Below are positions 1 to 64,000 of a stretch of 64,000 bases of DNA, one piece after another. Below the pieces are notes generated by a model. The model was not told where the DNA came from. It searched no databases and saw only the letters and a program-made list of their open reading frames with translations. The stretch's first letter is position 1; every line of letters begins with the position of its first letter. The DNA is taken from NCBI GenBank assembly GCA_025056455.1, contig JANWVY010000002.1:358737-422736 (forward strand), read 5' to 3'. A program made the position numbers and the translations under genes. This DNA comes from Bryobacteraceae bacterium (lineage in GTDB: Bacteria > Acidobacteriota > Terriglobia > Bryobacterales > Bryobacteraceae).

Positions 1-11
1 GCCTGCGCGTC

Positions 12-3000
12 GTGCGCGCTGATGGCCGCTTAGTCAACATCGTACAGAAGCGCGCGCATCTGTCATTCTGCTTCACCGGCTGTTGTTGCGGCCGGGTGGA
101 CCGGGGCTATCCTCCCGTTCCTGCCGACACCTTCAAAACCGAGTGGCTGCGCCGCAAGCTGCGCAACGTGGTTCACCTCACGCGCGCCGGCTGCCTCGGT
201 CCGTGTGTCCTGGCGAATGTCGTCAGCCTGGTGTTCGATGCCCGATCCATCTGGTTTCACTCCTTTGCCCATGACTGGCAGGTGCATGCCCTCTACGACT
301 ACATCGAGGCCATGTTAAAGGCCGACCGCTTTCTTCCGCCGCCACCAGAACTGGCACCCTTTGCCTTCGACTACTATGACTGGCAAGTGAGGCCGCATCC
401 GCCGGCTGAACAAGCGCCAGCCCCCGCCGTCAACCCCACGTCGCTAGCGTTCTTAACTCATGCCGACACGGACTTGCTTGCGCTCTCCCAGGCCCGCACT
501 CTTCTTCCCGAAGGCCTCCAGGTGGTGGGAATTTCCCTGATGTCGGTGACCGACGAAACCGTGATGCAAGCCTGGCTTCAGGGCAAACTCAGTGAGGCGG
601 CCGCGGTTCTGCTGCGCTTGCACGGACCTCCAGAACGTGTCCCTGGCTTTGATCTGCTCGCCTCAACCTGCCGCCAGCGCGGCCAGCGGTTAGCGATCGT
701 CAGCGGCACGGGAGAACTGGATCCGCAGATGGTCGCGGCCAGTGACGTTCCGTTCGATGTGCTCGCGCCGCTGACCGCTTACCTGTTTCAAGGCGGCATC
801 AATAATGTCGCCGAGGCGATGAAATTTCTCTCCGACCGCATTCTGCTAACCGGATACGGCTACGCGCCGGTCCAAATGACTCCCGAAGCTGGCGTCTATC
901 TACCGGAACTGGAGGCGGCGACGGTTGAAGACTGGGAGCGGCAGAGGGATCCGAGCAAACCGGTGGCCGCCATCCTTTTTTACCGGGCGCATCTGCTCAG
1001 CGGGAATACAGCCTTTATCAGTGCCCTGACGGAAGCTCTCGAGCAGAACGGACTCGAGCCCTTGTGCGTGTTTACGCCTTCGTTGCGCCGCAGCGGTGAG
1101 GACATGCCTCTCGCATTGCGGCTGGTTGAATCAAGAGCCGACGTAATCATTTCCACCCTTTCCTTTGCCTACGGGGATGGCCAGCATGGCGATAGGACGG
1201 AGGGAGTCTTTGAGCGGCTGGACGTTCCCGTGATTCAGGCCATCACGGCCGGCATGCCAGAGTCGGGTTGGCGGGTGTCGGCCCGCGGCCTCAATCCGCT
1301 CGAAACAGCAATTAACGTGGCGCTGCCAGAGCTGGATGGAAAGATCATTACGGTGCCAATCTCTTTTAAGGACCGGCACCCCGAGCATGGTGCGTTTTTC
1401 TATTCCCCGAACGCGGAGCGTGTGGCCCGGCTTGCGGCCATCGCCGCCCGCATGGTGAATCTCCGCCGGAAACCCAATCCAGAAAAGCGCATCGCGTTCG
1501 TCTTGACAAACTCGTCGACGAAAGCCTCGCAAGTTGGCGCCGCGGTAGGCCTGGACGCGCCCGCTAGCCTGCTGCGGCTACTCGCCGCGCTGCGCGCGCG
1601 TGGCTACCAAATCGGCTCTCTGCCGGCCAGTAGCGATGATCTCATGCAGGCGCTCCTGGCGCGGGGCTGTTACGATCCGGAGCATCCGCTGGACAGCGCC
1701 GTAGCCTACCGGCTTGCCGTTAACCGGTACCGGAATTGGTACGATGCCCTGCCAGACCTGGTGCGGCGGAAGATGGAGAAGCACTGGGGAGCGCCCGGGC
1801 GTGAGGGCGCCGCCTGCTGGCGCGAGGGCGACAGCTACTTGTTCGCCGCTCTCGAATTCGGCCACGCCATTGTCGCCTTGCAGCCCCCGCGAGGCTACGG
1901 AATGGATCCCAACGCCATTTACCACACCCCTGATCTTCCTCCCACACACCACTACGCGGCTTTTTACCGCTGGTTAGCCATGCCACAAAGCCAAGGCGGC
2001 TGGGGCGCTGACGCCATTGTGCATGTGGGCAAGCATGGAACCTTGGAGTGGCTGCCGGGCAAAGGGGTGGGGGTTTCCGAACTTTGCTTTCCCGACCTGT
2101 TGCTCGAGGATCTGCCCCTGATCTATCCCTTCATCATCAATGATCCGGGCGAGGGCAGCCAGGCCAAGCGGCGGACCCACGCCATCATTGTCGATCATTT
2201 AACGCCACCCATGACCCGCGCCCAGACCTATGGCATTCTGGCCGAACTCAACCAGCTGGTGAACGAATACTACGCGCTCGAAAAACTCGACCCCTCGAAG
2301 CTGCCCGTTGTGCAGCGCCAAATCTGGAGCCTCATCGAGGAGGCTAACTTAAAGGCAGATTTAGATCTCCGCCGGATGCTAGCCCAAGATCATGGCGACC
2401 ATAAGCATGAATGGGATGAACAGCTCACGCCGGAGGGCATCCCCGTGACGCTTTCCGGCATGACCGGCAGCGAAGTGGCGCACCTCATCCAGGACATCGA
2501 TGGTTATCTCTGCGAGCTGGGCCTGGCGCAGATTCGCGATGGACTGCATGTGCTCGGGGAAATGCCGCCGCTTGCCGACATGCTCCAGTCCTTAACCCGC
2601 CTTCCCAACGGAACTACGCCCAGTCTGCCTGCCGGGATTGCCTCGTTGTTCGGATTTTGTTGGAAATCACTGCTCGAAGATCCTGGCCAGCGCTTGCAGA
2701 ATGCCGTCGTGATTCAAGGCCAGCTTTGCCATTCGCAGGCGGCCGTCATCGAAACGGTCGAGAGTTTGGCTTTGCGGCTCTTGTCGGCGCTCGAGGAAGA
2801 AGGATTTCAGACCAGCCGCATCCCGGGGATCCAGCAAGCCGTCCTGGGCGCCGTGTCCGCAGACGTCAGCCAGGTGTTGGAGTATGTCTGCGCGGAGCTG
2901 GTTCCCAAACTGGAAGCGGTGCCGGAAGAAGTGACCCAGGTGCTCCGCGCGCTCGAAGGCCGCTACGTGCCGGCCGGTCCTTCGGGTGCTCCCACGCGCG

Positions 3001-4247
3001 GTAACGCTCATCTGCTCCCCACGGGCAGAAACTTCTACGCCATTGACCCGCGAGTGCTTCCCACTCCCGCGGCCTGGGAGATCGGCCAGCAGCTCGCGCG
3101 CCAAACTTTGGACCGTTATCTCCGCGAAGAGGGCAAGTTCCCGGAAATGGTCGGGCTCACCATTTGGGGCACTTCGCAAATGAGAACACAGGGCGACGAC
3201 GTGGCGGAAGCGCTCGCCTTCCTTGGCGTTCGCCCGCACTGGAATCCCTTCTCGCGCCAGATTCAAGGCTTGGAAGCGATTCCACTGGAGCAGTTAGGGC
3301 GGCCCCGGATCGATGTAACCCTGCGCATTTCCGGTTTTTTCCGCGATGCATTTCCGCACCTGATTTCCTTGCTCGATGACGCCTTTGCAGTTGTGATGGA
3401 ACTGGACGAGCCGCTCGATCAAAATTTCCCTCGCAAGCATTACCTGCAAAGCTTGCATCAAGCCGGGGACGAGCCTCTGGAACAGGCCGAGGCGCAAGCG
3501 CGCTACCGCATCTTTGGGTCCAAACCTGGAGCCTACGGCGCCGGGCTTCTGCCCTTGATTGAAAATGGCAACTGGAAAACGACGAAAGATTTGGCCGACG
3601 TGTTTCTCACCTGGGGAGGGTACGCCTACGGCCGCAACGTCGAAGGCGTGGAGGCGCGAGAGGTTTTCGCCGACCGGCTGCGCACCATCGAGATCGCCCT
3701 GCACAATCAAGACAACCGAGAACACGATATCTTCGATTCTGACGACTACTTCCAATTTCACGGCGGCATGGTGGCCTCTGTGCGAGCCCTCACCGGCCGG
3801 CAGCCAAAAGCCTACTTCGGAGACTCTTCGCAGCCCAATCTCGCCCGCGTGCGCGATTTGCGGGAAGAAGCGCTCCGCGTTTACCGAAGCCGCGTGATCA
3901 ATCCCAAGTGGATCCAAAGCATTCAGCGCCACGGCTACAAAGGGGGACTCGAGCTGGCGGCTACGGTGGACTATATCTTTGGCTTTGACGCCACTGCTCA
4001 GATTGTCCCGGACTTCGTCTGGGAGGGACTGGCTCAGCACTATGCGCTCGATCAGCAGATGCAAGATTTCTTGAAGCAGTCCAATCCCTGGGCCCTGGAT
4101 GCGATCGCGGCGCGGTTGCTCGAAGCGGCCCAACGCGGCTTGTGGGAGAAGGTTTCCCCGCAAACCTTAAATGAGCTAGAAAAGCTCCGGCGCCAAAGCG
4201 CGGATGAACTCGAATTGAGGGAAGAAAAAGGAAGCGCATGGCGGTAG
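12..4247 (+). CDS. cobN: Cobaltochelatase CobN-like subunit with N-terminal 2Fe-2S ferredoxin-like domain
   Basis: Large subunit of a metal chelatase, most likely inserting cobalt into a corrin ring at ATP cost in the cytoplasm. Residues about 15-115 form a thioredoxin-like 2Fe-2S ferredoxin region: C20, C24-C26 and C61xxxC65 resemble the CxxxxC...CxxxC ligands of NuoE-type ferredoxins. From about residue 145 to the end it is a full-length CobN/BchH-family protein (family about 1,200-1,300 residues) with CobN-typical segments such as LTPEGIPVTLSGMTG and WGGYAYGR. GTG at 12 is the first start visible, but the frame is open to the window edge, so the true start may lie upstream. The next gene overlaps the 3' end by 10 bases and encodes the ATPase partner. 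CobN is preferred over magnesium chelatase BchH because of these motifs and the absence of any bacteriochlorophyll gene. Fusion of the ferredoxin domain to CobN is unusual. Confidence 0.85.
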   Translation: MRADGRLVNIVQKRAHLSFCFTGCCCGRVDRGYPPVPADTFKTEWLRRKLRNVVHLTRAGCLGPCVLANVVSLVFDARSIWFHSFAHDWQVHALYDYIEAMLKADRFLPPPPELAPFAFDYYDWQVRPHPPAEQAPAPAVNPTSLAFLTHADTDLLALSQARTLLPEGLQVVGISLMSVTDETVMQAWLQGKLSEAAAVLLRLHGPPERVPGFDLLASTCRQRGQRLAIVSGTGELDPQMVAASDVPFDVLAPLTAYLFQGGINNVAEAMKFLSDRILLTGYGYAPVQMTPEAGVYLPELEAATVEDWERQRDPSKPVAAILFYRAHLLSGNTAFISALTEALEQNGLEPLCVFTPSLRRSGEDMPLALRLVESRADVIISTLSFAYGDGQHGDRTEGVFERLDVPVIQAITAGMPESGWRVSARGLNPLETAINVALPELDGKIITVPISFKDRHPEHGAFFYSPNAERVARLAAIAARMVNLRRKPNPEKRIAFVLTNSSTKASQVGAAVGLDAPASLLRLLAALRARGYQIGSLPASSDDLMQALLARGCYDPEHPLDSAVAYRLAVNRYRNWYDALPDLVRRKMEKHWGAPGREGAACWREGDSYLFAALEFGHAIVALQPPRGYGMDPNAIYHTPDLPPTHHYAAFYRWLAMPQSQGGWGADAIVHVGKHGTLEWLPGKGVGVSELCFPDLLLEDLPLIYPFIINDPGEGSQAKRRTHAIIVDHLTPPMTRAQTYGILAELNQLVNEYYALEKLDPSKLPVVQRQIWSLIEEANLKADLDLRRMLAQDHGDHKHEWDEQLTPEGIPVTLSGMTGSEVAHLIQDIDGYLCELGLAQIRDGLHVLGEMPPLADMLQSLTRLPNGTTPSLPAGIASLFGFCWKSLLEDPGQRLQNAVVIQGQLCHSQAAVIETVESLALRLLSALEEEGFQTSRIPGIQQAVLGAVSADVSQVLEYVCAELVPKLEAVPEEVTQVLRALEGRYVPAGPSGAPTRGNAHLLPTGRNFYAIDPRVLPTPAAWEIGQQLARQTLDRYLREEGKFPEMVGLTIWGTSQMRTQGDDVAEALAFLGVRPHWNPFSRQIQGLEAIPLEQLGRPRIDVTLRISGFFRDAFPHLISLLDDAFAVVMELDEPLDQNFPRKHYLQSLHQAGDEPLEQAEAQARYRIFGSKPGAYGAGLLPLIENGNWKTTKDLADVFLTWGGYAYGRNVEGVEAREVFADRLRTIEIALHNQDNREHDIFDSDDYFQFHGGMVASVRALTGRQPKAYFGDSSQPNLARVRDLREEALRVYRSRVINPKWIQSIQRHGYKGGLELAATVDYIFGFDATAQIVPDFVWEGLAQHYALDQQMQDFLKQSNPWALDAIAARLLEAAQRGLWEKVSPQTLNELEKLRRQSADELELREEKGSAWR

Positions 4248-5866
4248 CGAATCGTTTTCCCTTTTGCGCAATTGCCGGCCAGCCGCAATTGAAATTGTGC
4301 CTTCTGCTGGCAGCCGTGGACTGGAGGCTAAGCTGTCTGATCCGAGGCGACAAGGGCTCAGGCAAAAGCACGGCGGCTCGCGCCTTGGCGGAGATCTTGC
4401 CGGGAGAGGCGCCCTTTATTAACGTGCCCATTGGAGTTACCGAGGACCGTTTGCTGGGCGGCCTGAGCTTGGACGCGGCATTCCAAGGGAAAGCGGCGCT
4501 TCAGCCAGGCTTGATTCATGCTGCGGATGGAGGCGTTCTCTACCTAGACGAAGTCAATTTGCTGGCCGGCCAGCTGACTGACGCCTTGTTGGATGTGAGC
4601 GCCACCGGCAGATATGTCCTCGAACGAGATGGCTTCAGCCAGGAGAGCCGGGCGCACTTTATTTTGCTAGGAAGCATGAATCCGGAAGAAGGTCAGCTGC
4701 GGCCGCAACTCAGGGACCGCTTCGCGCTGGCAGTTGATGTCGAGGCGCCGGAGACAGCCGAAGAACGGGTCGAAATTATAAAACTTCGCGCCGCGTTTGA
4801 CCGTGACCCTGAGGGCTTTGTCGCAGCCCATCAAGCCGAGCAGCAAGCCCTGCGGCAACGCGTCCTCGAGGCCCGGAACCTTCTCCCGAGCGTGACCCTG
4901 AATGATCAGCTCTTGCTGGAAATCGCACAGCGAGTGGCTGCCTCGGGAGTCCGGTCGCTCCGGGCCGATCTGGCCACGGCTCGTGCCGCACGGGCCCTCG
5001 CCGCCCTCGAGCAGCGACGCCACGTCGAGACAGCGGACGTGGACCGGGTCCTTCCCTTCGCTCTTCTGCACCGCCAGGAGGCAAGAGCCCAGGCTCGTTC
5101 CTCGATGCTGCCGCCTCCCTCCCCAAGCGAGCCACAAACTTCTGAAAAGGACTCGCCATCTAGCGGGATGGAACGCGTATTTGCGCCTGAGCTGCGCCGC
5201 GCCCCGCTGCTTCAGCGGCTGGCTCCGCCCGCGGACAGCGATCGAGCTGGTCCTCAGCTGAACGTGTTTGCGAGTCTTCAGTCGGCTGCTCGAATCACAG
5301 GCAAGCCCGAACTACGTCCAGATTCTCTAGTTTCCCGGAACCGGCCGGCCGCACGCGGCACTCGCTTTATCTTCCTCGTGGACTGTAGCGGATCCCAAGC
5401 TGCCAAACAGCGAATGCGAGCGGTGAAAGGAGTCGTTCTGGCCTTGCTGCGGGACTCCGTGCGCACGGAAGACGAAGTCGCCGTCATCATCTTTCGCGGG
5501 CCGGGGGCACAGCTTCTCGTGCCCCCAACGCGCGACACGTCGCTCGCCGAGCGCCAGCTCGAACTGATTCCGACAGGGGGCCGCACTCCTCTGGCCCATG
5601 GTCTGCAACTGGCCGCCGAGCTGGCGGCCTCCAACAGCTGCCTCGTCGTACTGACCGACGGCCGAGCAAACGTCGGTTTGAACGGCGGCGACCCCTGGCA
5701 GCAAGCCCTGGAAATCGCCTCCAACATTCGCACCCCGGCGTTAGTAATCGATACCTCTGCCGAAGGTGCCCCTCAACTTCATGAGCTGGCGCGCGCGCTG
5801 CGCGCCGAGCTGCACCGTTTGGACTCGCTTGAAAGTGAGCCGCTGCTCGCTCTTTTGCGAAGGTGA
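4238..5866 (+). CDS. Fused ChlI/ChlD-type AAA+ ATPase with VWA domain (chelatase ATPase subunit)
   Basis: ATPase partner of the upstream CobN-like subunit, 542 residues. The N-terminal half is a MoxR/ChlI-type AAA+ module: Walker A GDKGSGKST at 37-45, Walker B VLYLDE at about 100-105, and a sensor-like GSMNPEEGQLRPQLRDRF segment. A Pro/Ser-rich linker at about 285-310 follows. The C-terminal third is a von Willebrand A domain with an intact MIDAS: D382xS384xS386, T450 and D474. This corresponds to ChlI plus ChlD (or BchI plus BchD) in one chain. It starts 10 bases inside cobN, so the two are translationally coupled and act together. CobN with a single I-D fusion in place of CobS/CobT is a known alternative for the aerobic-type cobalt chelatase; the metal is inferred from the partner. 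Confidence 0.85.
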   Translation: MAVANRFPFCAIAGQPQLKLCLLLAAVDWRLSCLIRGDKGSGKSTAARALAEILPGEAPFINVPIGVTEDRLLGGLSLDAAFQGKAALQPGLIHAADGGVLYLDEVNLLAGQLTDALLDVSATGRYVLERDGFSQESRAHFILLGSMNPEEGQLRPQLRDRFALAVDVEAPETAEERVEIIKLRAAFDRDPEGFVAAHQAEQQALRQRVLEARNLLPSVTLNDQLLLEIAQRVAASGVRSLRADLATARAARALAALEQRRHVETADVDRVLPFALLHRQEARAQARSSMLPPPSPSEPQTSEKDSPSSGMERVFAPELRRAPLLQRLAPPADSDRAGPQLNVFASLQSAARITGKPELRPDSLVSRNRPAARGTRFIFLVDCSGSQAAKQRMRAVKGVVLALLRDSVRTEDEVAVIIFRGPGAQLLVPPTRDTSLAERQLELIPTGGRTPLAHGLQLAAELAASNSCLVVLTDGRANVGLNGGDPWQQALEIASNIRTPALVIDTSAEGAPQLHELARALRAELHRLDSLESEPLLALLRR

Positions 5867-5921
5867 AAGCCGCCAGCCCTGTCAGACGGCCGGCTGAACC
5901 TCTGTGGCAGCATAGTGTTTG

Positions 5922-6836
5922 ATGCAAACTCCATTTGGCGACATCGCCGTCTGCGATGCTCACGTACATTGCTTTTCGCATGGCTTCTTTTGTTTGCTCG
6001 CCCAGCAGAAGAGCGGCCTAACCGTTGAATCGATTGGCGAGCAGCTGGGCTGGGAAATGCCTCCCGAAAACCCGGCGCAACTTGCATCCCGCTGGGTGCA
6101 GGAACTGGACCGCCACGGCCTGGCCCGTGCTGCGCTCATTGCGAGCTTGCCGGGCGATGAAGCCTCCGTTCTGGCCGCCGTGAAATCTTATCCCGACCGC
6201 TTTTACGGTTTCTTCATGGTTAACCCTCTGGCCGCGGACGCCCCAGCCAAGGTGACCTCCTGGCTCGCCCAAGGTCTGCGCGTTCCCTGTTTTTTTCCCG
6301 CCATGCATGGCTACTCGATGCAGCACCCAGCCGCTATTGCAACGCTCGAGGCCATTGCAGCCACGCCCAAACCAGTTGTTTTCGTGCACTGTGGCGTGTT
6401 GAGCGTGGGAGTGCGCAAACGATTGGGTTTGCCTTCGCTGTTTGATTTGCGGTACTCGAATCCCATCGACCTGCATTCCCTCGCGATGCGCTTTTCCAAC
6501 GTGAACTTCATTGTGCCGCACTTTGGCGCAGGCTACTTTCGCGAGACCTTGATGCTGGCCGATCTGTGCGCAAATGTTTATCTCGACACCTCGAGCACAA
6601 ATTCCTGGATGGAGTACATCGACATTGGCCTGACGCTCGAAAAAGTATTCCACCAGTGCTTGGATGTTTTAGGGGCCCACCGACTGCTGTTCGGCACCGA
6701 CTCATCCCACTTTCCCCGCGGCTGGCACCGGGCCATTTTCGATTTACAGACGGCGGCTCTGAAAGCTCTCGGAGTCGGCAACAGCGACGCCAAGGCGATC
6801 TTTGGAGGCAATCTCGACGCCTTGCTTTCCAGCTAA
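5922..6836 (+). CDS. Amidohydrolase 2 family (TIM-barrel metal-dependent hydrolase)
   Basis: Predicted cytoplasmic metal-dependent hydrolase or decarboxylase of the amidohydrolase-2 family (ACMSD-like). An HxH metal motif sits near the N-terminus (DAHVHCF). Further ligand candidates are FVHCG and VPHFGAG in the middle, and the late Asp in FGTDSSHFPRGW. The length, about 304 residues, is normal. A TTG codon directly precedes ATG 5922; ATG is preferred. It follows the chelatase pair by 55 bases on the same strand and may be co-transcribed, but nothing in it points to cobalamin. Substrate unknown. Confidence 0.75.
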   Translation: MQTPFGDIAVCDAHVHCFSHGFFCLLAQQKSGLTVESIGEQLGWEMPPENPAQLASRWVQELDRHGLARAALIASLPGDEASVLAAVKSYPDRFYGFFMVNPLAADAPAKVTSWLAQGLRVPCFFPAMHGYSMQHPAAIATLEAIAATPKPVVFVHCGVLSVGVRKRLGLPSLFDLRYSNPIDLHSLAMRFSNVNFIVPHFGAGYFRETLMLADLCANVYLDTSSTNSWMEYIDIGLTLEKVFHQCLDVLGAHRLLFGTDSSHFPRGWHRAIFDLQTAALKALGVGNSDAKAIFGGNLDALLSS

Positions 6837-6869
6837 GCGCGTCGCGCGGGTGCGTGGGCCGCGTTGCGG

Positions 6870-9116
6870 TTAGCGCAAGACAAGCTTGGCCAGACCTACA
6901 TTGCCCGCCGCATCGAAAGCGCGGACCACCAGCACATGCTCGCTTCCGAAGGCCTGGCGGAGGCGCAGGCGAAAACGCTCGCGCCGCGAGTCGGCCACGC
7001 CATCCACCACGGCGAGCGCCATCCAAGGCCCAGCATCAAGCGATGCCTCAGCACGCTTGACCACCGAGGTCTCGTCCATCACCTCGACCTCGAGTTCTAG
7101 CTCTCCAGCTTCCCGGCGAGGAGAGCCCAGCGTCAAGCGTGGCGGCGTATTGTCGATCAAAACCGGAGTGCTCACGAGGTCCGCCGTGCGAGCGGCCTCC
7201 GGAGGATTCGACGGAGCATCGCTCGCCACCACGCGGAAGAAGTAGCGCCCGTCGGCCAGCGCGTCGGCGTCGAAGCTGTGCGTGGCCTCAAGCGTGTCCT
7301 TTTTGAGAAGCTTCCATTCCCGCTCTTCTTCACCCCGGAAGTAAAGCGAGTAGATGAGTTTGTCTGAATCCGAATCCTCGGCCGTCCAGCTCACCACGAG
7401 CTGGCCCGACGAAGGCCGCGAAACAACCTGCGTGGGGACTCCAGAGGAACTGACGGGCGCGTCGCCAGTGTCGGTCACTGTAATGGTGTAGGCGGCTGTC
7501 GCCGTGGAGGTGGAGCTGGCTGCCTTGGTCTGCACCGTAGCGGCCTGCGCGCTCACAGTGATCGATTTCACGGCGGGCGGCGAGTTTTGGGGCAGATAGG
7601 CGACCGTAACGCTATCCAGAACCGGCGAGCGGCCACCCTGGCCGGCGAATTCCGCCTTCCACTGAATGTAGCGGGCATTCGGACTCGGGATCAGCGAATC
7701 GCTCTGTTCGATGGGATCCGACCACTCGCTCCACGTTTTATCCGGTTTAGCGGAATTGCCGCTGCGAGTGCGAAAGACGAGCCGCGTTCCCGGAGCAAGC
7801 TCTGCCACCCAGCGAATGCGTCCCCAGCGGGCCGCTGCCCCAGCATCATGCACAGCCGACTCATAACTCCCCCTGTCGCCGACTTGTTCAGTGAGGCGGA
7901 GAAGCTTCGCGGCATGACTCGTAGCGGCCAAAATGGCCTGCGCGCTGGGCCATAGACGCGTGGTTTCCCCCTCGCTAGTCTCTACCAGCAGCGTCGCCTT
8001 ACGGTCGTCTTCCAAGCGATAAATGCGGCCCTGAGCATCGGTGGAGAAGAACAGCTTGCCACCCTGCAGGACTAGGTCGTAGACATTTTCCTCTTTCGAG
8101 ACCCAGAGGGTTTCGACCAGCTGGTCGGGGTGGATGCGCAAAATGCTCGAGCGGTCAAGCCCTGCACTGTAGTCGACCAGCGGAGTCGTGCTCGTTGCGG
8201 GAGCCGTTGATGCGGAAGCGGCAGCAGGCTTGGGAGCTTCCGCCTTGGGCTTGATTTCTAGACCCTGCTGCGCGCTGGCTCCATCCTCGGTCACTGTGAT
8301 GGTGGTTGTGGTGGTAGAAACCATGGGCGTTGTCCCAGCCGCCGAGACAGCGGCCTGCGCGCCGGCGGGCTTGCGGCCAAAGGCGCCGCCGAGCGTGGCG
8401 ACATACAGCCCGCCATCAGCCGTTGGCACAATCGCGCGGATCTCGGGCATAACCGCATCGTGCAAAACGAAGGCCCGCTCTTTGCCAAGAACACGGTACA
8501 GGATGCCGTTCGGCTCGGTGCCCACAAGCAAGCGTTGCTGAGAATCGAAGGCGAGCGCCGTGACGTGCCGCTGGCCAGTCTCATACCACAGTTCTCCCAC
8601 CTGCGGCCCGGTGATGCGAAATACCTTGCCCTCGTCGCCCGTACCCGCATACAGCGCGCCGTCACTACCCCACACCAGACACCAAATGTACTTGCTTGCG
8701 GGACGAAAATACTCCTGCGCCGAATTGCCGCGAATCTGGTAGATCTTTCCGTCGGGCGAGGTCCCCGCATAAAGAGCTCCATCTGGCCCCGCGGCCAGAG
8801 CGAAGACCTCTGGCTCGGGAGCCGTCCAAACCAGCGCGCTCGCTCCTGAAGCATCGACTCGGTAGATCTGACCTCGATGTCCCGTGGCCACGTAAACTGA
8901 AGCATCTGGCCCCGGCGCAAGACTCCAGATGACGGGCTGGTCGCTCGTGTAAAGAGTTTGGGTGCGGGGAGCAAGCGAAAGCCGTCCGTCACGGCTGAGG
9001 GAAAGCCCCTCCAGCTTTCCTTTCAGAAACTCCTGGTAGTTATGAATTTCCCAGTAGGTCGTGCTGGCGGCAAAGGCGTAGCCGACCATCCCCGCGAGGG
9101 CCACAATTCGAATCAT
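6870..9116 (-). CDS. Exported beta-propeller protein with fibronectin-like C-terminal region
   Basis: An uncleaved or Sec-type N-terminal signal (MIRIVALAGMVGYAFAAS) precedes a 748-residue extracytoplasmic protein. Residues about 55-420 contain repeated short motifs of the LAPGPDASVYVATGHRGQIYRV type. They recur as GPDGALYAGTSPDGKIYQI and GSDGALYAGTGDEGKVFRI, spaced about 40 residues, as in SMP-30/NHL-like propellers. A Thr/Ala/Pro-rich linker lies at about 265-310. The C-terminal part (about 560-748) looks like fibronectin-III or Ig-type beta-sandwiches. No catalytic motif is seen. Its start overlaps the end of the S55 peptidase gene by 4 bases (ATGA), so the two form an operon. A binding or scaffold role near that peptidase is an inference. 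Confidence 0.7.
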   Translation of the reverse strand: MIRIVALAGMVGYAFAASTTYWEIHNYQEFLKGKLEGLSLSRDGRLSLAPRTQTLYTSDQPVIWSLAPGPDASVYVATGHRGQIYRVDASGASALVWTAPEPEVFALAAGPDGALYAGTSPDGKIYQIRGNSAQEYFRPASKYIWCLVWGSDGALYAGTGDEGKVFRITGPQVGELWYETGQRHVTALAFDSQQRLLVGTEPNGILYRVLGKERAFVLHDAVMPEIRAIVPTADGGLYVATLGGAFGRKPAGAQAAVSAAGTTPMVSTTTTTITVTEDGASAQQGLEIKPKAEAPKPAAASASTAPATSTTPLVDYSAGLDRSSILRIHPDQLVETLWVSKEENVYDLVLQGGKLFFSTDAQGRIYRLEDDRKATLLVETSEGETTRLWPSAQAILAATSHAAKLLRLTEQVGDRGSYESAVHDAGAAARWGRIRWVAELAPGTRLVFRTRSGNSAKPDKTWSEWSDPIEQSDSLIPSPNARYIQWKAEFAGQGGRSPVLDSVTVAYLPQNSPPAVKSITVSAQAATVQTKAASSTSTATAAYTITVTDTGDAPVSSSGVPTQVVSRPSSGQLVVSWTAEDSDSDKLIYSLYFRGEEEREWKLLKKDTLEATHSFDADALADGRYFFRVVASDAPSNPPEAARTADLVSTPVLIDNTPPRLTLGSPRREAGELELEVEVMDETSVVKRAEASLDAGPWMALAVVDGVADSRRERFRLRLRQAFGSEHVLVVRAFDAAGNVGLAKLVLR

Positions 9117-10849
9117 TCCTGCACTTCCACCGTAACGTTCTTCGCGCCGGACACCATGGCCCCACCGATGGGAATTTCAAGCTCCGCCAGCTTTGAAGAG
9201 GGATTGGTAACAGGCGCCTGGCCCAGCGAGCGTTGAAAAAGCATGGCGATCGAGGGCGGGGGCGCAGGCAAATCTTCGCCCTGCGACTGGTAGCCGCTCT
9301 CGCTGCGCAAAACCCGCACATAGAGATTTGTATTGGGCCGCAATTGTTCAAGCAACCTGCGCACTAGCGCTGCAGACTTAGGCGGCGTGAGCACCAGCTG
9401 GCGGAATTCGGCGAGGTTTGCAGCCGGGCCATCAGACACGCTCAATTGCAGCGGGCCTGCAGCCAGCGACTGAGGTGTGCGGTAGCGGACCGTGCGAATC
9501 ATCCGCCGGCCTTCCTGCGAAAGCACCACGGAAAGCTCCACTGCCTCGCCCGCCCGCACCAGGCGGCGCGATGCGTAGACGTCCTCCAAAACCCAGTGCC
9601 TTCGTCCAGTGAAAGCCTCGAGTTGAAGCTCAACGCCTTTAATCCGCAACTCGGGAAAACCGCTTTGCATGGCGTAGGCAACCGGAATCGCCACGCTCTG
9701 CGCCGCCTGCATCGCCGTGTTGAACTCTCCCGAATACACATTTGTCGAAGAGACTGCGGGAGCGTTCTCAAACTGCAAGTTTTGCTTTACCACGTAGGCC
9801 ACCGCTCCCAGCGTGCGTTCCGTGGCGTCTAACGCTGAAAACGTGGTCATTTGCAAAAGAAAAGGCGTGAGGGCGGCCTCATGCACCATCTGCAAGGAAT
9901 AGTTCGACACCCGGTTGCCAGCTTGAACCTGAATCCGCACCGGAACCATCCGCGCTTGACGTCCCAATTCTCCGCGGACCGCCGTCGAGTAATCGTGAGT
10001 AATCACGCCGAGCGGAGCCCCGGAGCTAGAAATCTTAAAAGAAGTCTGCAAATTGGGCAGCAGCGTCAGGACTTCCGCGGCGTGAAATGGCATCTCCACT
10101 TCGCCTAGCGAGACGAAGCGGTGGCCAAAGGCATAGAGGCGTTTGCCTTCGATGTGTGTGACCGTACCGTCTGCGCCGATGGAAAAGTCACCCGTGACCA
10201 GCTGCACGCTAATCATGCTTCCGGGCCGGAGAGTCGGCGGCGCCGGAACGCTCGAGGAACGGCCGCCCGCCACGGCTTGCCGCGGTTCGAGACCCAGCTG
10301 CCGGAGCTGAGGACTAAAGCGATCGATGGCGGCCTGCGTAAAGCCGCTGAAGGAAACTGGCGTTGCCAGCTCCGCAAGGCGCGCTTCTCCAAAACGCAGC
10401 TCCGGGCGCGCGCTTGTAGCAAACAGCTGGGGGCAAGTTTCGAGCAAACAGCGCGCCGCTTCCGCCCGAATCCCGCGATCAACGGACTTGGCCTCCAACA
10501 TTTCCTCAAAAGGCCGGATGCCTGCAATCGATTCCTTGGCGAAGCTAAAAGCAAGGGCCACGGCGCCCACCAGCTTGCCATCCACATACACCGGTGAGCC
10601 GCTCATGCCTTGCAACACCCCGGTTTGAGCCAGAGGTCCGCCCGTAAGCTTTCCCAAGATGATGGATTGTTTGGGGCCGGCGTTTTCCAGCACACCCAAA
10701 ATCTCAACATCAAAAGGTTCTACACGGTAGCCTGAAAAAACGGTGTAGCCCACTCCCTTTTGACCAGCACGCACCGATTGCACAACGGTCTGCTGCGCAA
10801 ATGCGGGCAGCAGAAGGCACAGCGCCGGCAGTAGAACCATTGTTTCCAT
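9113..10849 (-). CDS. SpoIVB-like S55 family peptidase, exported
   Basis: A signal peptide (residues 1-19, ending AFAQ) precedes a 578-residue protein related to the S55 serine peptidases, whose model is the Bacillus sporulation protease SpoIVB. The nucleophile motif GMSGSPVYVDGK lies at 81-92 (Ser83 or Ser85 candidate), and an AFGHRF motif that fits the catalytic His lies at 240-245 (His243). In SpoIVB, as I recall it, the His motif precedes the Ser motif, so the order here is swapped. The C-terminal 250 residues have no recognised domain. First gene of a two-gene minus-strand operon with the propeller protein. There is no sporulation context, so the substrate is unknown; processing of an extracytoplasmic protein is likely. 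Confidence 0.8.
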   Translation of the reverse strand: METMVLLPALCLLLPAFAQQTVVQSVRAGQKGVGYTVFSGYRVEPFDVEILGVLENAGPKQSIILGKLTGGPLAQTGVLQGMSGSPVYVDGKLVGAVALAFSFAKESIAGIRPFEEMLEAKSVDRGIRAEAARCLLETCPQLFATSARPELRFGEARLAELATPVSFSGFTQAAIDRFSPQLRQLGLEPRQAVAGGRSSSVPAPPTLRPGSMISVQLVTGDFSIGADGTVTHIEGKRLYAFGHRFVSLGEVEMPFHAAEVLTLLPNLQTSFKISSSGAPLGVITHDYSTAVRGELGRQARMVPVRIQVQAGNRVSNYSLQMVHEAALTPFLLQMTTFSALDATERTLGAVAYVVKQNLQFENAPAVSSTNVYSGEFNTAMQAAQSVAIPVAYAMQSGFPELRIKGVELQLEAFTGRRHWVLEDVYASRRLVRAGEAVELSVVLSQEGRRMIRTVRYRTPQSLAAGPLQLSVSDGPAANLAEFRQLVLTPPKSAALVRRLLEQLRPNTNLYVRVLRSESGYQSQGEDLPAPPPSIAMLFQRSLGQAPVTNPSSKLAELEIPIGGAMVSGAKNVTVEVQE

Positions 10850-10987
10850 GATAGCCCCGCTGGGAAACGTCCACCGCCGCTTGGGAAACCAACCGCGCTT
10901 GAAGGTCGGATTCTGGCAACTATTCTGCTCGCAGCCCCGCAGTCAAAATGAGATCGGCGCCAGCTCCCTCAAGGACGAACCCGCTTT

Positions 10988-12853
10988 TCACCACGCACTC
11001 GCCTCACGATATCCGTAAGGATCTGCGCCTGCCTCGAGCACGCCGCTTGGCAACATGCGCACGACAATCGGCATGGCGCCAGCATTCCACCGGCTGCGCG
11101 TGCTGATCCGGTGCCCGCGCGCAGCGAGATCTTGGAAAGCGAGGCTGGACATTCGCTCGTCGATTTTCAAATCGCCGGCCATCATGGCGTGGTTGTCGAA
11201 GCTGTAAACCAGATGCCGCGTTTCAAAGCGCGGAGCTTCCACAGCAGCTTGGGCGTTCATGTTGAACTCTAGGATGTTCAACAGGACTTGGAGCATGGAT
11301 TGGTCCTGGTTGTCTCCGCCAGGAGTCGACATCACCAGCACGGGTTTGCCCATCTGCGTCACTAGCGTCGGGCTAAGGGTGATGCGGGGCCTCTTCCCCC
11401 CCGCTAGCTCGTTCGGATGGCCAGGGATCAGAAGAAAACTTTGCGCGCGCTGTGTGAGCGGGATCCCAGTATCGCCAGCAATCACCGAAGGAAGCCACGC
11501 GCCTGACGGTGTGGAGGAAAACATGATGCCGTCTTTGTCGATCGTGCCAACACAGGTGGTATCGCGCGCTTGCAACAGCTCATCCACCGTGGCCGAAACC
11601 GTGTCAGATTTCGAGGGATGCTTCCAAGAGTAGCCTGGAATTTGTCCCGGTAAAAACTCCAGCGAGGCGCGTGGTCCAATGAGCTTTCGGCGTTGCTCGG
11701 CATAGGTTTTGGAAAGGAGCGTCTCGGCCGGCACTTTCACAAACTTGGGATCGCCATAGTAGGTGTCGCGATCCGCATAAGCAAGCTTGAGCGATTCGAC
11801 GAGCCGGTGCACATATTCACCGGAGTTGAGTTGCAGGCTTCGCAGCTCGAAGCCTTCAAGCAAGTTCAGAGCCTGGAGCATGGACGGGCCTTGGCTCCAA
11901 AATCCCGGTTTGTGAACCGTGTAGCCGCGATAGGTGACCGAGACTGCCGGCTCGGGCTGCAAGCGGAAGCTAGCCAGATCCTCATAGCGCAACAGCCCCT
12001 GATTGGCCCGGCTAAAGGCATCAATCTTGCGGGCTACTTCTCCGCGATAGAAGTAATCCCGCACCGCGTCAATGGCGGCGGCCCGGGACTTGCCCGCCAG
12101 CAGGGCTTTTTTCTCCGCTTCGATCATGGCGCGGAGCGTACGCGCGAGATCAGGTTGGCGGAATACCTCACCCGGTTGGGGGACACGGCCGCCCGGGAGC
12201 CACACTGCTTTGGAGGACGGCCAAAGGTCATAGTAGCGACGCGTGCTGGCAATCATCCGTGACCGCATATCGTCAATCGCCATGCCTTCGGCTAGCTCCA
12301 GCGCGGGGCCGATGACCTCTTCAAAGGATTTGGAGCCAAATTCCCGCAGCGCGACCAAGCCCGCCTCCGGTAACCCGGGCACCAGAGCTGGCATTAAACC
12401 AGCGACGGGAACCATACCCTTTAATCCGCCAGGCTCTATCATCCAAATCTCTCCGGGCTGGAGCTTGCGCTGGCGGAAGAACTCGGCCGTGGCTGCCTTC
12501 GGCATGGGCCCCACACCGGCAATCGCAAACACCCGGCCATCCTTGGTGCGAATCAAAATTGGGGCCTCGCCGCCAAAGCCCACATGAGAGAATTCGGCCA
12601 CCGCCGCCGCAAACATCGCTGCTAGGCCTGCATCGACGGCGTTTCCACCCTGGTGGAACAAGCGCATGGCCGCCTCGGACGCATAGTGCGACCCCGCGCC
12701 AACAGCGCCTCGGGTTCCACGCGCGGGACGCAGGACGGGCCGTTCCTCCGCAGATCGCCGCTGCTGGCCCCAGCAGACTTCGCTCGGGACTGAAACGATC
12801 AACAGCAGAAGGGCCGGCCAAAAGCAACGCCGCCACGCTGGTTTGCACTTCAT
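10988..12853 (-). CDS. ggt: Gamma-glutamyltransferase family protein (Ntn hydrolase), exported
   Basis: Periplasmic gamma-glutamyltransferase/hydrolase-type Ntn enzyme, made as a proenzyme that cleaves itself before a Thr. ATG 12853 is chosen because GAGGTGG lies just upstream and a signal peptide follows directly (FWPALLLLIVSVPSEVCWG). An ATG 54 bases further upstream adds only an Arg-rich stretch. The large-subunit region has the family pattern GGNAVDAGLAAMFA. The self-cleavage site reads DTTCVGTID (T432 by this start), where classical enzymes such as E. coli Ggt have TTHYSVVD. PSGAWLPS and the STPGGDNQDQ-type segment fit the small subunit. The His-to-Cys change suggests a subfamily with altered specificity. 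Divergent from the M28 peptidase gene. Confidence 0.85.
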   Translation of the reverse strand: MKCKPAWRRCFWPALLLLIVSVPSEVCWGQQRRSAEERPVLRPARGTRGAVGAGSHYASEAAMRLFHQGGNAVDAGLAAMFAAAVAEFSHVGFGGEAPILIRTKDGRVFAIAGVGPMPKAATAEFFRQRKLQPGEIWMIEPGGLKGMVPVAGLMPALVPGLPEAGLVALREFGSKSFEEVIGPALELAEGMAIDDMRSRMIASTRRYYDLWPSSKAVWLPGGRVPQPGEVFRQPDLARTLRAMIEAEKKALLAGKSRAAAIDAVRDYFYRGEVARKIDAFSRANQGLLRYEDLASFRLQPEPAVSVTYRGYTVHKPGFWSQGPSMLQALNLLEGFELRSLQLNSGEYVHRLVESLKLAYADRDTYYGDPKFVKVPAETLLSKTYAEQRRKLIGPRASLEFLPGQIPGYSWKHPSKSDTVSATVDELLQARDTTCVGTIDKDGIMFSSTPSGAWLPSVIAGDTGIPLTQRAQSFLLIPGHPNELAGGKRPRITLSPTLVTQMGKPVLVMSTPGGDNQDQSMLQVLLNILEFNMNAQAAVEAPRFETRHLVYSFDNHAMMAGDLKIDERMSSLAFQDLAARGHRISTRSRWNAGAMPIVVRMLPSGVLEAGADPYGYREASAW

Positions 12854-12915
12854 GTCCACCTCGAGAGGAGATCTCGCGTCCCCACGCTTCCGCCTTCGGC
12901 GGCGCAATTCCCGCT

Positions 12916-12936
12916 ACCGCCATTATAATGGTCGGT
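12916..12936. promoter_or_regulatory. Palindrome with bidirectional TATAAT in the ggt / M28 peptidase intergenic region
   Basis: Positions 12920-12931 (CCATTATAATGG) are a perfect 12-base palindrome. It is flanked by ACCG on the left and, after one extra base, CGGT on the right. It contains TATAAT on both strands (12924-12929 plus, 12922-12927 minus) and sits between two divergent genes. It could be a shared -10 or a small operator. No good -35 hexamer is visible on either side, so the promoter reading is tentative. Confidence 0.35.
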
Positions 12937-13019
12937 TCTGGCATGATTCCGGCGACCCCCATCCTTGCTCCATCTCTCCTTGCTCCCTCTGAAACCCTAC
13001 CAGCACAGCGAGTTGGATC

Positions 13020-14612
13020 ATGATCGCAGCAGCGCTCGCACTGCTGGCGTTTTCACAGCTTCCCCCGCTCGCCGCTGAAAGCAAGGCCGGCTGGCGGTGG
13101 TGGAGACACATCGAATTTCTCGCCAGTGACCAACTTCAGGGTCGAGAAACGGGCAGTGCGGGCCATGAGCAGGCGGCACGCTACGTCGCGACGGAGTTCG
13201 AGCGGGCAGGACTGCAGCCGTTGGGCGGAGCCAGCTATCTGCATTCAGTCAAGCTCCGCTCACAGCGCCTCGACGAAAGTGCCAGCAGCCTGGAAATCTT
13301 CGAAAACGGTCAGTGGAACAAGCTCACGCTCGGTGAGGATGCCTACTTCAGCCTGCGCGCCAACCCGGCAGCGGATCAAGAAGTGGAGGCCGTATTCGCA
13401 GGCTATGGTTTTTCAGTCCCAGAGCGAGATTTTGACGAATTTCGCGGCTTGGAGGTAAGGGGCAAGCTGGTGGTCTATGTCAGTGGCATGCCCAAGGAGC
13501 TTCCGGCGGCTCTGGCTTCGCACTATCAGTCGGCAGAAGAACGCTGGAAGCGCGTAAAGCAGCTCGGAGGGGTTGGCCTGGCGGTGGTGAACCACCCAAC
13601 CAAGTCCGATTTGCCGTGGGAGCGCGCCAGCCAAGCGCGTCTTCTGCCGGCCATGCTGTTGCCTGGAAGTGACCGGCCGCCGCTCAACCTCGCTTTGCAT
13701 CCAGAGCGCACATTGGATCGCTTGCTTGGGGGCAGCGGCTATCGCGCGCAGCAAATTCTCGAATGGTCTGCCGGCGGACAGCCTCTGCCAAAATTTTCGC
13801 TCAAGCCACGGCTCCGCGCCCGCATGAAAGTCATCCAAGGCGAACTCGAATCGCACAACGTGGCAGGTGTTCTGAAGGGACATCACCCGCAGCGCCAGCA
13901 CGAATACTTGGTGATCTCGGCCCACCTGGATCACCTCGGAATCTCAAACTCGGCCCATGGCGATCAGGTTTTTAACGGCGCGATGGACAATGCCTCGGGC
14001 GTTGCATCGCTGATTGAACTGGCTCGTTTGTTGCGGGGTAAACGGCTTGACCGGTCTGTCATATTTCTGGCAGTGACGGCCGAAGAAAAGGGTTTGCTTG
14101 GCTCGCAGTGTTTTGTCCAAGCGCCCCCTGTGCCGCGCGAAGCCATTGTGGCGAATCTCAATTTTGATATGTTCCTTCCCCTGTTCCCCTTGAAGCGCCT
14201 GATCGTTTACGGCCTGGATGAATCCACACTCGGTGACGCGGCGCGGCGCGTGATCGAAAAGCATGGCCTCACCGTGATGCGCGATCCAGAACCGGCGCGC
14301 AATTCCTTCATCCGCAGCGATCAATATAGCTTCATCCGGCGCGGCATCCCTGCTCTTTCTTTTAAATTCGGCTACGCACCGGGCAGCGCCGAGGAGACCA
14401 TCTTTAAGCGGTGGCTCAGAGAGCGCTACCACGCCCTGAGCGACGATCTTCAACAGCCCGTCGATCGCCACGCGGCAGCGCGCTTCAACCGCGTTATGGC
14501 GGACTTGGCGCAGGCCATCGCCAAGGATCCGGTGCGCCCCACCTGGAGGCCGGAGAGCATCTTTCGGCGCTACGCTGAGCAACGAGCCTCGAACGAAGCA
14601 TCGCAGCGGTAA
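13020..14612 (+). CDS. M28 family zinc aminopeptidase with PA-type insert, exported
   Basis: Exported metallopeptidase of 530 residues. The N-terminal signal is short (to about residue 19, PPLAAES). A protease-associated-type insert lies at about 120-250. The M28 catalytic domain follows: H302 and D304 in SAHLDHLG, D323 in GAMDNASG, the E355E356 pair in TAEEKG, then NFDMF and a late YHALSDD, which supplies the last ligand His. All co-catalytic zinc ligands appear present. The substrate is probably peptide N-termini. It is divergent from ggt, so this neighbourhood holds several periplasmic peptide-degrading enzymes. Confidence 0.85.
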   Translation: MIAAALALLAFSQLPPLAAESKAGWRWWRHIEFLASDQLQGRETGSAGHEQAARYVATEFERAGLQPLGGASYLHSVKLRSQRLDESASSLEIFENGQWNKLTLGEDAYFSLRANPAADQEVEAVFAGYGFSVPERDFDEFRGLEVRGKLVVYVSGMPKELPAALASHYQSAEERWKRVKQLGGVGLAVVNHPTKSDLPWERASQARLLPAMLLPGSDRPPLNLALHPERTLDRLLGGSGYRAQQILEWSAGGQPLPKFSLKPRLRARMKVIQGELESHNVAGVLKGHHPQRQHEYLVISAHLDHLGISNSAHGDQVFNGAMDNASGVASLIELARLLRGKRLDRSVIFLAVTAEEKGLLGSQCFVQAPPVPREAIVANLNFDMFLPLFPLKRLIVYGLDESTLGDAARRVIEKHGLTVMRDPEPARNSFIRSDQYSFIRRGIPALSFKFGYAPGSAEETIFKRWLRERYHALSDDLQQPVDRHAAARFNRVMADLAQAIAKDPVRPTWRPESIFRRYAEQRASNEASQR

Positions 14613-14690
14613 CCACTCAAGGGGGCGATACGCCTTCCTCAAAGGGGGGACTTTTTCCAGCCTTCCCCGCTTCGATATCGTAAAAGAAAA

Positions 14691-15929
14691 ATGCGCATCC
14701 CCTTGTTTGTTTCCGCTGGACTCCTCGTTTTTGCGGTACCGTCCGTGGCCCCCGAGGAAGGACTTCAGTGGCTAGATAATTACCAAGAGGCGCTGCGGGT
14801 CGCGCGCCAGACGGGGAAACCAATTTTCCTCGAATACCGCTGCGAGCCTTGAACGGCGGGGAGAGTCTTCGACGCACAGGTTGTGCTGTCGCCGCGTTCC
14901 TCGCCACGAGGCCAACTGCTTTCGCAGTATGTGACGGTCCGGATCACCCGTCTCGACGACGTGGATCTTGGTCTGTTCGATTATGACCGTTACAACACGC
15001 TGTACTTCTTTTTGATGAACGCCGACGAACAAATTTACATGCGCTATGGCGGCCGCGATGCGCAATCGCCAGATACTTACTTGAACTTGGCCAGCTTGGA
15101 GCTGGCGCTCAAAAAGGGGCTCGAGCTGCACGAGCAGTACAAGGCCGGTAAGCTGCCTCGCACAGAGCGGCCAAAACCAGTTTGGGCGCGAGACTTTCCT
15201 TTGCTGGTCGAACGCACGTTTGCGCGCGGGCAATGCGTGGAGTGCCACCTCGTGGGCGATTTTCAAAACCAGCACCGGGAGCGCGACGGAACGCTCGATA
15301 AAATCACCCATCTGTTCCGGTCTCCAGACATCAAAACATTGGGCATTTTCCTCGATGTTCCCAAGGGCCTGGTGGTACAAGAGGCGAAAGACGCGGCCGC
15401 CCAGGCCGGCATGCGAGCCGGTGATGAAATCACCCACTGGAATGGCGTGCGCGTCTACACCTTTGGCGATTTGCAGTACCAGCACGACAAAGTTCCGCGC
15501 ACAGCAAAAACAGTTCCTGTCGCCGTGGAGCGAAATGGCAAGCGAGTGGATCTCACAATTTCGTTGCCCGTCCGTTGGTGGCTCACCGAGATTCGCTACC
15601 GCCAGTGGACCGTGGACCCGCGCGTCTACTTTGACTCTCGCCCACTTACCGAGGAGGAAAAGAAAGCGCATGGCTTCAAACCCGGCGGCTTTGCCAGCGA
15701 GGTGACGCACGTGGACGCCTTGGCGGAAATGATGAAAAGTCACCAGCTCAAGGTTGGAGATCTCATCTACGCCGTCGACGGCGTTGAAACAGACCCCGAT
15801 GCTCACACCGCCGACCTCTATATCCGCCTGCGCAAAACGGCTGGCGACAGCGTTACCCTGAAGGTGTTGCGCGGGCAAGAAAAATTGGAAATGCCGCTTA
15901 AAACCTTCCGGATGAGTTTTCGCAAATGA
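14691..15929 (+). CDS. Trx-fold / double-PDZ selenoprotein with in-frame TGA (Sec54)
   Basis: Predicted exported selenoprotein of 412 residues. ATG 14691 opens a signal peptide (residues 1-20). A thioredoxin-like segment follows, GKPIFLEYRCEP-U-TAGRVFDAQ, in which TGA 14850-14852 is codon 54 and makes C51xxU54. Trx-fold relatives carry CxxC here. The frame is open on both sides: 53 codons before the TGA and 358 after it. Residues 182-186 read CVECH (CxxCH, a possible c-type haem or metal site). Two PDZ-like domains follow, about 210-298 and 322-410. A SECIS-like hairpin lies just after the TGA. The DsbD-alpha-like gene downstream overlaps by 4 bases (ATGA). I recall a RefSeq family named Trx7/PDZ domain-containing (seleno)protein that fits this architecture. 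The upstream ribosome site is weak. The alternatives are a nonsense mutation or a truncated TTG 14883 start; both fit less well. Confidence 0.85.
14853..14897 (+). promoter_or_regulatory. Candidate bacterial SECIS element
   Basis: Directly after TGA 14850-14852 the RNA can fold into a hairpin. CGAC (14870-14873) pairs with GUCG (14888-14891), and GCACA (14874-14878) with UGUGC (14882-14886). The loop is GGU (14879-14881) with one bulged U at 14887. A possible outer pairing is CGG 14854-14856 with CCG 14892-14894. The loop begins 29 bases after the first base of the TGA. Bacterial SECIS elements are known to lie just 3' of the UGA inside the coding region and to carry a GU in the apical loop, as in E. 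coli fdhF. Both conditions are met. SelB binding is inferred. Confidence 0.75.
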
Positions 15930-16450
15930 AACGTAAGCTTTGCATCACGATCTTCGTGGTGGCCACCACGCTAGCGGCCTCCGATTGGAGCCAGCCGGTA
16001 GAGGTGCGTCAAGATACCGCGTTGTGCGTCACCTACCGCGCTCGCCTTGCCGGTGACTATTTGATTGTCGAAGCGACTCATGAGCCCGGCTGGCATACCA
16101 ACGCCATGGACAACGACAAACGGGCTGCCGAGAAGCTCGCTGGGCGCAAAGCGCTCGGCGTGGATAAGCCAACGCAGATCACCTCCAACGATCTGGAGAT
16201 CAGCGGTCCCTGGCGGCAAACGCCCCCCAAGGATTTCTCCAAGCCCGACTTGCTTTGGTACACCTGGGGCTTTGACGCGAAGGCGCAGTTTGTGGCGAAA
16301 GTGAAGTCGCCAAAAGCAGGACAAGTGACCGTGCGCGGGCAAGCTTGCTCGGAATCGAGTTGTCGGAACGTTGAGGTGACGCTCGATGTTCCCCAGCCCC
16401 AGTCTCCTAGTGCGCCCCCAAATCTAGACGGACTCGAGCTGGTTCGCTAG
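15926..16450 (+). CDS. Stand-alone DsbD-alpha-like thiol-redox protein
   Basis: Exported protein of 174 residues with a signal peptide (about 1-19, VVATTLAAS) and a single domain resembling the N-terminal alpha domain of DsbD/ScsB. It has the late GQACSESSC motif with C141 and C146, which fits the redox-active Cys pair of that immunoglobulin-like domain. The DsbD membrane beta and thioredoxin gamma domains are absent. The start overlaps the stop of the selenoprotein gene (ATGA), so the two are co-translated. It is therefore a likely electron donor, acceptor or substrate carrier for the Trx-fold selenoprotein. The partner assignment is inference from the operon. Confidence 0.75.
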   Translation: MKRKLCITIFVVATTLAASDWSQPVEVRQDTALCVTYRARLAGDYLIVEATHEPGWHTNAMDNDKRAAEKLAGRKALGVDKPTQITSNDLEISGPWRQTPPKDFSKPDLLWYTWGFDAKAQFVAKVKSPKAGQVTVRGQACSESSCRNVEVTLDVPQPQSPSAPPNLDGLELVR

Positions 16451-16501
16451 GTCGGCCCCAGCCGTTGGCGAACCACTCGCCCCAAGGCCCAACCAGCAGG
16501 T

Positions 16502-17341
16502 CTAACGGGCGCGGTACAGGCGCCAGACCTCGAGAATGTCCTTGCCCCGAAAACGAATCGTACGATCGTCGATCACTTCCGCACCGGCGCGCCACGGCGC
16601 GTCGATCGGCAAAGAGTTGCGCGTCGTATATTCCACTTGCAGGGTGACTGGCCCAGGAACGACGTACGGCTTGATTGTGCGGATCTTCGCCACACTGCGC
16701 CGGGCCGCATCGCGGATCAAGGCTCGCGCCGCTTCAGCCGAGAGAGTAATACAGGTATAGCGCCCCAGACCCTCCTTAACCACCGCCAGCTCAGCCGCCG
16801 GGACAATCTCTCGCAGCTCATCGGCCGCCGCCTGATCACCACTCAACAGGATCACAGGAATGCCAAAGTGACCAGCCATGGCAGCGATCACGTCAATTTC
16901 GCCCACTGGCTTGCCATTTAACAGCATGGTCTGAATCCCTAAGGAACTGTAGCTGTGCGCCATGACCCCGCCGCGGATATTGGCTTTGCTGTGCTGACCC
17001 ACAAAAGCCACCGCCGAAAATTTACGCTCCATCAGCATGGAAGCGCCTAAACCGCCCATCACCAGTTTCGCCTTCGGATGGATGGTCAGCGTCGACAGCG
17101 TTTGGCTGCCATCATGGCCGTCCCAAACAATGACTTCGTGGGCGCCTCCAGCGAGAAAGCCCTCTACCGCTGCGTTGATTTCGCCCGTCAGCAGTTGCCG
17201 CATCTCCGCATCTTTCGGATCCGTTTGTTCCTGGCGGCAGACACCCCCAACGCCCTCCGCGTCGGTAATGAGAAAAATTGTGATCGTTTGCGCAACCAGC
17301 CAAGGCGCCAACAACCCAAGTAGGAGAGTGCACCGAATCAT
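16502..17341 (-). CDS. M55 family D-aminopeptidase (DppA-like), exported
   Basis: Zinc-dependent D-aminopeptidase family, 279 residues, with a signal peptide (ending LVAQ at about 18). DppA ligand motifs are in place: D27 and E29 in ITDAEGVGG, H76 in WDGHDG, H117 in GQHSKAN, and an acidic residue in GEIDVIAA. Family members release D-amino acids from short peptides such as D-Ala-D-Ala. Export would place it at the cell wall, so peptidoglycan-peptide recycling or scavenging is a reasonable inference. Convergent with the redox operon. Confidence 0.85.
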   Translation of the reverse strand: MIRCTLLLGLLAPWLVAQTITIFLITDAEGVGGVCRQEQTDPKDAEMRQLLTGEINAAVEGFLAGGAHEVIVWDGHDGSQTLSTLTIHPKAKLVMGGLGASMLMERKFSAVAFVGQHSKANIRGGVMAHSYSSLGIQTMLLNGKPVGEIDVIAAMAGHFGIPVILLSGDQAAADELREIVPAAELAVVKEGLGRYTCITLSAEAARALIRDAARRSVAKIRTIKPYVVPGPVTLQVEYTTRNSLPIDAPWRAGAEVIDDRTIRFRGKDILEVWRLYRAR

Positions 17342-17430
17342 GAGAATGATTATGACGCGCCTCGGCCTTCGGTAAGCTAGGTTACCGTCCCCTCGGGCCG
17401 TGAGTGGGATACTGAAGAGGAGAATTCGTC

Positions 17431-18297
17431 ATGCATCCCTTCATGTTGCACAACGGCGCCATTCGCGGCGTGGAGGAGAAAGTCTGCTCCCCCGGACAGG
17501 TCGGCTTGCTCAATGGTTGGGGCGTGTTTAGCACTTTGCGTGTCAAGGACGGTGTGCTGTTTGAATGGGACCGCCATGTGGCCCGCATGCGAAAGGACGC
17601 CGCCCTGCTTTCAGTCCCCTTCCCCGAAGATACGGAGAAAGTTCGCACACAGCTCGCCACGCTGATCGAAGCCAACGGCGCCTATAACGCTACGCTGCGC
17701 TTGGTGGTGGTGCGTAACAAAGGTGGCCTTTTTGAAACTCCTCATCAGACCCGCGACTTCGACCTGATTGCCTTCACCCGCGATTTAAAGAACTGGGGTG
17801 ACAGTGTGCGGCTTTGCGTGACGCCTCAAGCCCGTTACTCAGAGATGGCCTTCACAACCGCAAAGATTCTGGCCTGGGCGATGAATTTAACTTGGCTTGA
17901 ACGCGCCCAGCAGCGCGGCTTCGACGAGACGCTGTTGTTGAATGAAAAGGGACAAGTCACTGAGTGCACTTCGGCGAACCTCTTCCTCGTCCGGGGGGAC
18001 CGGGTGTGGACACCGCCCGTTGCCTCGGGCTGCCTGCCCGGCGTGACCCGGGCCGTGCTGCTTGAAGAGATCCGCGTGCCCGGAATCCAGATTGCTGAAG
18101 CCGAAGTTCAACTCGATGACCTGGCCCGAGCTGACGAAGTCTTTATCACCTCCAGCACCAGGGATTTACTCCCAGTCAGCGAAGTGGAAGGGGTTAGGCT
18201 GGACCGGCGGGGTCCGGTTTTAGAGAAGCTATCGGCGGCGTTTCAAGCCTATGTCGAGGCGTATGTTTCCCGAGCCCGGGCTAAGGTATTTCACTGA
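17431..18297 (+). CDS. Class IV PLP aminotransferase / aminodeoxychorismate lyase family
   Basis: Cytoplasmic fold-type IV PLP enzyme of 288 residues (IlvE, D-amino acid transaminase or PabC type). A good ribosome site (GAAGAGGAG, 17413-17421) precedes ATG 17431. A Lys in FTTAKILAWAMNL fits the PLP Schiff-base lysine. ETLLLNEKGQVTECTSANLF and SGCLPGVTR are the usual family blocks. The sequence does not separate branched-chain aminotransferase from aminodeoxychorismate lyase. The neighbours (D-aminopeptidase upstream on the other strand) do not settle it. Confidence 0.75.
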   Translation: MHPFMLHNGAIRGVEEKVCSPGQVGLLNGWGVFSTLRVKDGVLFEWDRHVARMRKDAALLSVPFPEDTEKVRTQLATLIEANGAYNATLRLVVVRNKGGLFETPHQTRDFDLIAFTRDLKNWGDSVRLCVTPQARYSEMAFTTAKILAWAMNLTWLERAQQRGFDETLLLNEKGQVTECTSANLFLVRGDRVWTPPVASGCLPGVTRAVLLEEIRVPGIQIAEAEVQLDDLARADEVFITSSTRDLLPVSEVEGVRLDRRGPVLEKLSAAFQAYVEAYVSRARAKVFH

Positions 18298-18373
18298 GAG
18301 AATTTAGGAGCCTCGCGCCATCCCCTCTGTACTACACTGGGAAAGACAGGACCGCCGAGTCCTACTTTGCGCC

Positions 18374-18781
18374 ATGTTCGTCACGTGTCCAGCCTGCGGC
18401 TCACGGCATGTTCGCCACTCCAAATCCTTGAGTGTTTGGGAAAAACTGGTGAGCGTGTTCGGGCGGTACACCTTGCGCTGCAAAGATTGCCACCACCGCT
18501 TTGCCACGAGGGTGTGGAAATTTGCGGATTTACGTTGGACGCGGTGCCCGCGCTGCTACCGCACCGACCTTACCACCTGGAGCGAAGAGCACTATGTGGC
18601 CCGGTGGCGAACGCAAATCTTACTCAGTTTTGGCGCCAAGCGGGTCCGCTGTGAAGCTTGCCGCTTTAACTTCGCCGCCTTCCGGCCGGTCAAGGAACGC
18701 TACCGCTTTCCGAGAGCTCGAAAAGATCGGGGCCAGGCGGTGCCCGTCCCACAGCTCGACGGCGAAACAGTGACCAAGTAG
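18374..18781 (+). CDS. Small zinc-ribbon protein with four CxxC motifs
   Basis: Basic protein of 135 residues with CPAC, CKDC, CPRC and CEAC, so two zinc ribbons are likely. CPAC/CKDC would form one in the first 40 residues and CPRC/CEAC the second. No catalytic domain is seen, and it is too short for a fused regulator. Nucleic-acid or protein binding in the cytoplasm is possible, but no function is assigned. It starts with ATG 77 bases after the aminotransferase stop. Confidence 0.6.
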   Translation: MFVTCPACGSRHVRHSKSLSVWEKLVSVFGRYTLRCKDCHHRFATRVWKFADLRWTRCPRCYRTDLTTWSEEHYVARWRTQILLSFGAKRVRCEACRFNFAAFRPVKERYRFPRARKDRGQAVPVPQLDGETVTK

Positions 18782-18913
18782 CCCGTCAATCCGAAGGCGC
18801 TGTCTCAGCCCGGCGATCTCTCTTCGAAACCGAAGGAATAAATCGAAACCGCACGTTGTGCTAGCGGTTTCGGATTAGATAGGAAGCCGGGTGAAGCACC
18901 CGATGGTTTTTCC

Positions 18914-20977
18914 GTGAGCCAGAGATTGCTTCTGCTGTGCGGCGTCGTTCGGATCTTGACGGCACAAGAGCCGTTCACGCTGCGAGGTCTGGAGAACGGC
19001 TGGGTGAACCAGGCGCCGTTCTGGCCGCAGAAAGAGACGCCAGCCCGTTGGACGCCAGAGGGCTGGGTTCGCGAGCTGGGCCGCATGGACCCGGCGCAGA
19101 TCGGGATGTTTCGCCTGGAGAGCTCCGTCGAGCGCCCCCTCACCCTGCTAATCAAAATCTCCAATTCCTCGCCGGCCCTGAGGCTGCACTTTGAGGATTT
19201 CCATCTGAGCGAGCAGGCGCGCCTGTTCGTCTACGGGCTGGAAGCGAGCGGGCGGCTGGTCAGCCAGCGCGGCCCCTACCAGCTGGCAGGCCCTCTCTCA
19301 AGCGGCGAGTTTTGGACTCAACCAGTAGCCGGAAAAACCATCGTGCTGGAACTTCAAACGGAAGACACACAGGCTACGCTTCCGTTTCGCTTAGAAGAAG
19401 TTGCGCAGTTGGACTCGCTCGAAAAAAACCTGGACGAGCAAGCTCGGGACAACCCGGATCCAAGCCCCAACTGGCAGAGTGTCTCGATTCAGGGTCAGAG
19501 AATCGACTACCAGGTGGTCGAGGGCCTGGCGGTGTGGCAAGGGGACATCCTACTGGGCCCAGCAGAGGAGCTGGCGCAGGAGGGAAAGCTTGGGCGCGCC
19601 CGGCTTGCTGGCGCCATTTTCGGCCAGCTTCAACGCTGGCCCAACGGCGTCGTACCCTACAGGATCGATCCCGCGCTTCCCAATCCCGCGCGCGTGAGGG
19701 CGGCAATCGACCATTGGAACGCCCATCTGGCATCCTCCATCCGACTCGTTCCCCGAACTATCGAGCCGCATTACGTGAATTTTGTTCCTGCTTCGCCCAC
19801 CACCTGCGCTTCCTATCTTGGGATGGTGGCCATGGCGGGCCAGCCAGTTCAAATTGGCGCCTACTGTTCGACCGGGAACGTCATCCACGAGATCGGCCAT
19901 GCCGTCGGACTGTATCACGAGCACACGCGGTCGGATCGAGATTCTTTCGTGCGCGTTCGGAGCGAGAACATCCAACCGTTCGCTGGGGCGAATTTTGCCA
20001 AGCAGCCTAGTCTAAACTTGGGTGATTACGACTTCGAGTCCATCATGCACTATGGCGCCTATGCGTTTTCGGCGAACGGCCGACCAACGCTTGAGACCAT
20101 CCCTGCCGGCATCGCCATCGGCCAACGAAGAGGGCTGTCAGCAGGCGACATTGCCGGCGTGCGAGCTCTTTATCCGCCCCAGGCAAGCTCTCCCTCGGCT
20201 TTGCCTCCGAGTGGGCCTGCGCTCGCCCCGGGCGTGTCCGCTCCCCTTGCTCCGTCCGCCCCGGCGGCCTCCCTGGTTACGGTTTCCTTCACCACAACTC
20301 CACCCGGGAGGCGCTTGATGATCGACGATCAGGAAGTGCGGACGCCCGTCACCTTCTCCTGGCAGGCCGGGAGTGTGCACACCGTTTCCGCCCCCAACCA
20401 GCACGAAACCGGCGCTCGGTACGGATTTGAGAGATGGAGTCATGGAGGAGCGCAAACTCATCGCATCGTTACCCCGACTCAACCCTCCCTCTACACGGCT
20501 ACCTACTCGGTGTTCTTCGCGCTGACGCTTCGCGCTTCGCCCGGAGGCCAGGTGGCCATCTACCCGCCTTCGGCCGATGGTTTTTATGCTGCCAATTCTC
20601 GCCTGACTCTGACCGCCATTCCCAACCCGAACTTCTGCTTCCAATCCTGGCAAGGGGTCGCGCCGGCGCCAAGCCCTGTCATCGGCGTGAACCTCACCCA
20701 ACCGGCCTCGATCGCAGCCAACTTCCAGCCCGGCGCCATCAATCTCCCCGCAACGATCACGGCGCCGCCAGCCGGGGGCGTGGTTGAAGTAAACCTCTCG
20801 GCAACCAGCGGTTGTTTGTGGCGGGCTCAGAGCTACGCCAGCTGGATTCAAGTTGAGAACTCAACAGGAGACCAATCAACCGCTTTGCGCTTGCGCGTCG
20901 AGCCCCATCCTCGAGCCGGCTCACAACGCACCGGCTACGTACAGGTCAATTCGCAATGGTTGGTGGTCGTGCAGTAG
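18914..20977 (+). CDS. Astacin-like (M12A) metalloprotease with C-terminal beta domains
   Basis: Secreted protease of 687 residues from a GTG start (18914). A signal sequence (to about residue 17, ILTAQ) precedes a beta-rich prodomain of about 220 residues. The catalytic domain starts near RWPNGVVPYRI. Its zinc motif HEIGHAVGLYHEH has H325, E326, H329 and H335, and the Met-turn is SIMHYGAY. A Pro/Ala/Ser linker (about 425-455) follows, then two beta-sandwich repeats and a BACON-like domain ending in the usual V-V-Q pattern, so the 3' end looks complete. Likely role: extracellular protein degradation or matrix processing. Confidence 0.85.
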   Translation: MSQRLLLLCGVVRILTAQEPFTLRGLENGWVNQAPFWPQKETPARWTPEGWVRELGRMDPAQIGMFRLESSVERPLTLLIKISNSSPALRLHFEDFHLSEQARLFVYGLEASGRLVSQRGPYQLAGPLSSGEFWTQPVAGKTIVLELQTEDTQATLPFRLEEVAQLDSLEKNLDEQARDNPDPSPNWQSVSIQGQRIDYQVVEGLAVWQGDILLGPAEELAQEGKLGRARLAGAIFGQLQRWPNGVVPYRIDPALPNPARVRAAIDHWNAHLASSIRLVPRTIEPHYVNFVPASPTTCASYLGMVAMAGQPVQIGAYCSTGNVIHEIGHAVGLYHEHTRSDRDSFVRVRSENIQPFAGANFAKQPSLNLGDYDFESIMHYGAYAFSANGRPTLETIPAGIAIGQRRGLSAGDIAGVRALYPPQASSPSALPPSGPALAPGVSAPLAPSAPAASLVTVSFTTTPPGRRLMIDDQEVRTPVTFSWQAGSVHTVSAPNQHETGARYGFERWSHGGAQTHRIVTPTQPSLYTATYSVFFALTLRASPGGQVAIYPPSADGFYAANSRLTLTAIPNPNFCFQSWQGVAPAPSPVIGVNLTQPASIAANFQPGAINLPATITAPPAGGVVEVNLSATSGCLWRAQSYASWIQVENSTGDQSTALRLRVEPHPRAGSQRTGYVQVNSQWLVVVQ

Positions 20978-21083
20978 CTGCACTGGCGAAACAACGGCTC
21001 GGGCTGCGCGGCGAGCCGTGCTTCAGTCCCCCAACGTGGCCGGTTTTTCCAGCTCTTCCATCACTCGAGTCATCTTACAGGGT

Positions 21084-21725
21084 GTGAATTTAGAAGAGCT
21101 CCGAATCGAATACACGCAACGGACGCTGAATGAGTCGGACGTCGACCCAGACCCCATCCGCCAGTTTGAAACTTGGCTTGAGGAAGCCATCCAAGCGGGC
21201 TTGAGAGAGCCCACGGCGATGGCGCTGGCCACCGCCACCCCAGATGGCGTTCCTTCCTGCCGGATGGTTTTGCTAAAAGGTGTTGACTGTTTGGGGTTTC
21301 GCTTCTACACCAACTATGAGAGCCGCAAGGGTCGCGAACTTGCCCTCAATCCGCATGCGGCCCTTGTTTTTTACTGGGCTGAGCTCGAACGCCAGGTGCG
21401 CGTCACGGGTCAAGTTGCGAAGCTCTCTCGCCAAGAAAGCGACGCCTACTTTCAAAGCCGCCCGCTTCGCAGCCGCCTGGCTGCCCTCGCCTCCCGCCAA
21501 AGTCAGCCCCTCTCAAACCGCGAAGAATTGGAACGAAGGATGGCGGAGCTAGAGCAACGTTATGGCCGGGGCGGCCTAGTCCCCCTGCCAGAGAATTGGG
21601 GTGGCTACTGCCTCAAACCAAACTCCATCGAATTTTGGCAAGGACGCCGCAGTCGCCTTCACGACCGCATCTTGTACACCCTTTCAGACGAAGGAAAGTG
21701 GAAAATCACTAGACTTTCGCCATAA
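21084..21725 (+). CDS. pdxH: Pyridoxamine 5'-phosphate oxidase
   Basis: FMN-dependent oxidase that makes pyridoxal 5'-phosphate from PNP or PMP. GTG 21084 gives 213 residues beginning (M)NLEELRIEY, the normal PdxH length and start. The frame runs further upstream only by overlapping the end of the protease gene, so a longer start is not credible. Family blocks are DPDPIRQFETWLEEA, ATATPDGVPSCRMVLLKG, FYTNYESRKG, SRPLRSRLAALASRQSQ and the C-terminal EFWQGRRSRLHDR with the FMN and substrate arginines. Only B6 gene in the window; the PdxA homologue at 30.2 kb is better read as sugar-acid catabolism. Confidence 0.92.
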   Translation: MNLEELRIEYTQRTLNESDVDPDPIRQFETWLEEAIQAGLREPTAMALATATPDGVPSCRMVLLKGVDCLGFRFYTNYESRKGRELALNPHAALVFYWAELERQVRVTGQVAKLSRQESDAYFQSRPLRSRLAALASRQSQPLSNREELERRMAELEQRYGRGGLVPLPENWGGYCLKPNSIEFWQGRRSRLHDRILYTLSDEGKWKITRLSP

Positions 21726-21783
21726 TGAGATTCCCAAGATTGCGGGAATGTGTCTAAATGACTCGCCGGTGTGTCGGTTTTGC

Positions 21784-21813
21784 TTGACACCTTCCCTTCC
21801 TGCCTGGTACGTT
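21784..21813 (+). promoter_or_regulatory. Possible sigma-70 promoter for the M23 peptidase
   Basis: TTGACA at 21784-21789, an 18-base spacer, then TACGTT at 21808-21813, about 34 bases before ATG 21847. The -35 is perfect and the -10 is weak (three of six). Confidence 0.4.
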
Positions 21814-21846
21814 TAGGGGGTTCAACCCAATGTAACCGCAGTTTTC

Positions 21847-22728
21847 ATGAAGCAGCACTACGTCATTGTAGAACTCGCTAGCTCCCCAGATGGCAGGCGG
21901 CGCCGCATTCAAGTTCCTTACCGCGCGCTTTACGCCTTGCTCGCGGTCTTGTTTCTGGGCTGTTTCTCCCTGTTTGGAATTGTCTCAAGCTATTTGCGCA
22001 TGGCCTGGAAAGTGGCGAACTATAACACCCTGCGCCAAGAGATCGAGGCCTTGCGAGTGAAGTATCAGACTCTGGAGAAATCGGCCATCCAAACCAATGA
22101 GCAGTTAGCCACTTTGCAAGTGCTAGCCAGTGAAGTTTCGGCAGCCTACGGCTTAAAGCGGCGCCTCGAGGGACCCGATGACATTATCGAAGAGGGCCGG
22201 CTCGTCCCTACCTTGCACGAAACCTTAGCGGAATACGATTTTTTGAAGAGCGCGCGCATCAGCCGTCACCTGCGAAACACTTCCGTCATGATCAACGCAC
22301 GTCCCGCGCTTTGGCCCATCGAAGGGCGACTTTTAAGCTCCTTCGGCATGAGACAGGATCCGTTCAGCGGCATGGGGGGTTTCCACACCGGCGTTGACAT
22401 CTCCGCGCCCGTCGGCACCCCGGTCCGAGCCACTGCCGACGGAGTGGTCGAGTATGCCGGCTGGCAATCCGGTTACGGCAAACTGCTTGTCATCCAACAT
22501 CCGGGTGGGATGGAAACCTATTACGCTCACCTCTCGCAGTTTGCGGTGATTCCAGGCCAAGAGGTGCGACTGGGAGAAGTCGTGGCTTACTCAGGCGCCA
22601 CCGGACGCGCCACAGCGCCGCACCTACATTACGAGGTTCGCGATCACGGCAGCCCGATCAATCCGTATAAATTCCTTCGCAACTCAGCCTATAGCCTCTC
22701 GCCGCCAAAGAAAGATTTTCCGTTTTAA
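21847..22728 (+). CDS. M23 (LytM) family peptidoglycan endopeptidase, membrane anchored
   Basis: Cell-wall endopeptidase of 293 residues. A single membrane segment lies at about 28-50, followed by a coiled coil at about 58-95 (NYNTLRQEIEALRVKY). The periplasmic LytM domain has all zinc and catalytic residues: H180 and D184 in FHTGVDISAP, H228 in YYAHLS, and H259 and H261 in PHLHYE. The anchor plus coiled-coil layout matches DipM/NlpD-like or M23 elongation enzymes. A single gene with its own likely promoter. Confidence 0.88.
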   Translation: MKQHYVIVELASSPDGRRRRIQVPYRALYALLAVLFLGCFSLFGIVSSYLRMAWKVANYNTLRQEIEALRVKYQTLEKSAIQTNEQLATLQVLASEVSAAYGLKRRLEGPDDIIEEGRLVPTLHETLAEYDFLKSARISRHLRNTSVMINARPALWPIEGRLLSSFGMRQDPFSGMGGFHTGVDISAPVGTPVRATADGVVEYAGWQSGYGKLLVIQHPGGMETYYAHLSQFAVIPGQEVRLGEVVAYSGATGRATAPHLHYEVRDHGSPINPYKFLRNSAYSLSPPKKDFPF

Positions 22729-22734
22729 GCCCTC

Positions 22735-23022
22735 TTAAAGTAGCTGGCAAATTCTGGGACGAAATTTTCGTTTTCGCCCCGGTCTGTCGCGCCGTGTGGC
22801 TTGCGCCCTGCGGCGAGTTTCGAGGTAGGCGTTCATCTCCGCCAGGGAGGCAAAGTAGCCAGCAAAGGAATCTGCTCGGCTGTCGGGCCGGCGGACTGAA
22901 GGACGAAAATCGCGGGCGCGAAAATAATCCGACGAGCTAATCACAGCGACGCCCATCGGACGGTACTCGTGGGTGCCACACGCCCGGCAAACATCGCCTT
23001 CAATCCATAATGCAAATCCCAT
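22735..23022 (-). CDS. Small conserved-looking protein of unknown function
   Basis: 95 residues beginning MGFALWIEGDVCRACGTHEYRP. It has one CxxC followed by His, which could bind metal, and an Arg-rich C-terminus. I do not recognise a family. It fills the gap between the convergent M23 gene and the upstream DSD1-like gene, and no longer frame competes for it. Moderate support only. Confidence 0.45.
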   Translation of the reverse strand: MGFALWIEGDVCRACGTHEYRPMGVAVISSSDYFRARDFRPSVRRPDSRADSFAGYFASLAEMNAYLETRRRAQATRRDRPGRKRKFRPRICQLL

Positions 23023-23074
23023 AGCCTCTCTTCGCTCGCGAAACCGCAGCTCGCTGCACAGCGTGGCGCCAGCC

Positions 23075-24292
23075 CTACTGGCTCTTACCGCGGGCTGAAA
23101 TTTTCCAAACGGCTTCCACCTGTTCGCCGCGCACAGCGAAAAGCTGGTCGTAGAGATTCACGGAAGGATCGCAGTGGGGAATGATGAACTCCAGCCGGTC
23201 ACCCACTTGAACCTGTTTGCCTCCCTGAAGTGTAAGCCTTCCATGCTCGTCGCCGGCAAAGGCATACACAATGTCGTTTCCACCTCGGAGTTGAGGCGGG
23301 AATGGCTTGTCGGTGGAAAAGGCTTTTAGTCCGGCGTCAACGATAGCCGTGTCATCTTTCGGCTTGCTGATGACCGTCGTGCGGACAAACAGGGCATTTT
23401 GGAAATCGTCATACCAGTCGCCGCTTTGGCCACCAATGCGATTGTAGTCGATGTCCATGAAGAGGAAACTTCCCGGCTGCAGCTCAGTAATGCCGTCGAT
23501 GTCGGTATCGATGTTGTAGGTGCCCGTCGAGCCACCGGTTAACAGTGGGCACGAGATCCCTTTCCTCTCGAGAGCGCGCCGCGTTTCCGCCGCTGGCGTC
23601 ATGGCTTCGCGGGACTTCGCCTTGCGAGCCTCAAAGCCCACAACATGCGAGGCCTGCCCAGCATAAGCCTGGAGGCCAGCAAAGTGAACATGAGGCAAAC
23701 TCTCAATAAGTTGTGCCAGTGCGACGGCAGGTTCCCCTGGGGCGATCCCTGTGCGGTTGCCCACATAGAGATCGATGGCCAGGTTGAGCTTCAACTTCGC
23801 CCAGGCGGCCGCCTCTTGGAGGTCTTTCACGTTTTGGGCGTTGTCCACGCAGAAGATGGTCTCCGGCCGCTTCCTTGCAAGCCGAAGTGCGCGCTCAATT
23901 TTGTATTTGCCCAACACAGCCGAGGTGATCAGCAATCCGGTCACGCCATCCTGGGCGAAAGCCTCGGCCTCGCTGAGCTTTGCCGCACAGGCGCCGACCG
24001 CGCCCTGACGGATCAAATAGTTGGCAATGGTGGAACACTTGTGAGTTTTGCCGTGAGGCCGGATGGCCCGGCCGCTGGCCTTGACGTGGCGGAACATCTT
24101 CGCGACATTCTTCTCGAAGGCATCTAGATCGAGGATCAGGGCTGGCGTCGGAAGTTCGTCCTTGCTCAGCTTCCCTTTCACATCGCCGCGAGCCAGAAGC
24201 CGTTCAACTTCCGCCCAGGTGTAAGTCTTACGGGCTGCTTGGAGGCTTACAGCGATCAGTCCTCCGCTTAGAAACAGGCGTCGCGAGGTCAT
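23075..24292 (-). CDS. DSD1-like fold-type III PLP enzyme (D-threonine aldolase / D-serine dehydratase family) with Tat-like signal
   Basis: 405-residue PLP and metal-dependent enzyme of the alanine-racemase-like barrel fold. The PLP lysine is K82 in RPHGKTHK. LTGGSTGTYN is the phosphate-binding region. A late IPHCDPS carries the His and Cys that bind zinc in eukaryotic-type D-serine dehydratase. The family acts on D-3-hydroxy amino acids. The N-terminus TSRRLFLSGGLIAVSL looks like a Tat signal or anchor, so the enzyme appears to be exported, which is unusual for a PLP enzyme. Substrate is inferred only at family level. Confidence 0.8.
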   Translation of the reverse strand: MTSRRLFLSGGLIAVSLQAARKTYTWAEVERLLARGDVKGKLSKDELPTPALILDLDAFEKNVAKMFRHVKASGRAIRPHGKTHKCSTIANYLIRQGAVGACAAKLSEAEAFAQDGVTGLLITSAVLGKYKIERALRLARKRPETIFCVDNAQNVKDLQEAAAWAKLKLNLAIDLYVGNRTGIAPGEPAVALAQLIESLPHVHFAGLQAYAGQASHVVGFEARKAKSREAMTPAAETRRALERKGISCPLLTGGSTGTYNIDTDIDGITELQPGSFLFMDIDYNRIGGQSGDWYDDFQNALFVRTTVISKPKDDTAIVDAGLKAFSTDKPFPPQLRGGNDIVYAFAGDEHGRLTLQGGKQVQVGDRLEFIIPHCDPSVNLYDQLFAVRGEQVEAVWKISARGKSQ

Positions 24293-24323
24293 CGTTTTTG
24301 TATTTCACCAAAACTGAAACCGG

Positions 24324-25205
24324 GTGGCTAGTTCATACGTCTCACTCCAGCACGAGTACAGAACCATGCAGATGACGAGTCGCAGCAAGACATTTCTCCT
24401 CGCTCTTGTTCTGAGTGTTTCGTTACCTGTGTTGGGATCTTTGCTCGCGGGGCCTGTGGGCGCTGCGGTTGGCGCTGTCGTGGCGCTGGCGTGGCTGGCC
24501 TTGGCCTTTTTATGGGCGGACCGGTTTTTGTTAGGCTTGTATCATGCGCGGCCGCTCAGCTACCTCGAGGCGGCGAGTGTCTATCGCACCATCCAGCGTC
24601 TGGTGAGGCGAGCTGGCGTCAAAATGCCCGAGCTTTGGCTGATTCCGGAAGCCGCTCCCAACGCTCTGGCCGTTGTCTCTGGCCACAAGAGACTGATTGG
24701 CGTGACCGAAGGGCTTCTGCGACAGCTCAATGCGCTTGAACTCGAGGCAGTGCTCGCGCAACGGCTTGCCTACTTAACTCAACCCGAAGCCCGCCTCGCC
24801 AGCATTGTCGGCGCTTTAGCTAGTGCGGCCTTCCGTTTGGCGAATTTCCTGCTTTGGGGTCTACTCTCCCTGTCCCCGGAGGAGGACCGGAAACCAAATC
24901 GGTTCGCCAGGATGTGGGAGGCAACGGTCCTGCCCTGGTTGGCGCAGTGGGTTCGCTGGAGTCTTCCTCCCACGTCATTCTTCCTTGCGGATCATCGCGC
25001 CGCAGAGTGGACGGGCTCGCCCTCAGCCCTGGCCTCCGCACTGCGAAAGATTGGGCGAAGCAGCACGGGGTTGGAATCAGGCGGACCAGAGACCGCGCAC
25101 CTGTTTCTAATTAGTCCTTGGCCCGGGAGGTTTGATCTGGCCGGTTGGAAGGAACGCGCTCTGAGGCTCGACGCCGCACAGGGCCAGCGTCCCCAAGCAG
25201 CCTAG
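24324..25205 (+). CDS. M48/HtpX-like membrane protein lacking the HExxH zinc site
   Basis: 293-residue homologue of HtpX-type membrane proteases. Two hydrophobic segments lie at about 23-75, then the usual pre-catalytic stretch (MPELWLIPEAAPNALAVVSG...IGVTEGLL). In the place of ELxAVLAHELxH the protein reads ELEAVLAQRLAY (139-150), so both zinc His and the catalytic Glu are gone. The region matching RExEAD reads SFFLADHRAAEW and has lost the third ligand. A membrane segment at about 165-180 follows. The start is GTG 24324; ATG 24366 or 24372 is equally plausible. It cannot be an active metalloprotease. A binding or regulatory pseudoprotease is the likely reading. Confidence 0.65.
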   Translation: MASSYVSLQHEYRTMQMTSRSKTFLLALVLSVSLPVLGSLLAGPVGAAVGAVVALAWLALAFLWADRFLLGLYHARPLSYLEAASVYRTIQRLVRRAGVKMPELWLIPEAAPNALAVVSGHKRLIGVTEGLLRQLNALELEAVLAQRLAYLTQPEARLASIVGALASAAFRLANFLLWGLLSLSPEEDRKPNRFARMWEATVLPWLAQWVRWSLPPTSFFLADHRAAEWTGSPSALASALRKIGRSSTGLESGGPETAHLFLISPWPGRFDLAGWKERALRLDAAQGQRPQAA

Positions 25206-25303
25206 CCCTCGCCCCTTCTTTTTGGGCTTGACATAGGGCTCGATGTTCGCTCTCATAAACGAGTTAGCAGTCTCGAGTCGAGCTCAAGGAAGGGGGAAAG
25301 GGT

Positions 25304-28300
25304 ATGTCTCTCTGTCAATTCGCGGGCACGTTTTTCTTCATTATTTTTTTCGTTAGCGTAAGCTCGGCCCAAGAATCGCGCGGCAGCATTGCGGGCAAGG
25401 TGTTGGACCCGCAAGGCGCCGTAATCGCGGGGGCCAGCGTGCGCGTGACTAACTTGGCCACAAACGAGACCCGGCGCACCACGACAAACGAAACCGGCTA
25501 TTATGAGGTCAATTTTCTCGAGCCATCCCAGTATTCCATCGCAGTCGAAGCAACAGGTTTTAAAAAGCTCGTGCGTACGGGCTTCGAGGTCAATGTGGGC
25601 AGTCGAATCGACCTCGATCTGCGGTTGGAGTTGGGTCAAGTCGCCGAAACCGTGGAGGTCCGGGCCGAGGCGCCGATACTTGAAACCTCCACCGCAAGCG
25701 GTGGCCGCGTGCTGGACCAGCGGGAATTGATCAATCTGCCCTTCTCCGATTTAAACCCTTTCGCCCTGACGGCGTTGGCTCCTGGAATGCAGTGGACGGG
25801 CCAGCCAGAATACCGGCGCCCGTTTGATAACGGCGGCACGTCAGCGTTTAACACCATGGGCGGCGTCGGCCAGAATGAATACACCATCGATGGCATGACC
25901 GTGACGGGCACCGGACGCCGGGTGGGTTTTATCCCGCCAGCTGACTCGATCACAGAGTTCAAACTCGAAACCTCAAACTTTGACGCCAGCCAGGGCTTCA
26001 CCTCGGGCGCGGCAATTAATGTCAGTAGCCGTTCCGGCACCAATAAGTTTTCTGGATCCTTGTTCAACCAGCACTGGCAACAGAGATGGAACGCAACCGG
26101 TCATTTCGCCAGAGAGAATTGGAACGCGGCGGTGGCCGCGGGCCGCATTTCGCCCAATACGCCGAAGCAGGCAACCGGACGCTCGAACAACTACGGGTTG
26201 ATGGCCTCCGGACCGGTGTATCTGCCCAAGGTGTTCAATGGCAAAGATAAATTCTTTTGGACCTTCACCTGGAACGGCATCCGGCAATCGAAGGCCGAAA
26301 CCACGGATGCGGTCAATCTGACTGTACCGACGATGGCCATGCGCCAGGGCGATTTTTCCGAGCTGCTGAATGCGCCCGATGGCGCGCGCCGGTTCACCAT
26401 TTACGATCCCCGCTCGGCCCGCCTCGAAGGAAACACGGTGGTGCGCCTGCCGTTTCCGGGCAACCGCGGCATCCCGGTGCTCAACCCCATGTATCAGTTC
26501 TACGTAGCTCTGTTTCCCACGCCAAATAATGTCCCAGGCTTGGTTACCCCTGAGCAACGCCTCAATTATCTGGCCTCGGCCATGCCCAAGGACGAGAAAT
26601 TCAACTCCATCGTCAATCGCTACGACTACATCATCAACGAGAAAAACCGTGTGAATGTGCGCTGGCAGTGGAACGACCGGCTTGCCGATGAGTATGACTG
26701 GACTTACGAAACCCGCCGCGGCTTACACTCCAACGGGCTCACGCGAATTAACAAGGGGGGCAACGTGAACTGGTTGTCCACCTTTAGCGCTTCGCAGATC
26801 CTAGATATGAATTTTGGCGTGAGCCGGTTTGAGGAAGGCAGCCGCAACCGCACGCGGATTGCTTTTGGTCCCAAGGACGTTGGTCTGCCCGACTATTTGG
26901 AAGCGCGGGCAGGCGCCAACCGCACTCTTCCTACGCAGGACTTTGACTCCATCGTGGACGTAGGGGGATCTTACCCCGTGGTGGGCGCTATTGGCTCTAC
27001 CTATGAGCTCAGAGTCCAGATGACCACAATCCGCAACAAACACTCCTTCCGTTACGGATGGCAGGAGCGGCGCCACCATTGGGTGGGCCAGGGCCCGGGC
27101 CAGAGCTCGGGCGTCTTCACTTGGCGAAATAACTGGACGAGGGCCACCAACGTGGATAACGTGGCTTTGAATCACGCCCACGACTGGGCCTCGTTCATGA
27201 TGGGAGCGCCCACAGGAGTCGCCATCGACACGAATGACTCAACGTTTTTCTCGACTCCCCGGCGGGCGCTCTTCTTCCAAGACGACTTCCGCGTCAACAA
27301 TCGACTTCGCTTAGCCCTCGGCTTGCGCTACGAAGCGGAAGAGGGAATTCGCGAGCGGTTTCATCGAGGCATCGCCGCACCCTTTCTCGCGGACTTAAAG
27401 CTGCCCATCACGGACGCCGTGCAGGCTGCCTATGCGGCCAGCCCCATTCCAGAGCTTCCCGCCAACCAGTTTCGTGTGGTCGGCGGGACCGCCTATCTCG
27501 GGACCAATGGCTTGAATACGGCAACCAAGGGAACTCACATCTTCTTGCCCAAAGTCGGCCTCACTTACCAAATCAACAGCAAAACAGTAATCCGGACCGG
27601 CTGGGGGATGTACATGGACACGCTGAATTCCAACAACACGCGTCCGGACACCTTCGGTTACAACCAGAGCACAAGTACTCCGGTCTCGAACGATGCTGGC
27701 TTGACCTTCTGCTGTGGCATCGGGAATGCCTCGTCACTAGCCCAAGGACGGACCGTTGTTCATGATCCTTTCCCAGTCCGCCCCACAGCCAACAACACGC
27801 GCTTTGATGAGCCCTTACAAAGGCGTTTGGGAGCCATGCCGCGGGTCGGCCGAGGCTTCACTTCCCTGCCCTGGAACTTCCGCCCGGCGCTCCAACACCG
27901 CTGGCGTTTTGGCATTCAACGGGAATTGATGCGCAATACGCTGCTCGATATCTCGTATAACGGCGCCTATGCGACCATCCCAGTCAGCCAGCGCATTGAT
28001 TTCCTCCCCGAGCAATACTTCACCAAAGGCAACCGCAGGGACCAGAACAACGACAATTTCTTGAACGCGAATGTTCCCAACCCCTTCCATATTCGCAATC
28101 TCGGGGCGTTGCAAAGTTCCGATCCGGTGCTTTATGGCTACCTAGCGGGGCAAGGCATGTTCACTTCTACCGTAATTGCCCGCAACCGGCTGCTGCGGCC
28201 CTTCCCCCACATGGGAGGCGTGACGGGTCTTCGTCCGGGTGTCGATTTCAAAGATTCGCTGGGCTACAACCGCTATCACGACATGCAGTTGCTCGTGGAA

Positions 28301-29005
28301 CACCGCTTCACCCGGGGCATTCAAAGCTCGTTCATGTACACGCGTGCCTCCAGCACAACAGCCGATTTTTATCTGAACGAATTCGATCCCCTTCCCTCAA
28401 GCCGTGTGAACAATCTCGTTGTGCCCCACCGTCTTGCCTGGACCTTCCTGTGGGAAACGCCTTTTGGCAAGGGGCGCACTTATCTGAAAAGCGGTCCGTT
28501 GGCCTATATCGTTGGGAACTGGAATCTGAGCTGGATTTATCAGCGGCAAAGTGGACCCGCGACGGAGTGGGGCAACCGCTTCTTCAACGGAGATCCCAAC
28601 ACCTTGGGCGAGCTCTTCAAATCCAAAGAGATGCGCTCACGGGATATTCGTCAGTGGTTTGACGGCTCGCTTGCCTTCCGCGGCTCGGGCGCTTTGCCTC
28701 CAAATATGTTCGAAGGTAGGGCCTCCGAGCAACCGGGCAGCTACCACGTCCGGGTATTTCCGGTCCGCTTAGATTCGCTGCGCGCGGATGGCATCCGCAA
28801 CTGGGACGTCAAAGTGGAGAGAGTGTTTCCCATTATGCCGGAGCGAGGCTTCGTGGCGAAATTTTCCGTGGATTTATTGAACGCCACCAATCACACCAAC
28901 TTCTCTGCTCCGGTGACTGATCCAACCAATGGCAATTTCGGCCGCGTCACAAGCCAGCGCGGCCTGCCACGCGTGATTCAGTTTAACGTGCGGATTGAGT
29001 TTTAG
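25304..29005 (+). CDS. TonB-dependent receptor with N-terminal carboxypeptidase-regulatory-like domain
   Basis: Outer-membrane transporter of 1,233 residues. Signal peptide 1-22 (VSVSSAQ). Residues about 26-105 form a CarboxypepD_reg beta-sandwich (GSIAGKVLDPQGAVIAGASV). A plug-like region spans about 115-240. The rest is a long beta-barrel ending in the aromatic-terminated VRIEF that BAM recognises. ATG 25304 follows a G-rich ribosome site (about 25290-25301). A TTGACA at 25228-25233 may be the -35 of its promoter. Proteins of this size and domain order are hugely expanded in Solibacter-type Acidobacteriota. The ligand is unknown; the sugar-acid genes next to it suggest, weakly, a carbohydrate. 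Confidence 0.88.
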   Translation: MSLCQFAGTFFFIIFFVSVSSAQESRGSIAGKVLDPQGAVIAGASVRVTNLATNETRRTTTNETGYYEVNFLEPSQYSIAVEATGFKKLVRTGFEVNVGSRIDLDLRLELGQVAETVEVRAEAPILETSTASGGRVLDQRELINLPFSDLNPFALTALAPGMQWTGQPEYRRPFDNGGTSAFNTMGGVGQNEYTIDGMTVTGTGRRVGFIPPADSITEFKLETSNFDASQGFTSGAAINVSSRSGTNKFSGSLFNQHWQQRWNATGHFARENWNAAVAAGRISPNTPKQATGRSNNYGLMASGPVYLPKVFNGKDKFFWTFTWNGIRQSKAETTDAVNLTVPTMAMRQGDFSELLNAPDGARRFTIYDPRSARLEGNTVVRLPFPGNRGIPVLNPMYQFYVALFPTPNNVPGLVTPEQRLNYLASAMPKDEKFNSIVNRYDYIINEKNRVNVRWQWNDRLADEYDWTYETRRGLHSNGLTRINKGGNVNWLSTFSASQILDMNFGVSRFEEGSRNRTRIAFGPKDVGLPDYLEARAGANRTLPTQDFDSIVDVGGSYPVVGAIGSTYELRVQMTTIRNKHSFRYGWQERRHHWVGQGPGQSSGVFTWRNNWTRATNVDNVALNHAHDWASFMMGAPTGVAIDTNDSTFFSTPRRALFFQDDFRVNNRLRLALGLRYEAEEGIRERFHRGIAAPFLADLKLPITDAVQAAYAASPIPELPANQFRVVGGTAYLGTNGLNTATKGTHIFLPKVGLTYQINSKTVIRTGWGMYMDTLNSNNTRPDTFGYNQSTSTPVSNDAGLTFCCGIGNASSLAQGRTVVHDPFPVRPTANNTRFDEPLQRRLGAMPRVGRGFTSLPWNFRPALQHRWRFGIQRELMRNTLLDISYNGAYATIPVSQRIDFLPEQYFTKGNRRDQNNDNFLNANVPNPFHIRNLGALQSSDPVLYGYLAGQGMFTSTVIARNRLLRPFPHMGGVTGLRPGVDFKDSLGYNRYHDMQLLVEHRFTRGIQSSFMYTRASSTTADFYLNEFDPLPSSRVNNLVVPHRLAWTFLWETPFGKGRTYLKSGPLAYIVGNWNLSWIYQRQSGPATEWGNRFFNGDPNTLGELFKSKEMRSRDIRQWFDGSLAFRGSGALPPNMFEGRASEQPGSYHVRVFPVRLDSLRADGIRNWDVKVERVFPIMPERGFVAKFSVDLLNATNHTNFSAPVTDPTNGNFGRVTSQRGLPRVIQFNVRIEF

Positions 29006-29187
29006 CGCAAGCTCGCAGCTGGCTTCAGCTTGCGCAAACGGCATTGTCACGCAGTGTCGAACCGCGATACACTCTCTGCACAATGTCGTACACGCGGGGA
29101 TTTTCGCAAGATCAGTTCATTGGATGTTTGGGGTCAAAATCTTCCAGTAAGGCTCGTTGATTTCAAGGCCCTGGGGAGGAGACCGCC

Positions 29188-30198
29188 ATGCTTGCCGCAG
29201 CGTTAGCGGATGACACGACGGGGGCGCTCGAGCTTGGCGCCATGCTGGCGAAATTTCGGGCGCGGGTGCTTCTTCGGGCGACTCCCTGGCCTGCCGGGGC
29301 AGACGTCGTTGTGCTCGATACGCAAAGCCGCCATGTAGCCCCAGAAGCGGCCCAGGCCATCGTGTTTGAGCACGCTCGCCGTTTGCGGCAAGCCAACGTG
29401 CTGTGGATTTTTAAGAAAACCGATTCTACCCTGCGCGGACCGGTCGGGGCGGAATTTGACGGTCTCTTAGAGGCCTTCCCGGAGCGATCGCTCGTCTATG
29501 CGCCGGCCTATCCGCGTCTGGGCCGCACGGTGGTGAAAGGCATCCTGCGCGTCAACGGCATCCCCGTGGCGGAATCCGAGTTCGCGCACGATCCCTTAAA
29601 TCCAGTGACGGAATCCTCGGTTGTCGCGCTCATTCGCTCTAGCTGCCGGCACAGCAGCCGGGTCACCATTCATGACGCGGAGACTGAATTTGAAATGGAG
29701 CGAATTGCCGAATCCCTGTGGCCGGCCGAAGAAATCGCGGCCGGGCCGGCGGGATTTGCGGGGCAATGGGCGCGTTTGTTGCCTCTTCCGACCAGCACCC
29801 CGCCGCCTCTTCCGCGCGTTGCAAAGCCGTTCGTTGTATGTGGTAGCCTGCATCCAAACTCCCGCGCCCAGAGCGAACTGGCGCGCCAGCTCGGTGTGGG
29901 GGTGCTCGAAAGCCCCCCCCAAAGAGTCCCTAACCCGCAGCAAGCCGCAAAGGAGATCGCGGCCTGCGCTGCAAAGGCGGTGCACAGCGGCCGGGCGGAC
30001 ATCTTGATCCTCTTCGGCGGCGATACGGCCCGCGAAGTGTTCGACGCGCTGGGCTGTTGCGAACTTTCATCGGGGGGAGAAATCGCCCCAGGCGTTCCGG
30101 TCTCATTTACCGAATCGGGTTTTCCCGTGATCACAAAGGCAGGAGGCTTTGGCAAACCGGAGCTCATCCGTGAGATTCTGGAAAGTTTACGGTCATGA
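29188..30198 (+). CDS. Four-carbon acid sugar kinase (DUF1537 family)
   Basis: Cytoplasmic kinase of 336 residues from the DUF1537 family (DtnK, OtnK, LtnK). It phosphorylates D-threonate, D-erythronate or similar acids at O4. N-terminal ADDTTGALELGAMLA, FKKTDSTLRGPVGAE and the late LFGGDTAREVFDALG with ITKAGGFG are the substrate and ATP-binding blocks. A strong GGGGAGGAG lies before ATG 29188. The gene overlaps pdxA2 by 4 bases; this kinase/PdxA2 pair is the known signature of four-carbon sugar-acid catabolism. The length is somewhat short for the family (about 400). Confidence 0.85.
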   Translation: MLAAALADDTTGALELGAMLAKFRARVLLRATPWPAGADVVVLDTQSRHVAPEAAQAIVFEHARRLRQANVLWIFKKTDSTLRGPVGAEFDGLLEAFPERSLVYAPAYPRLGRTVVKGILRVNGIPVAESEFAHDPLNPVTESSVVALIRSSCRHSSRVTIHDAETEFEMERIAESLWPAEEIAAGPAGFAGQWARLLPLPTSTPPPLPRVAKPFVVCGSLHPNSRAQSELARQLGVGVLESPPQRVPNPQQAAKEIAACAAKAVHSGRADILILFGGDTAREVFDALGCCELSSGGEIAPGVPVSFTESGFPVITKAGGFGKPELIREILESLRS

Positions 30199-31190
30199 TC
30201 CTAGGAATTACCATGGGCGACTCAAGCGGCGTCGGTCCAGAGATCTTGCTGAAAGCCGCTAGCCGGGGTGAACTCACACACCCGTTTGTCGTCTATGGCG
30301 ATCTCGCTGTGCTCAAGCGCGCCAATCGCGAGCTGGGCTACGGCCTCCGCCTCGCCTCCGTCACCTCGCTCCAGAACTTGGAGCCTGGTTGCGTTAACAT
30401 CATCGACCACGGTTTGCTCTCCGAGGCGGATATCCGTCCGGCGCAACTCAGCCAGGCTTCTGGAAGAGCCGCCCGGGAGTATGTCATTTCAGCAACCAAG
30501 GCCTGCCTGCGCGGCGAGATCGCGGCCATGGTCACCTTGCCCATGAACAAAGAAGCCACCCAGCTCTCCGATCCGAGTTTCACCGGGCACACTGAGTTGA
30601 TCGGGCAACTCTGCAATGCGGCGGACGTAACCATTATGCTCGCCAGCGAGGAGCTGGTGGTGACCCACGTGAGCACGCACGTTTCTCTGCGCGAAGCCAT
30701 TGAACGCGTCAAAAAAGCTCGCCTGCTGCGGATCATCGAACTGACCTGTGAGGCCGTGGCGAGGCTCCAGGACCGACCCCGTGTGGCCGTGGCGGGCTTG
30801 AATCCTCATGCCGGCGAGAACGGCTTGTTTGGACGGGAGGAGATGGAAGAAATCGCACCCGCCGTGCAGGAAGCGCGCGCCAGAGGGCTTCCGGTTGAAG
30901 GCCCGTTCCCCCCGGACACCGTTTTTTACCTCGCCGTGCGCCGTAAGAAATTCGACGCCGTGGTATGCATGTACCATGACCAGGGTCACATTCCCTCCAA
31001 GCTTCTCGATTTCGAAGGTGGAGTGAACGTGACCCTGGGTTTGCCAATCATTCGAACCTCGGTCGATCATGGAACGGCGTTTGACATTGCCTGGCAAGGC
31101 AAGGCTTCCACGGCGAGCTTGGTCAGCGCTTTTCGCTTCGCCGTCCGGCTCAGCCAGGGAAGGTCACAGCCGGTTGGTTGTGGGCCGTGA
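30195..31190 (+). CDS. pdxA2: PdxA2-type 4-phosphate dehydrogenase (four-carbon sugar-acid pathway)
   Basis: NAD-dependent oxidative decarboxylase of 331 residues, homologous to PdxA. The metal ligands and NAD blocks are intact: TGHTELIG, TLPMNKEA, NPHAGENGLFG and CMYHDQGHIPSK. The pairing with a DUF1537 kinase in a 4-base overlap indicates PdxA2, which turns D-threonate- or D-erythronate-4-phosphate into dihydroxyacetone phosphate. A role in vitamin B6 synthesis is less likely but cannot be excluded from sequence alone. Confidence 0.8.
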   Translation: MILGITMGDSSGVGPEILLKAASRGELTHPFVVYGDLAVLKRANRELGYGLRLASVTSLQNLEPGCVNIIDHGLLSEADIRPAQLSQASGRAAREYVISATKACLRGEIAAMVTLPMNKEATQLSDPSFTGHTELIGQLCNAADVTIMLASEELVVTHVSTHVSLREAIERVKKARLLRIIELTCEAVARLQDRPRVAVAGLNPHAGENGLFGREEMEEIAPAVQEARARGLPVEGPFPPDTVFYLAVRRKKFDAVVCMYHDQGHIPSKLLDFEGGVNVTLGLPIIRTSVDHGTAFDIAWQGKASTASLVSAFRFAVRLSQGRSQPVGCGP

Positions 31191-31270
31191 GAAAAACCTC
31201 GCCTGCAAGCGTGCCGCGCACCCGGCCGGCCGACGAAACGATGGGAAAGGGCAAGCCTCAAGGCCCTCGG

Positions 31271-31299
31271 TTGACAACACCTAGGCACTCGGCTATATT
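31271..31299 (+). promoter_or_regulatory. Strong sigma-70 promoter upstream of rpsA
   Basis: TTGACA (31271-31276), an ideal 17-base spacer, then TATATT (31294-31299). Transcription should start near 31306, leaving a leader of about 90 bases before rpsA. It is the best consensus promoter I found in the window and matches the high expression expected for a ribosomal protein. Confidence 0.75.
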
Positions 31300-31397
31300 T
31301 CTGAAGTACTGAACTTTCAACGGCTTGTCGGTGATTGAGGTTTCTCGCTTGCCTCTATGCGCCTGGTGCCGCAGCCGCTGAGTCGGAGAGAGTGGCG

Positions 31398-33116
31398 ATG
31401 GACAGTCAACCAGAGGATCGTTCCCCAAAGTCCTTCCCCAGCGGTGAAGACTACGAGCAGCTGCTCGACGACTATAGCCACTTTGCGCCTCCCTCCGAAG
31501 GTGAACTCATCCAAGGTCATGTCCTCAAACTGACAGACAAAGAGGTCATTGTTGATTTCGGTTACAAATCCGAAGGCATCATCCCTCTTTCCGAGTTCCA
31601 GCTGCCGGATGGCACACTCACCGTCAAGCCCGGCGATGTCATCGACGTCATGGTGGATCGCCATGCGCCGCAGGTGGAAGGCTACGTCATGCTTTCGCAT
31701 GAAAAGGCAGTCCGGCTGCGCAACTGGGATACGCTTGAGAAAGCCTATCAAGAAGGTCTTCTCGTCTCTGGCCGGGTGCTGGGCCGCATCAAAGGCGGGC
31801 TGCTGGTTGACGTTGGAACTCGCGCTTTCATGCCGGGTTCGCATGCCGATGTTCGCCCGGTTCACAACCTCGATAGTTTAATTGGCGCAGACATTGCCGT
31901 AAAAATCGTGAAATTGAACCGCCGCCGCGGCAATGTCGTCGTCTCCCGAAAACTAGCGATCGAAGAAGACCAGCTCCAACGGAAAGCGCAGGCGCTGGCA
32001 ACTATTACCGAGGGAGCCATTGTCACAGGCGTCGTGAAAAACCTTACCGATTACGGCGCCTTTGTCGACTTGGGGGGAATCGATGGATTGCTTCACGTCA
32101 GTGACCTTTCCTACGGCCGCGTGGGCCATCCATCGGAAATGCTTCATGTGGGCGATCCAATCACGGTGAAAGTGCTCAAATTTGACCGGGAAAAAGAACG
32201 GATTTCGCTCGGTCTCAAACAGCTCGCCCCCGATCCCTGGGAAAATATCGAGGAGCGTTATCCCATTGGCTCGCGTGTAATTGGCCGGGTCGTCAGCATC
32301 ACCGACTACGGTTCCTTTGTCGAGCTTGAGCCAGGCGTTGAGGGACTCATTCACATCACCGAAATGACCTGGTCTCGCCGCTTGAAGCATCCTTCCAAAG
32401 TGGTCAAAGCGGGAGACAACGTGGAAGTGGTCGTCCTCGACGTCAAGCCGAAAGAAAAACGCGTTTCCTTAGGAATTAAGCAACTCGAAGCGGATCCTTG
32501 GACCACCGTCGAAGCCCGCTACTCAGTCGGATCCGTGGTGGAAGGGCGTGTTCGCAAGCTCACAGATTTCGGAGCGTTTGTGGAAATTGAAGAGGGAATC
32601 GACGGCCTCGTCCATATTTCTGATCTCTCTTGGACCAAGCGTGTCAAACACCCTTCGGAGATGTTGAAAAAGGGGCAAATGGTGCAGGCGGTGATTCTCA
32701 GCATCGACGCTGCCAACCGCCGCCTCTCCCTCGGTATCAAGCAACTCCAGCCCGATGCCTGGGAGACCTTCTTCCGTTCTCATCAAGTCGGCGACACGCT
32801 CCGGGGCCGTGTCTCCCGCGCGTCGAGTTTCGGCGTCTTTGTCGAACTGGCCCCGGGCGTCGAAGGCTTGTGTCATAACTCGGAAATCCCAGGCGCCACC
32901 GGGCGGCGGGATGAACCAGCACTTCCCGTGGGCGAAGAGTTCGACTTTAAGATCATCCGGTTAAATGAAGCCGAAAAACGAATCGGACTCAGCTTGCGGG
33001 CTGTGGCTGAGGAAGAAGAGCGGACGCGTTTGGAGGATTACCAGCGCCAAGCCGCGGCGGCCACCATGACCATCGAAGAAGTGATGCACCTCAAAGGCCA
33101 GGGCGAAAATCGTTAA
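31398..33116 (+). CDS. rpsA: 30S ribosomal protein S1
   Basis: RNA-binding ribosomal protein that helps mRNA load onto the 30S subunit. ATG 31398 gives 572 residues and follows GGAGAG; an in-frame TTG 63 bases upstream has no such support. Six S1 beta-barrel repeats are visible, each with a GxVxxxxxYGxFVEL-type core, for example VTGVVKNLTDYGAFVDLGG, VIGRVVSITDYGSFVEL and VEGRVRKLTDFGAFVEIEE. The usual linker SLGIKQLxxDPW recurs between them. The next gene is an IHF/HU subunit, the same order as rpsA-ihfB in proteobacteria. Confidence 0.95.
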   Translation: MDSQPEDRSPKSFPSGEDYEQLLDDYSHFAPPSEGELIQGHVLKLTDKEVIVDFGYKSEGIIPLSEFQLPDGTLTVKPGDVIDVMVDRHAPQVEGYVMLSHEKAVRLRNWDTLEKAYQEGLLVSGRVLGRIKGGLLVDVGTRAFMPGSHADVRPVHNLDSLIGADIAVKIVKLNRRRGNVVVSRKLAIEEDQLQRKAQALATITEGAIVTGVVKNLTDYGAFVDLGGIDGLLHVSDLSYGRVGHPSEMLHVGDPITVKVLKFDREKERISLGLKQLAPDPWENIEERYPIGSRVIGRVVSITDYGSFVELEPGVEGLIHITEMTWSRRLKHPSKVVKAGDNVEVVVLDVKPKEKRVSLGIKQLEADPWTTVEARYSVGSVVEGRVRKLTDFGAFVEIEEGIDGLVHISDLSWTKRVKHPSEMLKKGQMVQAVILSIDAANRRLSLGIKQLQPDAWETFFRSHQVGDTLRGRVSRASSFGVFVELAPGVEGLCHNSEIPGATGRRDEPALPVGEEFDFKIIRLNEAEKRIGLSLRAVAEEEERTRLEDYQRQAAAATMTIEEVMHLKGQGENR

Positions 33117-33140
33117 AATAGAGGGTATTTAAGGCGAACC

Positions 33141-33455
33141 ATGACAAAAGCGGATCTGATTGAAGAAGTGTCCCGAGTAGTGGAAATGAGCCGGAAGGAC
33201 TCGGAAGTGATCGTCGAATCCATCTTCGACAGTATTGTTCGTTCGCTGCGATCGGGGGATAAAATCGAAATCCGGGGCTTCGGCAGTTTCCGCACGCGGC
33301 AGCGTCAGTCGAGAATCGGACGGAACCCCAAAACCGGGACTCGAGTGGAAGTTCCCTCCAAGCGGATCCCTTACTTCAAACCGAGCAAAGAACTCAAGGA
33401 TTTAGTCAACAATCAGAAGCCAGGGCCAGCAGAAGGCGAAGGCGCAGCAAGCTAG
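33141..33455 (+). CDS. Integration host factor / HU family DNA-binding protein
   Basis: Small nucleoid protein of 104 residues that bends DNA as a dimer. The HU/IHF signature GDKIEIRGFGSFRTRQR is present, along with the arm RNPKTGTRVEVPSKRIPYFKPSKEL with the conserved Pro at its tip. It starts 25 bases after rpsA and is likely in the same transcript. Closer to IhfB than to HU by gene order, but the sequence does not settle it. Confidence 0.9.
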   Translation: MTKADLIEEVSRVVEMSRKDSEVIVESIFDSIVRSLRSGDKIEIRGFGSFRTRQRQSRIGRNPKTGTRVEVPSKRIPYFKPSKELKDLVNNQKPGPAEGEGAAS

Positions 33456-33464
33456 CCCGCAACC

Positions 33465-33950
33465 ATGGACTATCTTTGGAGCCCCTGGCGTTACCGCTAT
33501 GTAAGCCAGGCGGCGCCTGGTAACGGTTGCATCTTTTGTGAAAAACCCCAGCAAGCAGACCACGACGCCCTGATCGTTTGCCGGAGTGCTCACTGCTACG
33601 TCATCCTCAATCGATTTCCCTATACGAGCGGCCACGTGATGGTGGTCCCCTACGTCCATATCGCGACTCTCGAAGAGGCTTCTTCCGACGTTCTACGAGA
33701 ATTAATGGAATTGACCGCTCTCACCACACGCCACCTCCGCTCGGTCTACCAGCCTAAAGGAATCAATTTGGGGATGAATCTGGGCGAATGCGCCGGCGCA
33801 GGCGTTGCCGGACATCTGCACATGCATGTCGTGCCACGCTGGCCGGGCGATGTCAACTTTATGACTGTGGTTGGCGAGACGCGGGTTCTCCCTGAAGATC
33901 TCTCCACTACTTATGATCGTCTTCGCAAAGCTTTTTCAAGCGACGCATGA
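33465..33950 (+). CDS. HIT family nucleotide hydrolase / phosphorylase
   Basis: 161-residue histidine-triad protein (Ap4A phosphorylase or HIT hydrolase type). The catalytic triad HLHMHVV lies in GVAGHLHMHVVPRWPGD. An N-terminal CIFC pairs with a later His as in zinc-binding HIT proteins, and WSPWRYRYV at the start is typical of the Ap4A-phosphorylase-like subgroup. It begins 9 bases after the IHF gene and overlaps the following glycosyltransferase by 4 bases. Confidence 0.88.
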   Translation: MDYLWSPWRYRYVSQAAPGNGCIFCEKPQQADHDALIVCRSAHCYVILNRFPYTSGHVMVVPYVHIATLEEASSDVLRELMELTALTTRHLRSVYQPKGINLGMNLGECAGAGVAGHLHMHVVPRWPGDVNFMTVVGETRVLPEDLSTTYDRLRKAFSSDA

Positions 33951-34702
33951 TGGATTACGCTCGGGTAGATCGCGCATTCCCGGAACCAGTTTCCATCCTT
34001 CTGCCCGTCTGCGATGAAGTTGAAGGAATTGAAGCCGTCCTGGCAGAACTTGTGGAAGTCGTCTACCGCCATCTTCCAACAGGCTCCGAGTTTTTGATTG
34101 AGGAGGGGGGCAGCCAGGACGGTACCAAAGAGCTGCTTCGATCTCTTCGCAAGCGCTGGCCCTTCCTTGATATCGTCTTCAAAGACCGGCGGGAGGGGTT
34201 TGCAGCCGCCGCGCGGAGTCTCTATCACCGCGCTCGCTGTCCATGGGTGTTTTTTTCGGATTCGGACGGCCAGTGCGTGGCGAGCGAGTTTTGGCGTTTG
34301 GCAGCCCAGGCGCAAGGCTTTGATTTTCTCCTGGGTGTGAAGCGGATCCGCTACGATCCGCTGCTTCGGCGGTTGACATCGACCGCCTTCAATGCGCTAT
34401 CGCGAATCCTGTTCGCGGTCCCTAGTCCAGACATTAATTTTGGCTTTCGCCTAGCCAGGCGCCAGGCCGTGCTGCGATGTCTCGAACACTGCGCGGATAT
34501 GCCCACGCTACTCAATGCCGAACTCACCATCTACGCGCACGCGCTGGGCTATCGAATTCTGCCAGTGGAAGTGCACCACCGCCCCCGCCTGTTCGGTCTT
34601 AGCCGTGGCCTTCAGCCAGTATCCTTACCCCGTGACGCTTGGAAAGCGTTCCTCGGTCTACTCCGCATCCGAAACAAGGTGCGAAGGCTTACCCATGCTT
34701 GA
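33947..34702 (+). CDS. Family 2 glycosyltransferase (dolichol-phosphate-mannose-synthase-like)
   Basis: Cytoplasmic GT-A enzyme of 251 residues. VSILLPVCDEVEGIEAVL opens the nucleotide-sugar fold. EEGGSQDGTKELL and FFSDSDGQ give the acidic metal-binding residues. NFGFRLARRQAV and the late EVHHRPRLFG resemble polyprenyl-phosphate sugar transferases. No membrane segment is obvious. It lies in a tight run with the membrane/TPR gene, whose start overlaps by 8 bases, suggesting lipid-linked or surface glycan synthesis. Confidence 0.82.
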   Translation: MMDYARVDRAFPEPVSILLPVCDEVEGIEAVLAELVEVVYRHLPTGSEFLIEEGGSQDGTKELLRSLRKRWPFLDIVFKDRREGFAAAARSLYHRARCPWVFFSDSDGQCVASEFWRLAAQAQGFDFLLGVKRIRYDPLLRRLTSTAFNALSRILFAVPSPDINFGFRLARRQAVLRCLEHCADMPTLLNAELTIYAHALGYRILPVEVHHRPRLFGLSRGLQPVSLPRDAWKAFLGLLRIRNKVRRLTHA

Positions 34703-37073
34703 GCTTCTGCTCTGCCTACTCGTGCAGCTGTTGGCCTACGCTCTGCTTGGCGAGTGGACGGTGCGCTTGCTGGCCGGCTTCAGCCCCTGGCGAGCCCGCT
34801 TGCCGGAAGCCGCTTTGCTGGCCGGCCTGCCCTGCTATGCCTTGATTGGCTACGCCGCTTTGCCTTTCGCCCGGACTGGACGAGCGATTTTGGTCGCAGT
34901 GCTGGTGGTGTTATCGAGCCTGTGGTTTGCCGCGGGCAAGCCTCCCACGAGCCAGCGCGGCGAGCTCTGGATCCCCTATCAGCGCTGGCGCTCGACACCC
35001 TGGTTTCGTCTCGCCCTCGCACTGGTCCTTCTGATGGCCTGCTTGATCGCCGCAGCGCGACTCCCCTGGCAGTTCGGACTCGAGAGCGCAGGAAAAGTGA
35101 TTGCAGGAACCCCGGTGTGGGACGATCTGCGCACGCTGGGAGGCCCGCTCTCACTCGCCGCTCATGGCTATCCTCTCCGCAGTCCGATCGCCGTCGAAAT
35201 GGGCTGGCCCTATCCCGCAGGCTCTTTCATCTATGCCGCCAGCTTGATTGCCTGGGCCCCAGCTCAAGCCCTTCCGGTCCTGGTTGCCGACACCGTGGTG
35301 CAAGTTCTGTTCTACGGGCTGGCCGTCCTGGTCTTGGCTCCGAGTTTTGCGTCCGGGCTCGGCTCTTTCCTGCTGTGCGGAACGGCTCTGATCTCGGCGA
35401 GCTTCAACCTCTGGCATCTCGGCCTGAATCCGGACTGGTGGTGGGTGCAATACTTCTATGGGTTCTACCGCTCGAGCGGCCAGGTGCAGACCGCGGCGTG
35501 GAACCCTTATGGCGGATTGCTATGGATTTCGAATCACGCCATCGGATTCGCAGCAGCCGTGCTGGCCTCGCGGTGGGTATCCCTCTCTTGGGTTCTGGTT
35601 TTGTTTGCGGCGGCAACCAGTATGGATATGACCGCCATGGCGCTGGTGACCGCTGGGCTTATCCTGGCCTGGCAACTTTTCCGCCGCGTGTGGTGGAAGC
35701 AAAGCCTGCCGCCCTGGTTCTGGCCAGTGGCTGCAAGGGCGGCGGCAGCGTTTGCTGTGCTCATCCTCATTCATCTGGCGACGCTGCAGGGGGAAGTGGA
35801 TTCCCCCTTCGATCCGCCGTTTCCCTGGAATAGCGCCCTTCGCTATAACCTCGGCTTGCTGGCTTGCGGCGTCGGGCCTTATGTCGCGCTGGTGCTCGTG
35901 GCCTGGCGGATGCACAGAGCAAGACCACAGGCAGACAACCAGTTGTTTCCTGGCGCAGGCATCTGGCTCACAGCCATTGGAGTGGGCCTCGCCTTCAGCT
36001 TGCTGTTTGAATATCACTCCATCTGGTTTTGGCGCTTCTCCCTGGCCAGCCATCTGCTCTTTGGAATCGTTTGCGCTGTGGCTTTCAACCAGCTTCGCGT
36101 CGGCCGCCAGCGCACAATCCTGGCGTGGTTGTGGGGCTTGATGCTGCTTGCTGGCGCCGTTGAGACCTCCACGGGCGTTTGGACATTTTGGAAATATGCA
36201 GCTCGGCGCCCTCGCGAAGAAGCTCACGCCATGCGATGGGTCGCACAAAATGTTCCGCTCAGTGCTCGCGTGGCGGAAATCCTCGAAGACAAGCGCACGG
36301 TCGCGCCTTCGGTCGATTTGCTCCGCACGGGCAACCGCGGCGGCGCCAGCGTTTACGATCGCAGCCATGCCTTGGTCGGCTATCGAGAGTATGAAAAAAA
36401 ATTTCGAGATCTTGCGGCCGCTTTAGCAGGGAACGACTTCCTGATGGTTCGCCGGTCCGCGAAGGTCTACTCCCAGTTGCTGGAAGACTGCCGCGCGGAG
36501 CCCGCCTTTAAAAACCAGCGTGTCGCCGTGTGGCGGCTCACCGAAACCTGCCGGCAGTGGCTGGCGACGGCCCCCGCCCAGTCGAAGCTCCTCGAAACCT
36601 ACCGCCCGGCCTGGAACCCTGCTACACCAGCCGAGCAATTGCCTGCGGAATTGCTCCTTTTTGCCGTCGAGGCGAACCCCGAGCGGGTGTTTCTGCTCCG
36701 CCGCCGCCTGGAAGAGCTCTGGGCAGCGAGAAACTGGTCCCGCGCCGAGCAACTGGCCGAGAAGATGGTGGAACTCCGGCCCGATCTGGCCGAAGCCCGC
36801 TACTGCCTGGCTTTCACGCTTCAGGCGCAAGGCAAGCGGCCCGAAGCCGTCGTTGAAAACTATACGCATGCCATGCGCTTGGGGTATTCCGAGTTCTGGG
36901 TGCGGTACAACCGGGGTGCGGCCTATTTCAGCCAAAAGAATTACCTCCAGGCTTTTGAGGATCTTTCGCGTGCGCGCGAGCTAGATCCGCGGCATGCGGG
37001 AGCCCAGCAATTGTTCACCGAAATCGCCCGGATGCTTGATCGTCGCTCGCCCTCTCAAAAGTGGAAACAATAA
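34695..37073 (+). CDS. Multi-pass membrane protein with C-terminal TPR region
   Basis: ATG 34695 gives 792 residues; the frame extends upstream but only inside the glycosyltransferase gene. The first 520 or so residues hold roughly a dozen hydrophobic segments (MLELLLCLLVQLLAYALL, LALALVLLMACLIAAA and so on), in the style of GT-C or O-antigen-type integral membrane proteins. The C-terminal 200 residues contain TPR-like helices (AEQLAEKMVELRPDLAEARY, VRYNRGAAYFSQKNYLQAF). The acidic loop motif of GT-C enzymes is not certain. With the GT2 and FkbM genes this suggests a cell-envelope glycosylation cluster; the specific function is unknown. Confidence 0.7.
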   Translation: MLELLLCLLVQLLAYALLGEWTVRLLAGFSPWRARLPEAALLAGLPCYALIGYAALPFARTGRAILVAVLVVLSSLWFAAGKPPTSQRGELWIPYQRWRSTPWFRLALALVLLMACLIAAARLPWQFGLESAGKVIAGTPVWDDLRTLGGPLSLAAHGYPLRSPIAVEMGWPYPAGSFIYAASLIAWAPAQALPVLVADTVVQVLFYGLAVLVLAPSFASGLGSFLLCGTALISASFNLWHLGLNPDWWWVQYFYGFYRSSGQVQTAAWNPYGGLLWISNHAIGFAAAVLASRWVSLSWVLVLFAAATSMDMTAMALVTAGLILAWQLFRRVWWKQSLPPWFWPVAARAAAAFAVLILIHLATLQGEVDSPFDPPFPWNSALRYNLGLLACGVGPYVALVLVAWRMHRARPQADNQLFPGAGIWLTAIGVGLAFSLLFEYHSIWFWRFSLASHLLFGIVCAVAFNQLRVGRQRTILAWLWGLMLLAGAVETSTGVWTFWKYAARRPREEAHAMRWVAQNVPLSARVAEILEDKRTVAPSVDLLRTGNRGGASVYDRSHALVGYREYEKKFRDLAAALAGNDFLMVRRSAKVYSQLLEDCRAEPAFKNQRVAVWRLTETCRQWLATAPAQSKLLETYRPAWNPATPAEQLPAELLLFAVEANPERVFLLRRRLEELWAARNWSRAEQLAEKMVELRPDLAEARYCLAFTLQAQGKRPEAVVENYTHAMRLGYSEFWVRYNRGAAYFSQKNYLQAFEDLSRARELDPRHAGAQQLFTEIARMLDRRSPSQKWKQ

Positions 37074-37089
37074 TTCAAAATTGAAAAAT

Positions 37090-37932
37090 ATGACTGATAT
37101 CTTTCAAGTATTTGTCAATGGTTACCAAATCCGGTTGCCGGCCCGGTGTCGAAATTTGCCCGGCGTTCACTACGGCCATCGCGCTGGCATCTACTTTGAG
37201 CCCTACATGATGCTGGCCTTTGAGCTTTTGCTCGAGCCAGGCGATACCGTCTACGACGTGGGTTGTTGCGATGGCGTGCTGAGCGCGGTTTTGGCGCGCA
37301 TGGTTGGCCCGCGCGGCCGCGTGGAGGCGTTTGAAGCCAACCCAGCCGTGGTGGCGGAGACTGGTCCGATCCTCGCTCTCAATTCGCAGCCGCTCGTTGC
37401 CGAGGCCGCGCCCATCCGTTTGCATCCGGTTTGCGTCGGCGAGCGCAGCGGGACACAGGCGGAATTTTTCGTTCTGCCTGCGCCGCACCACGTGGCATCG
37501 ACACGCAATCCTGAGATCGGGCGCTTCCATGCTCGCTGGAGCCGAGTGGAAGCACCACTGGTGGCGCTCGATGATTTCGTAGAAACCACTGGCAGCCGGC
37601 CCAATTTGATCAAGCTCGACATTGAAGGCGGAGAGTGCGCCGCGATCCGGGGGAGTCAGCGCTTGCTGATTGAGCACGGGCCGGCATGGGTGATTGAAAC
37701 GCATGGCCGCGAAATCGACGGTGTGCAGGGTAGTTTGGCGGAACTTGTGGGCCGGCTTGCCGATTGCGGATATGGCTTTGCCGATTTGGTTCGCGGCGAG
37801 CTTGTTCCGGCCGATGTATTCGTGCGGCGAAGGCAGTCGCAACTGGGTTACCTTCTCGCTCTCAAGGAACTGAAACAAACGGATTTGAGCTCGCAATTGA
37901 AGCGGCGGTGGCGGCAGCTGGTGGCGGCCTAG
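37090..37932 (+). CDS. FkbM family methyltransferase
   Basis: SAM-dependent methyltransferase of 280 residues. Motif I reads TVYDVGCCDGVLSAVLARMVGPRGRVEAFEANP in pieces: VGCCDG is the glycine loop and EAFEANP carries the acidic ribose-binding residue. LIKLDIEGGE is the FkbM motif. ATG 37090 is chosen as the first Met of the domain. FkbM enzymes O-methylate sugars or other hydroxyls. Position after a GT2 and a membrane glycan-type gene supports a glycan substrate. Confidence 0.82.
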   Translation: MTDIFQVFVNGYQIRLPARCRNLPGVHYGHRAGIYFEPYMMLAFELLLEPGDTVYDVGCCDGVLSAVLARMVGPRGRVEAFEANPAVVAETGPILALNSQPLVAEAAPIRLHPVCVGERSGTQAEFFVLPAPHHVASTRNPEIGRFHARWSRVEAPLVALDDFVETTGSRPNLIKLDIEGGECAAIRGSQRLLIEHGPAWVIETHGREIDGVQGSLAELVGRLADCGYGFADLVRGELVPADVFVRRRQSQLGYLLALKELKQTDLSSQLKRRWRQLVAA

Positions 37933-37977
37933 CGGGTCTATCTCAAGGAAACAATTCTTTCCGCCGATAGGGAGGTG

Positions 37978-40341
37978 ATGGCCGGATTAGGTCAAAATAC
38001 GAGGGGTGTCCTCTTTGCCGGCGCAGCAGCGGCGCTGGTAACGACCTACTTCGCTCTTTTAATCTTCACCGCTTGGACCACGCTTCATTATGGTGTGAAG
38101 ACGGTCGATCTCGGCTGGCATGCACAGAAACTGGGTGAGGCGTGGTATGTTTCGGCGGTCGATGAGCACGGGGCGGCAGCTCGAGTGCTCCAACCCGGAG
38201 ACCGGATTGAGCGGTTGAACGGCTTGTGGCTCAGGCCGGAGTTGAATCTGCCAGCGATGCTGGCGGTCTTACCAGTCACCACCAGCTACGGCGTCACCGT
38301 TTCCCGCGACGGCCAACGGCTAGAGGTTTATTTGCGGCCACAGACGCGCACGGGTTCTTCGTTCTTCGCGGACCGCGCGCCGCTGGTCGTGGCCAGTCTG
38401 TTGTTCTTCTTTGCGGGTTTGAGCATGCTGCTCAACTGGAATAGTTACGCTGCACAGCTTGGCTTTCTGGCAGCTGGGTTTGCCGCCTTGCGAATGGGTT
38501 GCTGGGCGATTTTGCCGTTGAGCCGGTTTTTCGAACCGCACGAACATGTTTCATTTTTTGTGTTTTGGTTGCCCGCCGCGCTAGCCCCTGCTGTAGCCTT
38601 CCACTCCTTACTGCTCTTTGTGCCAGAAGTGAAACCCAGCCGGGGATGGCGGTTGTTGGGAGGGTGTCTTTACGCTTTGTGGTGGGCGACGTTTTTGCCG
38701 GCGCTGGTCCAGGGCGGCGTGCCGGCGCCCACGCCGGACGGCTTCGCCATTGTGCATCCGGGGAGGATTGACTGGGAACCCTCGTGGGTCATCTCGATGT
38801 TCACGGGCCCGGTTTATTTAGGCGTGTGTGTAGCGGCTGCCGGCGCCTGGGTGTGGAAACTCTACCGCGATTTACCGGCGGGTCACGCACGGAGCCGCTT
38901 GGAATGGCTGCTCGGAGCGGGCCTCTGTTTTGGCCTGCCCGCCGTCATTTCCGAAATCGGTCAGTGGATGGGAGTGGCGCACCATGCGGTGAAGACGAGC
39001 TGGATGGGAGGTGTGGCGGCGCTGGCCTACAGCTACGTCATTGCGGCCGGGCGCCTGCTCGGTCCGGGAATGGTGCTGCGAAGCGTGCTGGCTGTGTTGT
39101 TGCCGGAAAGGCTTTTCTGGCGTTTGGATCAGAGCCTTTTCAAGCCGGCATATGTGCGTGAACAGAAATTGCGCCAGACGCTCGATCTTGTCCGGAGAAC
39201 TTCCGATCGCGAGAAGCTCCAACAAGTCATCCTAGAGGGGCTACGCGGCGCCTTTGGCGAGGTGGAAATCAGGCTGAACCCCGAGGGCCCTTTGGAGACG
39301 ACCGTGGAAGTGGGTCCGAAGCCCGACGGGCTCTCCTACACACGCCGCGAGAGGCGCCTGCTCAGTGCCTTGCGCGAAGAGTACACCCAGGCCTTCGAAC
39401 GGATTGCGGCAGCCGCGCGGCGCAAGGCGGCCGAACAATCCATCAATCTGATGCGCGTGTGCCCGCAGTGCGGCACTTGCTATGACAGCCACACGGTTGT
39501 GTGCGAGAAGGATGGCCGTGTGCCAGCGGTCACGCTTCCCATTGAACGCGTCATTGATGGCAAATACAAACTGGAGCGGTTAATTGGCCGAGGCGGCATG
39601 GGAGCGGTGTACGCTGGCCGCGACCTTCGGCTAGACCGGCGCATCGCGATTAAGATCTTGCTAAGTGAACTGTTCGGACAAGAAACCGCGCTGAAGCGCT
39701 TTGCGCGGGAAGCGCAAACCGTGGCGCGGCTCAATCACCCCAATATTATCCAAGTGCACGACTACGGCCCGATTGGAGCGATGGGGGCCTACCTCGTGAT
39801 GGAATACGCCGAAGGACGGACTTGGCGGCAAGAGTTAGATCTCAACCGACTCTCGGCAAGTGTGATTTTACCGTGGGTGAACCAGCTGCTGGACGCGGTG
39901 GAGGCGGCGCATGAAGCGGGCGTGATTCACCGCGATTTAAAACCAGAAAACTTGCTTCTCGTGGATCGCGGTGACGGGACCTCGCAGTTAAAAATACTGG
40001 ACTTTGGGCTGGCCAAGATGCAGCTGCTGGACCTCTCGCGCGATGACCGGCTTTCGCTGGGGGTTTCCGCCATTGGGACGGTAGGTTACGTCCCGCCGGA
40101 ACAGCTCACCGGTGGTGTGGCTGACGCGCGGAGCGACATTTACGCGCTGGGTCGAATTCTGGTGGAAAGCTTGAGTGGGTCGCTGCCGGAAACAGGCGTT
40201 GAAGGTATCGAGGAGCCCCTGAAAGGAGTGCTCGAGCGCTGTGTTGCGGCCAAAAAGGAAGACCGCTATCCCACCATTGCCCATCTGCGTGCGGAACTGC
40301 TGCCCGCCCTTTCGAATTACGCGACGGTCAGCCTGTGTTAA
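37978..40341 (+). CDS. Multi-pass membrane Ser/Thr protein kinase with N-terminal PDZ-like sensor
   Basis: Large kinase of 787 residues; a GTG lies directly before ATG 37978 and GGAGG overlaps it. A first membrane helix (about 12-32) is followed by a PDZ-like periplasmic domain (about 45-120, LQPGDRIERLNGLWL). Five to seven membrane helices follow (about 130-380). Residues about 400-500 form a linker with a zinc-ribbon-like CPQCGTCYDS...CEKDG. The Hanks kinase domain has the Gly loop GRGGMG at about 537, Lys at about 559, HRDLKPEN (Asp at about 653) and DFGLA (Asp at about 675), all intact. The output kinase is cytoplasmic. A PDZ/7TM sensor joined to a eukaryotic-type kinase is an unusual architecture. 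Confidence 0.85.
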   Translation: MAGLGQNTRGVLFAGAAAALVTTYFALLIFTAWTTLHYGVKTVDLGWHAQKLGEAWYVSAVDEHGAAARVLQPGDRIERLNGLWLRPELNLPAMLAVLPVTTSYGVTVSRDGQRLEVYLRPQTRTGSSFFADRAPLVVASLLFFFAGLSMLLNWNSYAAQLGFLAAGFAALRMGCWAILPLSRFFEPHEHVSFFVFWLPAALAPAVAFHSLLLFVPEVKPSRGWRLLGGCLYALWWATFLPALVQGGVPAPTPDGFAIVHPGRIDWEPSWVISMFTGPVYLGVCVAAAGAWVWKLYRDLPAGHARSRLEWLLGAGLCFGLPAVISEIGQWMGVAHHAVKTSWMGGVAALAYSYVIAAGRLLGPGMVLRSVLAVLLPERLFWRLDQSLFKPAYVREQKLRQTLDLVRRTSDREKLQQVILEGLRGAFGEVEIRLNPEGPLETTVEVGPKPDGLSYTRRERRLLSALREEYTQAFERIAAAARRKAAEQSINLMRVCPQCGTCYDSHTVVCEKDGRVPAVTLPIERVIDGKYKLERLIGRGGMGAVYAGRDLRLDRRIAIKILLSELFGQETALKRFAREAQTVARLNHPNIIQVHDYGPIGAMGAYLVMEYAEGRTWRQELDLNRLSASVILPWVNQLLDAVEAAHEAGVIHRDLKPENLLLVDRGDGTSQLKILDFGLAKMQLLDLSRDDRLSLGVSAIGTVGYVPPEQLTGGVADARSDIYALGRILVESLSGSLPETGVEGIEEPLKGVLERCVAAKKEDRYPTIAHLRAELLPALSNYATVSLC

Positions 40342-41428
40342 CACTGCGCTCCAGCTTGGTTGTGGCCGCGCTGCGGCTCGTTTCGCTCTTGGGCGGCGGC
40401 TCCCGGCGAGCAGGTGGGCTTGTGGAGTGGCGTACGAGCAGCTCGGGAGGGAAGCGCCGGATCAGCTGCGGTTGGTCCGGACTGGCCAGGTGAGCTAAAA
40501 GCAGGCGTGCGGCCTCGCGTCCGAGCTCTAAGCGGTCCCAGGCGATCGTGGTAAGGAAGGGGTTCGGGTGTTGGTCGCCTTCAACGTTTCCCGCCCCCAT
40601 CACAGAAACCTGGACAGGGACCTCAAACCCTGCGTCGCGGCAGGCGCGAATGGCGCCAAACGCGCTGATATCGTTGGCTGCAACGATAGCCGTCGGAGGA
40701 GCGGCCAAGGCGAGCAACCGGAGCGTGGCTGCATGGCTTTCCGCAAACCGGAACTGACCTTGCTCGAGATACTCCTCTGGCAAAGGAATGCCGTGATCAG
40801 CCAGAGCGGCGAGAAATCCTTTTAGCCGCAGCCGGGCCGCGCTCACGTCCGGCCCGCGGAGGAAGGCAATGCGGCGGTGACCCAACCCGATCATATGCTG
40901 TGCGGCGAGATAACCCACCCGGTGATCGTCGGTTGTTGCATAGCTGCAATCGAGAGTTTCAAAGAATCGATCAATCAAAACAACCGGCACCCGCTGGCGC
41001 CGGATTTCCGCAAACATCGCGGCACTGGATTCGCGTTGTTCGGAAACCACGAGAAGCCCCTCACAGCGCGTGCTTAGCAGGACGTTGATCTCCTCGATCT
41101 CGGTGCGGGCGTCGCGATTCGACATGCACAAAAGCAGGTGATAGCCCGCCTCGCGCAGCACTTCTTGGGCGCCCCGGGTAATTTCTGAGTAATAAGTGTG
41201 TGAGATATCGGGAACAATTAGACCGATCATCCACGAGCGCGAAGTGACTAAGCTGCGCGCCAGGCGGTTAGGCCGGTAGTTGAGCTCTGCCGCTTTTTGG
41301 AGCACTAGCCTGCGGGTTTGTTCGGCGACGGCAGGGTGTCCATTAAGCGCCCGCGATACCGTCATCACGGAAACGCCGAGCGCGGCAGCAATGTCTTTCA
41401 CCGTGGAGGGACGGGTTGGCGAAACCAT
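40328..41428 (-). CDS. LacI family transcriptional regulator
   Basis: DNA-binding repressor of 366 residues. The helix-turn-helix and hinge are at about 9-60 (TVKDIAAALGVSVMTVSRALNG, then NYRPNRLARSLVT), followed by the periplasmic-binding-protein-like ligand domain (MIGLIVPDISHTYYSEI; EGLLVVSEQ; AIVAANDISAFGAI). The effector is unknown, probably a sugar or sugar derivative. It overlaps the end of the kinase gene by 14 bases, convergent. The nearest same-strand targets are the DUF2490/DUF1080 genes, but they lie upstream of it, so the target is unclear. Confidence 0.9.
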   Translation of the reverse strand: MVSPTRPSTVKDIAAALGVSVMTVSRALNGHPAVAEQTRRLVLQKAAELNYRPNRLARSLVTSRSWMIGLIVPDISHTYYSEITRGAQEVLREAGYHLLLCMSNRDARTEIEEINVLLSTRCEGLLVVSEQRESSAAMFAEIRRQRVPVVLIDRFFETLDCSYATTDDHRVGYLAAQHMIGLGHRRIAFLRGPDVSAARLRLKGFLAALADHGIPLPEEYLEQGQFRFAESHAATLRLLALAAPPTAIVAANDISAFGAIRACRDAGFEVPVQVSVMGAGNVEGDQHPNPFLTTIAWDRLELGREAARLLLAHLASPDQPQLIRRFPPELLVRHSTSPPARREPPPKSETSRSAATTKLERSVNTG

Positions 41429-41544
41429 GCTAGGCGCTTATGGTAACACCTCCAACCGGGCGCGGATCGGGTGAACCAGGGATTTTCCCCGGCTTACAAG
41501 GAGGCTCGAAACAACGCAGCAGAGGCATGCCCCACACTTTACCG

Positions 41545-42312
41545 TCAATTCTGCTTGCTTAAGGAGAAGGTGGAGTGAATTCCCACGACGAAGGTGTGAT
41601 TGTTTTCAAAAACCTTACCGTTCCGCTGTTGGATGAGCTGGTGCATGTAGCCCAGCTCGAGCCGGCTGGATCGAGGCAGCTGGTAAGCGAGGGCAACGTA
41701 AGCACGGTTTTGATCAAAAACGTTGGAAGCAACATTCCGGCCGAAGTTCACCATCCATTCATCGAACAGGGCCAGTGCGTATTTACCTTTGAGCGGCACC
41801 AGTGCGCGGAGCATGTAGCGAAAGCGATTTTCGTATCGATAACGCTCGAGGTGTCTTGTACCCTCTGCGCGAGCGACGGGCTCGCCCAGAAAGCGCTGTT
41901 CCAAGCGGTAACGGTGAGATAACTGCACCTTCCCTGCGGCGTGTTTCAACAGGAGCTGCTGCCAGAGGCGATGCTCTGGGAAAGGAACTTGCACCGGAAA
42001 CTGGCCATAGCGGTGAGTCGACACCCAGGCATATCCGCCCGTTAGAATGAGATTCCGGCTGACCTCGTAGTTCAGCGCTGGCCGCAAAAGCAACTGCTGG
42101 GCGCGGGGAAGAACGTCATGACGCCGCCACTGGCCTTCCAAGTGGAGACCCCAGCGGCTTTGACTTCGCCAGGGATGATCACCAAAGTACATGTACCATC
42201 CGTGTAGATGATTGGCCCAGAGGCGAAGAGGGGTTTGGGCCGTGGCCACCGTTTGCGGGCTCGCGGACCGGAGGCACAAAAAGGCTGTGACAACCAACCT
42301 TAGTATCGGCAC
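41545..42312 (-). CDS. DUF2490 outer-membrane-like beta-barrel protein
   Basis: Protein of about 255 residues from a GTG at 42312, chosen because a signal peptide follows at once (ILRLVVTAFLCLRSAS). An ATG at 42372 would extend it into the end of the DUF1080 gene. The rest is rich in alternating aromatic/polar strands (HRYRLEQRFLGEP, YRYENRFRYMLRALV, NHTFVVGIHSTFSL), matching DUF2490, predicted small outer-membrane barrels. It overlaps the DUF1080 gene by 13 bases on the same strand. Function unknown. Confidence 0.7.
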   Translation of the reverse strand: MPILRLVVTAFLCLRSASPQTVATAQTPLRLWANHLHGWYMYFGDHPWRSQSRWGLHLEGQWRRHDVLPRAQQLLLRPALNYEVSRNLILTGGYAWVSTHRYGQFPVQVPFPEHRLWQQLLLKHAAGKVQLSHRYRLEQRFLGEPVARAEGTRHLERYRYENRFRYMLRALVPLKGKYALALFDEWMVNFGRNVASNVFDQNRAYVALAYQLPRSSRLELGYMHQLIQQRNGKVFENNHTFVVGIHSTFSLSKQN

Positions 42313-43160
42313 TGCTTGGGGTCCGCCTTTCGGTAATAAGACCGGAAGTTTTTGGCGCGGCGGTCCATACAACCGACCAAGTTTAAAAGCGCTACCTTTC
42401 GAAATTCGACGGGATGGCTTTCGCTTTGAAGCGCCAGATAGCCCTCGCTTAAAAGGGTTCCATCTTGTTTGATCGCGGGGTCAAACTCTGAGACGGCGCC
42501 GCCGCCGATTTGGGGTTTTTCATAGGCCAACACGGTGCGGCCACCAACTAAGTGGCGGATTGATTCGTGACCGAGCACCTCGATTTCGACGTGCACCCAC
42601 TGATCGCCATGATAGGTCTCTGAGCTGGAGCTCAGGCAGTGGGGCGTGAACAGCTTGCCTTCCAGGACGACATGCGTTCCGGGCGTGCAAAGATTCGCCG
42701 TAGGGCGTTTGTCTTTCCCATTTCCCCCCAGCAACTGGACTTCAATCGAAATGGGAAAATCCTGCTCCAACTTCATCGTGTACGGGGACTGACTGTGCAG
42801 CATCACGCCGCTGTTGCGGAAGGCCCAAGATGGTCCGTCCCGCACCTGCTCGCCAACAAAGCGGTATTCGAGCACCAGCCGGTAGTAGGAAAACTTGTCC
42901 TGATAGAACAAATGGCCGAAGCGGTTGGAAAAATCCTGATACTGGTCATAAGAGACTTTGAGCAAGCCGTCCTCGACGCGAAATGTGTTGCCGTAGTTTA
43001 CGCCGGCCGGAAAACCTCGAATTTTGGGGATCCAACCTTGGAGGGTCTTGCCATCGAACAAGTCGACCCAGCTTTCGCTCTCCGCGTTCGATGCTCCGCT
43101 CGCCGCGATGTGAACAAACGCGAGGAGGATCATGATCTCGAAATACTTCCGGGCGGCCAT
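42300..43160 (-). CDS. DUF1080 (3-keto-disaccharide hydrolase-like) exported protein
   Basis: Exported protein of 286 residues from ATG 43160, with a signal peptide (EIMILLAFVHIAASGAS). The DUF1080 jelly-roll domain starts WVDLFDGKTLQGW and contains the internal blocks SYYRLVLEYRFVG, NSGVMLHSQ, SIEVQLLGG and EGYLALQSESHPVEFRKV. Family members act on 3-keto-glycosides or bind glycans; the exact substrate is not readable from sequence. It forms an operon with DUF2490. Confidence 0.82.
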   Translation of the reverse strand: MAARKYFEIMILLAFVHIAASGASNAESESWVDLFDGKTLQGWIPKIRGFPAGVNYGNTFRVEDGLLKVSYDQYQDFSNRFGHLFYQDKFSYYRLVLEYRFVGEQVRDGPSWAFRNSGVMLHSQSPYTMKLEQDFPISIEVQLLGGNGKDKRPTANLCTPGTHVVLEGKLFTPHCLSSSSETYHGDQWVHVEIEVLGHESIRHLVGGRTVLAYEKPQIGGGAVSEFDPAIKQDGTLLSEGYLALQSESHPVEFRKVALLNLVGCMDRRAKNFRSYYRKADPKQCRY

Positions 43161-43264
43161 GTTGGTTATCTTATCGCTCGAGCCCAAGCTGTTGACCAGT
43201 GGCGATTGCAGAACCTGGTCCTGGCTAGCCGGAAATGACCCGATCGTCGTAGAATGGGAGTCCC

Positions 43265-44110
43265 ATGACGCGGCGAAGCTTTACGGCTCAATCCTTGTCA
43301 GCGGCTTTTGCCCCGGCAGCGCTTTCTGCACAGACGCCTCCGGCCGTGACGCGCCTGGTGCGATTTTCTTATCGAGGACAGATTTCTTACGCTGTTCAAG
43401 AAGGCGAGGATCTGCGGGTGATTCAAGGAGATTTGTTTGGGGCTTACCGGGTGAGCTCCACGCGGCGCAAGCTCAGTGAAGTCAAACTACTCTATCCGGT
43501 GCAACCCCCAAAAATCCTAGCCGTGGGCCAGAACTATCAAAGCCATTTGGGTGGACGCAAGCCCCCGGCTCAGCCGGAGATTTTTTATAAACCGATTACC
43601 TGTCTGCAAAATCCAGGTGATCCCATCCGCATTCCACCCGGTGCGGGGAACGTACACTACGAAGGCGAGCTGGTAGTCGTGATTGGCAAAACCTTATCCA
43701 AGGCGAACCGTCAACAGGCCGCCGAGGGCATCTTCGGGGTGACCTGCGGCAATGACGTCAGCGAGCGGGAATGGCAGAATGGCCCCAACAAAGATTTGCA
43801 ATGGTGGCGCGCTAAGGGGGCGGATACGTTTGGGCCCATGGGCCCGGCCCTGGTTCGCGGTTTGGATTACAGCAAACTCCAGCTGGAAACGCGGCTGAAC
43901 GGAAAAACCGTGCAAAAACAATCCACGGCGGATTTGTTGTTTGACTGTCCCACGATTGTGAGCTTCGTGAGCCAGTATGTCACGCTGCATCCCGGTGATG
44001 TGATCTTCACGGGAACACCTGGAACGACGGGGAAACTAAGTCCGGGTGATGTGGTGGAGGTCGAGATCGAGGGCATTGGTGTGCTTCGAAATCCTGTGGT
44101 TGCTGGTTGA
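43265..44110 (+). CDS. Fumarylacetoacetate hydrolase family protein with Tat-like signal
   Basis: 281-residue FAH-superfamily enzyme. Blocks: ILAVGQNYQSHL, the acidic metal site VHYEGELVVVIG, GNDVSEREWQ, KGADTFGPMGPAL, TADLLFDCPTIVSFVSQ and the terminal GDVIFTGTPGTTG. The family hydrolyses or decarboxylates keto acids with Mg. The N-terminus MTRRSFTAQSLSAAFAPAALSAQ resembles a Tat signal, so the enzyme may be periplasmic, which is unusual. Divergent from DUF1080. Confidence 0.82.
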   Translation: MTRRSFTAQSLSAAFAPAALSAQTPPAVTRLVRFSYRGQISYAVQEGEDLRVIQGDLFGAYRVSSTRRKLSEVKLLYPVQPPKILAVGQNYQSHLGGRKPPAQPEIFYKPITCLQNPGDPIRIPPGAGNVHYEGELVVVIGKTLSKANRQQAAEGIFGVTCGNDVSEREWQNGPNKDLQWWRAKGADTFGPMGPALVRGLDYSKLQLETRLNGKTVQKQSTADLLFDCPTIVSFVSQYVTLHPGDVIFTGTPGTTGKLSPGDVVEVEIEGIGVLRNPVVAG

Positions 44111-44183
44111 GGCAGGGGATGCCGCCAGCAAGCCTTTGAACCAAGCACTGGCGCCCCACGAGCGTGGAGTTGAGTCGATGGTG

Positions 44184-45488
44184 CTAAACAATCCCCGTGA
44201 GTTTCTTGGTCGCTGTGGGGAAGGAGCCCACGGGCAGCCGTAAAACCTCCTCGGCGAGAGTGAGATAAAGGTCACCCAGCGTGCCTGTCGTGCGGGTATG
44301 CAAGCCCGTTTTGAGCCCGCCCGCCCCGCCGGCCACAATCACAGCGAGATTATTGTTCTTATGGGTGTTGGCCTCCGCATGCTCGTGCACAAACAGCAAC
44401 AGCGTATGGTCAAGCAGAGTGGCTGCTCCCTCTGGCGTGGACTTGAGCTTGCCGAGCAAATAGGCAAATTCCTCGACGTGCCACCGGCAAATGTCGCGGA
44501 GAATGCGCATACCGCGAGGCGTCTCGACGCCGTTGTGGGTGTATTCATGGTGGCGCTGGGAGGTATGGCCGAGCCATGGGAAACGAGCCAGCCCCTGGCA
44601 CTTGGTGAGCATATAGGAAGCGATGCGCGTTTGTCCGCTGGCAAAAGCGTGCACGAGTAAATCGCTTTGCAGTTTTGCGATGCGAGGCCAGTCGCGATGA
44701 TCGGCGCCTTCTTCGGGGCGAGGCATGGGCTGGCGGTATTCTGGTGGTAGGCTCGCAATTGATTTCTCGAGTTCGCGCACCGAGCTAAGGTATTCATCGA
44801 GGCGCTGGCGGTCGGCGGCGCCCAAATGCTTCTGCACCTGGCGAGCATCTTCAAGCACGGCGTCCAAAATGCTTTTTTGCCGGTCGACCCACCGGGAATC
44901 GCGGACACCGAACAAGCGGTCAAACAGGCGGTGGGGCAGCTCCTCGGGTGGCAGGGGGCGGTCACGGTCGACCCAGCTCATATTGCGCTGAATGGCCTCG
45001 CCGAAGCATTCTTGGGAGACTCCAATCTGAAGGGAGCGGAATCTCCACCGGTCGCCCACCTTTCGCGCCAAAATCTGATCAAAAGAAGGTCCGCCTGCGC
45101 CGCGGCCCGTATAAGGCATTCCGGACAGCAAGGCGCTCATGGAAGGATAGTGGCTGTTTCCTGGCCCGGGTAGGCGGGCGGCGGGACTATCGAGTCCCGT
45201 GACAAGGTGGATGTCGCGGCGAAAGGGCGCAAGCGGCGCTAGACAGGGCGTGAATTCGAAATCCGGGCCGACGCCTTGCGGAATCCAGTACTTCTCGGGA
45301 ATGCCGTTGCCATTGAACCAGAACACAAAACGGGGTTCAACGGCCTCACCGGTGGAGGCATAGGCGGTGCCGTTCGAGTTAAACATGGCGGCCAAAGGGG
45401 GAAGGCCGACGCGGACCATAGCTCCCCAGGCGCTAACCCCACGGAGAAAAGTTCGCCGTGACAACTGGCATTTGGACGTTCGCAACAT
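44184..45488 (-). CDS. DUF1552 domain protein with Tat signal
   Basis: 434-residue exported protein. The N-terminus [16 protein letters not shown] is a clear Tat motif. The body matches DUF1552 ([39 protein letters not shown] and the [24 protein letters not shown] block). It starts 2 bases after the DUF1592 stop. The DUF1592/DUF1552 pair is common in Planctomycetes and Acidobacteriota, with no proven biochemical role; a periplasmic hydrolytic or redox function is a guess. Confidence 0.85.
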
Positions 45489-45490
45489 GG

Positions 45491-47380
45491 CTATAGCCCT
45501 GCTTGAAAGGCGCTCGACTTGGCTAACGACATTATAAGTTCCGGGAAGCGGAAATGCGAGTCCCGGAAGCGCTGGAAAATGGTTTCCAAAAGGGGCTCAT
45601 CCTCAGGCCCTTCGAGCCGCCCCATGGCGTATCGAAAGACTTGCTTGACAATGCACTTCTGGCAGGCGGGCTCATGAGCGAGAATCCGGCCCAGCTCGCG
45701 CGGCGAGCGAAACCGAGCATCCGCGATTCCAAGAAGAAACCCTTCGGCGTGAATGGGCAGGTGATGTTCGCTCGGCCGCGGGTTCGGACTGCCAGCGAGC
45801 CCACTTTTGGCAGGAAAGACTAAGATCCTTTCCGTTTCCCGGTACCGTCCAATGGCGTCAAAATTTTCTAACCCAAAGCCAATGGGGTCGACCAGCGAGT
45901 GGCAGCTGGCGCAAACCGGATCCGCAAGGTGGATGCGAAGCCGCTCGCGCTGGGAGATGGGCTTTTCCTCGGTCACGGGGGGAAGAGCGGTGTTGACGCC
46001 AGCCGGTGGCGGGGGCACCACCTGACAGAGGAAATGTTCCCGAATGAAGAGCCCGCGTTCGGTGGGGGAAGTTTCGACCGGTTTGGATGTCAGAGTGAGG
46101 AAGGAGGCATGACCGAGGATGCCAGCGCGCGGGTGAAGGGCCGGCAGCGCCATCTTGGCCCAGGGCTCGGCAGGTGGCTCGAGACCGTAAAGGCGGGCCA
46201 GGGCGCTGTTTAAAAACGAATACTCGGCGGTGAAAAACTCCAAAAAGCTAACCTCGCCCCAGGCTGCGTGACGGAAGAGGCGGCGTGTCTCTTCGATCAT
46301 GTTCTCAACGAGCTCCGGCGAGTACTCGGGATACAGATTGCGGTCGCGCAGAGCGTTGCGCAGACGGTCAAATCGCAACCATTCGCTTAAGAAACGATCA
46401 AACGCCTGTTGGGCGCGGGGATCGGCGAGCATGCGCTGCACTTGCGCCTCAAGCTGCTTGGGATCGGCCAGAGCGCCGGATTGAGCCGCCGAAAAGAGGG
46501 CATCATCGGGCATGGTGTCCCAAAGAAAATAGGACAAGCGGCTTGCGAGACCCCAGAGACCAGGCTCGAGATGAAACAAGAAATGCGGCGATTGCAGCAT
46601 GGCCTCGGTGACGAGTTTCGCGCCCCGGAAGAAATCCGTTTCTTTTGCAAAAAGCTTGCGGTAGCGCTCCAGCTCATCCGATCGCAGCGGGCGGCGGAAA
46701 GTGCGCAACCCCATTCGCCTGAGAAAGTCATCGCGGCAGGAGTTGGACGGACGGCAACCGATCAAGCCACGCCGGTCGCCTTTGCCGAAGGCGTTTTCTG
46801 CGAGCCTCTGAGCCGCCCGCGCATACGCTTCGGCCAGCAGGGGGGACACCGACTGCCCTTCCGCCTGATTGGTGAAGCCATTGATGAAGTCCTCTCTGGG
46901 AAAGGCGTTGGCAGGGTGAGTTTCATCGCCGAGAAGATCTTTGACCGTAAGGTTGTATTGCAAATGCGTAAGCCGCCGGAGGACTGGCTTGGCAGCAGGG
47001 GCGGCGTCGGGCAAGGCGACAACCGGTTGCTCGGGCAAGGAGGCGAGATGATGAACCCAGAGTCTCAGGGCCTGCTCCTCTGCAGATCCTCTGCGAATTC
47101 GCTCGCCTCCCCCGTGCGGCACACGGTTGGTTGGTTTTTCTAGCAGGAGCGAGGAGTCGGGCCGCGCGGGATTTACAAAAGGGCGCAAGGAAAGACCAAA
47201 AGCTTGGATATTGGCTTCCGTGTTGACGTTTGGGAATCGAAGCCGCGTGGTCGAGGCGACTCCGTTATCCTGATGGCACTGGCTACACTGGGCGCGGAGG
47301 AAAACCGGCCAAACTGAGGCGCGAAAGTCGGGTTGCGCGAGGGCAACCGACGCGAGCAGACCAACACCCAGCCGCCACAT
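45491..47380 (-). CDS. DUF1592/DUF1588 exported c-type-cytochrome-like protein
   Basis: 629 residues with a signal peptide ([13 protein letters not shown]). A first haem-type motif CSQCHQDNG lies at about 33. The family core then covers DUF1587, DUF1595, DUF1592 and DUF1588 ([31 protein letters not shown]). A second Cxx[21 protein letters not shown], sits near residue 500, and DUF1585 ends the protein. Two intact CxxCH motifs suggest two covalently bound haems. It is the first gene of the pair with DUF1552. Confidence 0.88.
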
Positions 47381-47717
47381 TTGCCGCTAATATCCTATCA
47401 CGCTCCCTTTTGATCGGCCTGCCCGCCCATCAGGACACAAGCGAGGCTGGCCGCGGTCACAAGAGCGTGTTTCTTTTTACGTCGAGAGGTCCAAGCGACA
47501 GCTTTCCTCATCTCGTTCGGGGTTTGCTCGAACCCTTCAAGCCACATCCGCTGCAACCGGGAAATCACAACCAATCGAAATTTCCAAGTCTGCCCAAATC
47601 AGCGACTTGTTTTGTTGTGTGGCGGCGTGTTTTCGAACGCCATTCCTAGCCTAGGGACAGAAGGGCAAGGCGGCCGACTTGGTCCCTTCGAAGGCAGCAG
47701 GAAAGGAGCTCGAAACG

Positions 47718-47771
47718 ATGAAGGACGACACGCCTTTATGGCCACCCTTCCCGGTTCCGCCGGATGTTTAA
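47718..47771 (+). CDS. Candidate Pro-rich micro-ORF (17 codons)
   Basis: ATG 47718 opens MKDDTPLWPPFPVPPDV and stops at TAA 47769-47771. An AGGAG at 47705-47709, 8 bases before the ATG, is a good ribosome site. Three Pro-Pro pairs or near-pairs (WPPFPVPP) are of the kind that stalls ribosomes without EF-P. It could be a leader peptide for the CHAT gene, or chance. There is no homology evidence. Confidence 0.3.
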   Translation: MKDDTPLWPPFPVPPDV

Positions 47772-47892
47772 CGGCCGATAGATTTTTGGCGCACACGCTG
47801 ATGGTCGTTTCCTCCGGATGAACGTCGCGACCGTGTAGCGCGACCCGGATTTGGCTGGGGCGGCGCAAAAACAAAACGCTGCCCCGCCATTT

Positions 47893-47901
47893 TGCTATGA
47901 T
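47893..47901 (+). promoter_or_regulatory. Extended -10 promoter upstream of the CHAT gene
   Basis: TGC followed by TATGAT (47896-47901) is an extended -10. No -35 match lies 17 bases upstream. The start codon GTG 47928 would lie about 20 bases after the transcription start. Confidence 0.4.
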
Positions 47902-47927
47902 CTCGCGAAAGGAATTCCCGTGAGTTT

Positions 47928-50294
47928 GTGCGGTTTTTCGCGAGCTTTGGGCGTTTTTTTCTAACGATAGCCCTCCTTCTAGTCCTAAATGGCCGTACGG
48001 CGCCTGGCACTGCCTCTGGTGGCGCGCAGCTGTGGGCCGCTTTCACCGATTCTGAACAGCGCCTGCTGCGCCAGTTGCTTCAGGCTGCGCCGGCAGGGCT
48101 CACGAACGACGAGCTAGCGCGAGCGGAACAAGCTCGCAGCCAGGCTGAGAAGGACAAGCATTTCATCCTCGGGGTGGCCTTAGATTATGTGCTCTGTCAA
48201 GCGTATTTTGCCCGGCAACAGCTGGACCGTGCACTGGCTTGCGCCATCCGCGGGCGCGATCGCTCCCGTTTTCTCAATCATCCGACTCTAGGGGCCTTGT
48301 GCCACTTTGGCATCGCCCGCATCCATCAACTGGCGGGAAACTACGGTCAAGCAGAGCAAGCGGCCGTAGCGGCCCTGATGGAAGCTTCTCGCGCGCGCTA
48401 TCGAAGTTTGGAAATTCGCAGCGTTTTAGCGGGAATTCAGTCTCGATTGCAGAAACTCACGCAATCGGAACTTCAGTTTCGGCTGGCGCTTGAAGAAGCG
48501 CGCCAGCTAAAGGATGAACGTTCTGCCGCAAGCATTGAAGAGCTCTACGGGCTCAACTTGCTGCGATGGAACCGGGCTCAAGAAGGCCACCAGGCCATTG
48601 AGCGTTCCTGGCGTATCCGTCAACGGGTTGCGCCGCGCGAGTTGCCCTTCTCCTACCGCAGCCTAGCGCGGAGTGCACTTGCCCGGGGACACTACCAGGA
48701 AAGCGTCGCCTGGGCCGACCGGGCTCTTCAAACGCCCACGCCAGGCTTGTCCGCCAATCTCATTCTGTACGATAAGGCGCTTGCCCTTGAGAAGCTTGGC
48801 CGGGAAGATAAGGCGCTTGAGGCGCTGCGACAAGCGGCCGAGGCCACCGAGCGCTTGCGGCTGTTTTTTCCCTCCAGCGACGCGATTCAAACCGGCATGG
48901 AGCGACAAGTGCAGAATATATTCTCCAAATATGCCGATTTGGCTTGCCGGGCGGCGTTGCAAAGGAACGACCCCGCGCTGGTCCGGGAAGCATTCGAGGC
49001 GGCGCAGCAGAACCGCGCCTGGAGCCTGCGGATGCGAGTGGCGCTGGGCGCAGACTGGCGCCAGAGGCTTCCTGCCGAATACTGGGTTAAGCTGAACGAG
49101 CTACGCCAGCTCGAGCTGCGCCAGACAAACTCTGAGCGGCTCCGGGCTTTACATTCGGAGCTCTCTGATCTCGAAACGCTGGCTGGCTTGGGGCCACCCC
49201 GTGGCAGCTTGCAGCCTTCGATGTGCCAGCAGCGCCTTGAACCTGGCGAAGCGCTCATCGCTTTTCACTTTGGCGAACAGCTCGCCGTCCGGTGGCGAGT
49301 CACAAGGTCGGACATCCGCATGGATCGGCTGGACAGCCCAGAAAAAATCCTCGAGCTGGTCCAACAGTTTCACCGCTCGCCGGATGAGGAATCGCTTGCT
49401 CGATTGCTTTATTTGCAATTATTCGGCGACATTCTCGACCCGCAGCGTGACCGAAGCCTCATTGTTGTCCCGGACCAGCTACTTTTTCTCGCACCCTTGG
49501 CCGCTTTGCGCATTCCGGGTCAGCAAGGCCATCCTTATCTGGCCGAGCTTTATCCTCTATGGCTGACCCCGGCCGCGAACTTCGTGGCGCCATTGAGCGC
49601 TCAGGGCCAGTCCCGGGAACGGGGCATTCTGGCAATCGGTGACCCGGTATCAAACCGCGCCGATCCGCGCTGGGCTGGTAAAGAGTTTTGGTGGTCGGGG
49701 CGAAAAAGCCTCATCGAGTTACCCCGGCTGGTAGGGAGCCGGCAGGAAATTGAGCGCTGCGCCCGGGACTGGGAGCCGCGCCGCTTGCTCACGGGTGCAG
49801 AAATCTCGGAAGAAAATCTGCGCCAAGCCCTTCAACTCCGTCCTCAAGTGCTCCATTTCGCCACCCATGTTTTCCAACCTCCGCAGGCGGAAGCCTCCCC
49901 GGTTCTCCTGTTAGGTCTCTCGGCGCAGGCCGAGCCGGTCGTTTTGGATGTTCTTTCGATTACAGGCTTACCGCTCAGTCCGCCGCTAGTCACTCTCAGC
50001 GGTTGCGGCTCGGGGCGCGGGTCTCTCGCCCCGGGAACCGGCTTGCTGGGGTTGACGCGCGCCTGGCTCATGGCGGGGGCGCGTGCTGTGGTGGCGAGCC
50101 TCTGGCCGGTGGTGGATGATTCTGGGGATCTGTTTGAGGAGTACTACCGGAGCCTGCAAAGTTCTAAGGACCAAATAACTGCTCGAAATGTCGCGCAAGC
50201 TTTGCAAAAAGCGCAGATTGCGATGATCCGCAGGGGGGGTTGGAGAGCGCAGCCCAGTTATTGGGGAGCGTATTTTGTCATAGGTGCACTTTAG
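47928..50294 (+). CDS. TPR-CHAT caspase-like protease, exported
   Basis: 788-residue protein from GTG 47928 with a signal sequence (FFLTIALLLVLNG). The N-terminal half (about 45-380) is helical with TPR-like repeats (LGALCHFGIARIHQLAGNYGQAEQAAVAAL). The C-terminal third is a CHAT protease domain. Its catalytic dyad is intact: H647 in VLHFATHV and C693 in TLSGCGSG. WLMAGARAVVASLWPV and WGAYFVIG are further CHAT blocks. The ribosome site fits GTG 47920 of a 14-codon overlapping frame better, so the start is not certain. Sigma factor and anti-sigma-like genes follow, so a signalling link is possible. Confidence 0.85.
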   Translation: MRFFASFGRFFLTIALLLVLNGRTAPGTASGGAQLWAAFTDSEQRLLRQLLQAAPAGLTNDELARAEQARSQAEKDKHFILGVALDYVLCQAYFARQQLDRALACAIRGRDRSRFLNHPTLGALCHFGIARIHQLAGNYGQAEQAAVAALMEASRARYRSLEIRSVLAGIQSRLQKLTQSELQFRLALEEARQLKDERSAASIEELYGLNLLRWNRAQEGHQAIERSWRIRQRVAPRELPFSYRSLARSALARGHYQESVAWADRALQTPTPGLSANLILYDKALALEKLGREDKALEALRQAAEATERLRLFFPSSDAIQTGMERQVQNIFSKYADLACRAALQRNDPALVREAFEAAQQNRAWSLRMRVALGADWRQRLPAEYWVKLNELRQLELRQTNSERLRALHSELSDLETLAGLGPPRGSLQPSMCQQRLEPGEALIAFHFGEQLAVRWRVTRSDIRMDRLDSPEKILELVQQFHRSPDEESLARLLYLQLFGDILDPQRDRSLIVVPDQLLFLAPLAALRIPGQQGHPYLAELYPLWLTPAANFVAPLSAQGQSRERGILAIGDPVSNRADPRWAGKEFWWSGRKSLIELPRLVGSRQEIERCARDWEPRRLLTGAEISEENLRQALQLRPQVLHFATHVFQPPQAEASPVLLLGLSAQAEPVVLDVLSITGLPLSPPLVTLSGCGSGRGSLAPGTGLLGLTRAWLMAGARAVVASLWPVVDDSGDLFEEYYRSLQSSKDQITARNVAQALQKAQIAMIRRGGWRAQPSYWGAYFVIGAL

Positions 50295-50614
50295 GCTAAG
50301 GTCATATTGCGAGTGATCGGAAAACGGTGTAAGGTCCTCGGTGTAAGGGGCATATAGTTGTCAGAAAAACAACGACATTTCTGCTTCTTCTTGCAAATAT
50401 CGTCGATTATTGCCGAGTTTTTGGTGAGAACAACGGCCCCTTTTTTCAACTATAAAGATTCCAAGGTTGATCACAATCAGGTTGGGGAAGGGCAGCCGTC
50501 CGCCAAGCGGTGTTCTACGGCTGGACTGAAAACGTGTGAGGTTTTCTCCAACGCCAGGACCGGCGGTGGGTCCATCTCAGCTGGGCACCGGCGTTTGGAA
50601 AGGATGAAATTTGC
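50295..50614. other. A+T-richer leader between the CHAT gene and the sigma factor gene
   Basis: About 320 bases with no convincing gene. The segment around 50340-50475 is visibly A+T richer than its surroundings and contains TATAAA at 50451-50456, which could be a -10. No matching -35 is present at the right spacing. It is the likely promoter region for the sigma factor. Confidence 0.4.
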
Positions 50615-51370
50615 ATGCCCACCATGTTTGACGAATTTACCGGAGCATCGACAGATGACGGTTCGAGGCAGGTCACCATGCCACCCAGGGAACGCCACAC
50701 CGAAGCCATGAAGTCCATGAACCGCCCGGGTGAGTTGGAGTCTTCGAACGAACCGGCCTCCACCCCTTCCGCGGAGATCGATTTTGTAGGACTTGTGGAG
50801 AGAATTCGCCGAGCAGACCCCACCGGAATGGAAGACCTTTACCGGATCTTTTCGCGCGGGGTCCGCTATTACCTTTGCCGCCAGCTTGGCGCCCAAGAAC
50901 TAGAAGATAAAGTCCACGACACGTTTCTGATCGTGGTTCAGGCGATTCGTCGCGGTGACTTACGGGAGCCAGAGAAATTGATGGGCTTCATCCGTACGAT
51001 TGTCCGGCGGCAGGTAGCCGCGCATATTGAAAGCGCGGTTCAGAGCCGTCGCGACAAATTAGATATCGAGCTGGGCGTCGCCCTAGCTGATGATGCCTAC
51101 GGGCCAGAGGAAAATGCCATTCTCCAACAGAAAGCCGAGCTGATGGAGAAAATTCTTCGAGGGCTCAACCAACGAGACCGTGAAATTTTGACCCGGTTTT
51201 ACCTCGACGAACAATCCCAAGAGCAAATCTGTGAGGAAATGAAGCTGACGGATACACAGTTCCGGCTGTTGAAATCGCGCGCTAAGAACCGGTTCGGTGA
51301 ACTGGGCCGCAAAAAACTGGCCAGACGCCCCATTCGCTCGTTTTTTCTGAGAACTTCCCTCTCTGCCTAG
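50615..51370 (+). CDS. RNA polymerase sigma factor, ECF-like
   Basis: 251 residues. After a long, low-complexity N-terminus (1-55), region 2 lies at about 60-125 (RRADPTGMEDLYRIFSRGVRYYL; DKVHDTFLIVVQAI). Region 4 lies at about 170-230, with the DNA-binding helix in LNQRDREILTRFYLDEQSQEQICEEMKLTDTQFRLLKSRA in pieces. The layout is that of an ECF sigma factor. It is next to a zinc-finger membrane protein 66 bases downstream, the expected anti-sigma arrangement. Confidence 0.85.
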   Translation: MPTMFDEFTGASTDDGSRQVTMPPRERHTEAMKSMNRPGELESSNEPASTPSAEIDFVGLVERIRRADPTGMEDLYRIFSRGVRYYLCRQLGAQELEDKVHDTFLIVVQAIRRGDLREPEKLMGFIRTIVRRQVAAHIESAVQSRRDKLDIELGVALADDAYGPEENAILQQKAELMEKILRGLNQRDREILTRFYLDEQSQEQICEEMKLTDTQFRLLKSRAKNRFGELGRKKLARRPIRSFFLRTSLSA

Positions 51371-51436
51371 CACTATCTCTTTACGAGTCCCAGTGGGCGG
51401 CTGGCCTACTGAGAGAAAAGGAGCTTCCTGTCAAGG

Positions 51437-52060
51437 ATGAAGATTCACGAACATGTGCAAGAGGAAATCCTGGAGGCGTATGTTTTGAGGCGGCTCCAGG
51501 CAGAAGAGAGGGAGTTTGTGGAAGACCATATTCTGATCTGTGAGCCGTGCCAGAAACGGCTTGACGAAACCCGACAATTTGTGAGGGCGGCACAGATTGC
51601 CGCAGCGCGAATCCGGGAGCAAAAGAAGCGTGGGGGACATCTGCGTTCCTATTTATGGAATCCAGAAAAGAAACGTCCCTCTTGGGCGGTGGTAGCGATG
51701 GCGTCTCTTGGCCTTGCGCTCGGCATCTCCTACCGCTACTCGGCTTCGCCCGTTGTGCAGGAGGTCAGTTTGATGACGACGCGGGGCGGGGAAGATGCGG
51801 AAGTGAAATGGCAGCGCGGCCTGCGGCTAAAGCTCAAGCTCAGCCTTCAGGGCGTCGAACCAACATCGGACTATCAGGTGGTCGTTGTGGATGGGTCAGG
51901 TCGGCCAATTTGGCGCAGCGGCACTCTGCGCGCGCAGGGTCCGGACGTGATGGAAGTCGACTTGCCACGACAGCTTGCCCGGGGCGCATACTGGGTGAGG
52001 CTGTTTGCGGGAGGCGAGGGCGAAAGGCTGTTGCGAGAATATCCGTTGCGGGTGCAATAA
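51437..52060 (+). CDS. Membrane zinc-finger anti-sigma-like protein
   Basis: 207 residues. The N-terminus has the HxxxCxxC zinc-binding anti-sigma motif (H31, C35, C38 in DHILICEPC). A single membrane helix lies at about 78-96. The C-terminal periplasmic part (about 110-207) is a small beta domain (VVVDGSGRPIWRSGTLRAQ) of unknown family. The position right after the sigma gene supports an anti-sigma role holding the sigma factor at the membrane. Confidence 0.75.
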   Translation: MKIHEHVQEEILEAYVLRRLQAEEREFVEDHILICEPCQKRLDETRQFVRAAQIAAARIREQKKRGGHLRSYLWNPEKKRPSWAVVAMASLGLALGISYRYSASPVVQEVSLMTTRGGEDAEVKWQRGLRLKLKLSLQGVEPTSDYQVVVVDGSGRPIWRSGTLRAQGPDVMEVDLPRQLARGAYWVRLFAGGEGERLLREYPLRVQ

Positions 52061-52329
52061 CGTGTGAGGGTTGTTTGATGTTCGGTTGGACCTTCTTGGC
52101 GGCAGTTTGGCGCACTCCGGCCAGTTCCCTCCCCCAGGCCGCCTTCTTGATCTCCTAGTTACTCCATCCGTTGGGCCACCTCCCCCGCCAGGCTCGCTTG
52201 GATGAGTTCCCTTGCATCGCTTCTCAGCGCGAAGCGTAGATGCAGTTTCTCCGGTGGGCGCATGGATGCTTGAGACGAACATCACTCCTTGAAAAGGGCC
52301 GAAAACCAGCGTCAGGCTATACTGAAACT

Positions 52330-53778
52330 ATGCCCGTCCCACTCTCGCAGATGTGGACTGTCGCGACGTACGTGCTCAAACAAAAGTGGAAAGGACGTCG
52401 ACAGTACCCGCTGGTGTTGATGTTGGAGCCGCTCTACCGGTGTAACCTGGCCTGCGCAGGCTGCGGCAAAATTCAGTATCCGGGGCACATTCTCAAGCGA
52501 GAACTCTCGCCAGAAGAGTGTTTCCGGGCCGTTGAAGAATGCGGCGCCCCGGTGGTGGCCATTCCGGGCGGCGAGCCGCTGTTGCATTCTCGCATCGAGG
52601 AGATCGTGGCCGGTCTGGTGGCCCGCCGCAAGTACGTCTACTTGTGCACCAACGCGCTGCTGCTCAAGCAGAAGCTGCACCTATTCAAGCCGAGCAAGTA
52701 TCTCTCTTTCTCGGTCCACATGGACGGGCCCAAAGAGCAGCACGACTTTTCGGTTTGTAAGGAAGGCGGCTACGAGCTGGCGGTCGAGGGCATCCGGGCG
52801 GCCGTAGCCAAAGGCTTCCGCGTGACGACAAACACGACGCTCTTTGAAGGGGCTGACGCCCGCTCCGTGCGCGCGTTTTTCGACGAAATGATGGAATTAG
52901 GCGTGGAAGGCATGATGCTGTCTCCGGGCTATAGCTACGAAAAAGCGCCTGATCAACAACATTTTTTGGCCAAGGACCGGATACGGCAGCTGTTTCGGCT
53001 GATTCTCTCCAATCGAAAGCCGCACTGGCGCTTTAACATGTCCCCCCTGTATTTGGAGTTTCTGATGGGTCTGCGCCAGACGCACTGCACCCCCTGGGGA
53101 ATGCCAACCTATACGATCTTTGGATGGCAGAAGCCCTGCTACCTCATGCAAGATGGGTACGCAGATACATTCGAAGAGTTGCTGGCTTCGACGCGCTGGG
53201 AAAAGTATGGCACGAATTCCGGCAATCCCAAATGCGCCAACTGCATGGTGCACTCCGGCTACGAGGCCAGCACCGTAGACTACGCCTTTGGCTCCTGGCG
53301 CGGTTTCTGGGACATGGTGAAAGCGACACTGTTTCACCGCTATCCAGACGCCGCAGCGCAAAAGGCTCTCGAAACGGAAAAACCTGCTCCCAAACTCGTC
53401 CAAATTGATCTTTCCAAGACCACACGTGAGAGCCTCGAGGGAATCCGCTTCGCTGGCGCCACTGTGGCAGAAGGAATCGAGAAGGCGTTCGATTATCGAG
53501 GAGATCTTACCCTGCGGCTTAAAAATGGCCAACAGCTCGAGGGCTACGTTTTTGACCGAGACGGCGACGGCTCTTCCTCACAAGGGCGGCTGCGGATGAT
53601 TTTGAAAACCACCGGGGAACGCGTCAGCGTGCCCTACGCAGATCTGGAAGAGCTTTGCTTCACAGGTCGCGATATGGCCGCAGGAAAAAGTTGGGAAGCT
53701 TGGGTGGCAAAATACCTCGCCAAGAAGGCCGCGGGTGAGCCTTCCGCCGAGCTCGTGGCGGAGACTCTTGATTCCTAA
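52330..53778 (+). CDS. hpnH: Hopanoid biosynthesis radical SAM protein HpnH with C-terminal extension
   Basis: Adenosylhopane synthase: joins the adenosyl radical of SAM to diploptene or another hopene, the first step of C35 hopanoid side chains. ATG 52330 gives 482 residues. The radical-SAM cluster is C38xxxC42xxC45 (CNLACAGC) after ...LMLEPLYR. The domain continues with IPGGEPLLH and the HpnH-typical GFRVTTNTTLFEG and MLSPGYSYEKAPDQ. The C-terminal DUF3463 region has CANCMVHSGYE. About 110 residues beyond the usual end form a beta-type extension (LTLRLKNGQQLEGYVFDRDG). No other hpn gene is in the window. Confidence 0.9.
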   Translation: MPVPLSQMWTVATYVLKQKWKGRRQYPLVLMLEPLYRCNLACAGCGKIQYPGHILKRELSPEECFRAVEECGAPVVAIPGGEPLLHSRIEEIVAGLVARRKYVYLCTNALLLKQKLHLFKPSKYLSFSVHMDGPKEQHDFSVCKEGGYELAVEGIRAAVAKGFRVTTNTTLFEGADARSVRAFFDEMMELGVEGMMLSPGYSYEKAPDQQHFLAKDRIRQLFRLILSNRKPHWRFNMSPLYLEFLMGLRQTHCTPWGMPTYTIFGWQKPCYLMQDGYADTFEELLASTRWEKYGTNSGNPKCANCMVHSGYEASTVDYAFGSWRGFWDMVKATLFHRYPDAAAQKALETEKPAPKLVQIDLSKTTRESLEGIRFAGATVAEGIEKAFDYRGDLTLRLKNGQQLEGYVFDRDGDGSSSQGRLRMILKTTGERVSVPYADLEELCFTGRDMAAGKSWEAWVAKYLAKKAAGEPSAELVAETLDS

Positions 53779-53803
53779 GCAAGGCTTTGCAGGATCTGCA
53801 AGC

Positions 53804-54520
53804 TTAGCTTCCTTTGGCAATTTCGCGAATGCGATCGAGATCGCGATCTTCGCCGAGCAAAAACAGGATATCCGTTTCTAATAGGACGTCTTCGGCTTTC
53901 GGCAGGATGTTGACTCGTCGATCGGAACCTCCCTCGCGCTGAATCGCCACGAGCTGGACGCTCAAGCGGTTGCGGAGCGAAAGCTCGCGCAAAGACTTGC
54001 CGACGAATTCCGGCGGCGTACGCATTTGGGCAATGGAGTAACCAGGCATGAGCGGCAACAAATCGACGAGATCTTGGTGGGCGAGGCGATGGCCCAAACG
54101 GATGGCGGAGTCTTTTTCGGGGTGAATAATTTCATCCACGCCGAGAGCTTTTAGAATTCGCCCGTGTTCTTCCGAGAGGGCCTTCACGGCGACATAGGGT
54201 ACGCCGAGTTCTTTGACGTGGAGCGCCGCAAGCGTAATGATGTCCATGCGTTCGCCGAGACTGATGACGGCCACATCCACTTCACCGAGACCGGCTGCTT
54301 CGAGGGCGGGCCGGTCAGTTGCATCCACGACGACAGCGTTCGTGGAGAAGGCTGCCGCATCGCGGACGATTTCCGGGTCCATGTCTAGAGCGATGACCTC
54401 TTTTCCGCTCTCATAGAGCGTGCGCGCCACGTAGCCGCCGAAGTGGCCGAGGCCAATCACGGCGAAACGCTCGCGTTTCTTGTTGTTAGAATCACCCAAC
54501 CATGATGTTTTCTTCGGCAT
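53804..54520 (-). CDS. Potassium-channel regulatory subunit (KtrA/TrkA, RCK domain)
   Basis: 238-residue cytoplasmic NAD-binding regulator that gates a TrkH/KtrB-type K+ channel. ATG 54520 is chosen; a TTG start upstream lies within the transporter gene. The Rossmann motif FAVIGLGHFGGYVARTL and the acidic end of strand 2 (ALDMD) give RCK_N. RCK_C follows at about 145-238 (FVGKSLRELSLRNRL). Its start overlaps the transporter stop by 29 bases, so the two form one operon. Confidence 0.9.
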   Translation of the reverse strand: MPKKTSWLGDSNNKKRERFAVIGLGHFGGYVARTLYESGKEVIALDMDPEIVRDAAAFSTNAVVVDATDRPALEAAGLGEVDVAVISLGERMDIITLAALHVKELGVPYVAVKALSEEHGRILKALGVDEIIHPEKDSAIRLGHRLAHQDLVDLLPLMPGYSIAQMRTPPEFVGKSLRELSLRNRLSVQLVAIQREGGSDRRVNILPKAEDVLLETDILFLLGEDRDLDRIREIAKGS

Positions 54521-55943
54521 AGTGAAATTTTTCCTGACGGGCTCGCGAGGCCACAGCAACTGCGACGGTGAGCGGACCAATCCTGCCAACAAACATGACC
54601 ACAGCGATCACGAACTTCCCCAACGTAGTGAGCGTCGGCGTGAGATTCATCGATAGGCCCACCGTGGCAAACGCCGAGATGGTTTCAAACAAGACAGGCA
54701 AGAAAAGTTCCCGGCTTTGTTTGGCGTCATAGCGCTGGGTTTCGGCCTCAATCACCACGGATACGGCGAGAACGACCACCGCAATGGCGCTGACGACAAT
54801 CGCGTGCGCACGCTCGATCGTTTCCTCAGGGATCGTACGCCCAAAACAGTGCAAACGGTCGCGCCCGCGAAGGCGAAAGATGGCGTGCGCAACCAGGATC
54901 CCGAATGTGCTGGTTTTAATTCCGCCGCCCGTTGAGCCGGGACTTGCGCCAATAAACATCAGGGCCATCGTGCACATGAGAGCCGGCCCGCTCATTTGCG
55001 CGTAATCAAGGGTGTTGAAGCCCGCCGTCCGGGCGGTGACGGCGCAAAACCAAGCATTCCACCAGGCTTGCCAGGTCGTCATCTGCGCCAGGACGCCGCG
55101 CCGCTCCAGCAGAAAGTAAGAGACCACCCCAATCAGTAGCAACAAGATGGTCACACTTAAGACTACTTTGGTGTGCACGCTGAGCCGCGGCCGGCTGCGG
55201 CGGGGAGTCTGGCGGACAATTCGACACAGCCACGGCAAGCTATGCAAACCGGTCTCCCAGAGATACTGGCGGAGATCGAGGCTGACCAGAAACCCCAACC
55301 CTCCAGCAATCACTAATCCGGAAAGAATGGCTTGCGTGAAGAAGTCCCCGGCAAACCCCATCATGTTGTCGCTATAGAGCGTAAAGCCCGCGTTGCAAAA
55401 GGCAGAGATCGAGTGGAATGCAGCGTGGTAAGCGCGTACGGTCCAATCTTGCAGATGTCCCCGCAGGCTCCAGTGAGTGAACAATAGGGCTGCCCCAACG
55501 GCTTCGGCGACAAACGTCGCGAGGGTGACGTGCAGGATGAGCGAACGTACGGCGACCGTGGGACTGTGATGATAGCTTTCTTGAATCGCAAGCCGGTCGC
55601 ACACGCCCATGCGCCCGCCAAACACGGCAACAAAGAGCGTGGTGAGCGTCATCAAGCCCAGCCCACCAATTTGAATACAAGCCAGCAAGACGAGCTGTCC
55701 AAACCAGGACAAGCGAGTCGAGACGTCAAAAACCGCCAAGCCTGTGACACAAGTCGCCGAGACCGCCGTAAAGAAGGCGTCGATGAAACGCAGCGGCTCA
55801 CCGTTGGTGGCGGCAGGGGAATAGAGCAGAAAGGTCCCTGCGGCGATCACGCCGGCAAAGCTGAAGGCGATCAGTTGAGCGGGCGTCAGCGCGACGTGGA
55901 ATTTTCTTCGAACCCGGGGGGACTGTTCAACCAGCTCAGGCAT
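54492..55943 (-). CDS. K+ transporter (TrkH/KtrB family)
   Basis: 483-residue inner-membrane K+ channel. Four pore regions, each with a selectivity Gly, are visible: SATCVTGLAVFD, FCNAGFTLYSDN, TARTAGFNTLDY and SAFATVGLSMNL. The length matches KtrB rather than TrkH plus extra helices. The regulatory subunit is the overlapping next gene. No nearby regulatory element was recognised. Confidence 0.92.
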   Translation of the reverse strand: MPELVEQSPRVRRKFHVALTPAQLIAFSFAGVIAAGTFLLYSPAATNGEPLRFIDAFFTAVSATCVTGLAVFDVSTRLSWFGQLVLLACIQIGGLGLMTLTTLFVAVFGGRMGVCDRLAIQESYHHSPTVAVRSLILHVTLATFVAEAVGAALLFTHWSLRGHLQDWTVRAYHAAFHSISAFCNAGFTLYSDNMMGFAGDFFTQAILSGLVIAGGLGFLVSLDLRQYLWETGLHSLPWLCRIVRQTPRRSRPRLSVHTKVVLSVTILLLLIGVVSYFLLERRGVLAQMTTWQAWWNAWFCAVTARTAGFNTLDYAQMSGPALMCTMALMFIGASPGSTGGGIKTSTFGILVAHAIFRLRGRDRLHCFGRTIPEETIERAHAIVVSAIAVVVLAVSVVIEAETQRYDAKQSRELFLPVLFETISAFATVGLSMNLTPTLTTLGKFVIAVVMFVGRIGPLTVAVAVASRARQEKFHYAEENIMVG

Positions 55944-56108
55944 TCGTTTTTCTATTCGGTAGTTGCCGACTGGCCCTCATGCTTCTAGAATAAACTGGCG
56001 CTTGGAAGGTTGGCAGAGGACCTTGCCGCGGGAGCAGCCGAAGGGAATGTGGCGCGGGGTAGTGGGCGAGAGTCATCCATCTGGCGCCAGGCGCGCTTTG
56101 GTTGTGTT

Positions 56109-57419
56109 TCACCGCATGCGCCCGTACTTTCTCAAAACTTCCACTAGACGCGGCCCAGGTAACCCGTAGATTCGAATGCCATCCGCACCTGTCATCTGGG
56201 CGGGAGCAGCGAGCATGGCATTGACCACGGCCTCCTCCGTAGCTTCGATCGTGGCGCGGAAAAACGGGTCTATCAAGGTGTTGTCAAGCGCTTCGAGTTT
56301 CACTGGACTTTCTACAGATTCAGTTGGCTGGCGGTCCCGGCCGGCGCCGGGATTGGCCGTCGAAAAGGCCAGAAACAAGTCGCCCGAGCCATTCGCTGCC
56401 CAGCTGCCAAGCTTCCCCAAACCCATCCCCACCCGCCGCGCTAGGCGCTTGAGCTGGTGCGGCAAGAAGGGGGCATCCGTGGCGACCACCACAATAATCG
56501 AGCCACGGCCTAACTGCTCCGCTGCTTCGGCCAAGGCCTCGGCCTGAGGTTGGGCTTGGTCCGCGCAAGGTTTAAGGCGGCGCCTCATCCAGGGCCGCGT
56601 TTGCGGCAGAACCGTGCAGGCGCGGAGATCTGTAATCTCTCGGCCGACCGGAACGCCCAACACATGCAGGTCGCCACCGTAGTTGCACTGCACAAGCACA
56701 CCCAGAGTATATTGCTTTCCCCCAACCACGACCAGGCGGGACGCCGTGCCGATGCCACCTTTAAAACCGTTGCAGCCTGTCCCTGTACCCCCGCCTACCG
56801 CCCCTTCTTGAACTGGCCCGGGCTTGGCGGAATCAAGCGCCGCCCAGGCATGCTTGGCTGTAATGTGCTGGCCATTGGAGTCATTCAGAAAATCGAAAGT
56901 CTCGGCCACGACGGGGTAGGTGAAAACAAACTGCCGACCATTGGCAATCTGCCAGTGAATGGCCGCATCACGCACGATACCGACACTGTGCGTGCCGGTG
57001 AGAAGGATGGGACCTTCCAGAAAGCCCGATTCTTCAATCCAGTTCACACCCGTCATGTCCCCGTTGCCGTTTTGATTGAATGTGGCGGCCATGACGAAAT
57101 CCCAGTTCCCTTTCGGTCTGGGAAGAATCGCCGTGACGCCCGCGCGAACAGGTCCCTTTCCTGGCTCTAATTTCCCCTCTCCACGGATGACCGTGGCATG
57201 ACCCACAGCGACTCCCGCAACATCGGTAATCGCGTTGAACCTTCCAGGCGTTCCGTCGAAGGGGATTCCAAGATCGCGCGCACGGGGATTTTGCGCGATT
57301 AACGGAAGGCTGGTCAAAAGTAAAAGCGTGCTGATCCCATACGATGTTTGCAAGCCGACCTCCAAGGAATGCTGATACTGTATCGCACACGGCGGTAAGG
57401 GGGGAAAATTGGTCCCCAT
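56109..57419 (-). CDS. P1/DmpA family (S58) peptidase, exported
   Basis: ATG 57419 gives 436 residues with a Sec signal (TSYGISTLLLLTSLPLIAQ); an earlier ATG at 57587 would place an uncharacteristic 56-residue basic stretch before it. The family body starts RARDLGIPFDGTPGRFNAITDVAGV. The autocleavage and nucleophile region reads CNGFKGGIGTASRLVV, where the residue after GIG (Thr) or the Ser two later is the new N-terminus of the beta chain. The family hydrolyses N-terminal D- or beta-amino acids. Export is unusual. Confidence 0.85.
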   Translation of the reverse strand: MGTNFPPLPPCAIQYQHSLEVGLQTSYGISTLLLLTSLPLIAQNPRARDLGIPFDGTPGRFNAITDVAGVAVGHATVIRGEGKLEPGKGPVRAGVTAILPRPKGNWDFVMAATFNQNGNGDMTGVNWIEESGFLEGPILLTGTHSVGIVRDAAIHWQIANGRQFVFTYPVVAETFDFLNDSNGQHITAKHAWAALDSAKPGPVQEGAVGGGTGTGCNGFKGGIGTASRLVVVGGKQYTLGVLVQCNYGGDLHVLGVPVGREITDLRACTVLPQTRPWMRRRLKPCADQAQPQAEALAEAAEQLGRGSIIVVVATDAPFLPHQLKRLARRVGMGLGKLGSWAANGSGDLFLAFSTANPGAGRDRQPTESVESPVKLEALDNTLIDPFFRATIEATEEAVVNAMLAAPAQMTGADGIRIYGLPGPRLVEVLRKYGRMR

Positions 57420-57678
57420 GGAAAAACCTCCGCCCCCCTGCCGGTGGGAGCTATCGGTTGGCTTGGGCTGAGGTGTCTTCGCGGACCGCGCACTGCGATT
57501 CCCGAGAAAAGGGAAATGTTGTTCGCGCTTGACCCTGTTTGATGGGCTTTCAAACCGGGCCGCTGTGTCATCCTCGCGAATCCTCACGGCATCTTCACCG
57601 GGCGCTCAGTTCGGCTCGCCAGTCTCGAATTTTCCGATTCGCCTTGCGCCAGGATGCTTGGTCTGCTAGAGTGCGCCT

Positions 57679-59037
57679 TTGCAACACGCGGACCAACCAA
57701 GATCGAGCCAGCTGGCCCCAGGGCTCGCATCGCAAGCCCAGAACAGTAGTTTTCCCTCTCCACTTCCTCCGCTGTTAGAGCAAATCCGGTGGCGAATCCT
57801 CGCCCTGCTCTTCTTGGTCACAGTGATGAACTTCGTGGACCGGCAATCCCTGTCGGTTGTCGCTCCTTTGCTCACACAATCGCTTGGCCTTAGTAATTCC
57901 GATTACGGCCACATTGTCGCCGCCTTTCAGGCCGGCATGATGTTGGGGGAATTTCCCATGGGGATCTTAATGGATCGCAAAGGAGTGCGTTGGGGACTTT
58001 CCTTCGCCGTGCTGTGGTGGTCGCTAGCCAATGCCCTGCATGCCTTTGCCACCTTCAAATGGCAGTTTATGGCCCTGCGGTTCTGGCTGGGATCAGGAGA
58101 ATGCGGCAATTACTCCGGCGGTAACAAAGTGGTCTCAGAGTGGTTTCCAGTGAAGGAGCGGGCACTGGCAGTAGGAATCTTCAACAGCGGCTCGATGGTG
58201 GGATCCGTTGTCGCGCAACCGCTTCTCGCCTTCCTGATTCTGACTCTGGGCTGGCAATCGGCGTTTCTGGCCCCGAGCATGGTTGGGGCCTTGTGGGTGC
58301 TTTTTTGGTGGCGCAACTACCGTGAGCCAGCGGACCATCCCCGGCTAAGTAGCGCGGAGCGCCAGTATATCTTTGGCGACCAACCTCTGGGCCTCGCTCC
58401 GCCCGCTCGTAACTGGGACCTGTTGCGCTTTCGCCAAACTTGGGGATTGATGCTTTGTCGCATGCTCGTCGGCCCGGTCGTTCAGTTTTACATCTACTGG
58501 CTACCGCTCTACTTGTTCCGCGTTCATCATTTCGATTTAAAGCAGATCGGCATGTTTGCCTGGCTGCCCTGGCTGTTTGGGGATTTGGGAAGCATTGGAG
58601 GCGGCTGGGTTGCCGGCCTGCTCCTACGGCGCGGCTGTTCGCTCACGGCCACCCGCCGCATCACGATGATGATCGGTGCAGCTCTCTGCCTTGGCAGTCT
58701 GGCCGTCGCTACTTCCTCCTCTCCGTCCACTGCACTCGGTTGGATTTGCGCCGTTCTGTTTGGCCACACGTTTCTCTCCGCGAATATGTTCGCCACGATT
58801 TCCGATACCTTTCCGCAAAACGCCGTGGGGCGGGTGACCGCGCTTACTGGAATCGCCGGCGGACTGAGTGGTATGGGTTTTCCCGTACTGGCTGGAAAGC
58901 TCATTGACCGGATTTCCTATGAACCCGTCTTTGTGCTTGCGGCTCTGATGCCAGCTCTCGGCTGCCTCATCCTTTTCGTTTTATTGGGACCGATTCGCCC
59001 AATCGCTCTACCAGCAGGCAAGCCTCATGCATCATGA
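57679..59037 (+). CDS. MFS transporter, anion:cation symporter (hexuronate-type) family
   Basis: 452 residues from a TTG at 57679; a later start is possible because the first 35 residues are polar. Twelve membrane helices; the first block is RWRILALLFLVTVMNFVDRQSLSVVAP. The MFS loop-2 motif reads GILMDRKGVRWG. FLGSGE-type WLGSGECGNYSGGNKVVSEWFP resembles ExuT/GudP. The substrate is likely a sugar acid. No local catabolic gene fits directly; the four-carbon acid genes are 27 kb away. Confidence 0.85.
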   Translation: MQHADQPRSSQLAPGLASQAQNSSFPSPLPPLLEQIRWRILALLFLVTVMNFVDRQSLSVVAPLLTQSLGLSNSDYGHIVAAFQAGMMLGEFPMGILMDRKGVRWGLSFAVLWWSLANALHAFATFKWQFMALRFWLGSGECGNYSGGNKVVSEWFPVKERALAVGIFNSGSMVGSVVAQPLLAFLILTLGWQSAFLAPSMVGALWVLFWWRNYREPADHPRLSSAERQYIFGDQPLGLAPPARNWDLLRFRQTWGLMLCRMLVGPVVQFYIYWLPLYLFRVHHFDLKQIGMFAWLPWLFGDLGSIGGGWVAGLLLRRGCSLTATRRITMMIGAALCLGSLAVATSSSPSTALGWICAVLFGHTFLSANMFATISDTFPQNAVGRVTALTGIAGGLSGMGFPVLAGKLIDRISYEPVFVLAALMPALGCLILFVLLGPIRPIALPAGKPHAS

Positions 59038-59082
59038 CCCCCCGCACCGTGCCCCCGCGCCTCGCCGCGCCCCATACAGAAA

Positions 59083-59123
59083 CCCTCCCTCCCAACCGAA
59101 CTTATAAGGAGGGGGGCGGAGGG
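59083..59123. repeat. GC-rich inverted repeat between the MFS and Tad genes
   Basis: CCCTCCCTCCC at 59083-59093 pairs with the G-rich run at 59108-59123 (one bulged C) to give an 11-base-pair stem with a 14-base loop. There is no U-tract, so it is not a standard terminator. Confidence 0.5.
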
Positions 59124-59208
59124 CAGAGAACAGGTTCAGGAGCCTCTGCTGGGTGGCTAGGCGAAACAGGGAGACTTCAGGAGCTTGCGCAGAGGGGTCG
59201 GGCTGAAC

Positions 59209-60186
59209 ATGGAGATTCCAGCTTCATCCAAACGTTCGCACCAGCGCGGGATTGCCTTGCTTTCCTTAGCGCTTTTTCTGCTCGCGCTAGTCGCTGCCCT
59301 GGGACTCTCAGTAGACATCGGACGGTTATTCCTGAACAAAAACGAAGCCCAAACCTTTGCTGACTCGGCCGTCTTGGACGCCGCTCGCAGACTGGATGGC
59401 ACGCTGGAGGGGCTGGAGGCGGCACGATCTGCAATCCAACGAAACTGGAATTCCTGGGACTTTGGCGCACGAAAGTTGGAGCGCTATCAGTTGGAGTTCG
59501 CCTCCGATTCCGCGCCTGAGCGATGGCTGCCCTCTCCCGTTACTGCACAGGGGATGCTGCGCGTCCGGCTGACGGTTTCCGTCTTGCAGACCCTGTTCTT
59601 TCTTCCAGCAGTTGTTTCCAGCAGCTCGCAGCGGGTCGTTGCGCAAGCTACAGCCGCACAGGTGCGCCTAGAAAACTTTTTTCACGGGTTGTCTCCTCTC
59701 GCCGTCCCTGTGGCCGGTTCGCCTCCGCATTTCGGGCTTTTACCCGGAGAAAAGCTTTCGCTCCGCGAAACCGTGCGATGGTGGGGCGACCGTGATCCGG
59801 CAGTGATCGAACTTCGCGTGCTTACCGACGACCATGGCAATCCGGAGCGGAGCAGCCGCCCGGTCCGGCTTGGGCAGGTGTTGCCACTGTCAGAACTACC
59901 GAAAGACGTTGAGGCCTTGTTCGCGCGGCGATCTGCTGAGGACAGCGACGCTGAGTCAAGCGATGCTGGAACTTATTACGAGGCAGCTCGAGGAAACGGG
60001 CGACGCCTGCTGCGCTTACCCCTACTTAGCGCCACCACGGGGGAGATGGTGGGTGTAGGCGTCTTCTTGCTGGCTCCTCCAGACCAGCCCTTCTGGATCG
60101 AGTATACCGGCCGCGCGGCCCTTCCCAACTCCGGCCGGCCGGGCGCTGGCCCGGCTGGAGCTTACACGGTGAAACTGATCGGATGA
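59209..60186 (+). CDS. TadG-like exported protein
   Basis: 325 residues. A short basic N-terminus is followed by one long hydrophobic helix (GIALLSLALFLLALVAALGLSVDIGR), as in TadG-like pseudopilin proteins, then a conserved DSAVLDAARRLDG segment and a long extracytoplasmic part with little family resemblance. First of three tightly packed genes (4-base overlap to the next). The TadA/B/C export genes are not in the window. Confidence 0.75.
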   Translation: MEIPASSKRSHQRGIALLSLALFLLALVAALGLSVDIGRLFLNKNEAQTFADSAVLDAARRLDGTLEGLEAARSAIQRNWNSWDFGARKLERYQLEFASDSAPERWLPSPVTAQGMLRVRLTVSVLQTLFFLPAVVSSSSQRVVAQATAAQVRLENFFHGLSPLAVPVAGSPPHFGLLPGEKLSLRETVRWWGDRDPAVIELRVLTDDHGNPERSSRPVRLGQVLPLSELPKDVEALFARRSAEDSDAESSDAGTYYEAARGNGRRLLRLPLLSATTGEMVGVGVFLLAPPDQPFWIEYTGRAALPNSGRPGAGPAGAYTVKLIG

Positions 60187-60674
60187 AAAACCAGCTTGGA
60201 AACGTCATCCTCGAGTTTGCTTTTGGGCTAAGCCTCCTTGCCCTGCTGCTTGCGGGCAGCGTGGACTTGGGTGTGGCTCTATTCCGCTACAACGCGCTCC
60301 AAACCGCCTTGCGAAACGGGGCTTACTATGCTTCGATGCGTACCTATGACTCCGCTACTCCCTCACCCTCGCCAAGCTTCCAGCAAGCTGTCGCCAATGT
60401 GGTTGTCTATGGTACGGCTCGCCCCCAAGCGGACTCTCCGCTACGGACGCCGGGCCTAGATCCGCGGTCCATCGAAGTCCGAGCTACATTCGAACGGGGC
60501 GTTCCCACCTGGATCACGGTCACAGTGAAGTCTTTTCCCATCGACGCCATGTTTGCAAAACAGATCTTGGTAGCGAAACCAAGTGTCACGTTTCCCTTCC
60601 TAGGTCGTTTTGCGCCACCCATCCGGCGTCAGCTGGCAAGCCAAACTTTTCGGCCCCAAGCGAGTGGACCATGA
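60183..60674 (+). CDS. TadE-like pseudopilin protein
   Basis: 163 residues with the TadE pattern: one N-terminal hydrophobic helix (VILEFAFGLSLLALLLAGSVDLG) containing the conserved Glu five residues into the helix, then the RYNALQTALRNGAYYAS block. Overlaps the neighbours by 4 bases on each side. Confidence 0.8.
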   Translation: MKNQLGNVILEFAFGLSLLALLLAGSVDLGVALFRYNALQTALRNGAYYASMRTYDSATPSPSPSFQQAVANVVVYGTARPQADSPLRTPGLDPRSIEVRATFERGVPTWITVTVKSFPIDAMFAKQILVAKPSVTFPFLGRFAPPIRRQLASQTFRPQASGP

Positions 60675-61108
60675 GACAAAAAGTCAGGCAAAGAGGGCAC
60701 GTCCTGCTTGAGACGGCTTTGGTTTTTACCGCGCTGTCACTTTTGTTCGTGGCGGTTTTCGACGTTTCGCAATTTCTTTTCGTGAGAGGCGCTTGGGCGG
60801 ACCGGGCCCAGGCCGCTGCGCGGTGGGTGGCCACCCAGCCGAGTATTCGTTCTACCGATGTCTGCAACTTCATTCGTTTTGGGACCCCCGTACCGGAAGC
60901 CGGCTCCCCCCTACTCTTTGCCATCGCTCCAGACTTGATCCAGGTGCGGGTCCACGATGTAGGAAGCGAAGAGGCGCGTGTGGAGGTCCGGATTTTGCCA
61001 CCCTCACCGGGATTGATTTCATCGTGGCTTGCCAGTGGTCTTACAGAGCGGCCGGTTGTCGCCGTGGCGCCGCTCGGAATCCACTACGAGGACCGCAGCG
61101 GCCGCTGA
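60671..61108 (+). CDS. TadE/TadF-like pseudopilin protein
   Basis: 145 residues, N-terminal helix LLETALVFTALSLLFVAVFDVSQFLF with the pilin-type Glu, then WADRAQAAARWVAT. A second TadE-like subunit directly after the first, as in many Tad loci. It ends 111 bases before the nucleoside operon. Confidence 0.75.
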   Translation: MRQKVRQRGHVLLETALVFTALSLLFVAVFDVSQFLFVRGAWADRAQAAARWVATQPSIRSTDVCNFIRFGTPVPEAGSPLLFAIAPDLIQVRVHDVGSEEARVEVRILPPSPGLISSWLASGLTERPVVAVAPLGIHYEDRSGR

Positions 61109-61219
61109 AGGCCACTTGCCTCTCTTCCCAGCTGTAAACAAGTCCTTGCTAGTCATCTGCTTGAGGGGTTTCACCACTTTACAGGCGATCTTTCAGAGTG
61201 ATACCCTAAAGAACTTATA

Positions 61220-62524
61220 ATGCGAACCGTTGACCTCATCTACCGCAAGCGTGAAGGCGAAGAGCTTTCTCCAGAAGAAATTGTTTATCTGGTGGAAGGC
61301 TACACCCGCGGCGAAATTCCGGATTATCAGATGGCCGCTTTTCTGATGGCTGTGTGCTGGCAAGGCATGTCGGACCGGGAAGTGACAGCCCTGACCGAGT
61401 GCATGCTCAATTCCGGTGAGCGGGTGGACATCAGTTCGGTGCCAGGGGTGAAGGTCGACAAGCATTCCACGGGTGGGGTGGGGGATAAGACTAGCTTAAT
61501 TGCCGCTCCGCTTGCAGCCGCCGCGGGCGTGACAGTTCCCATGATTTCGGGGCGCGGCTTGGGGCACACCGGAGGCACGCTCGACAAGCTCGAAGCCATT
61601 CCGGGCTTCCGCACGAACCTCTCAATCGACGAATTCCGCGCTCAGTTAGCCAAGTATCGTCTTGCCTTTATTGGTCAAACGGCGGAAGTCGCACCGGCCG
61701 ATGGGAAGCTTTATGCGCTTCGCGACGCTACGGCCACGGTAGAGTCGATCCCGCTAATCGCCTCCTCGATCATGTCCAAGAAACTCGCTGTGGGTCTGGA
61801 CGCGATCGTGCTCGATGTGAAGGTCGGACTCGGAGCCTTCATGAAGCGTCAGATTGATGCCCGGCGACTGGCGCAAATGATGGTGGGCATCGGAAGACGC
61901 ATGGATAAGCGCGTCCAGGCCCTCATCACCGACATGAACCAGCCGCTGGGCTTTGCAGTTGGCAATGCCTTGGAGATTATGGAGGTTTCCCAAACCCTGC
62001 AAAACGCCGGGCCAGTGGACCTCACCCGCCTGTCGCTTGAGCTGGCGGCGCGCATGATTTACTTGGGGAAAGTAACAGAGACGCTGGATGAGGCGCGCGA
62101 GCTCGCTCAGCGCAAGCTTCTCGATGGATCGGGCTACCGCAAATTCAAAGAGGTGATCGCCGCGCAAGGAGGCAACCCGCAAGTGCTCGATCGCTTCGAG
62201 TTGTTACCAAACGCAACCGGAATGCGCGAAATCTACACGCCTCGCGCGGGCTACGTCAGTACCGTGGACGCCGCCTTGATTGGTCAGGCCAGTAACATGA
62301 TTGGCGCCGGGCGAGACACCAAGGAGGACTCGATCGATCCAGCCGTGGGGGTCATCCTGGAAGTCAAAGTGGGCCAGAAAGTAGATGCGGGCAGCGTCTT
62401 GTGCCGCATCTACTATACGCGAGAGGAGCGGGTGGATGAGGCGGCTGAACTCGTGGAAGACGCCTTCCGCATTTCGCAACAGCCGCCGGATGACCGCGAG
62501 TTGATTCTCGAAGTGGTGGGATAG
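61220..62524 (+). CDS. Pyrimidine-nucleoside / thymidine phosphorylase
   Basis: Cytoplasmic salvage enzyme of 434 residues that splits thymidine or uridine with phosphate. Signature blocks: KVDKHSTGGVGDKTSL, MISGRGLGHTGGTLDKLEAI, and LDVKVGLGAFMK. The length matches both DeoA and Pdp. First of three genes for nucleoside uptake and phosphorolysis. Confidence 0.92.
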   Translation: MRTVDLIYRKREGEELSPEEIVYLVEGYTRGEIPDYQMAAFLMAVCWQGMSDREVTALTECMLNSGERVDISSVPGVKVDKHSTGGVGDKTSLIAAPLAAAAGVTVPMISGRGLGHTGGTLDKLEAIPGFRTNLSIDEFRAQLAKYRLAFIGQTAEVAPADGKLYALRDATATVESIPLIASSIMSKKLAVGLDAIVLDVKVGLGAFMKRQIDARRLAQMMVGIGRRMDKRVQALITDMNQPLGFAVGNALEIMEVSQTLQNAGPVDLTRLSLELAARMIYLGKVTETLDEARELAQRKLLDGSGYRKFKEVIAAQGGNPQVLDRFELLPNATGMREIYTPRAGYVSTVDAALIGQASNMIGAGRDTKEDSIDPAVGVILEVKVGQKVDAGSVLCRIYYTREERVDEAAELVEDAFRISQQPPDDRELILEVVG

Positions 62525-62613
62525 GAGCGGGGCTGGGGCGGCGCACTTGAAGCGGACTTTTCCAGCTTAGTAGGCCCCGGGCGAACGTCCCATAGAAAGG
62601 ACACACGACTACG

Positions 62614-63867
62614 GTGGATCGCTTGACCGGCTTGCTCGGCCTTGCCGTGATTCTCGCCGTAGCGTGGTTGTCTTCAACCCAACGAAAAGCGATCCAGCTC
62701 AAGCTCATCCTGTGGGGATTGGGACTGCAATTTGGCTTTGCTTTTCTCGTCCTGAAAACCAGTTTCGGGAAACTCTTTCAGGCCGCCAGTACAGCGGTCA
62801 ATGCCTTGTTGGAATACGCGGAATCCGGCAGCCAGTTCGTCTTCGGTCCCCTTGGCGCCAAGGGGGGTTCGTTTCCCGTTGAGGGCCAGCCTGGGGCAGT
62901 CGTGAAAACCGGAGTCATTTTTGCTTTTCAGGTTTTACCCATCGTGATCTTCATTGCGGCGCTGTTCTCCATTTTGTACTACTTCGGGCTGATGCAAATG
63001 GTGATTAAGGGCATGGCCTGGCTTATGCTTCGCGTCATGGGAGCGAGCGGGGCCGAGAGCACGAACGTCGCCGCAAGTATTTTTATGGGGCAGACCGAAG
63101 CGCCGCTCACGATCCGCCCGTTTCTGCCCCGGTTGACGCAATCCGAGCTGTTCACAATCATGGTGAGCGGCATGGCGCATGTCTCGGGCGCGGTCATGGC
63201 GGCGTACGTCAAAATTGCTGGGGTCGAGATTCAGCATTTGCTAACCGCGGTTATCATGACGGCTCCAGCCACCATTCTGCTTGCCAAGATGTTTGTTCCG
63301 GAGGTGGAAGAGCCGGAAACAAGAGGCTCGGTGCGCGTGGAAATCGAAAGACCCGGAGTAAACATCATTGACGCTGCGGCGCGGGGAGCGGGCGAAGGGC
63401 TCCATTTGGCGCTGAATATCGGCGCGATGCTCGTTGCCTTCCTGGCGCTGATCGCCATGGTGAATGGACTACTCGGCTGGCTTCATGCCTGGTGGTCTGT
63501 GTTTCCCGAATCGCTAGAAAAACTGTTCGGCGTCCTTTTTGCGCCCGCTGCCTGGCTCATGGGCGTCAGCTGGAAAGACGCCCAGATGGTGGGGAATTTG
63601 CTTGGTACGCGGCTCGTGTTGAATGAGTTTGTCGCTTTCCTCCAGCTGGGTCCCCTGCGCGAGCAACTGGATGCGCGAAGTTTCGTGATCTCTACCTACG
63701 CTTTGTGTGGGTTTGCCAACTTCAGCTCGATCGCCATTCAGATTGGAGGCATTGGCGCGCTAGCCCCTAACCGCAAAGCGGATTTGGCGCGTTTGGGCTT
63801 GAAGGCGGTGGCGGCGGGAACGCTAGCGAACTTCATGTCGGCCTGCATTGCGGGAATCTTGGTGTGA
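62614..63867 (+). CDS. nupC: NupC-type concentrative nucleoside transporter
   Basis: 417 residues from GTG 62614. Multi-pass inner-membrane importer of nucleosides coupled to cations. CNT-family blocks: FAFQVLPIVIFIAALFSILYYFG, FMGQTEAPLTIRPFL, MVSGMAHVSGAVMAAY, and STYALCGFANFSSIAIQIGG. It lies between the two phosphorylase genes. Confidence 0.93.
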   Translation: MDRLTGLLGLAVILAVAWLSSTQRKAIQLKLILWGLGLQFGFAFLVLKTSFGKLFQAASTAVNALLEYAESGSQFVFGPLGAKGGSFPVEGQPGAVVKTGVIFAFQVLPIVIFIAALFSILYYFGLMQMVIKGMAWLMLRVMGASGAESTNVAASIFMGQTEAPLTIRPFLPRLTQSELFTIMVSGMAHVSGAVMAAYVKIAGVEIQHLLTAVIMTAPATILLAKMFVPEVEEPETRGSVRVEIERPGVNIIDAAARGAGEGLHLALNIGAMLVAFLALIAMVNGLLGWLHAWWSVFPESLEKLFGVLFAPAAWLMGVSWKDAQMVGNLLGTRLVLNEFVAFLQLGPLREQLDARSFVISTYALCGFANFSSIAIQIGGIGALAPNRKADLARLGLKAVAAGTLANFMSACIAGILV

Positions 63868-63878
63868 GATGTTTGGCC

Positions 63879-64000
63879 ATGACTGATTTCGTGCAAACGG
63901 TCGCGTTCTTGGAGTCGAAGCTTCCGCGGCGAGCTTCCGTTGCCGTGGTTCTCGGAAGCGGACTTGGCGCCTTTGCGAGCTCGCTTTCCGGACGGACTGA
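63879..64000 (+). CDS. Purine nucleoside phosphorylase, 5' part only
   Basis: ATG 63879 starts a frame that runs off the window: residues include VAVVLGSGLGAFASSL, the phosphate-binding block of PNP/PunA. It completes a salvage set with the two genes before it. The rest lies outside. Confidence 0.75.
   Translation, partial: MTDFVQTVAFLESKLPRRASVAVVLGSGLGAFASSLSGRT

Follow-up and report, generated by a model that had tools for sequence, protein, structure and literature searches.

The gene at 14691-15929 in a 64,000-nt window of DNA from a Bryobacteraceae bacterium (the window is the whole stretch that was analysed, and all coordinates are positions within it) is probably best explained as encoding an exported selenoprotein of the family NF041199, in which selenocysteine (Sec) is inserted at UGA54 and which takes part in a DsbD-like relay with a partner protein. 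Decoding of codon 54 as Sec is almost certain, the selenocysteine genes and an RNA hairpin being read from the sequence and the decoding deduced from them; the DsbD-like pairing of selenoprotein and partner is somewhat favoured. The mechanism that would fit best is that of an exported selenol/thiol reductase working together with its neighbour. The Trx7/PDZ selenoprotein family has been catalogued before, and what is added here is the RNA signal, the true position of Sec in the active site, a neighbouring partner gene and a motif that may bind haem.

Two sets of homologues underlie the counts. The clade of the window gene consists of 69 loci, i.e., 67 found by a contig scan with two peptide patterns, the window locus (L027) and L028; the locus titles are mostly Acidobacteriota, with one Planctomycetales (L102), one Myxococcota (L114), and two Acidimicrobiia (L058 and L084). 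The name Planctomycetota stands here for the phylum to which G543, the source genome of L102 (Planctomycetales), belongs, and 61 Planctomycetota copies were taken from 59 loci (L146-L204), 20 of them returned by a survey and 39 chosen by hand (20 without and 19 with TGA). As these 39 regions were picked by hand, the proportions of Sec and Cys among the 61 copies are not frequencies. L146, a member of the window's clade, is part of the column counts and of the tree of the 61 copies and is left out of the folding, hairpin and stem-pair comparisons, and L205, which duplicates L146, is left out of the counts. The features to which the argument refers are the following.

14691-15929, forward strand: gene for the Trx7/PDZ selenoprotein; reading TGA as Sec gives 412 residues, from the translation and the NF041199 match
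14691-14753, forward strand: hydrophobic N-terminus, residues 1 to about 21, a likely signal peptide judged from the sequence by eye
14766-14948, forward strand: Thioredoxin_7 match, residues 26-86 (PF13899, E 2.8e-6)
14841-14843, forward strand: Cys51, an additional Cys ahead of codon 54; encoded as Cys in 69/69 clade loci and, among 61 Planctomycetota copies, as Cys in 39 and Sec in 22
14850-14852, forward strand: TGA codon 54, predicted Sec where the Trx CxxC has its nucleophilic Cys, the first of the two, from homologue columns and alignment to DsbD gamma
14859-14861, forward strand: Gly57, where a canonical CxxC has its second Cys; of the 69 clade loci, 68 have Gly here and one has Ala
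14870-14891, forward strand: bacterial SECIS-like hairpin, UGA+20 to UGA+41, GACGCAC/GUGC(U)GUC with apical AGGUU, shared by the clade
15234-15248, forward strand: C182-V-E-C-H186, a CxxCH motif of haem-c type, conserved in the clade and in Planctomycetota
15366-15566, forward strand: first PDZ domain, residues 226-292 (PF13180)
15735-15869, forward strand: second PDZ domain, residues 349-393 (PF00595)
15927-15929, forward strand: terminal TGA, overlapping the ATG of the next gene
15926-16450, forward strand: gene of the DsbD-alpha-like partner, which stands alone, with CxxxxC at residues 141/146 and a start ATG that overlaps the selenoprotein stop (ATGA)

The frame is interrupted solely by the TGA at codon 54, and translation with TGA as U places 53 codons upstream and 358 downstream of U54, just as an earlier note on this DNA had described; the thioredoxin-like region and the two C-terminal PDZ domains named there are likewise recovered as Pfam matches. 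In the list of open reading frames made with translation table 11 the gene appears only as a 348-residue frame starting at GTG 14883, from which the N-terminus and the active site are lost. Standard annotation of this gene would give a truncated product devoid of its active site. Translation most likely does end at the terminal TGA, since the column after residue 412 holds a stop codon in 49 of 62 aligned homologues (TGA 44, TAG 4, TAA 1; the other 13 run on) and since it overlaps the next ATG. The N-terminus suggests that the protein is exported.

Codon 54 is TGA in all 69 clade loci. A profile survey found the gene in 31 of 150 host-family genomes, each of the 31 matches having one TGA (the match in G373 has a TAG besides its TGA), and among 396 genomes of the host phylum there were three strong matches, the window included, all with TGA and one also with TAG. 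Weak matches without TGA were present in 26 other genomes among the 396; in seven of nine such loci inspected the longest frame reads, judged by eye, as what is presumably a whole DsbD, with the weak relative read as its gamma domain, and in the remaining two the longest frame differs from the matched frame. Relatives were found in 99 of 294 Planctomycetota genomes and carry zero, one, or two TGAs. Column 54 of the 61 Planctomycetota copies holds U in 40, C in 21, and nothing else, and columns 51 and 54 taken together are U/U in 22, C/C in 21, C/U in 18 and never U/C. A quick tree of these 61 rows (L146 in, other clade rows not in) requires at least four changes at column 54 and at least 14 at column 51. 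Alignment of homologues at the TGA column, which the earlier note had put forward as a check, returns only Sec or Cys in the copies examined. Neither of the two outcomes that the note had named as refuting its reading, homologues with a stop or an unrelated residue at this column or a genome lacking the selenocysteine machinery, was encountered. It could be argued that the TGA really terminates the protein or has arisen by a sequencing error and that the gene is in two pieces or a pseudogene, as would agree with the downstream frame from GTG 14883 obtained with table 11. This explanation is nevertheless highly improbable given the TGA at every clade locus and in every host-family survey match, the exchange of Sec and Cys at column 54, a hairpin that is both frozen and covarying, and the presence of the Sec machinery in the genome; the reading of the in-frame TGA as Sec, already made in the earlier note, is in agreement with all of these.

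Two TGAs three codons apart (UxxU) are found in the Planctomycetota loci L147, L148, L150, L154-L157, L160, L161, L163, L164, L185, L189, and L196-L204. Further in-frame stops occur in two clade loci, at codon 169 in L094 and at codon 192 in L116, and may reflect decay or sequencing error, and no single frame is open to the end in L118 and L028.

The earlier note had placed the TGA at the second Cys of a thioredoxin CxxC, and in this respect it has to be corrected. In an alignment with six DsbD gamma domains, the motif CTNC has its leading, nucleophilic Cys opposite U54 and its trailing Cys opposite Gly57; Cys51 therefore precedes the nucleophile as an extra Cys. The all-Cys Planctomycetota copies read C-x-P-C-x-x-C in 20 of 21 cases, and position 57 is Cys in 55 of the 61 copies, L146 of the window's clade being among the six without it.

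The host genome, which is 98.94% complete, contains all four of the genes selA, selB, selC (tRNA-Sec), and selD that the earlier note had proposed to look for. The tRNA-Sec scores 79.3 bits and has the anticodon TCA (ARAGORN), and selB, selA, and selD score 373.1, 501.5, and 373.1 bits, respectively, all above their cut-offs; a second match to the tRNA-Sec model, at 47 bits, is a tRNA-Ser according to ARAGORN. The SelD of the same genome (L023, about 1489-2502, G000:C11) is a candidate selenoprotein itself, having an in-frame TGA in the motif GUASK, which we take to be the known Sec site of SelD. SelB was above cut-off in 10 of 11 checked genomes of clade loci. For L114, titled Myxococcota, the best SelB match is below cut-off (170.4 bits, in a 428-residue frame), which may point to misbinning or to a diverged factor. 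Among host-family genomes selB is found in 29 of the 31 that bear the gene vs. 129 of 150 overall, and as it is this common, its co-occurrence with the gene is uninformative.

The hairpin lies a short way 3' of the UGA and has an apical G, as looked for in a SECIS hairpin, and it covers codons 60-67. At codons 61-67 the mean fraction of the most frequent codon is 0.93 vs. 0.60 at 73 other conserved degenerate positions taken outside codons 52-72; the most uniform of these 73 is Cys51, with 0.97. The outermost pair is formed by the third bases of Phe60 and Ser67, both synonymous, and is UA in 41, CG in 19, CU in 4 and CA in 2 of the 66 clade loci surveyed (three of the 69, with long gaps, were dropped). 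Among 370 codon pairs at the same spacing none exceeds it in pairing excess, and tree-aware sign tests gave a median p of 0.031 for C at 60 against G at 67 and 0.008 for C at 60 against anything other than A at 67. One of the two peptide patterns with which the 67 scanned loci were fetched is FDAQVVLS, which selects the peptide and not its codons, and L028, which was found by profile instead of the peptide pattern, has the same hairpin region. In view of the hairpin conservation at its codons, the invariant peptide DAQVVL may in part be an imprint of the RNA, besides any constraint on the protein.

In Planctomycetota a stem of at least five pairs is present at the same place in 37 of 39 Sec forms vs. 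5 of 21 Cys forms (p 5e-9, by a position-specific score devised after the hairpin had been seen). Pair 25-35 is CG in all 58 distinct clade sequences; in 37 distinct Planctomycetota Sec forms it is mostly GC, with AU and CG in addition, and paired in 34, and among 20 distinct Cys forms it is paired in none. Stem pairs thus differ between clades in compensating ways. Some are formed less often, e.g., pair 22-38 in 26 of the 37 distinct Sec forms. Ordinary folding energy of the clade hairpin region is not exceptional; the z-scores for the 48 bases after the TGA are weak, with a median of -0.13 in the clade and, in Planctomycetota, of -0.89 and -0.5 for Sec forms and -0.17 for Cys forms (p 0.015). 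An Rfam scan for SECIS gave zero matches. The family may be regarded as a natural experiment on Sec decoding, with compensating hairpins in the Sec forms that are mostly absent from the Cys forms.

The 412-residue translation matches NF041199, "Trx7/PDZ domain-containing (seleno)protein", at 436.6 bits against a cut-off of 300 and over profile positions 2-389 of 390, and eight out of eight Planctomycetota copies with zero to two TGAs that were scanned against NCBIfam also exceed this cut-off. Among 297 genomes drawn from the host phylum only one passes it, so that the family is patchy there. A 2026 review lists Trx7/PDZ as NF041199 with CxxU and names the 2008 GOS study as the source, the GOS study itself (PLoS Genet 2008) describes under the name "putative secreted serine protease MucD" a selenoprotein known from 2 Sec and 12 Cys sequences and accompanied by a SECIS-like element, a GPB paper of 2021 describes the MucD selenoprotein as CxxC/U fused with PDZ, and a 2022 review describes a PDZ protein with Thioredoxin_7 and CxxU, citing its reference 64, presumably the 2008 study. 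Going by these listings, the GOS MucD selenoprotein would be of the same family as NF041199. The window protein resembles NF041199 in its whole-length match above cut-off, its Trx7 and PDZ content and the listed CxxU, and no result obtained here speaks against its membership; the listed CxxU could imply Sec at the second Cys, whereas U54 aligns with the first. With GOS MucD it shares CxxC/U together with PDZ, but the protease label does not fit it. According to this older label the protein would be a peptidase or HtrA-like, and the PDZ domains do match HtrA/DegP families; these matches are, however, restricted to the PDZ part and far below their cut-offs, and no trypsin-type domain is found among the Pfam matches with E up to 1, which leaves a peptidase at a probability close to nil. 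A serine protease proper is rejected, no catalytic domain having been found with Pfam. A description of a partner gene or of haem in the Trx7/PDZ family was not found in literature listings or in the passages covered from PMC2398784, PMC13188914, PMC9402790, PMC9312934, PMC4807772, PMC1794560, and PMC12013277.

A homologue of the partner is present near the selenoprotein gene in 63 of 67 clade loci, lying no more than 150 bases from the aligned end of the selenoprotein in 50, upstream in 7, and elsewhere in 6. In 31 of the 63 its start, picked by a rule made for this analysis, overlaps the selenoprotein stop. At five full-length clade loci (L076, L079, L090, L101, and L120) the homologue begins only farther downstream, at a distance of 436-2663 bases. 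Neither 17 kb at L113 nor 3.6 kb at L028 showed a partner, nor was there a match at L087, with 470 bases beyond the gene, or at L073 and L123, which are cut at or near the gene end. When all frames of at least 90 residues in the loci were clustered, the partner cluster comprised 59 loci; the next clusters outside the gene (24 and 21 loci) look, by strand and position, antisense to the partner or to the gene end, and a cluster of 17 loci has scattered positions. In our judgement no second conserved neighbour is to be taken from these clusters. PF11412 (DsbD_N) is matched by 38 of 40 scanned partners at E 0.1 or better, with a best value of 5.6e-7, and the partner in the window itself (15926-16450) falls below PF11412 at E 0.1. 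The motif Q[AV]CxxxxC is present in all 62 partners of at least 130 residues. A PDB profile search with the partner gave one match, at E 1.4, that was taken as chance.

Beside 58 Planctomycetota loci, mostly covered to 1.5-2.5 kb per side, no partner was found; it is present solely at L146/L205, the clade member. The clade that lacks Cys57 is thus the clade that has the partner, but a single event in one clade may account for both the loss and the gain. Outside this clade, five Planctomycetota copies are also without Cys57, and the partner was not found beside them.

The preferred reading of a Sec-dependent relay can be set out as follows. With the hairpin at UGA+20 to +41 as the signal, SelB and the tRNA-Sec with anticodon TCA would place Sec at UGA54. 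In a CxxC of Thioredoxin_7/DsbD-gamma-like type, in which Gly has replaced the second Cys, Sec54 would then be the nucleophile at the first position, and would attack disulfide (or oxidised) substrates in the cell envelope. A selenenylsulfide between Sec54 and Cys51 may form, with Cys51 as the resolving partner, and electrons would be exchanged with the CxxxxC of the DsbD-alpha-like partner, replacing the lost resolving Cys (Cys57). The pair would do the work of a DsbD reduced to its gamma and alpha parts, with the membrane part missing, and the two PDZ domains might serve as tethers that bind the substrate or the peptide tail of a partner. In DsbD a single protein comprises the alpha, the transmembrane beta, and the gamma domain. 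The window system resembles it in a Trx domain like DsbD gamma and in a DsbD_N-like partner; unlike DsbD it consists of two separate proteins, the alpha-like part being encoded by its own gene, with Sec at the gamma nucleophile and with CxxCH and PDZ added. The membrane domain of DsbD is not among the Pfam matches of either the selenoprotein or the partner with E up to 1.

The CxxCH motif is one for attachment of haem c. It reads C182-[VI]-E-C-H186 in all 68 clade loci covering that region, and CxxCH is present in all 61 Planctomycetota copies, never with Sec although columns 51 and 54 exchange. A CxxCH on a putatively exported protein, export being suggested by the N-terminus, is what would be looked for in a c-type cytochrome, and the host genome has three matches above cut-off to the cytochrome-c assembly family PF01578. 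It is conceivable from these observations that the selenoprotein carries covalent haem c at C182-V-E-C-H186 and that the chemistry of Sec54 is coupled to one-electron transfer rather than being a pure thiol relay. On the other hand a fully conserved second ligand was not found. His147 is invariant in a 40-row clade alignment and is His in 55 of 61 Planctomycetota copies, and with D, Y, F or a gap in the remaining six it is not supported as a universal second haem ligand. The only apparent cytochrome among the Pfam and NCBIfam matches is MamP, and that match covers PDZ residues only. Haem is a plausible cofactor as judged from the motif, its attachment is something that we would sooner bet against than for, and a coupling of Sec54 to one-electron transfer can be held only tentatively. 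A split, Se-dependent DsbD-like system that combines all of these, i.e., a gamma-like half with Sec nucleophile and covalent haem c and an alpha-like partner that replaces the resolving Cys, is unlikely; if true, it would couple two-electron selenol/disulfide chemistry to one-electron transfer in the cell envelope. Through the partner gene and the CxxCH motif, a function for an uncharacterised selenoprotein family can be tested directly.

The likeness to MamP, a magnetosome protein that also combines PDZ and CxxCH and is not known to have a Trx domain, consists further of matches to NF040965 (E 9.5e-8) and to PDB chain 4jj0 (E 3.2e-5), each of them within the PDZ region; it differs in that the match is confined to PDZ and reaches 32 bits against a cut-off of 300. 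A weak match in the Trx region to NF041382, the VPGUxxT thioredoxin-like (seleno)protein type 1, was seen with E 0.01 for the window and 2.2e-6 for L161, but the scores of 15.2 and 27.2 bits, respectively, compare with a cut-off of 350. A plasmid collection gave no match. At L028 (1000-2136, minus strand, G206) the Trx part is open with its TGA and the PDZ part lies in a different frame, and another frame there has an EF-hand-like reading. EF-hand-like sequence was also seen as a C-terminal extension of the DsbD_N-like partners at L107 (5258-6577) and L116 (9350-10540), both titled Thermoanaerobaculia.
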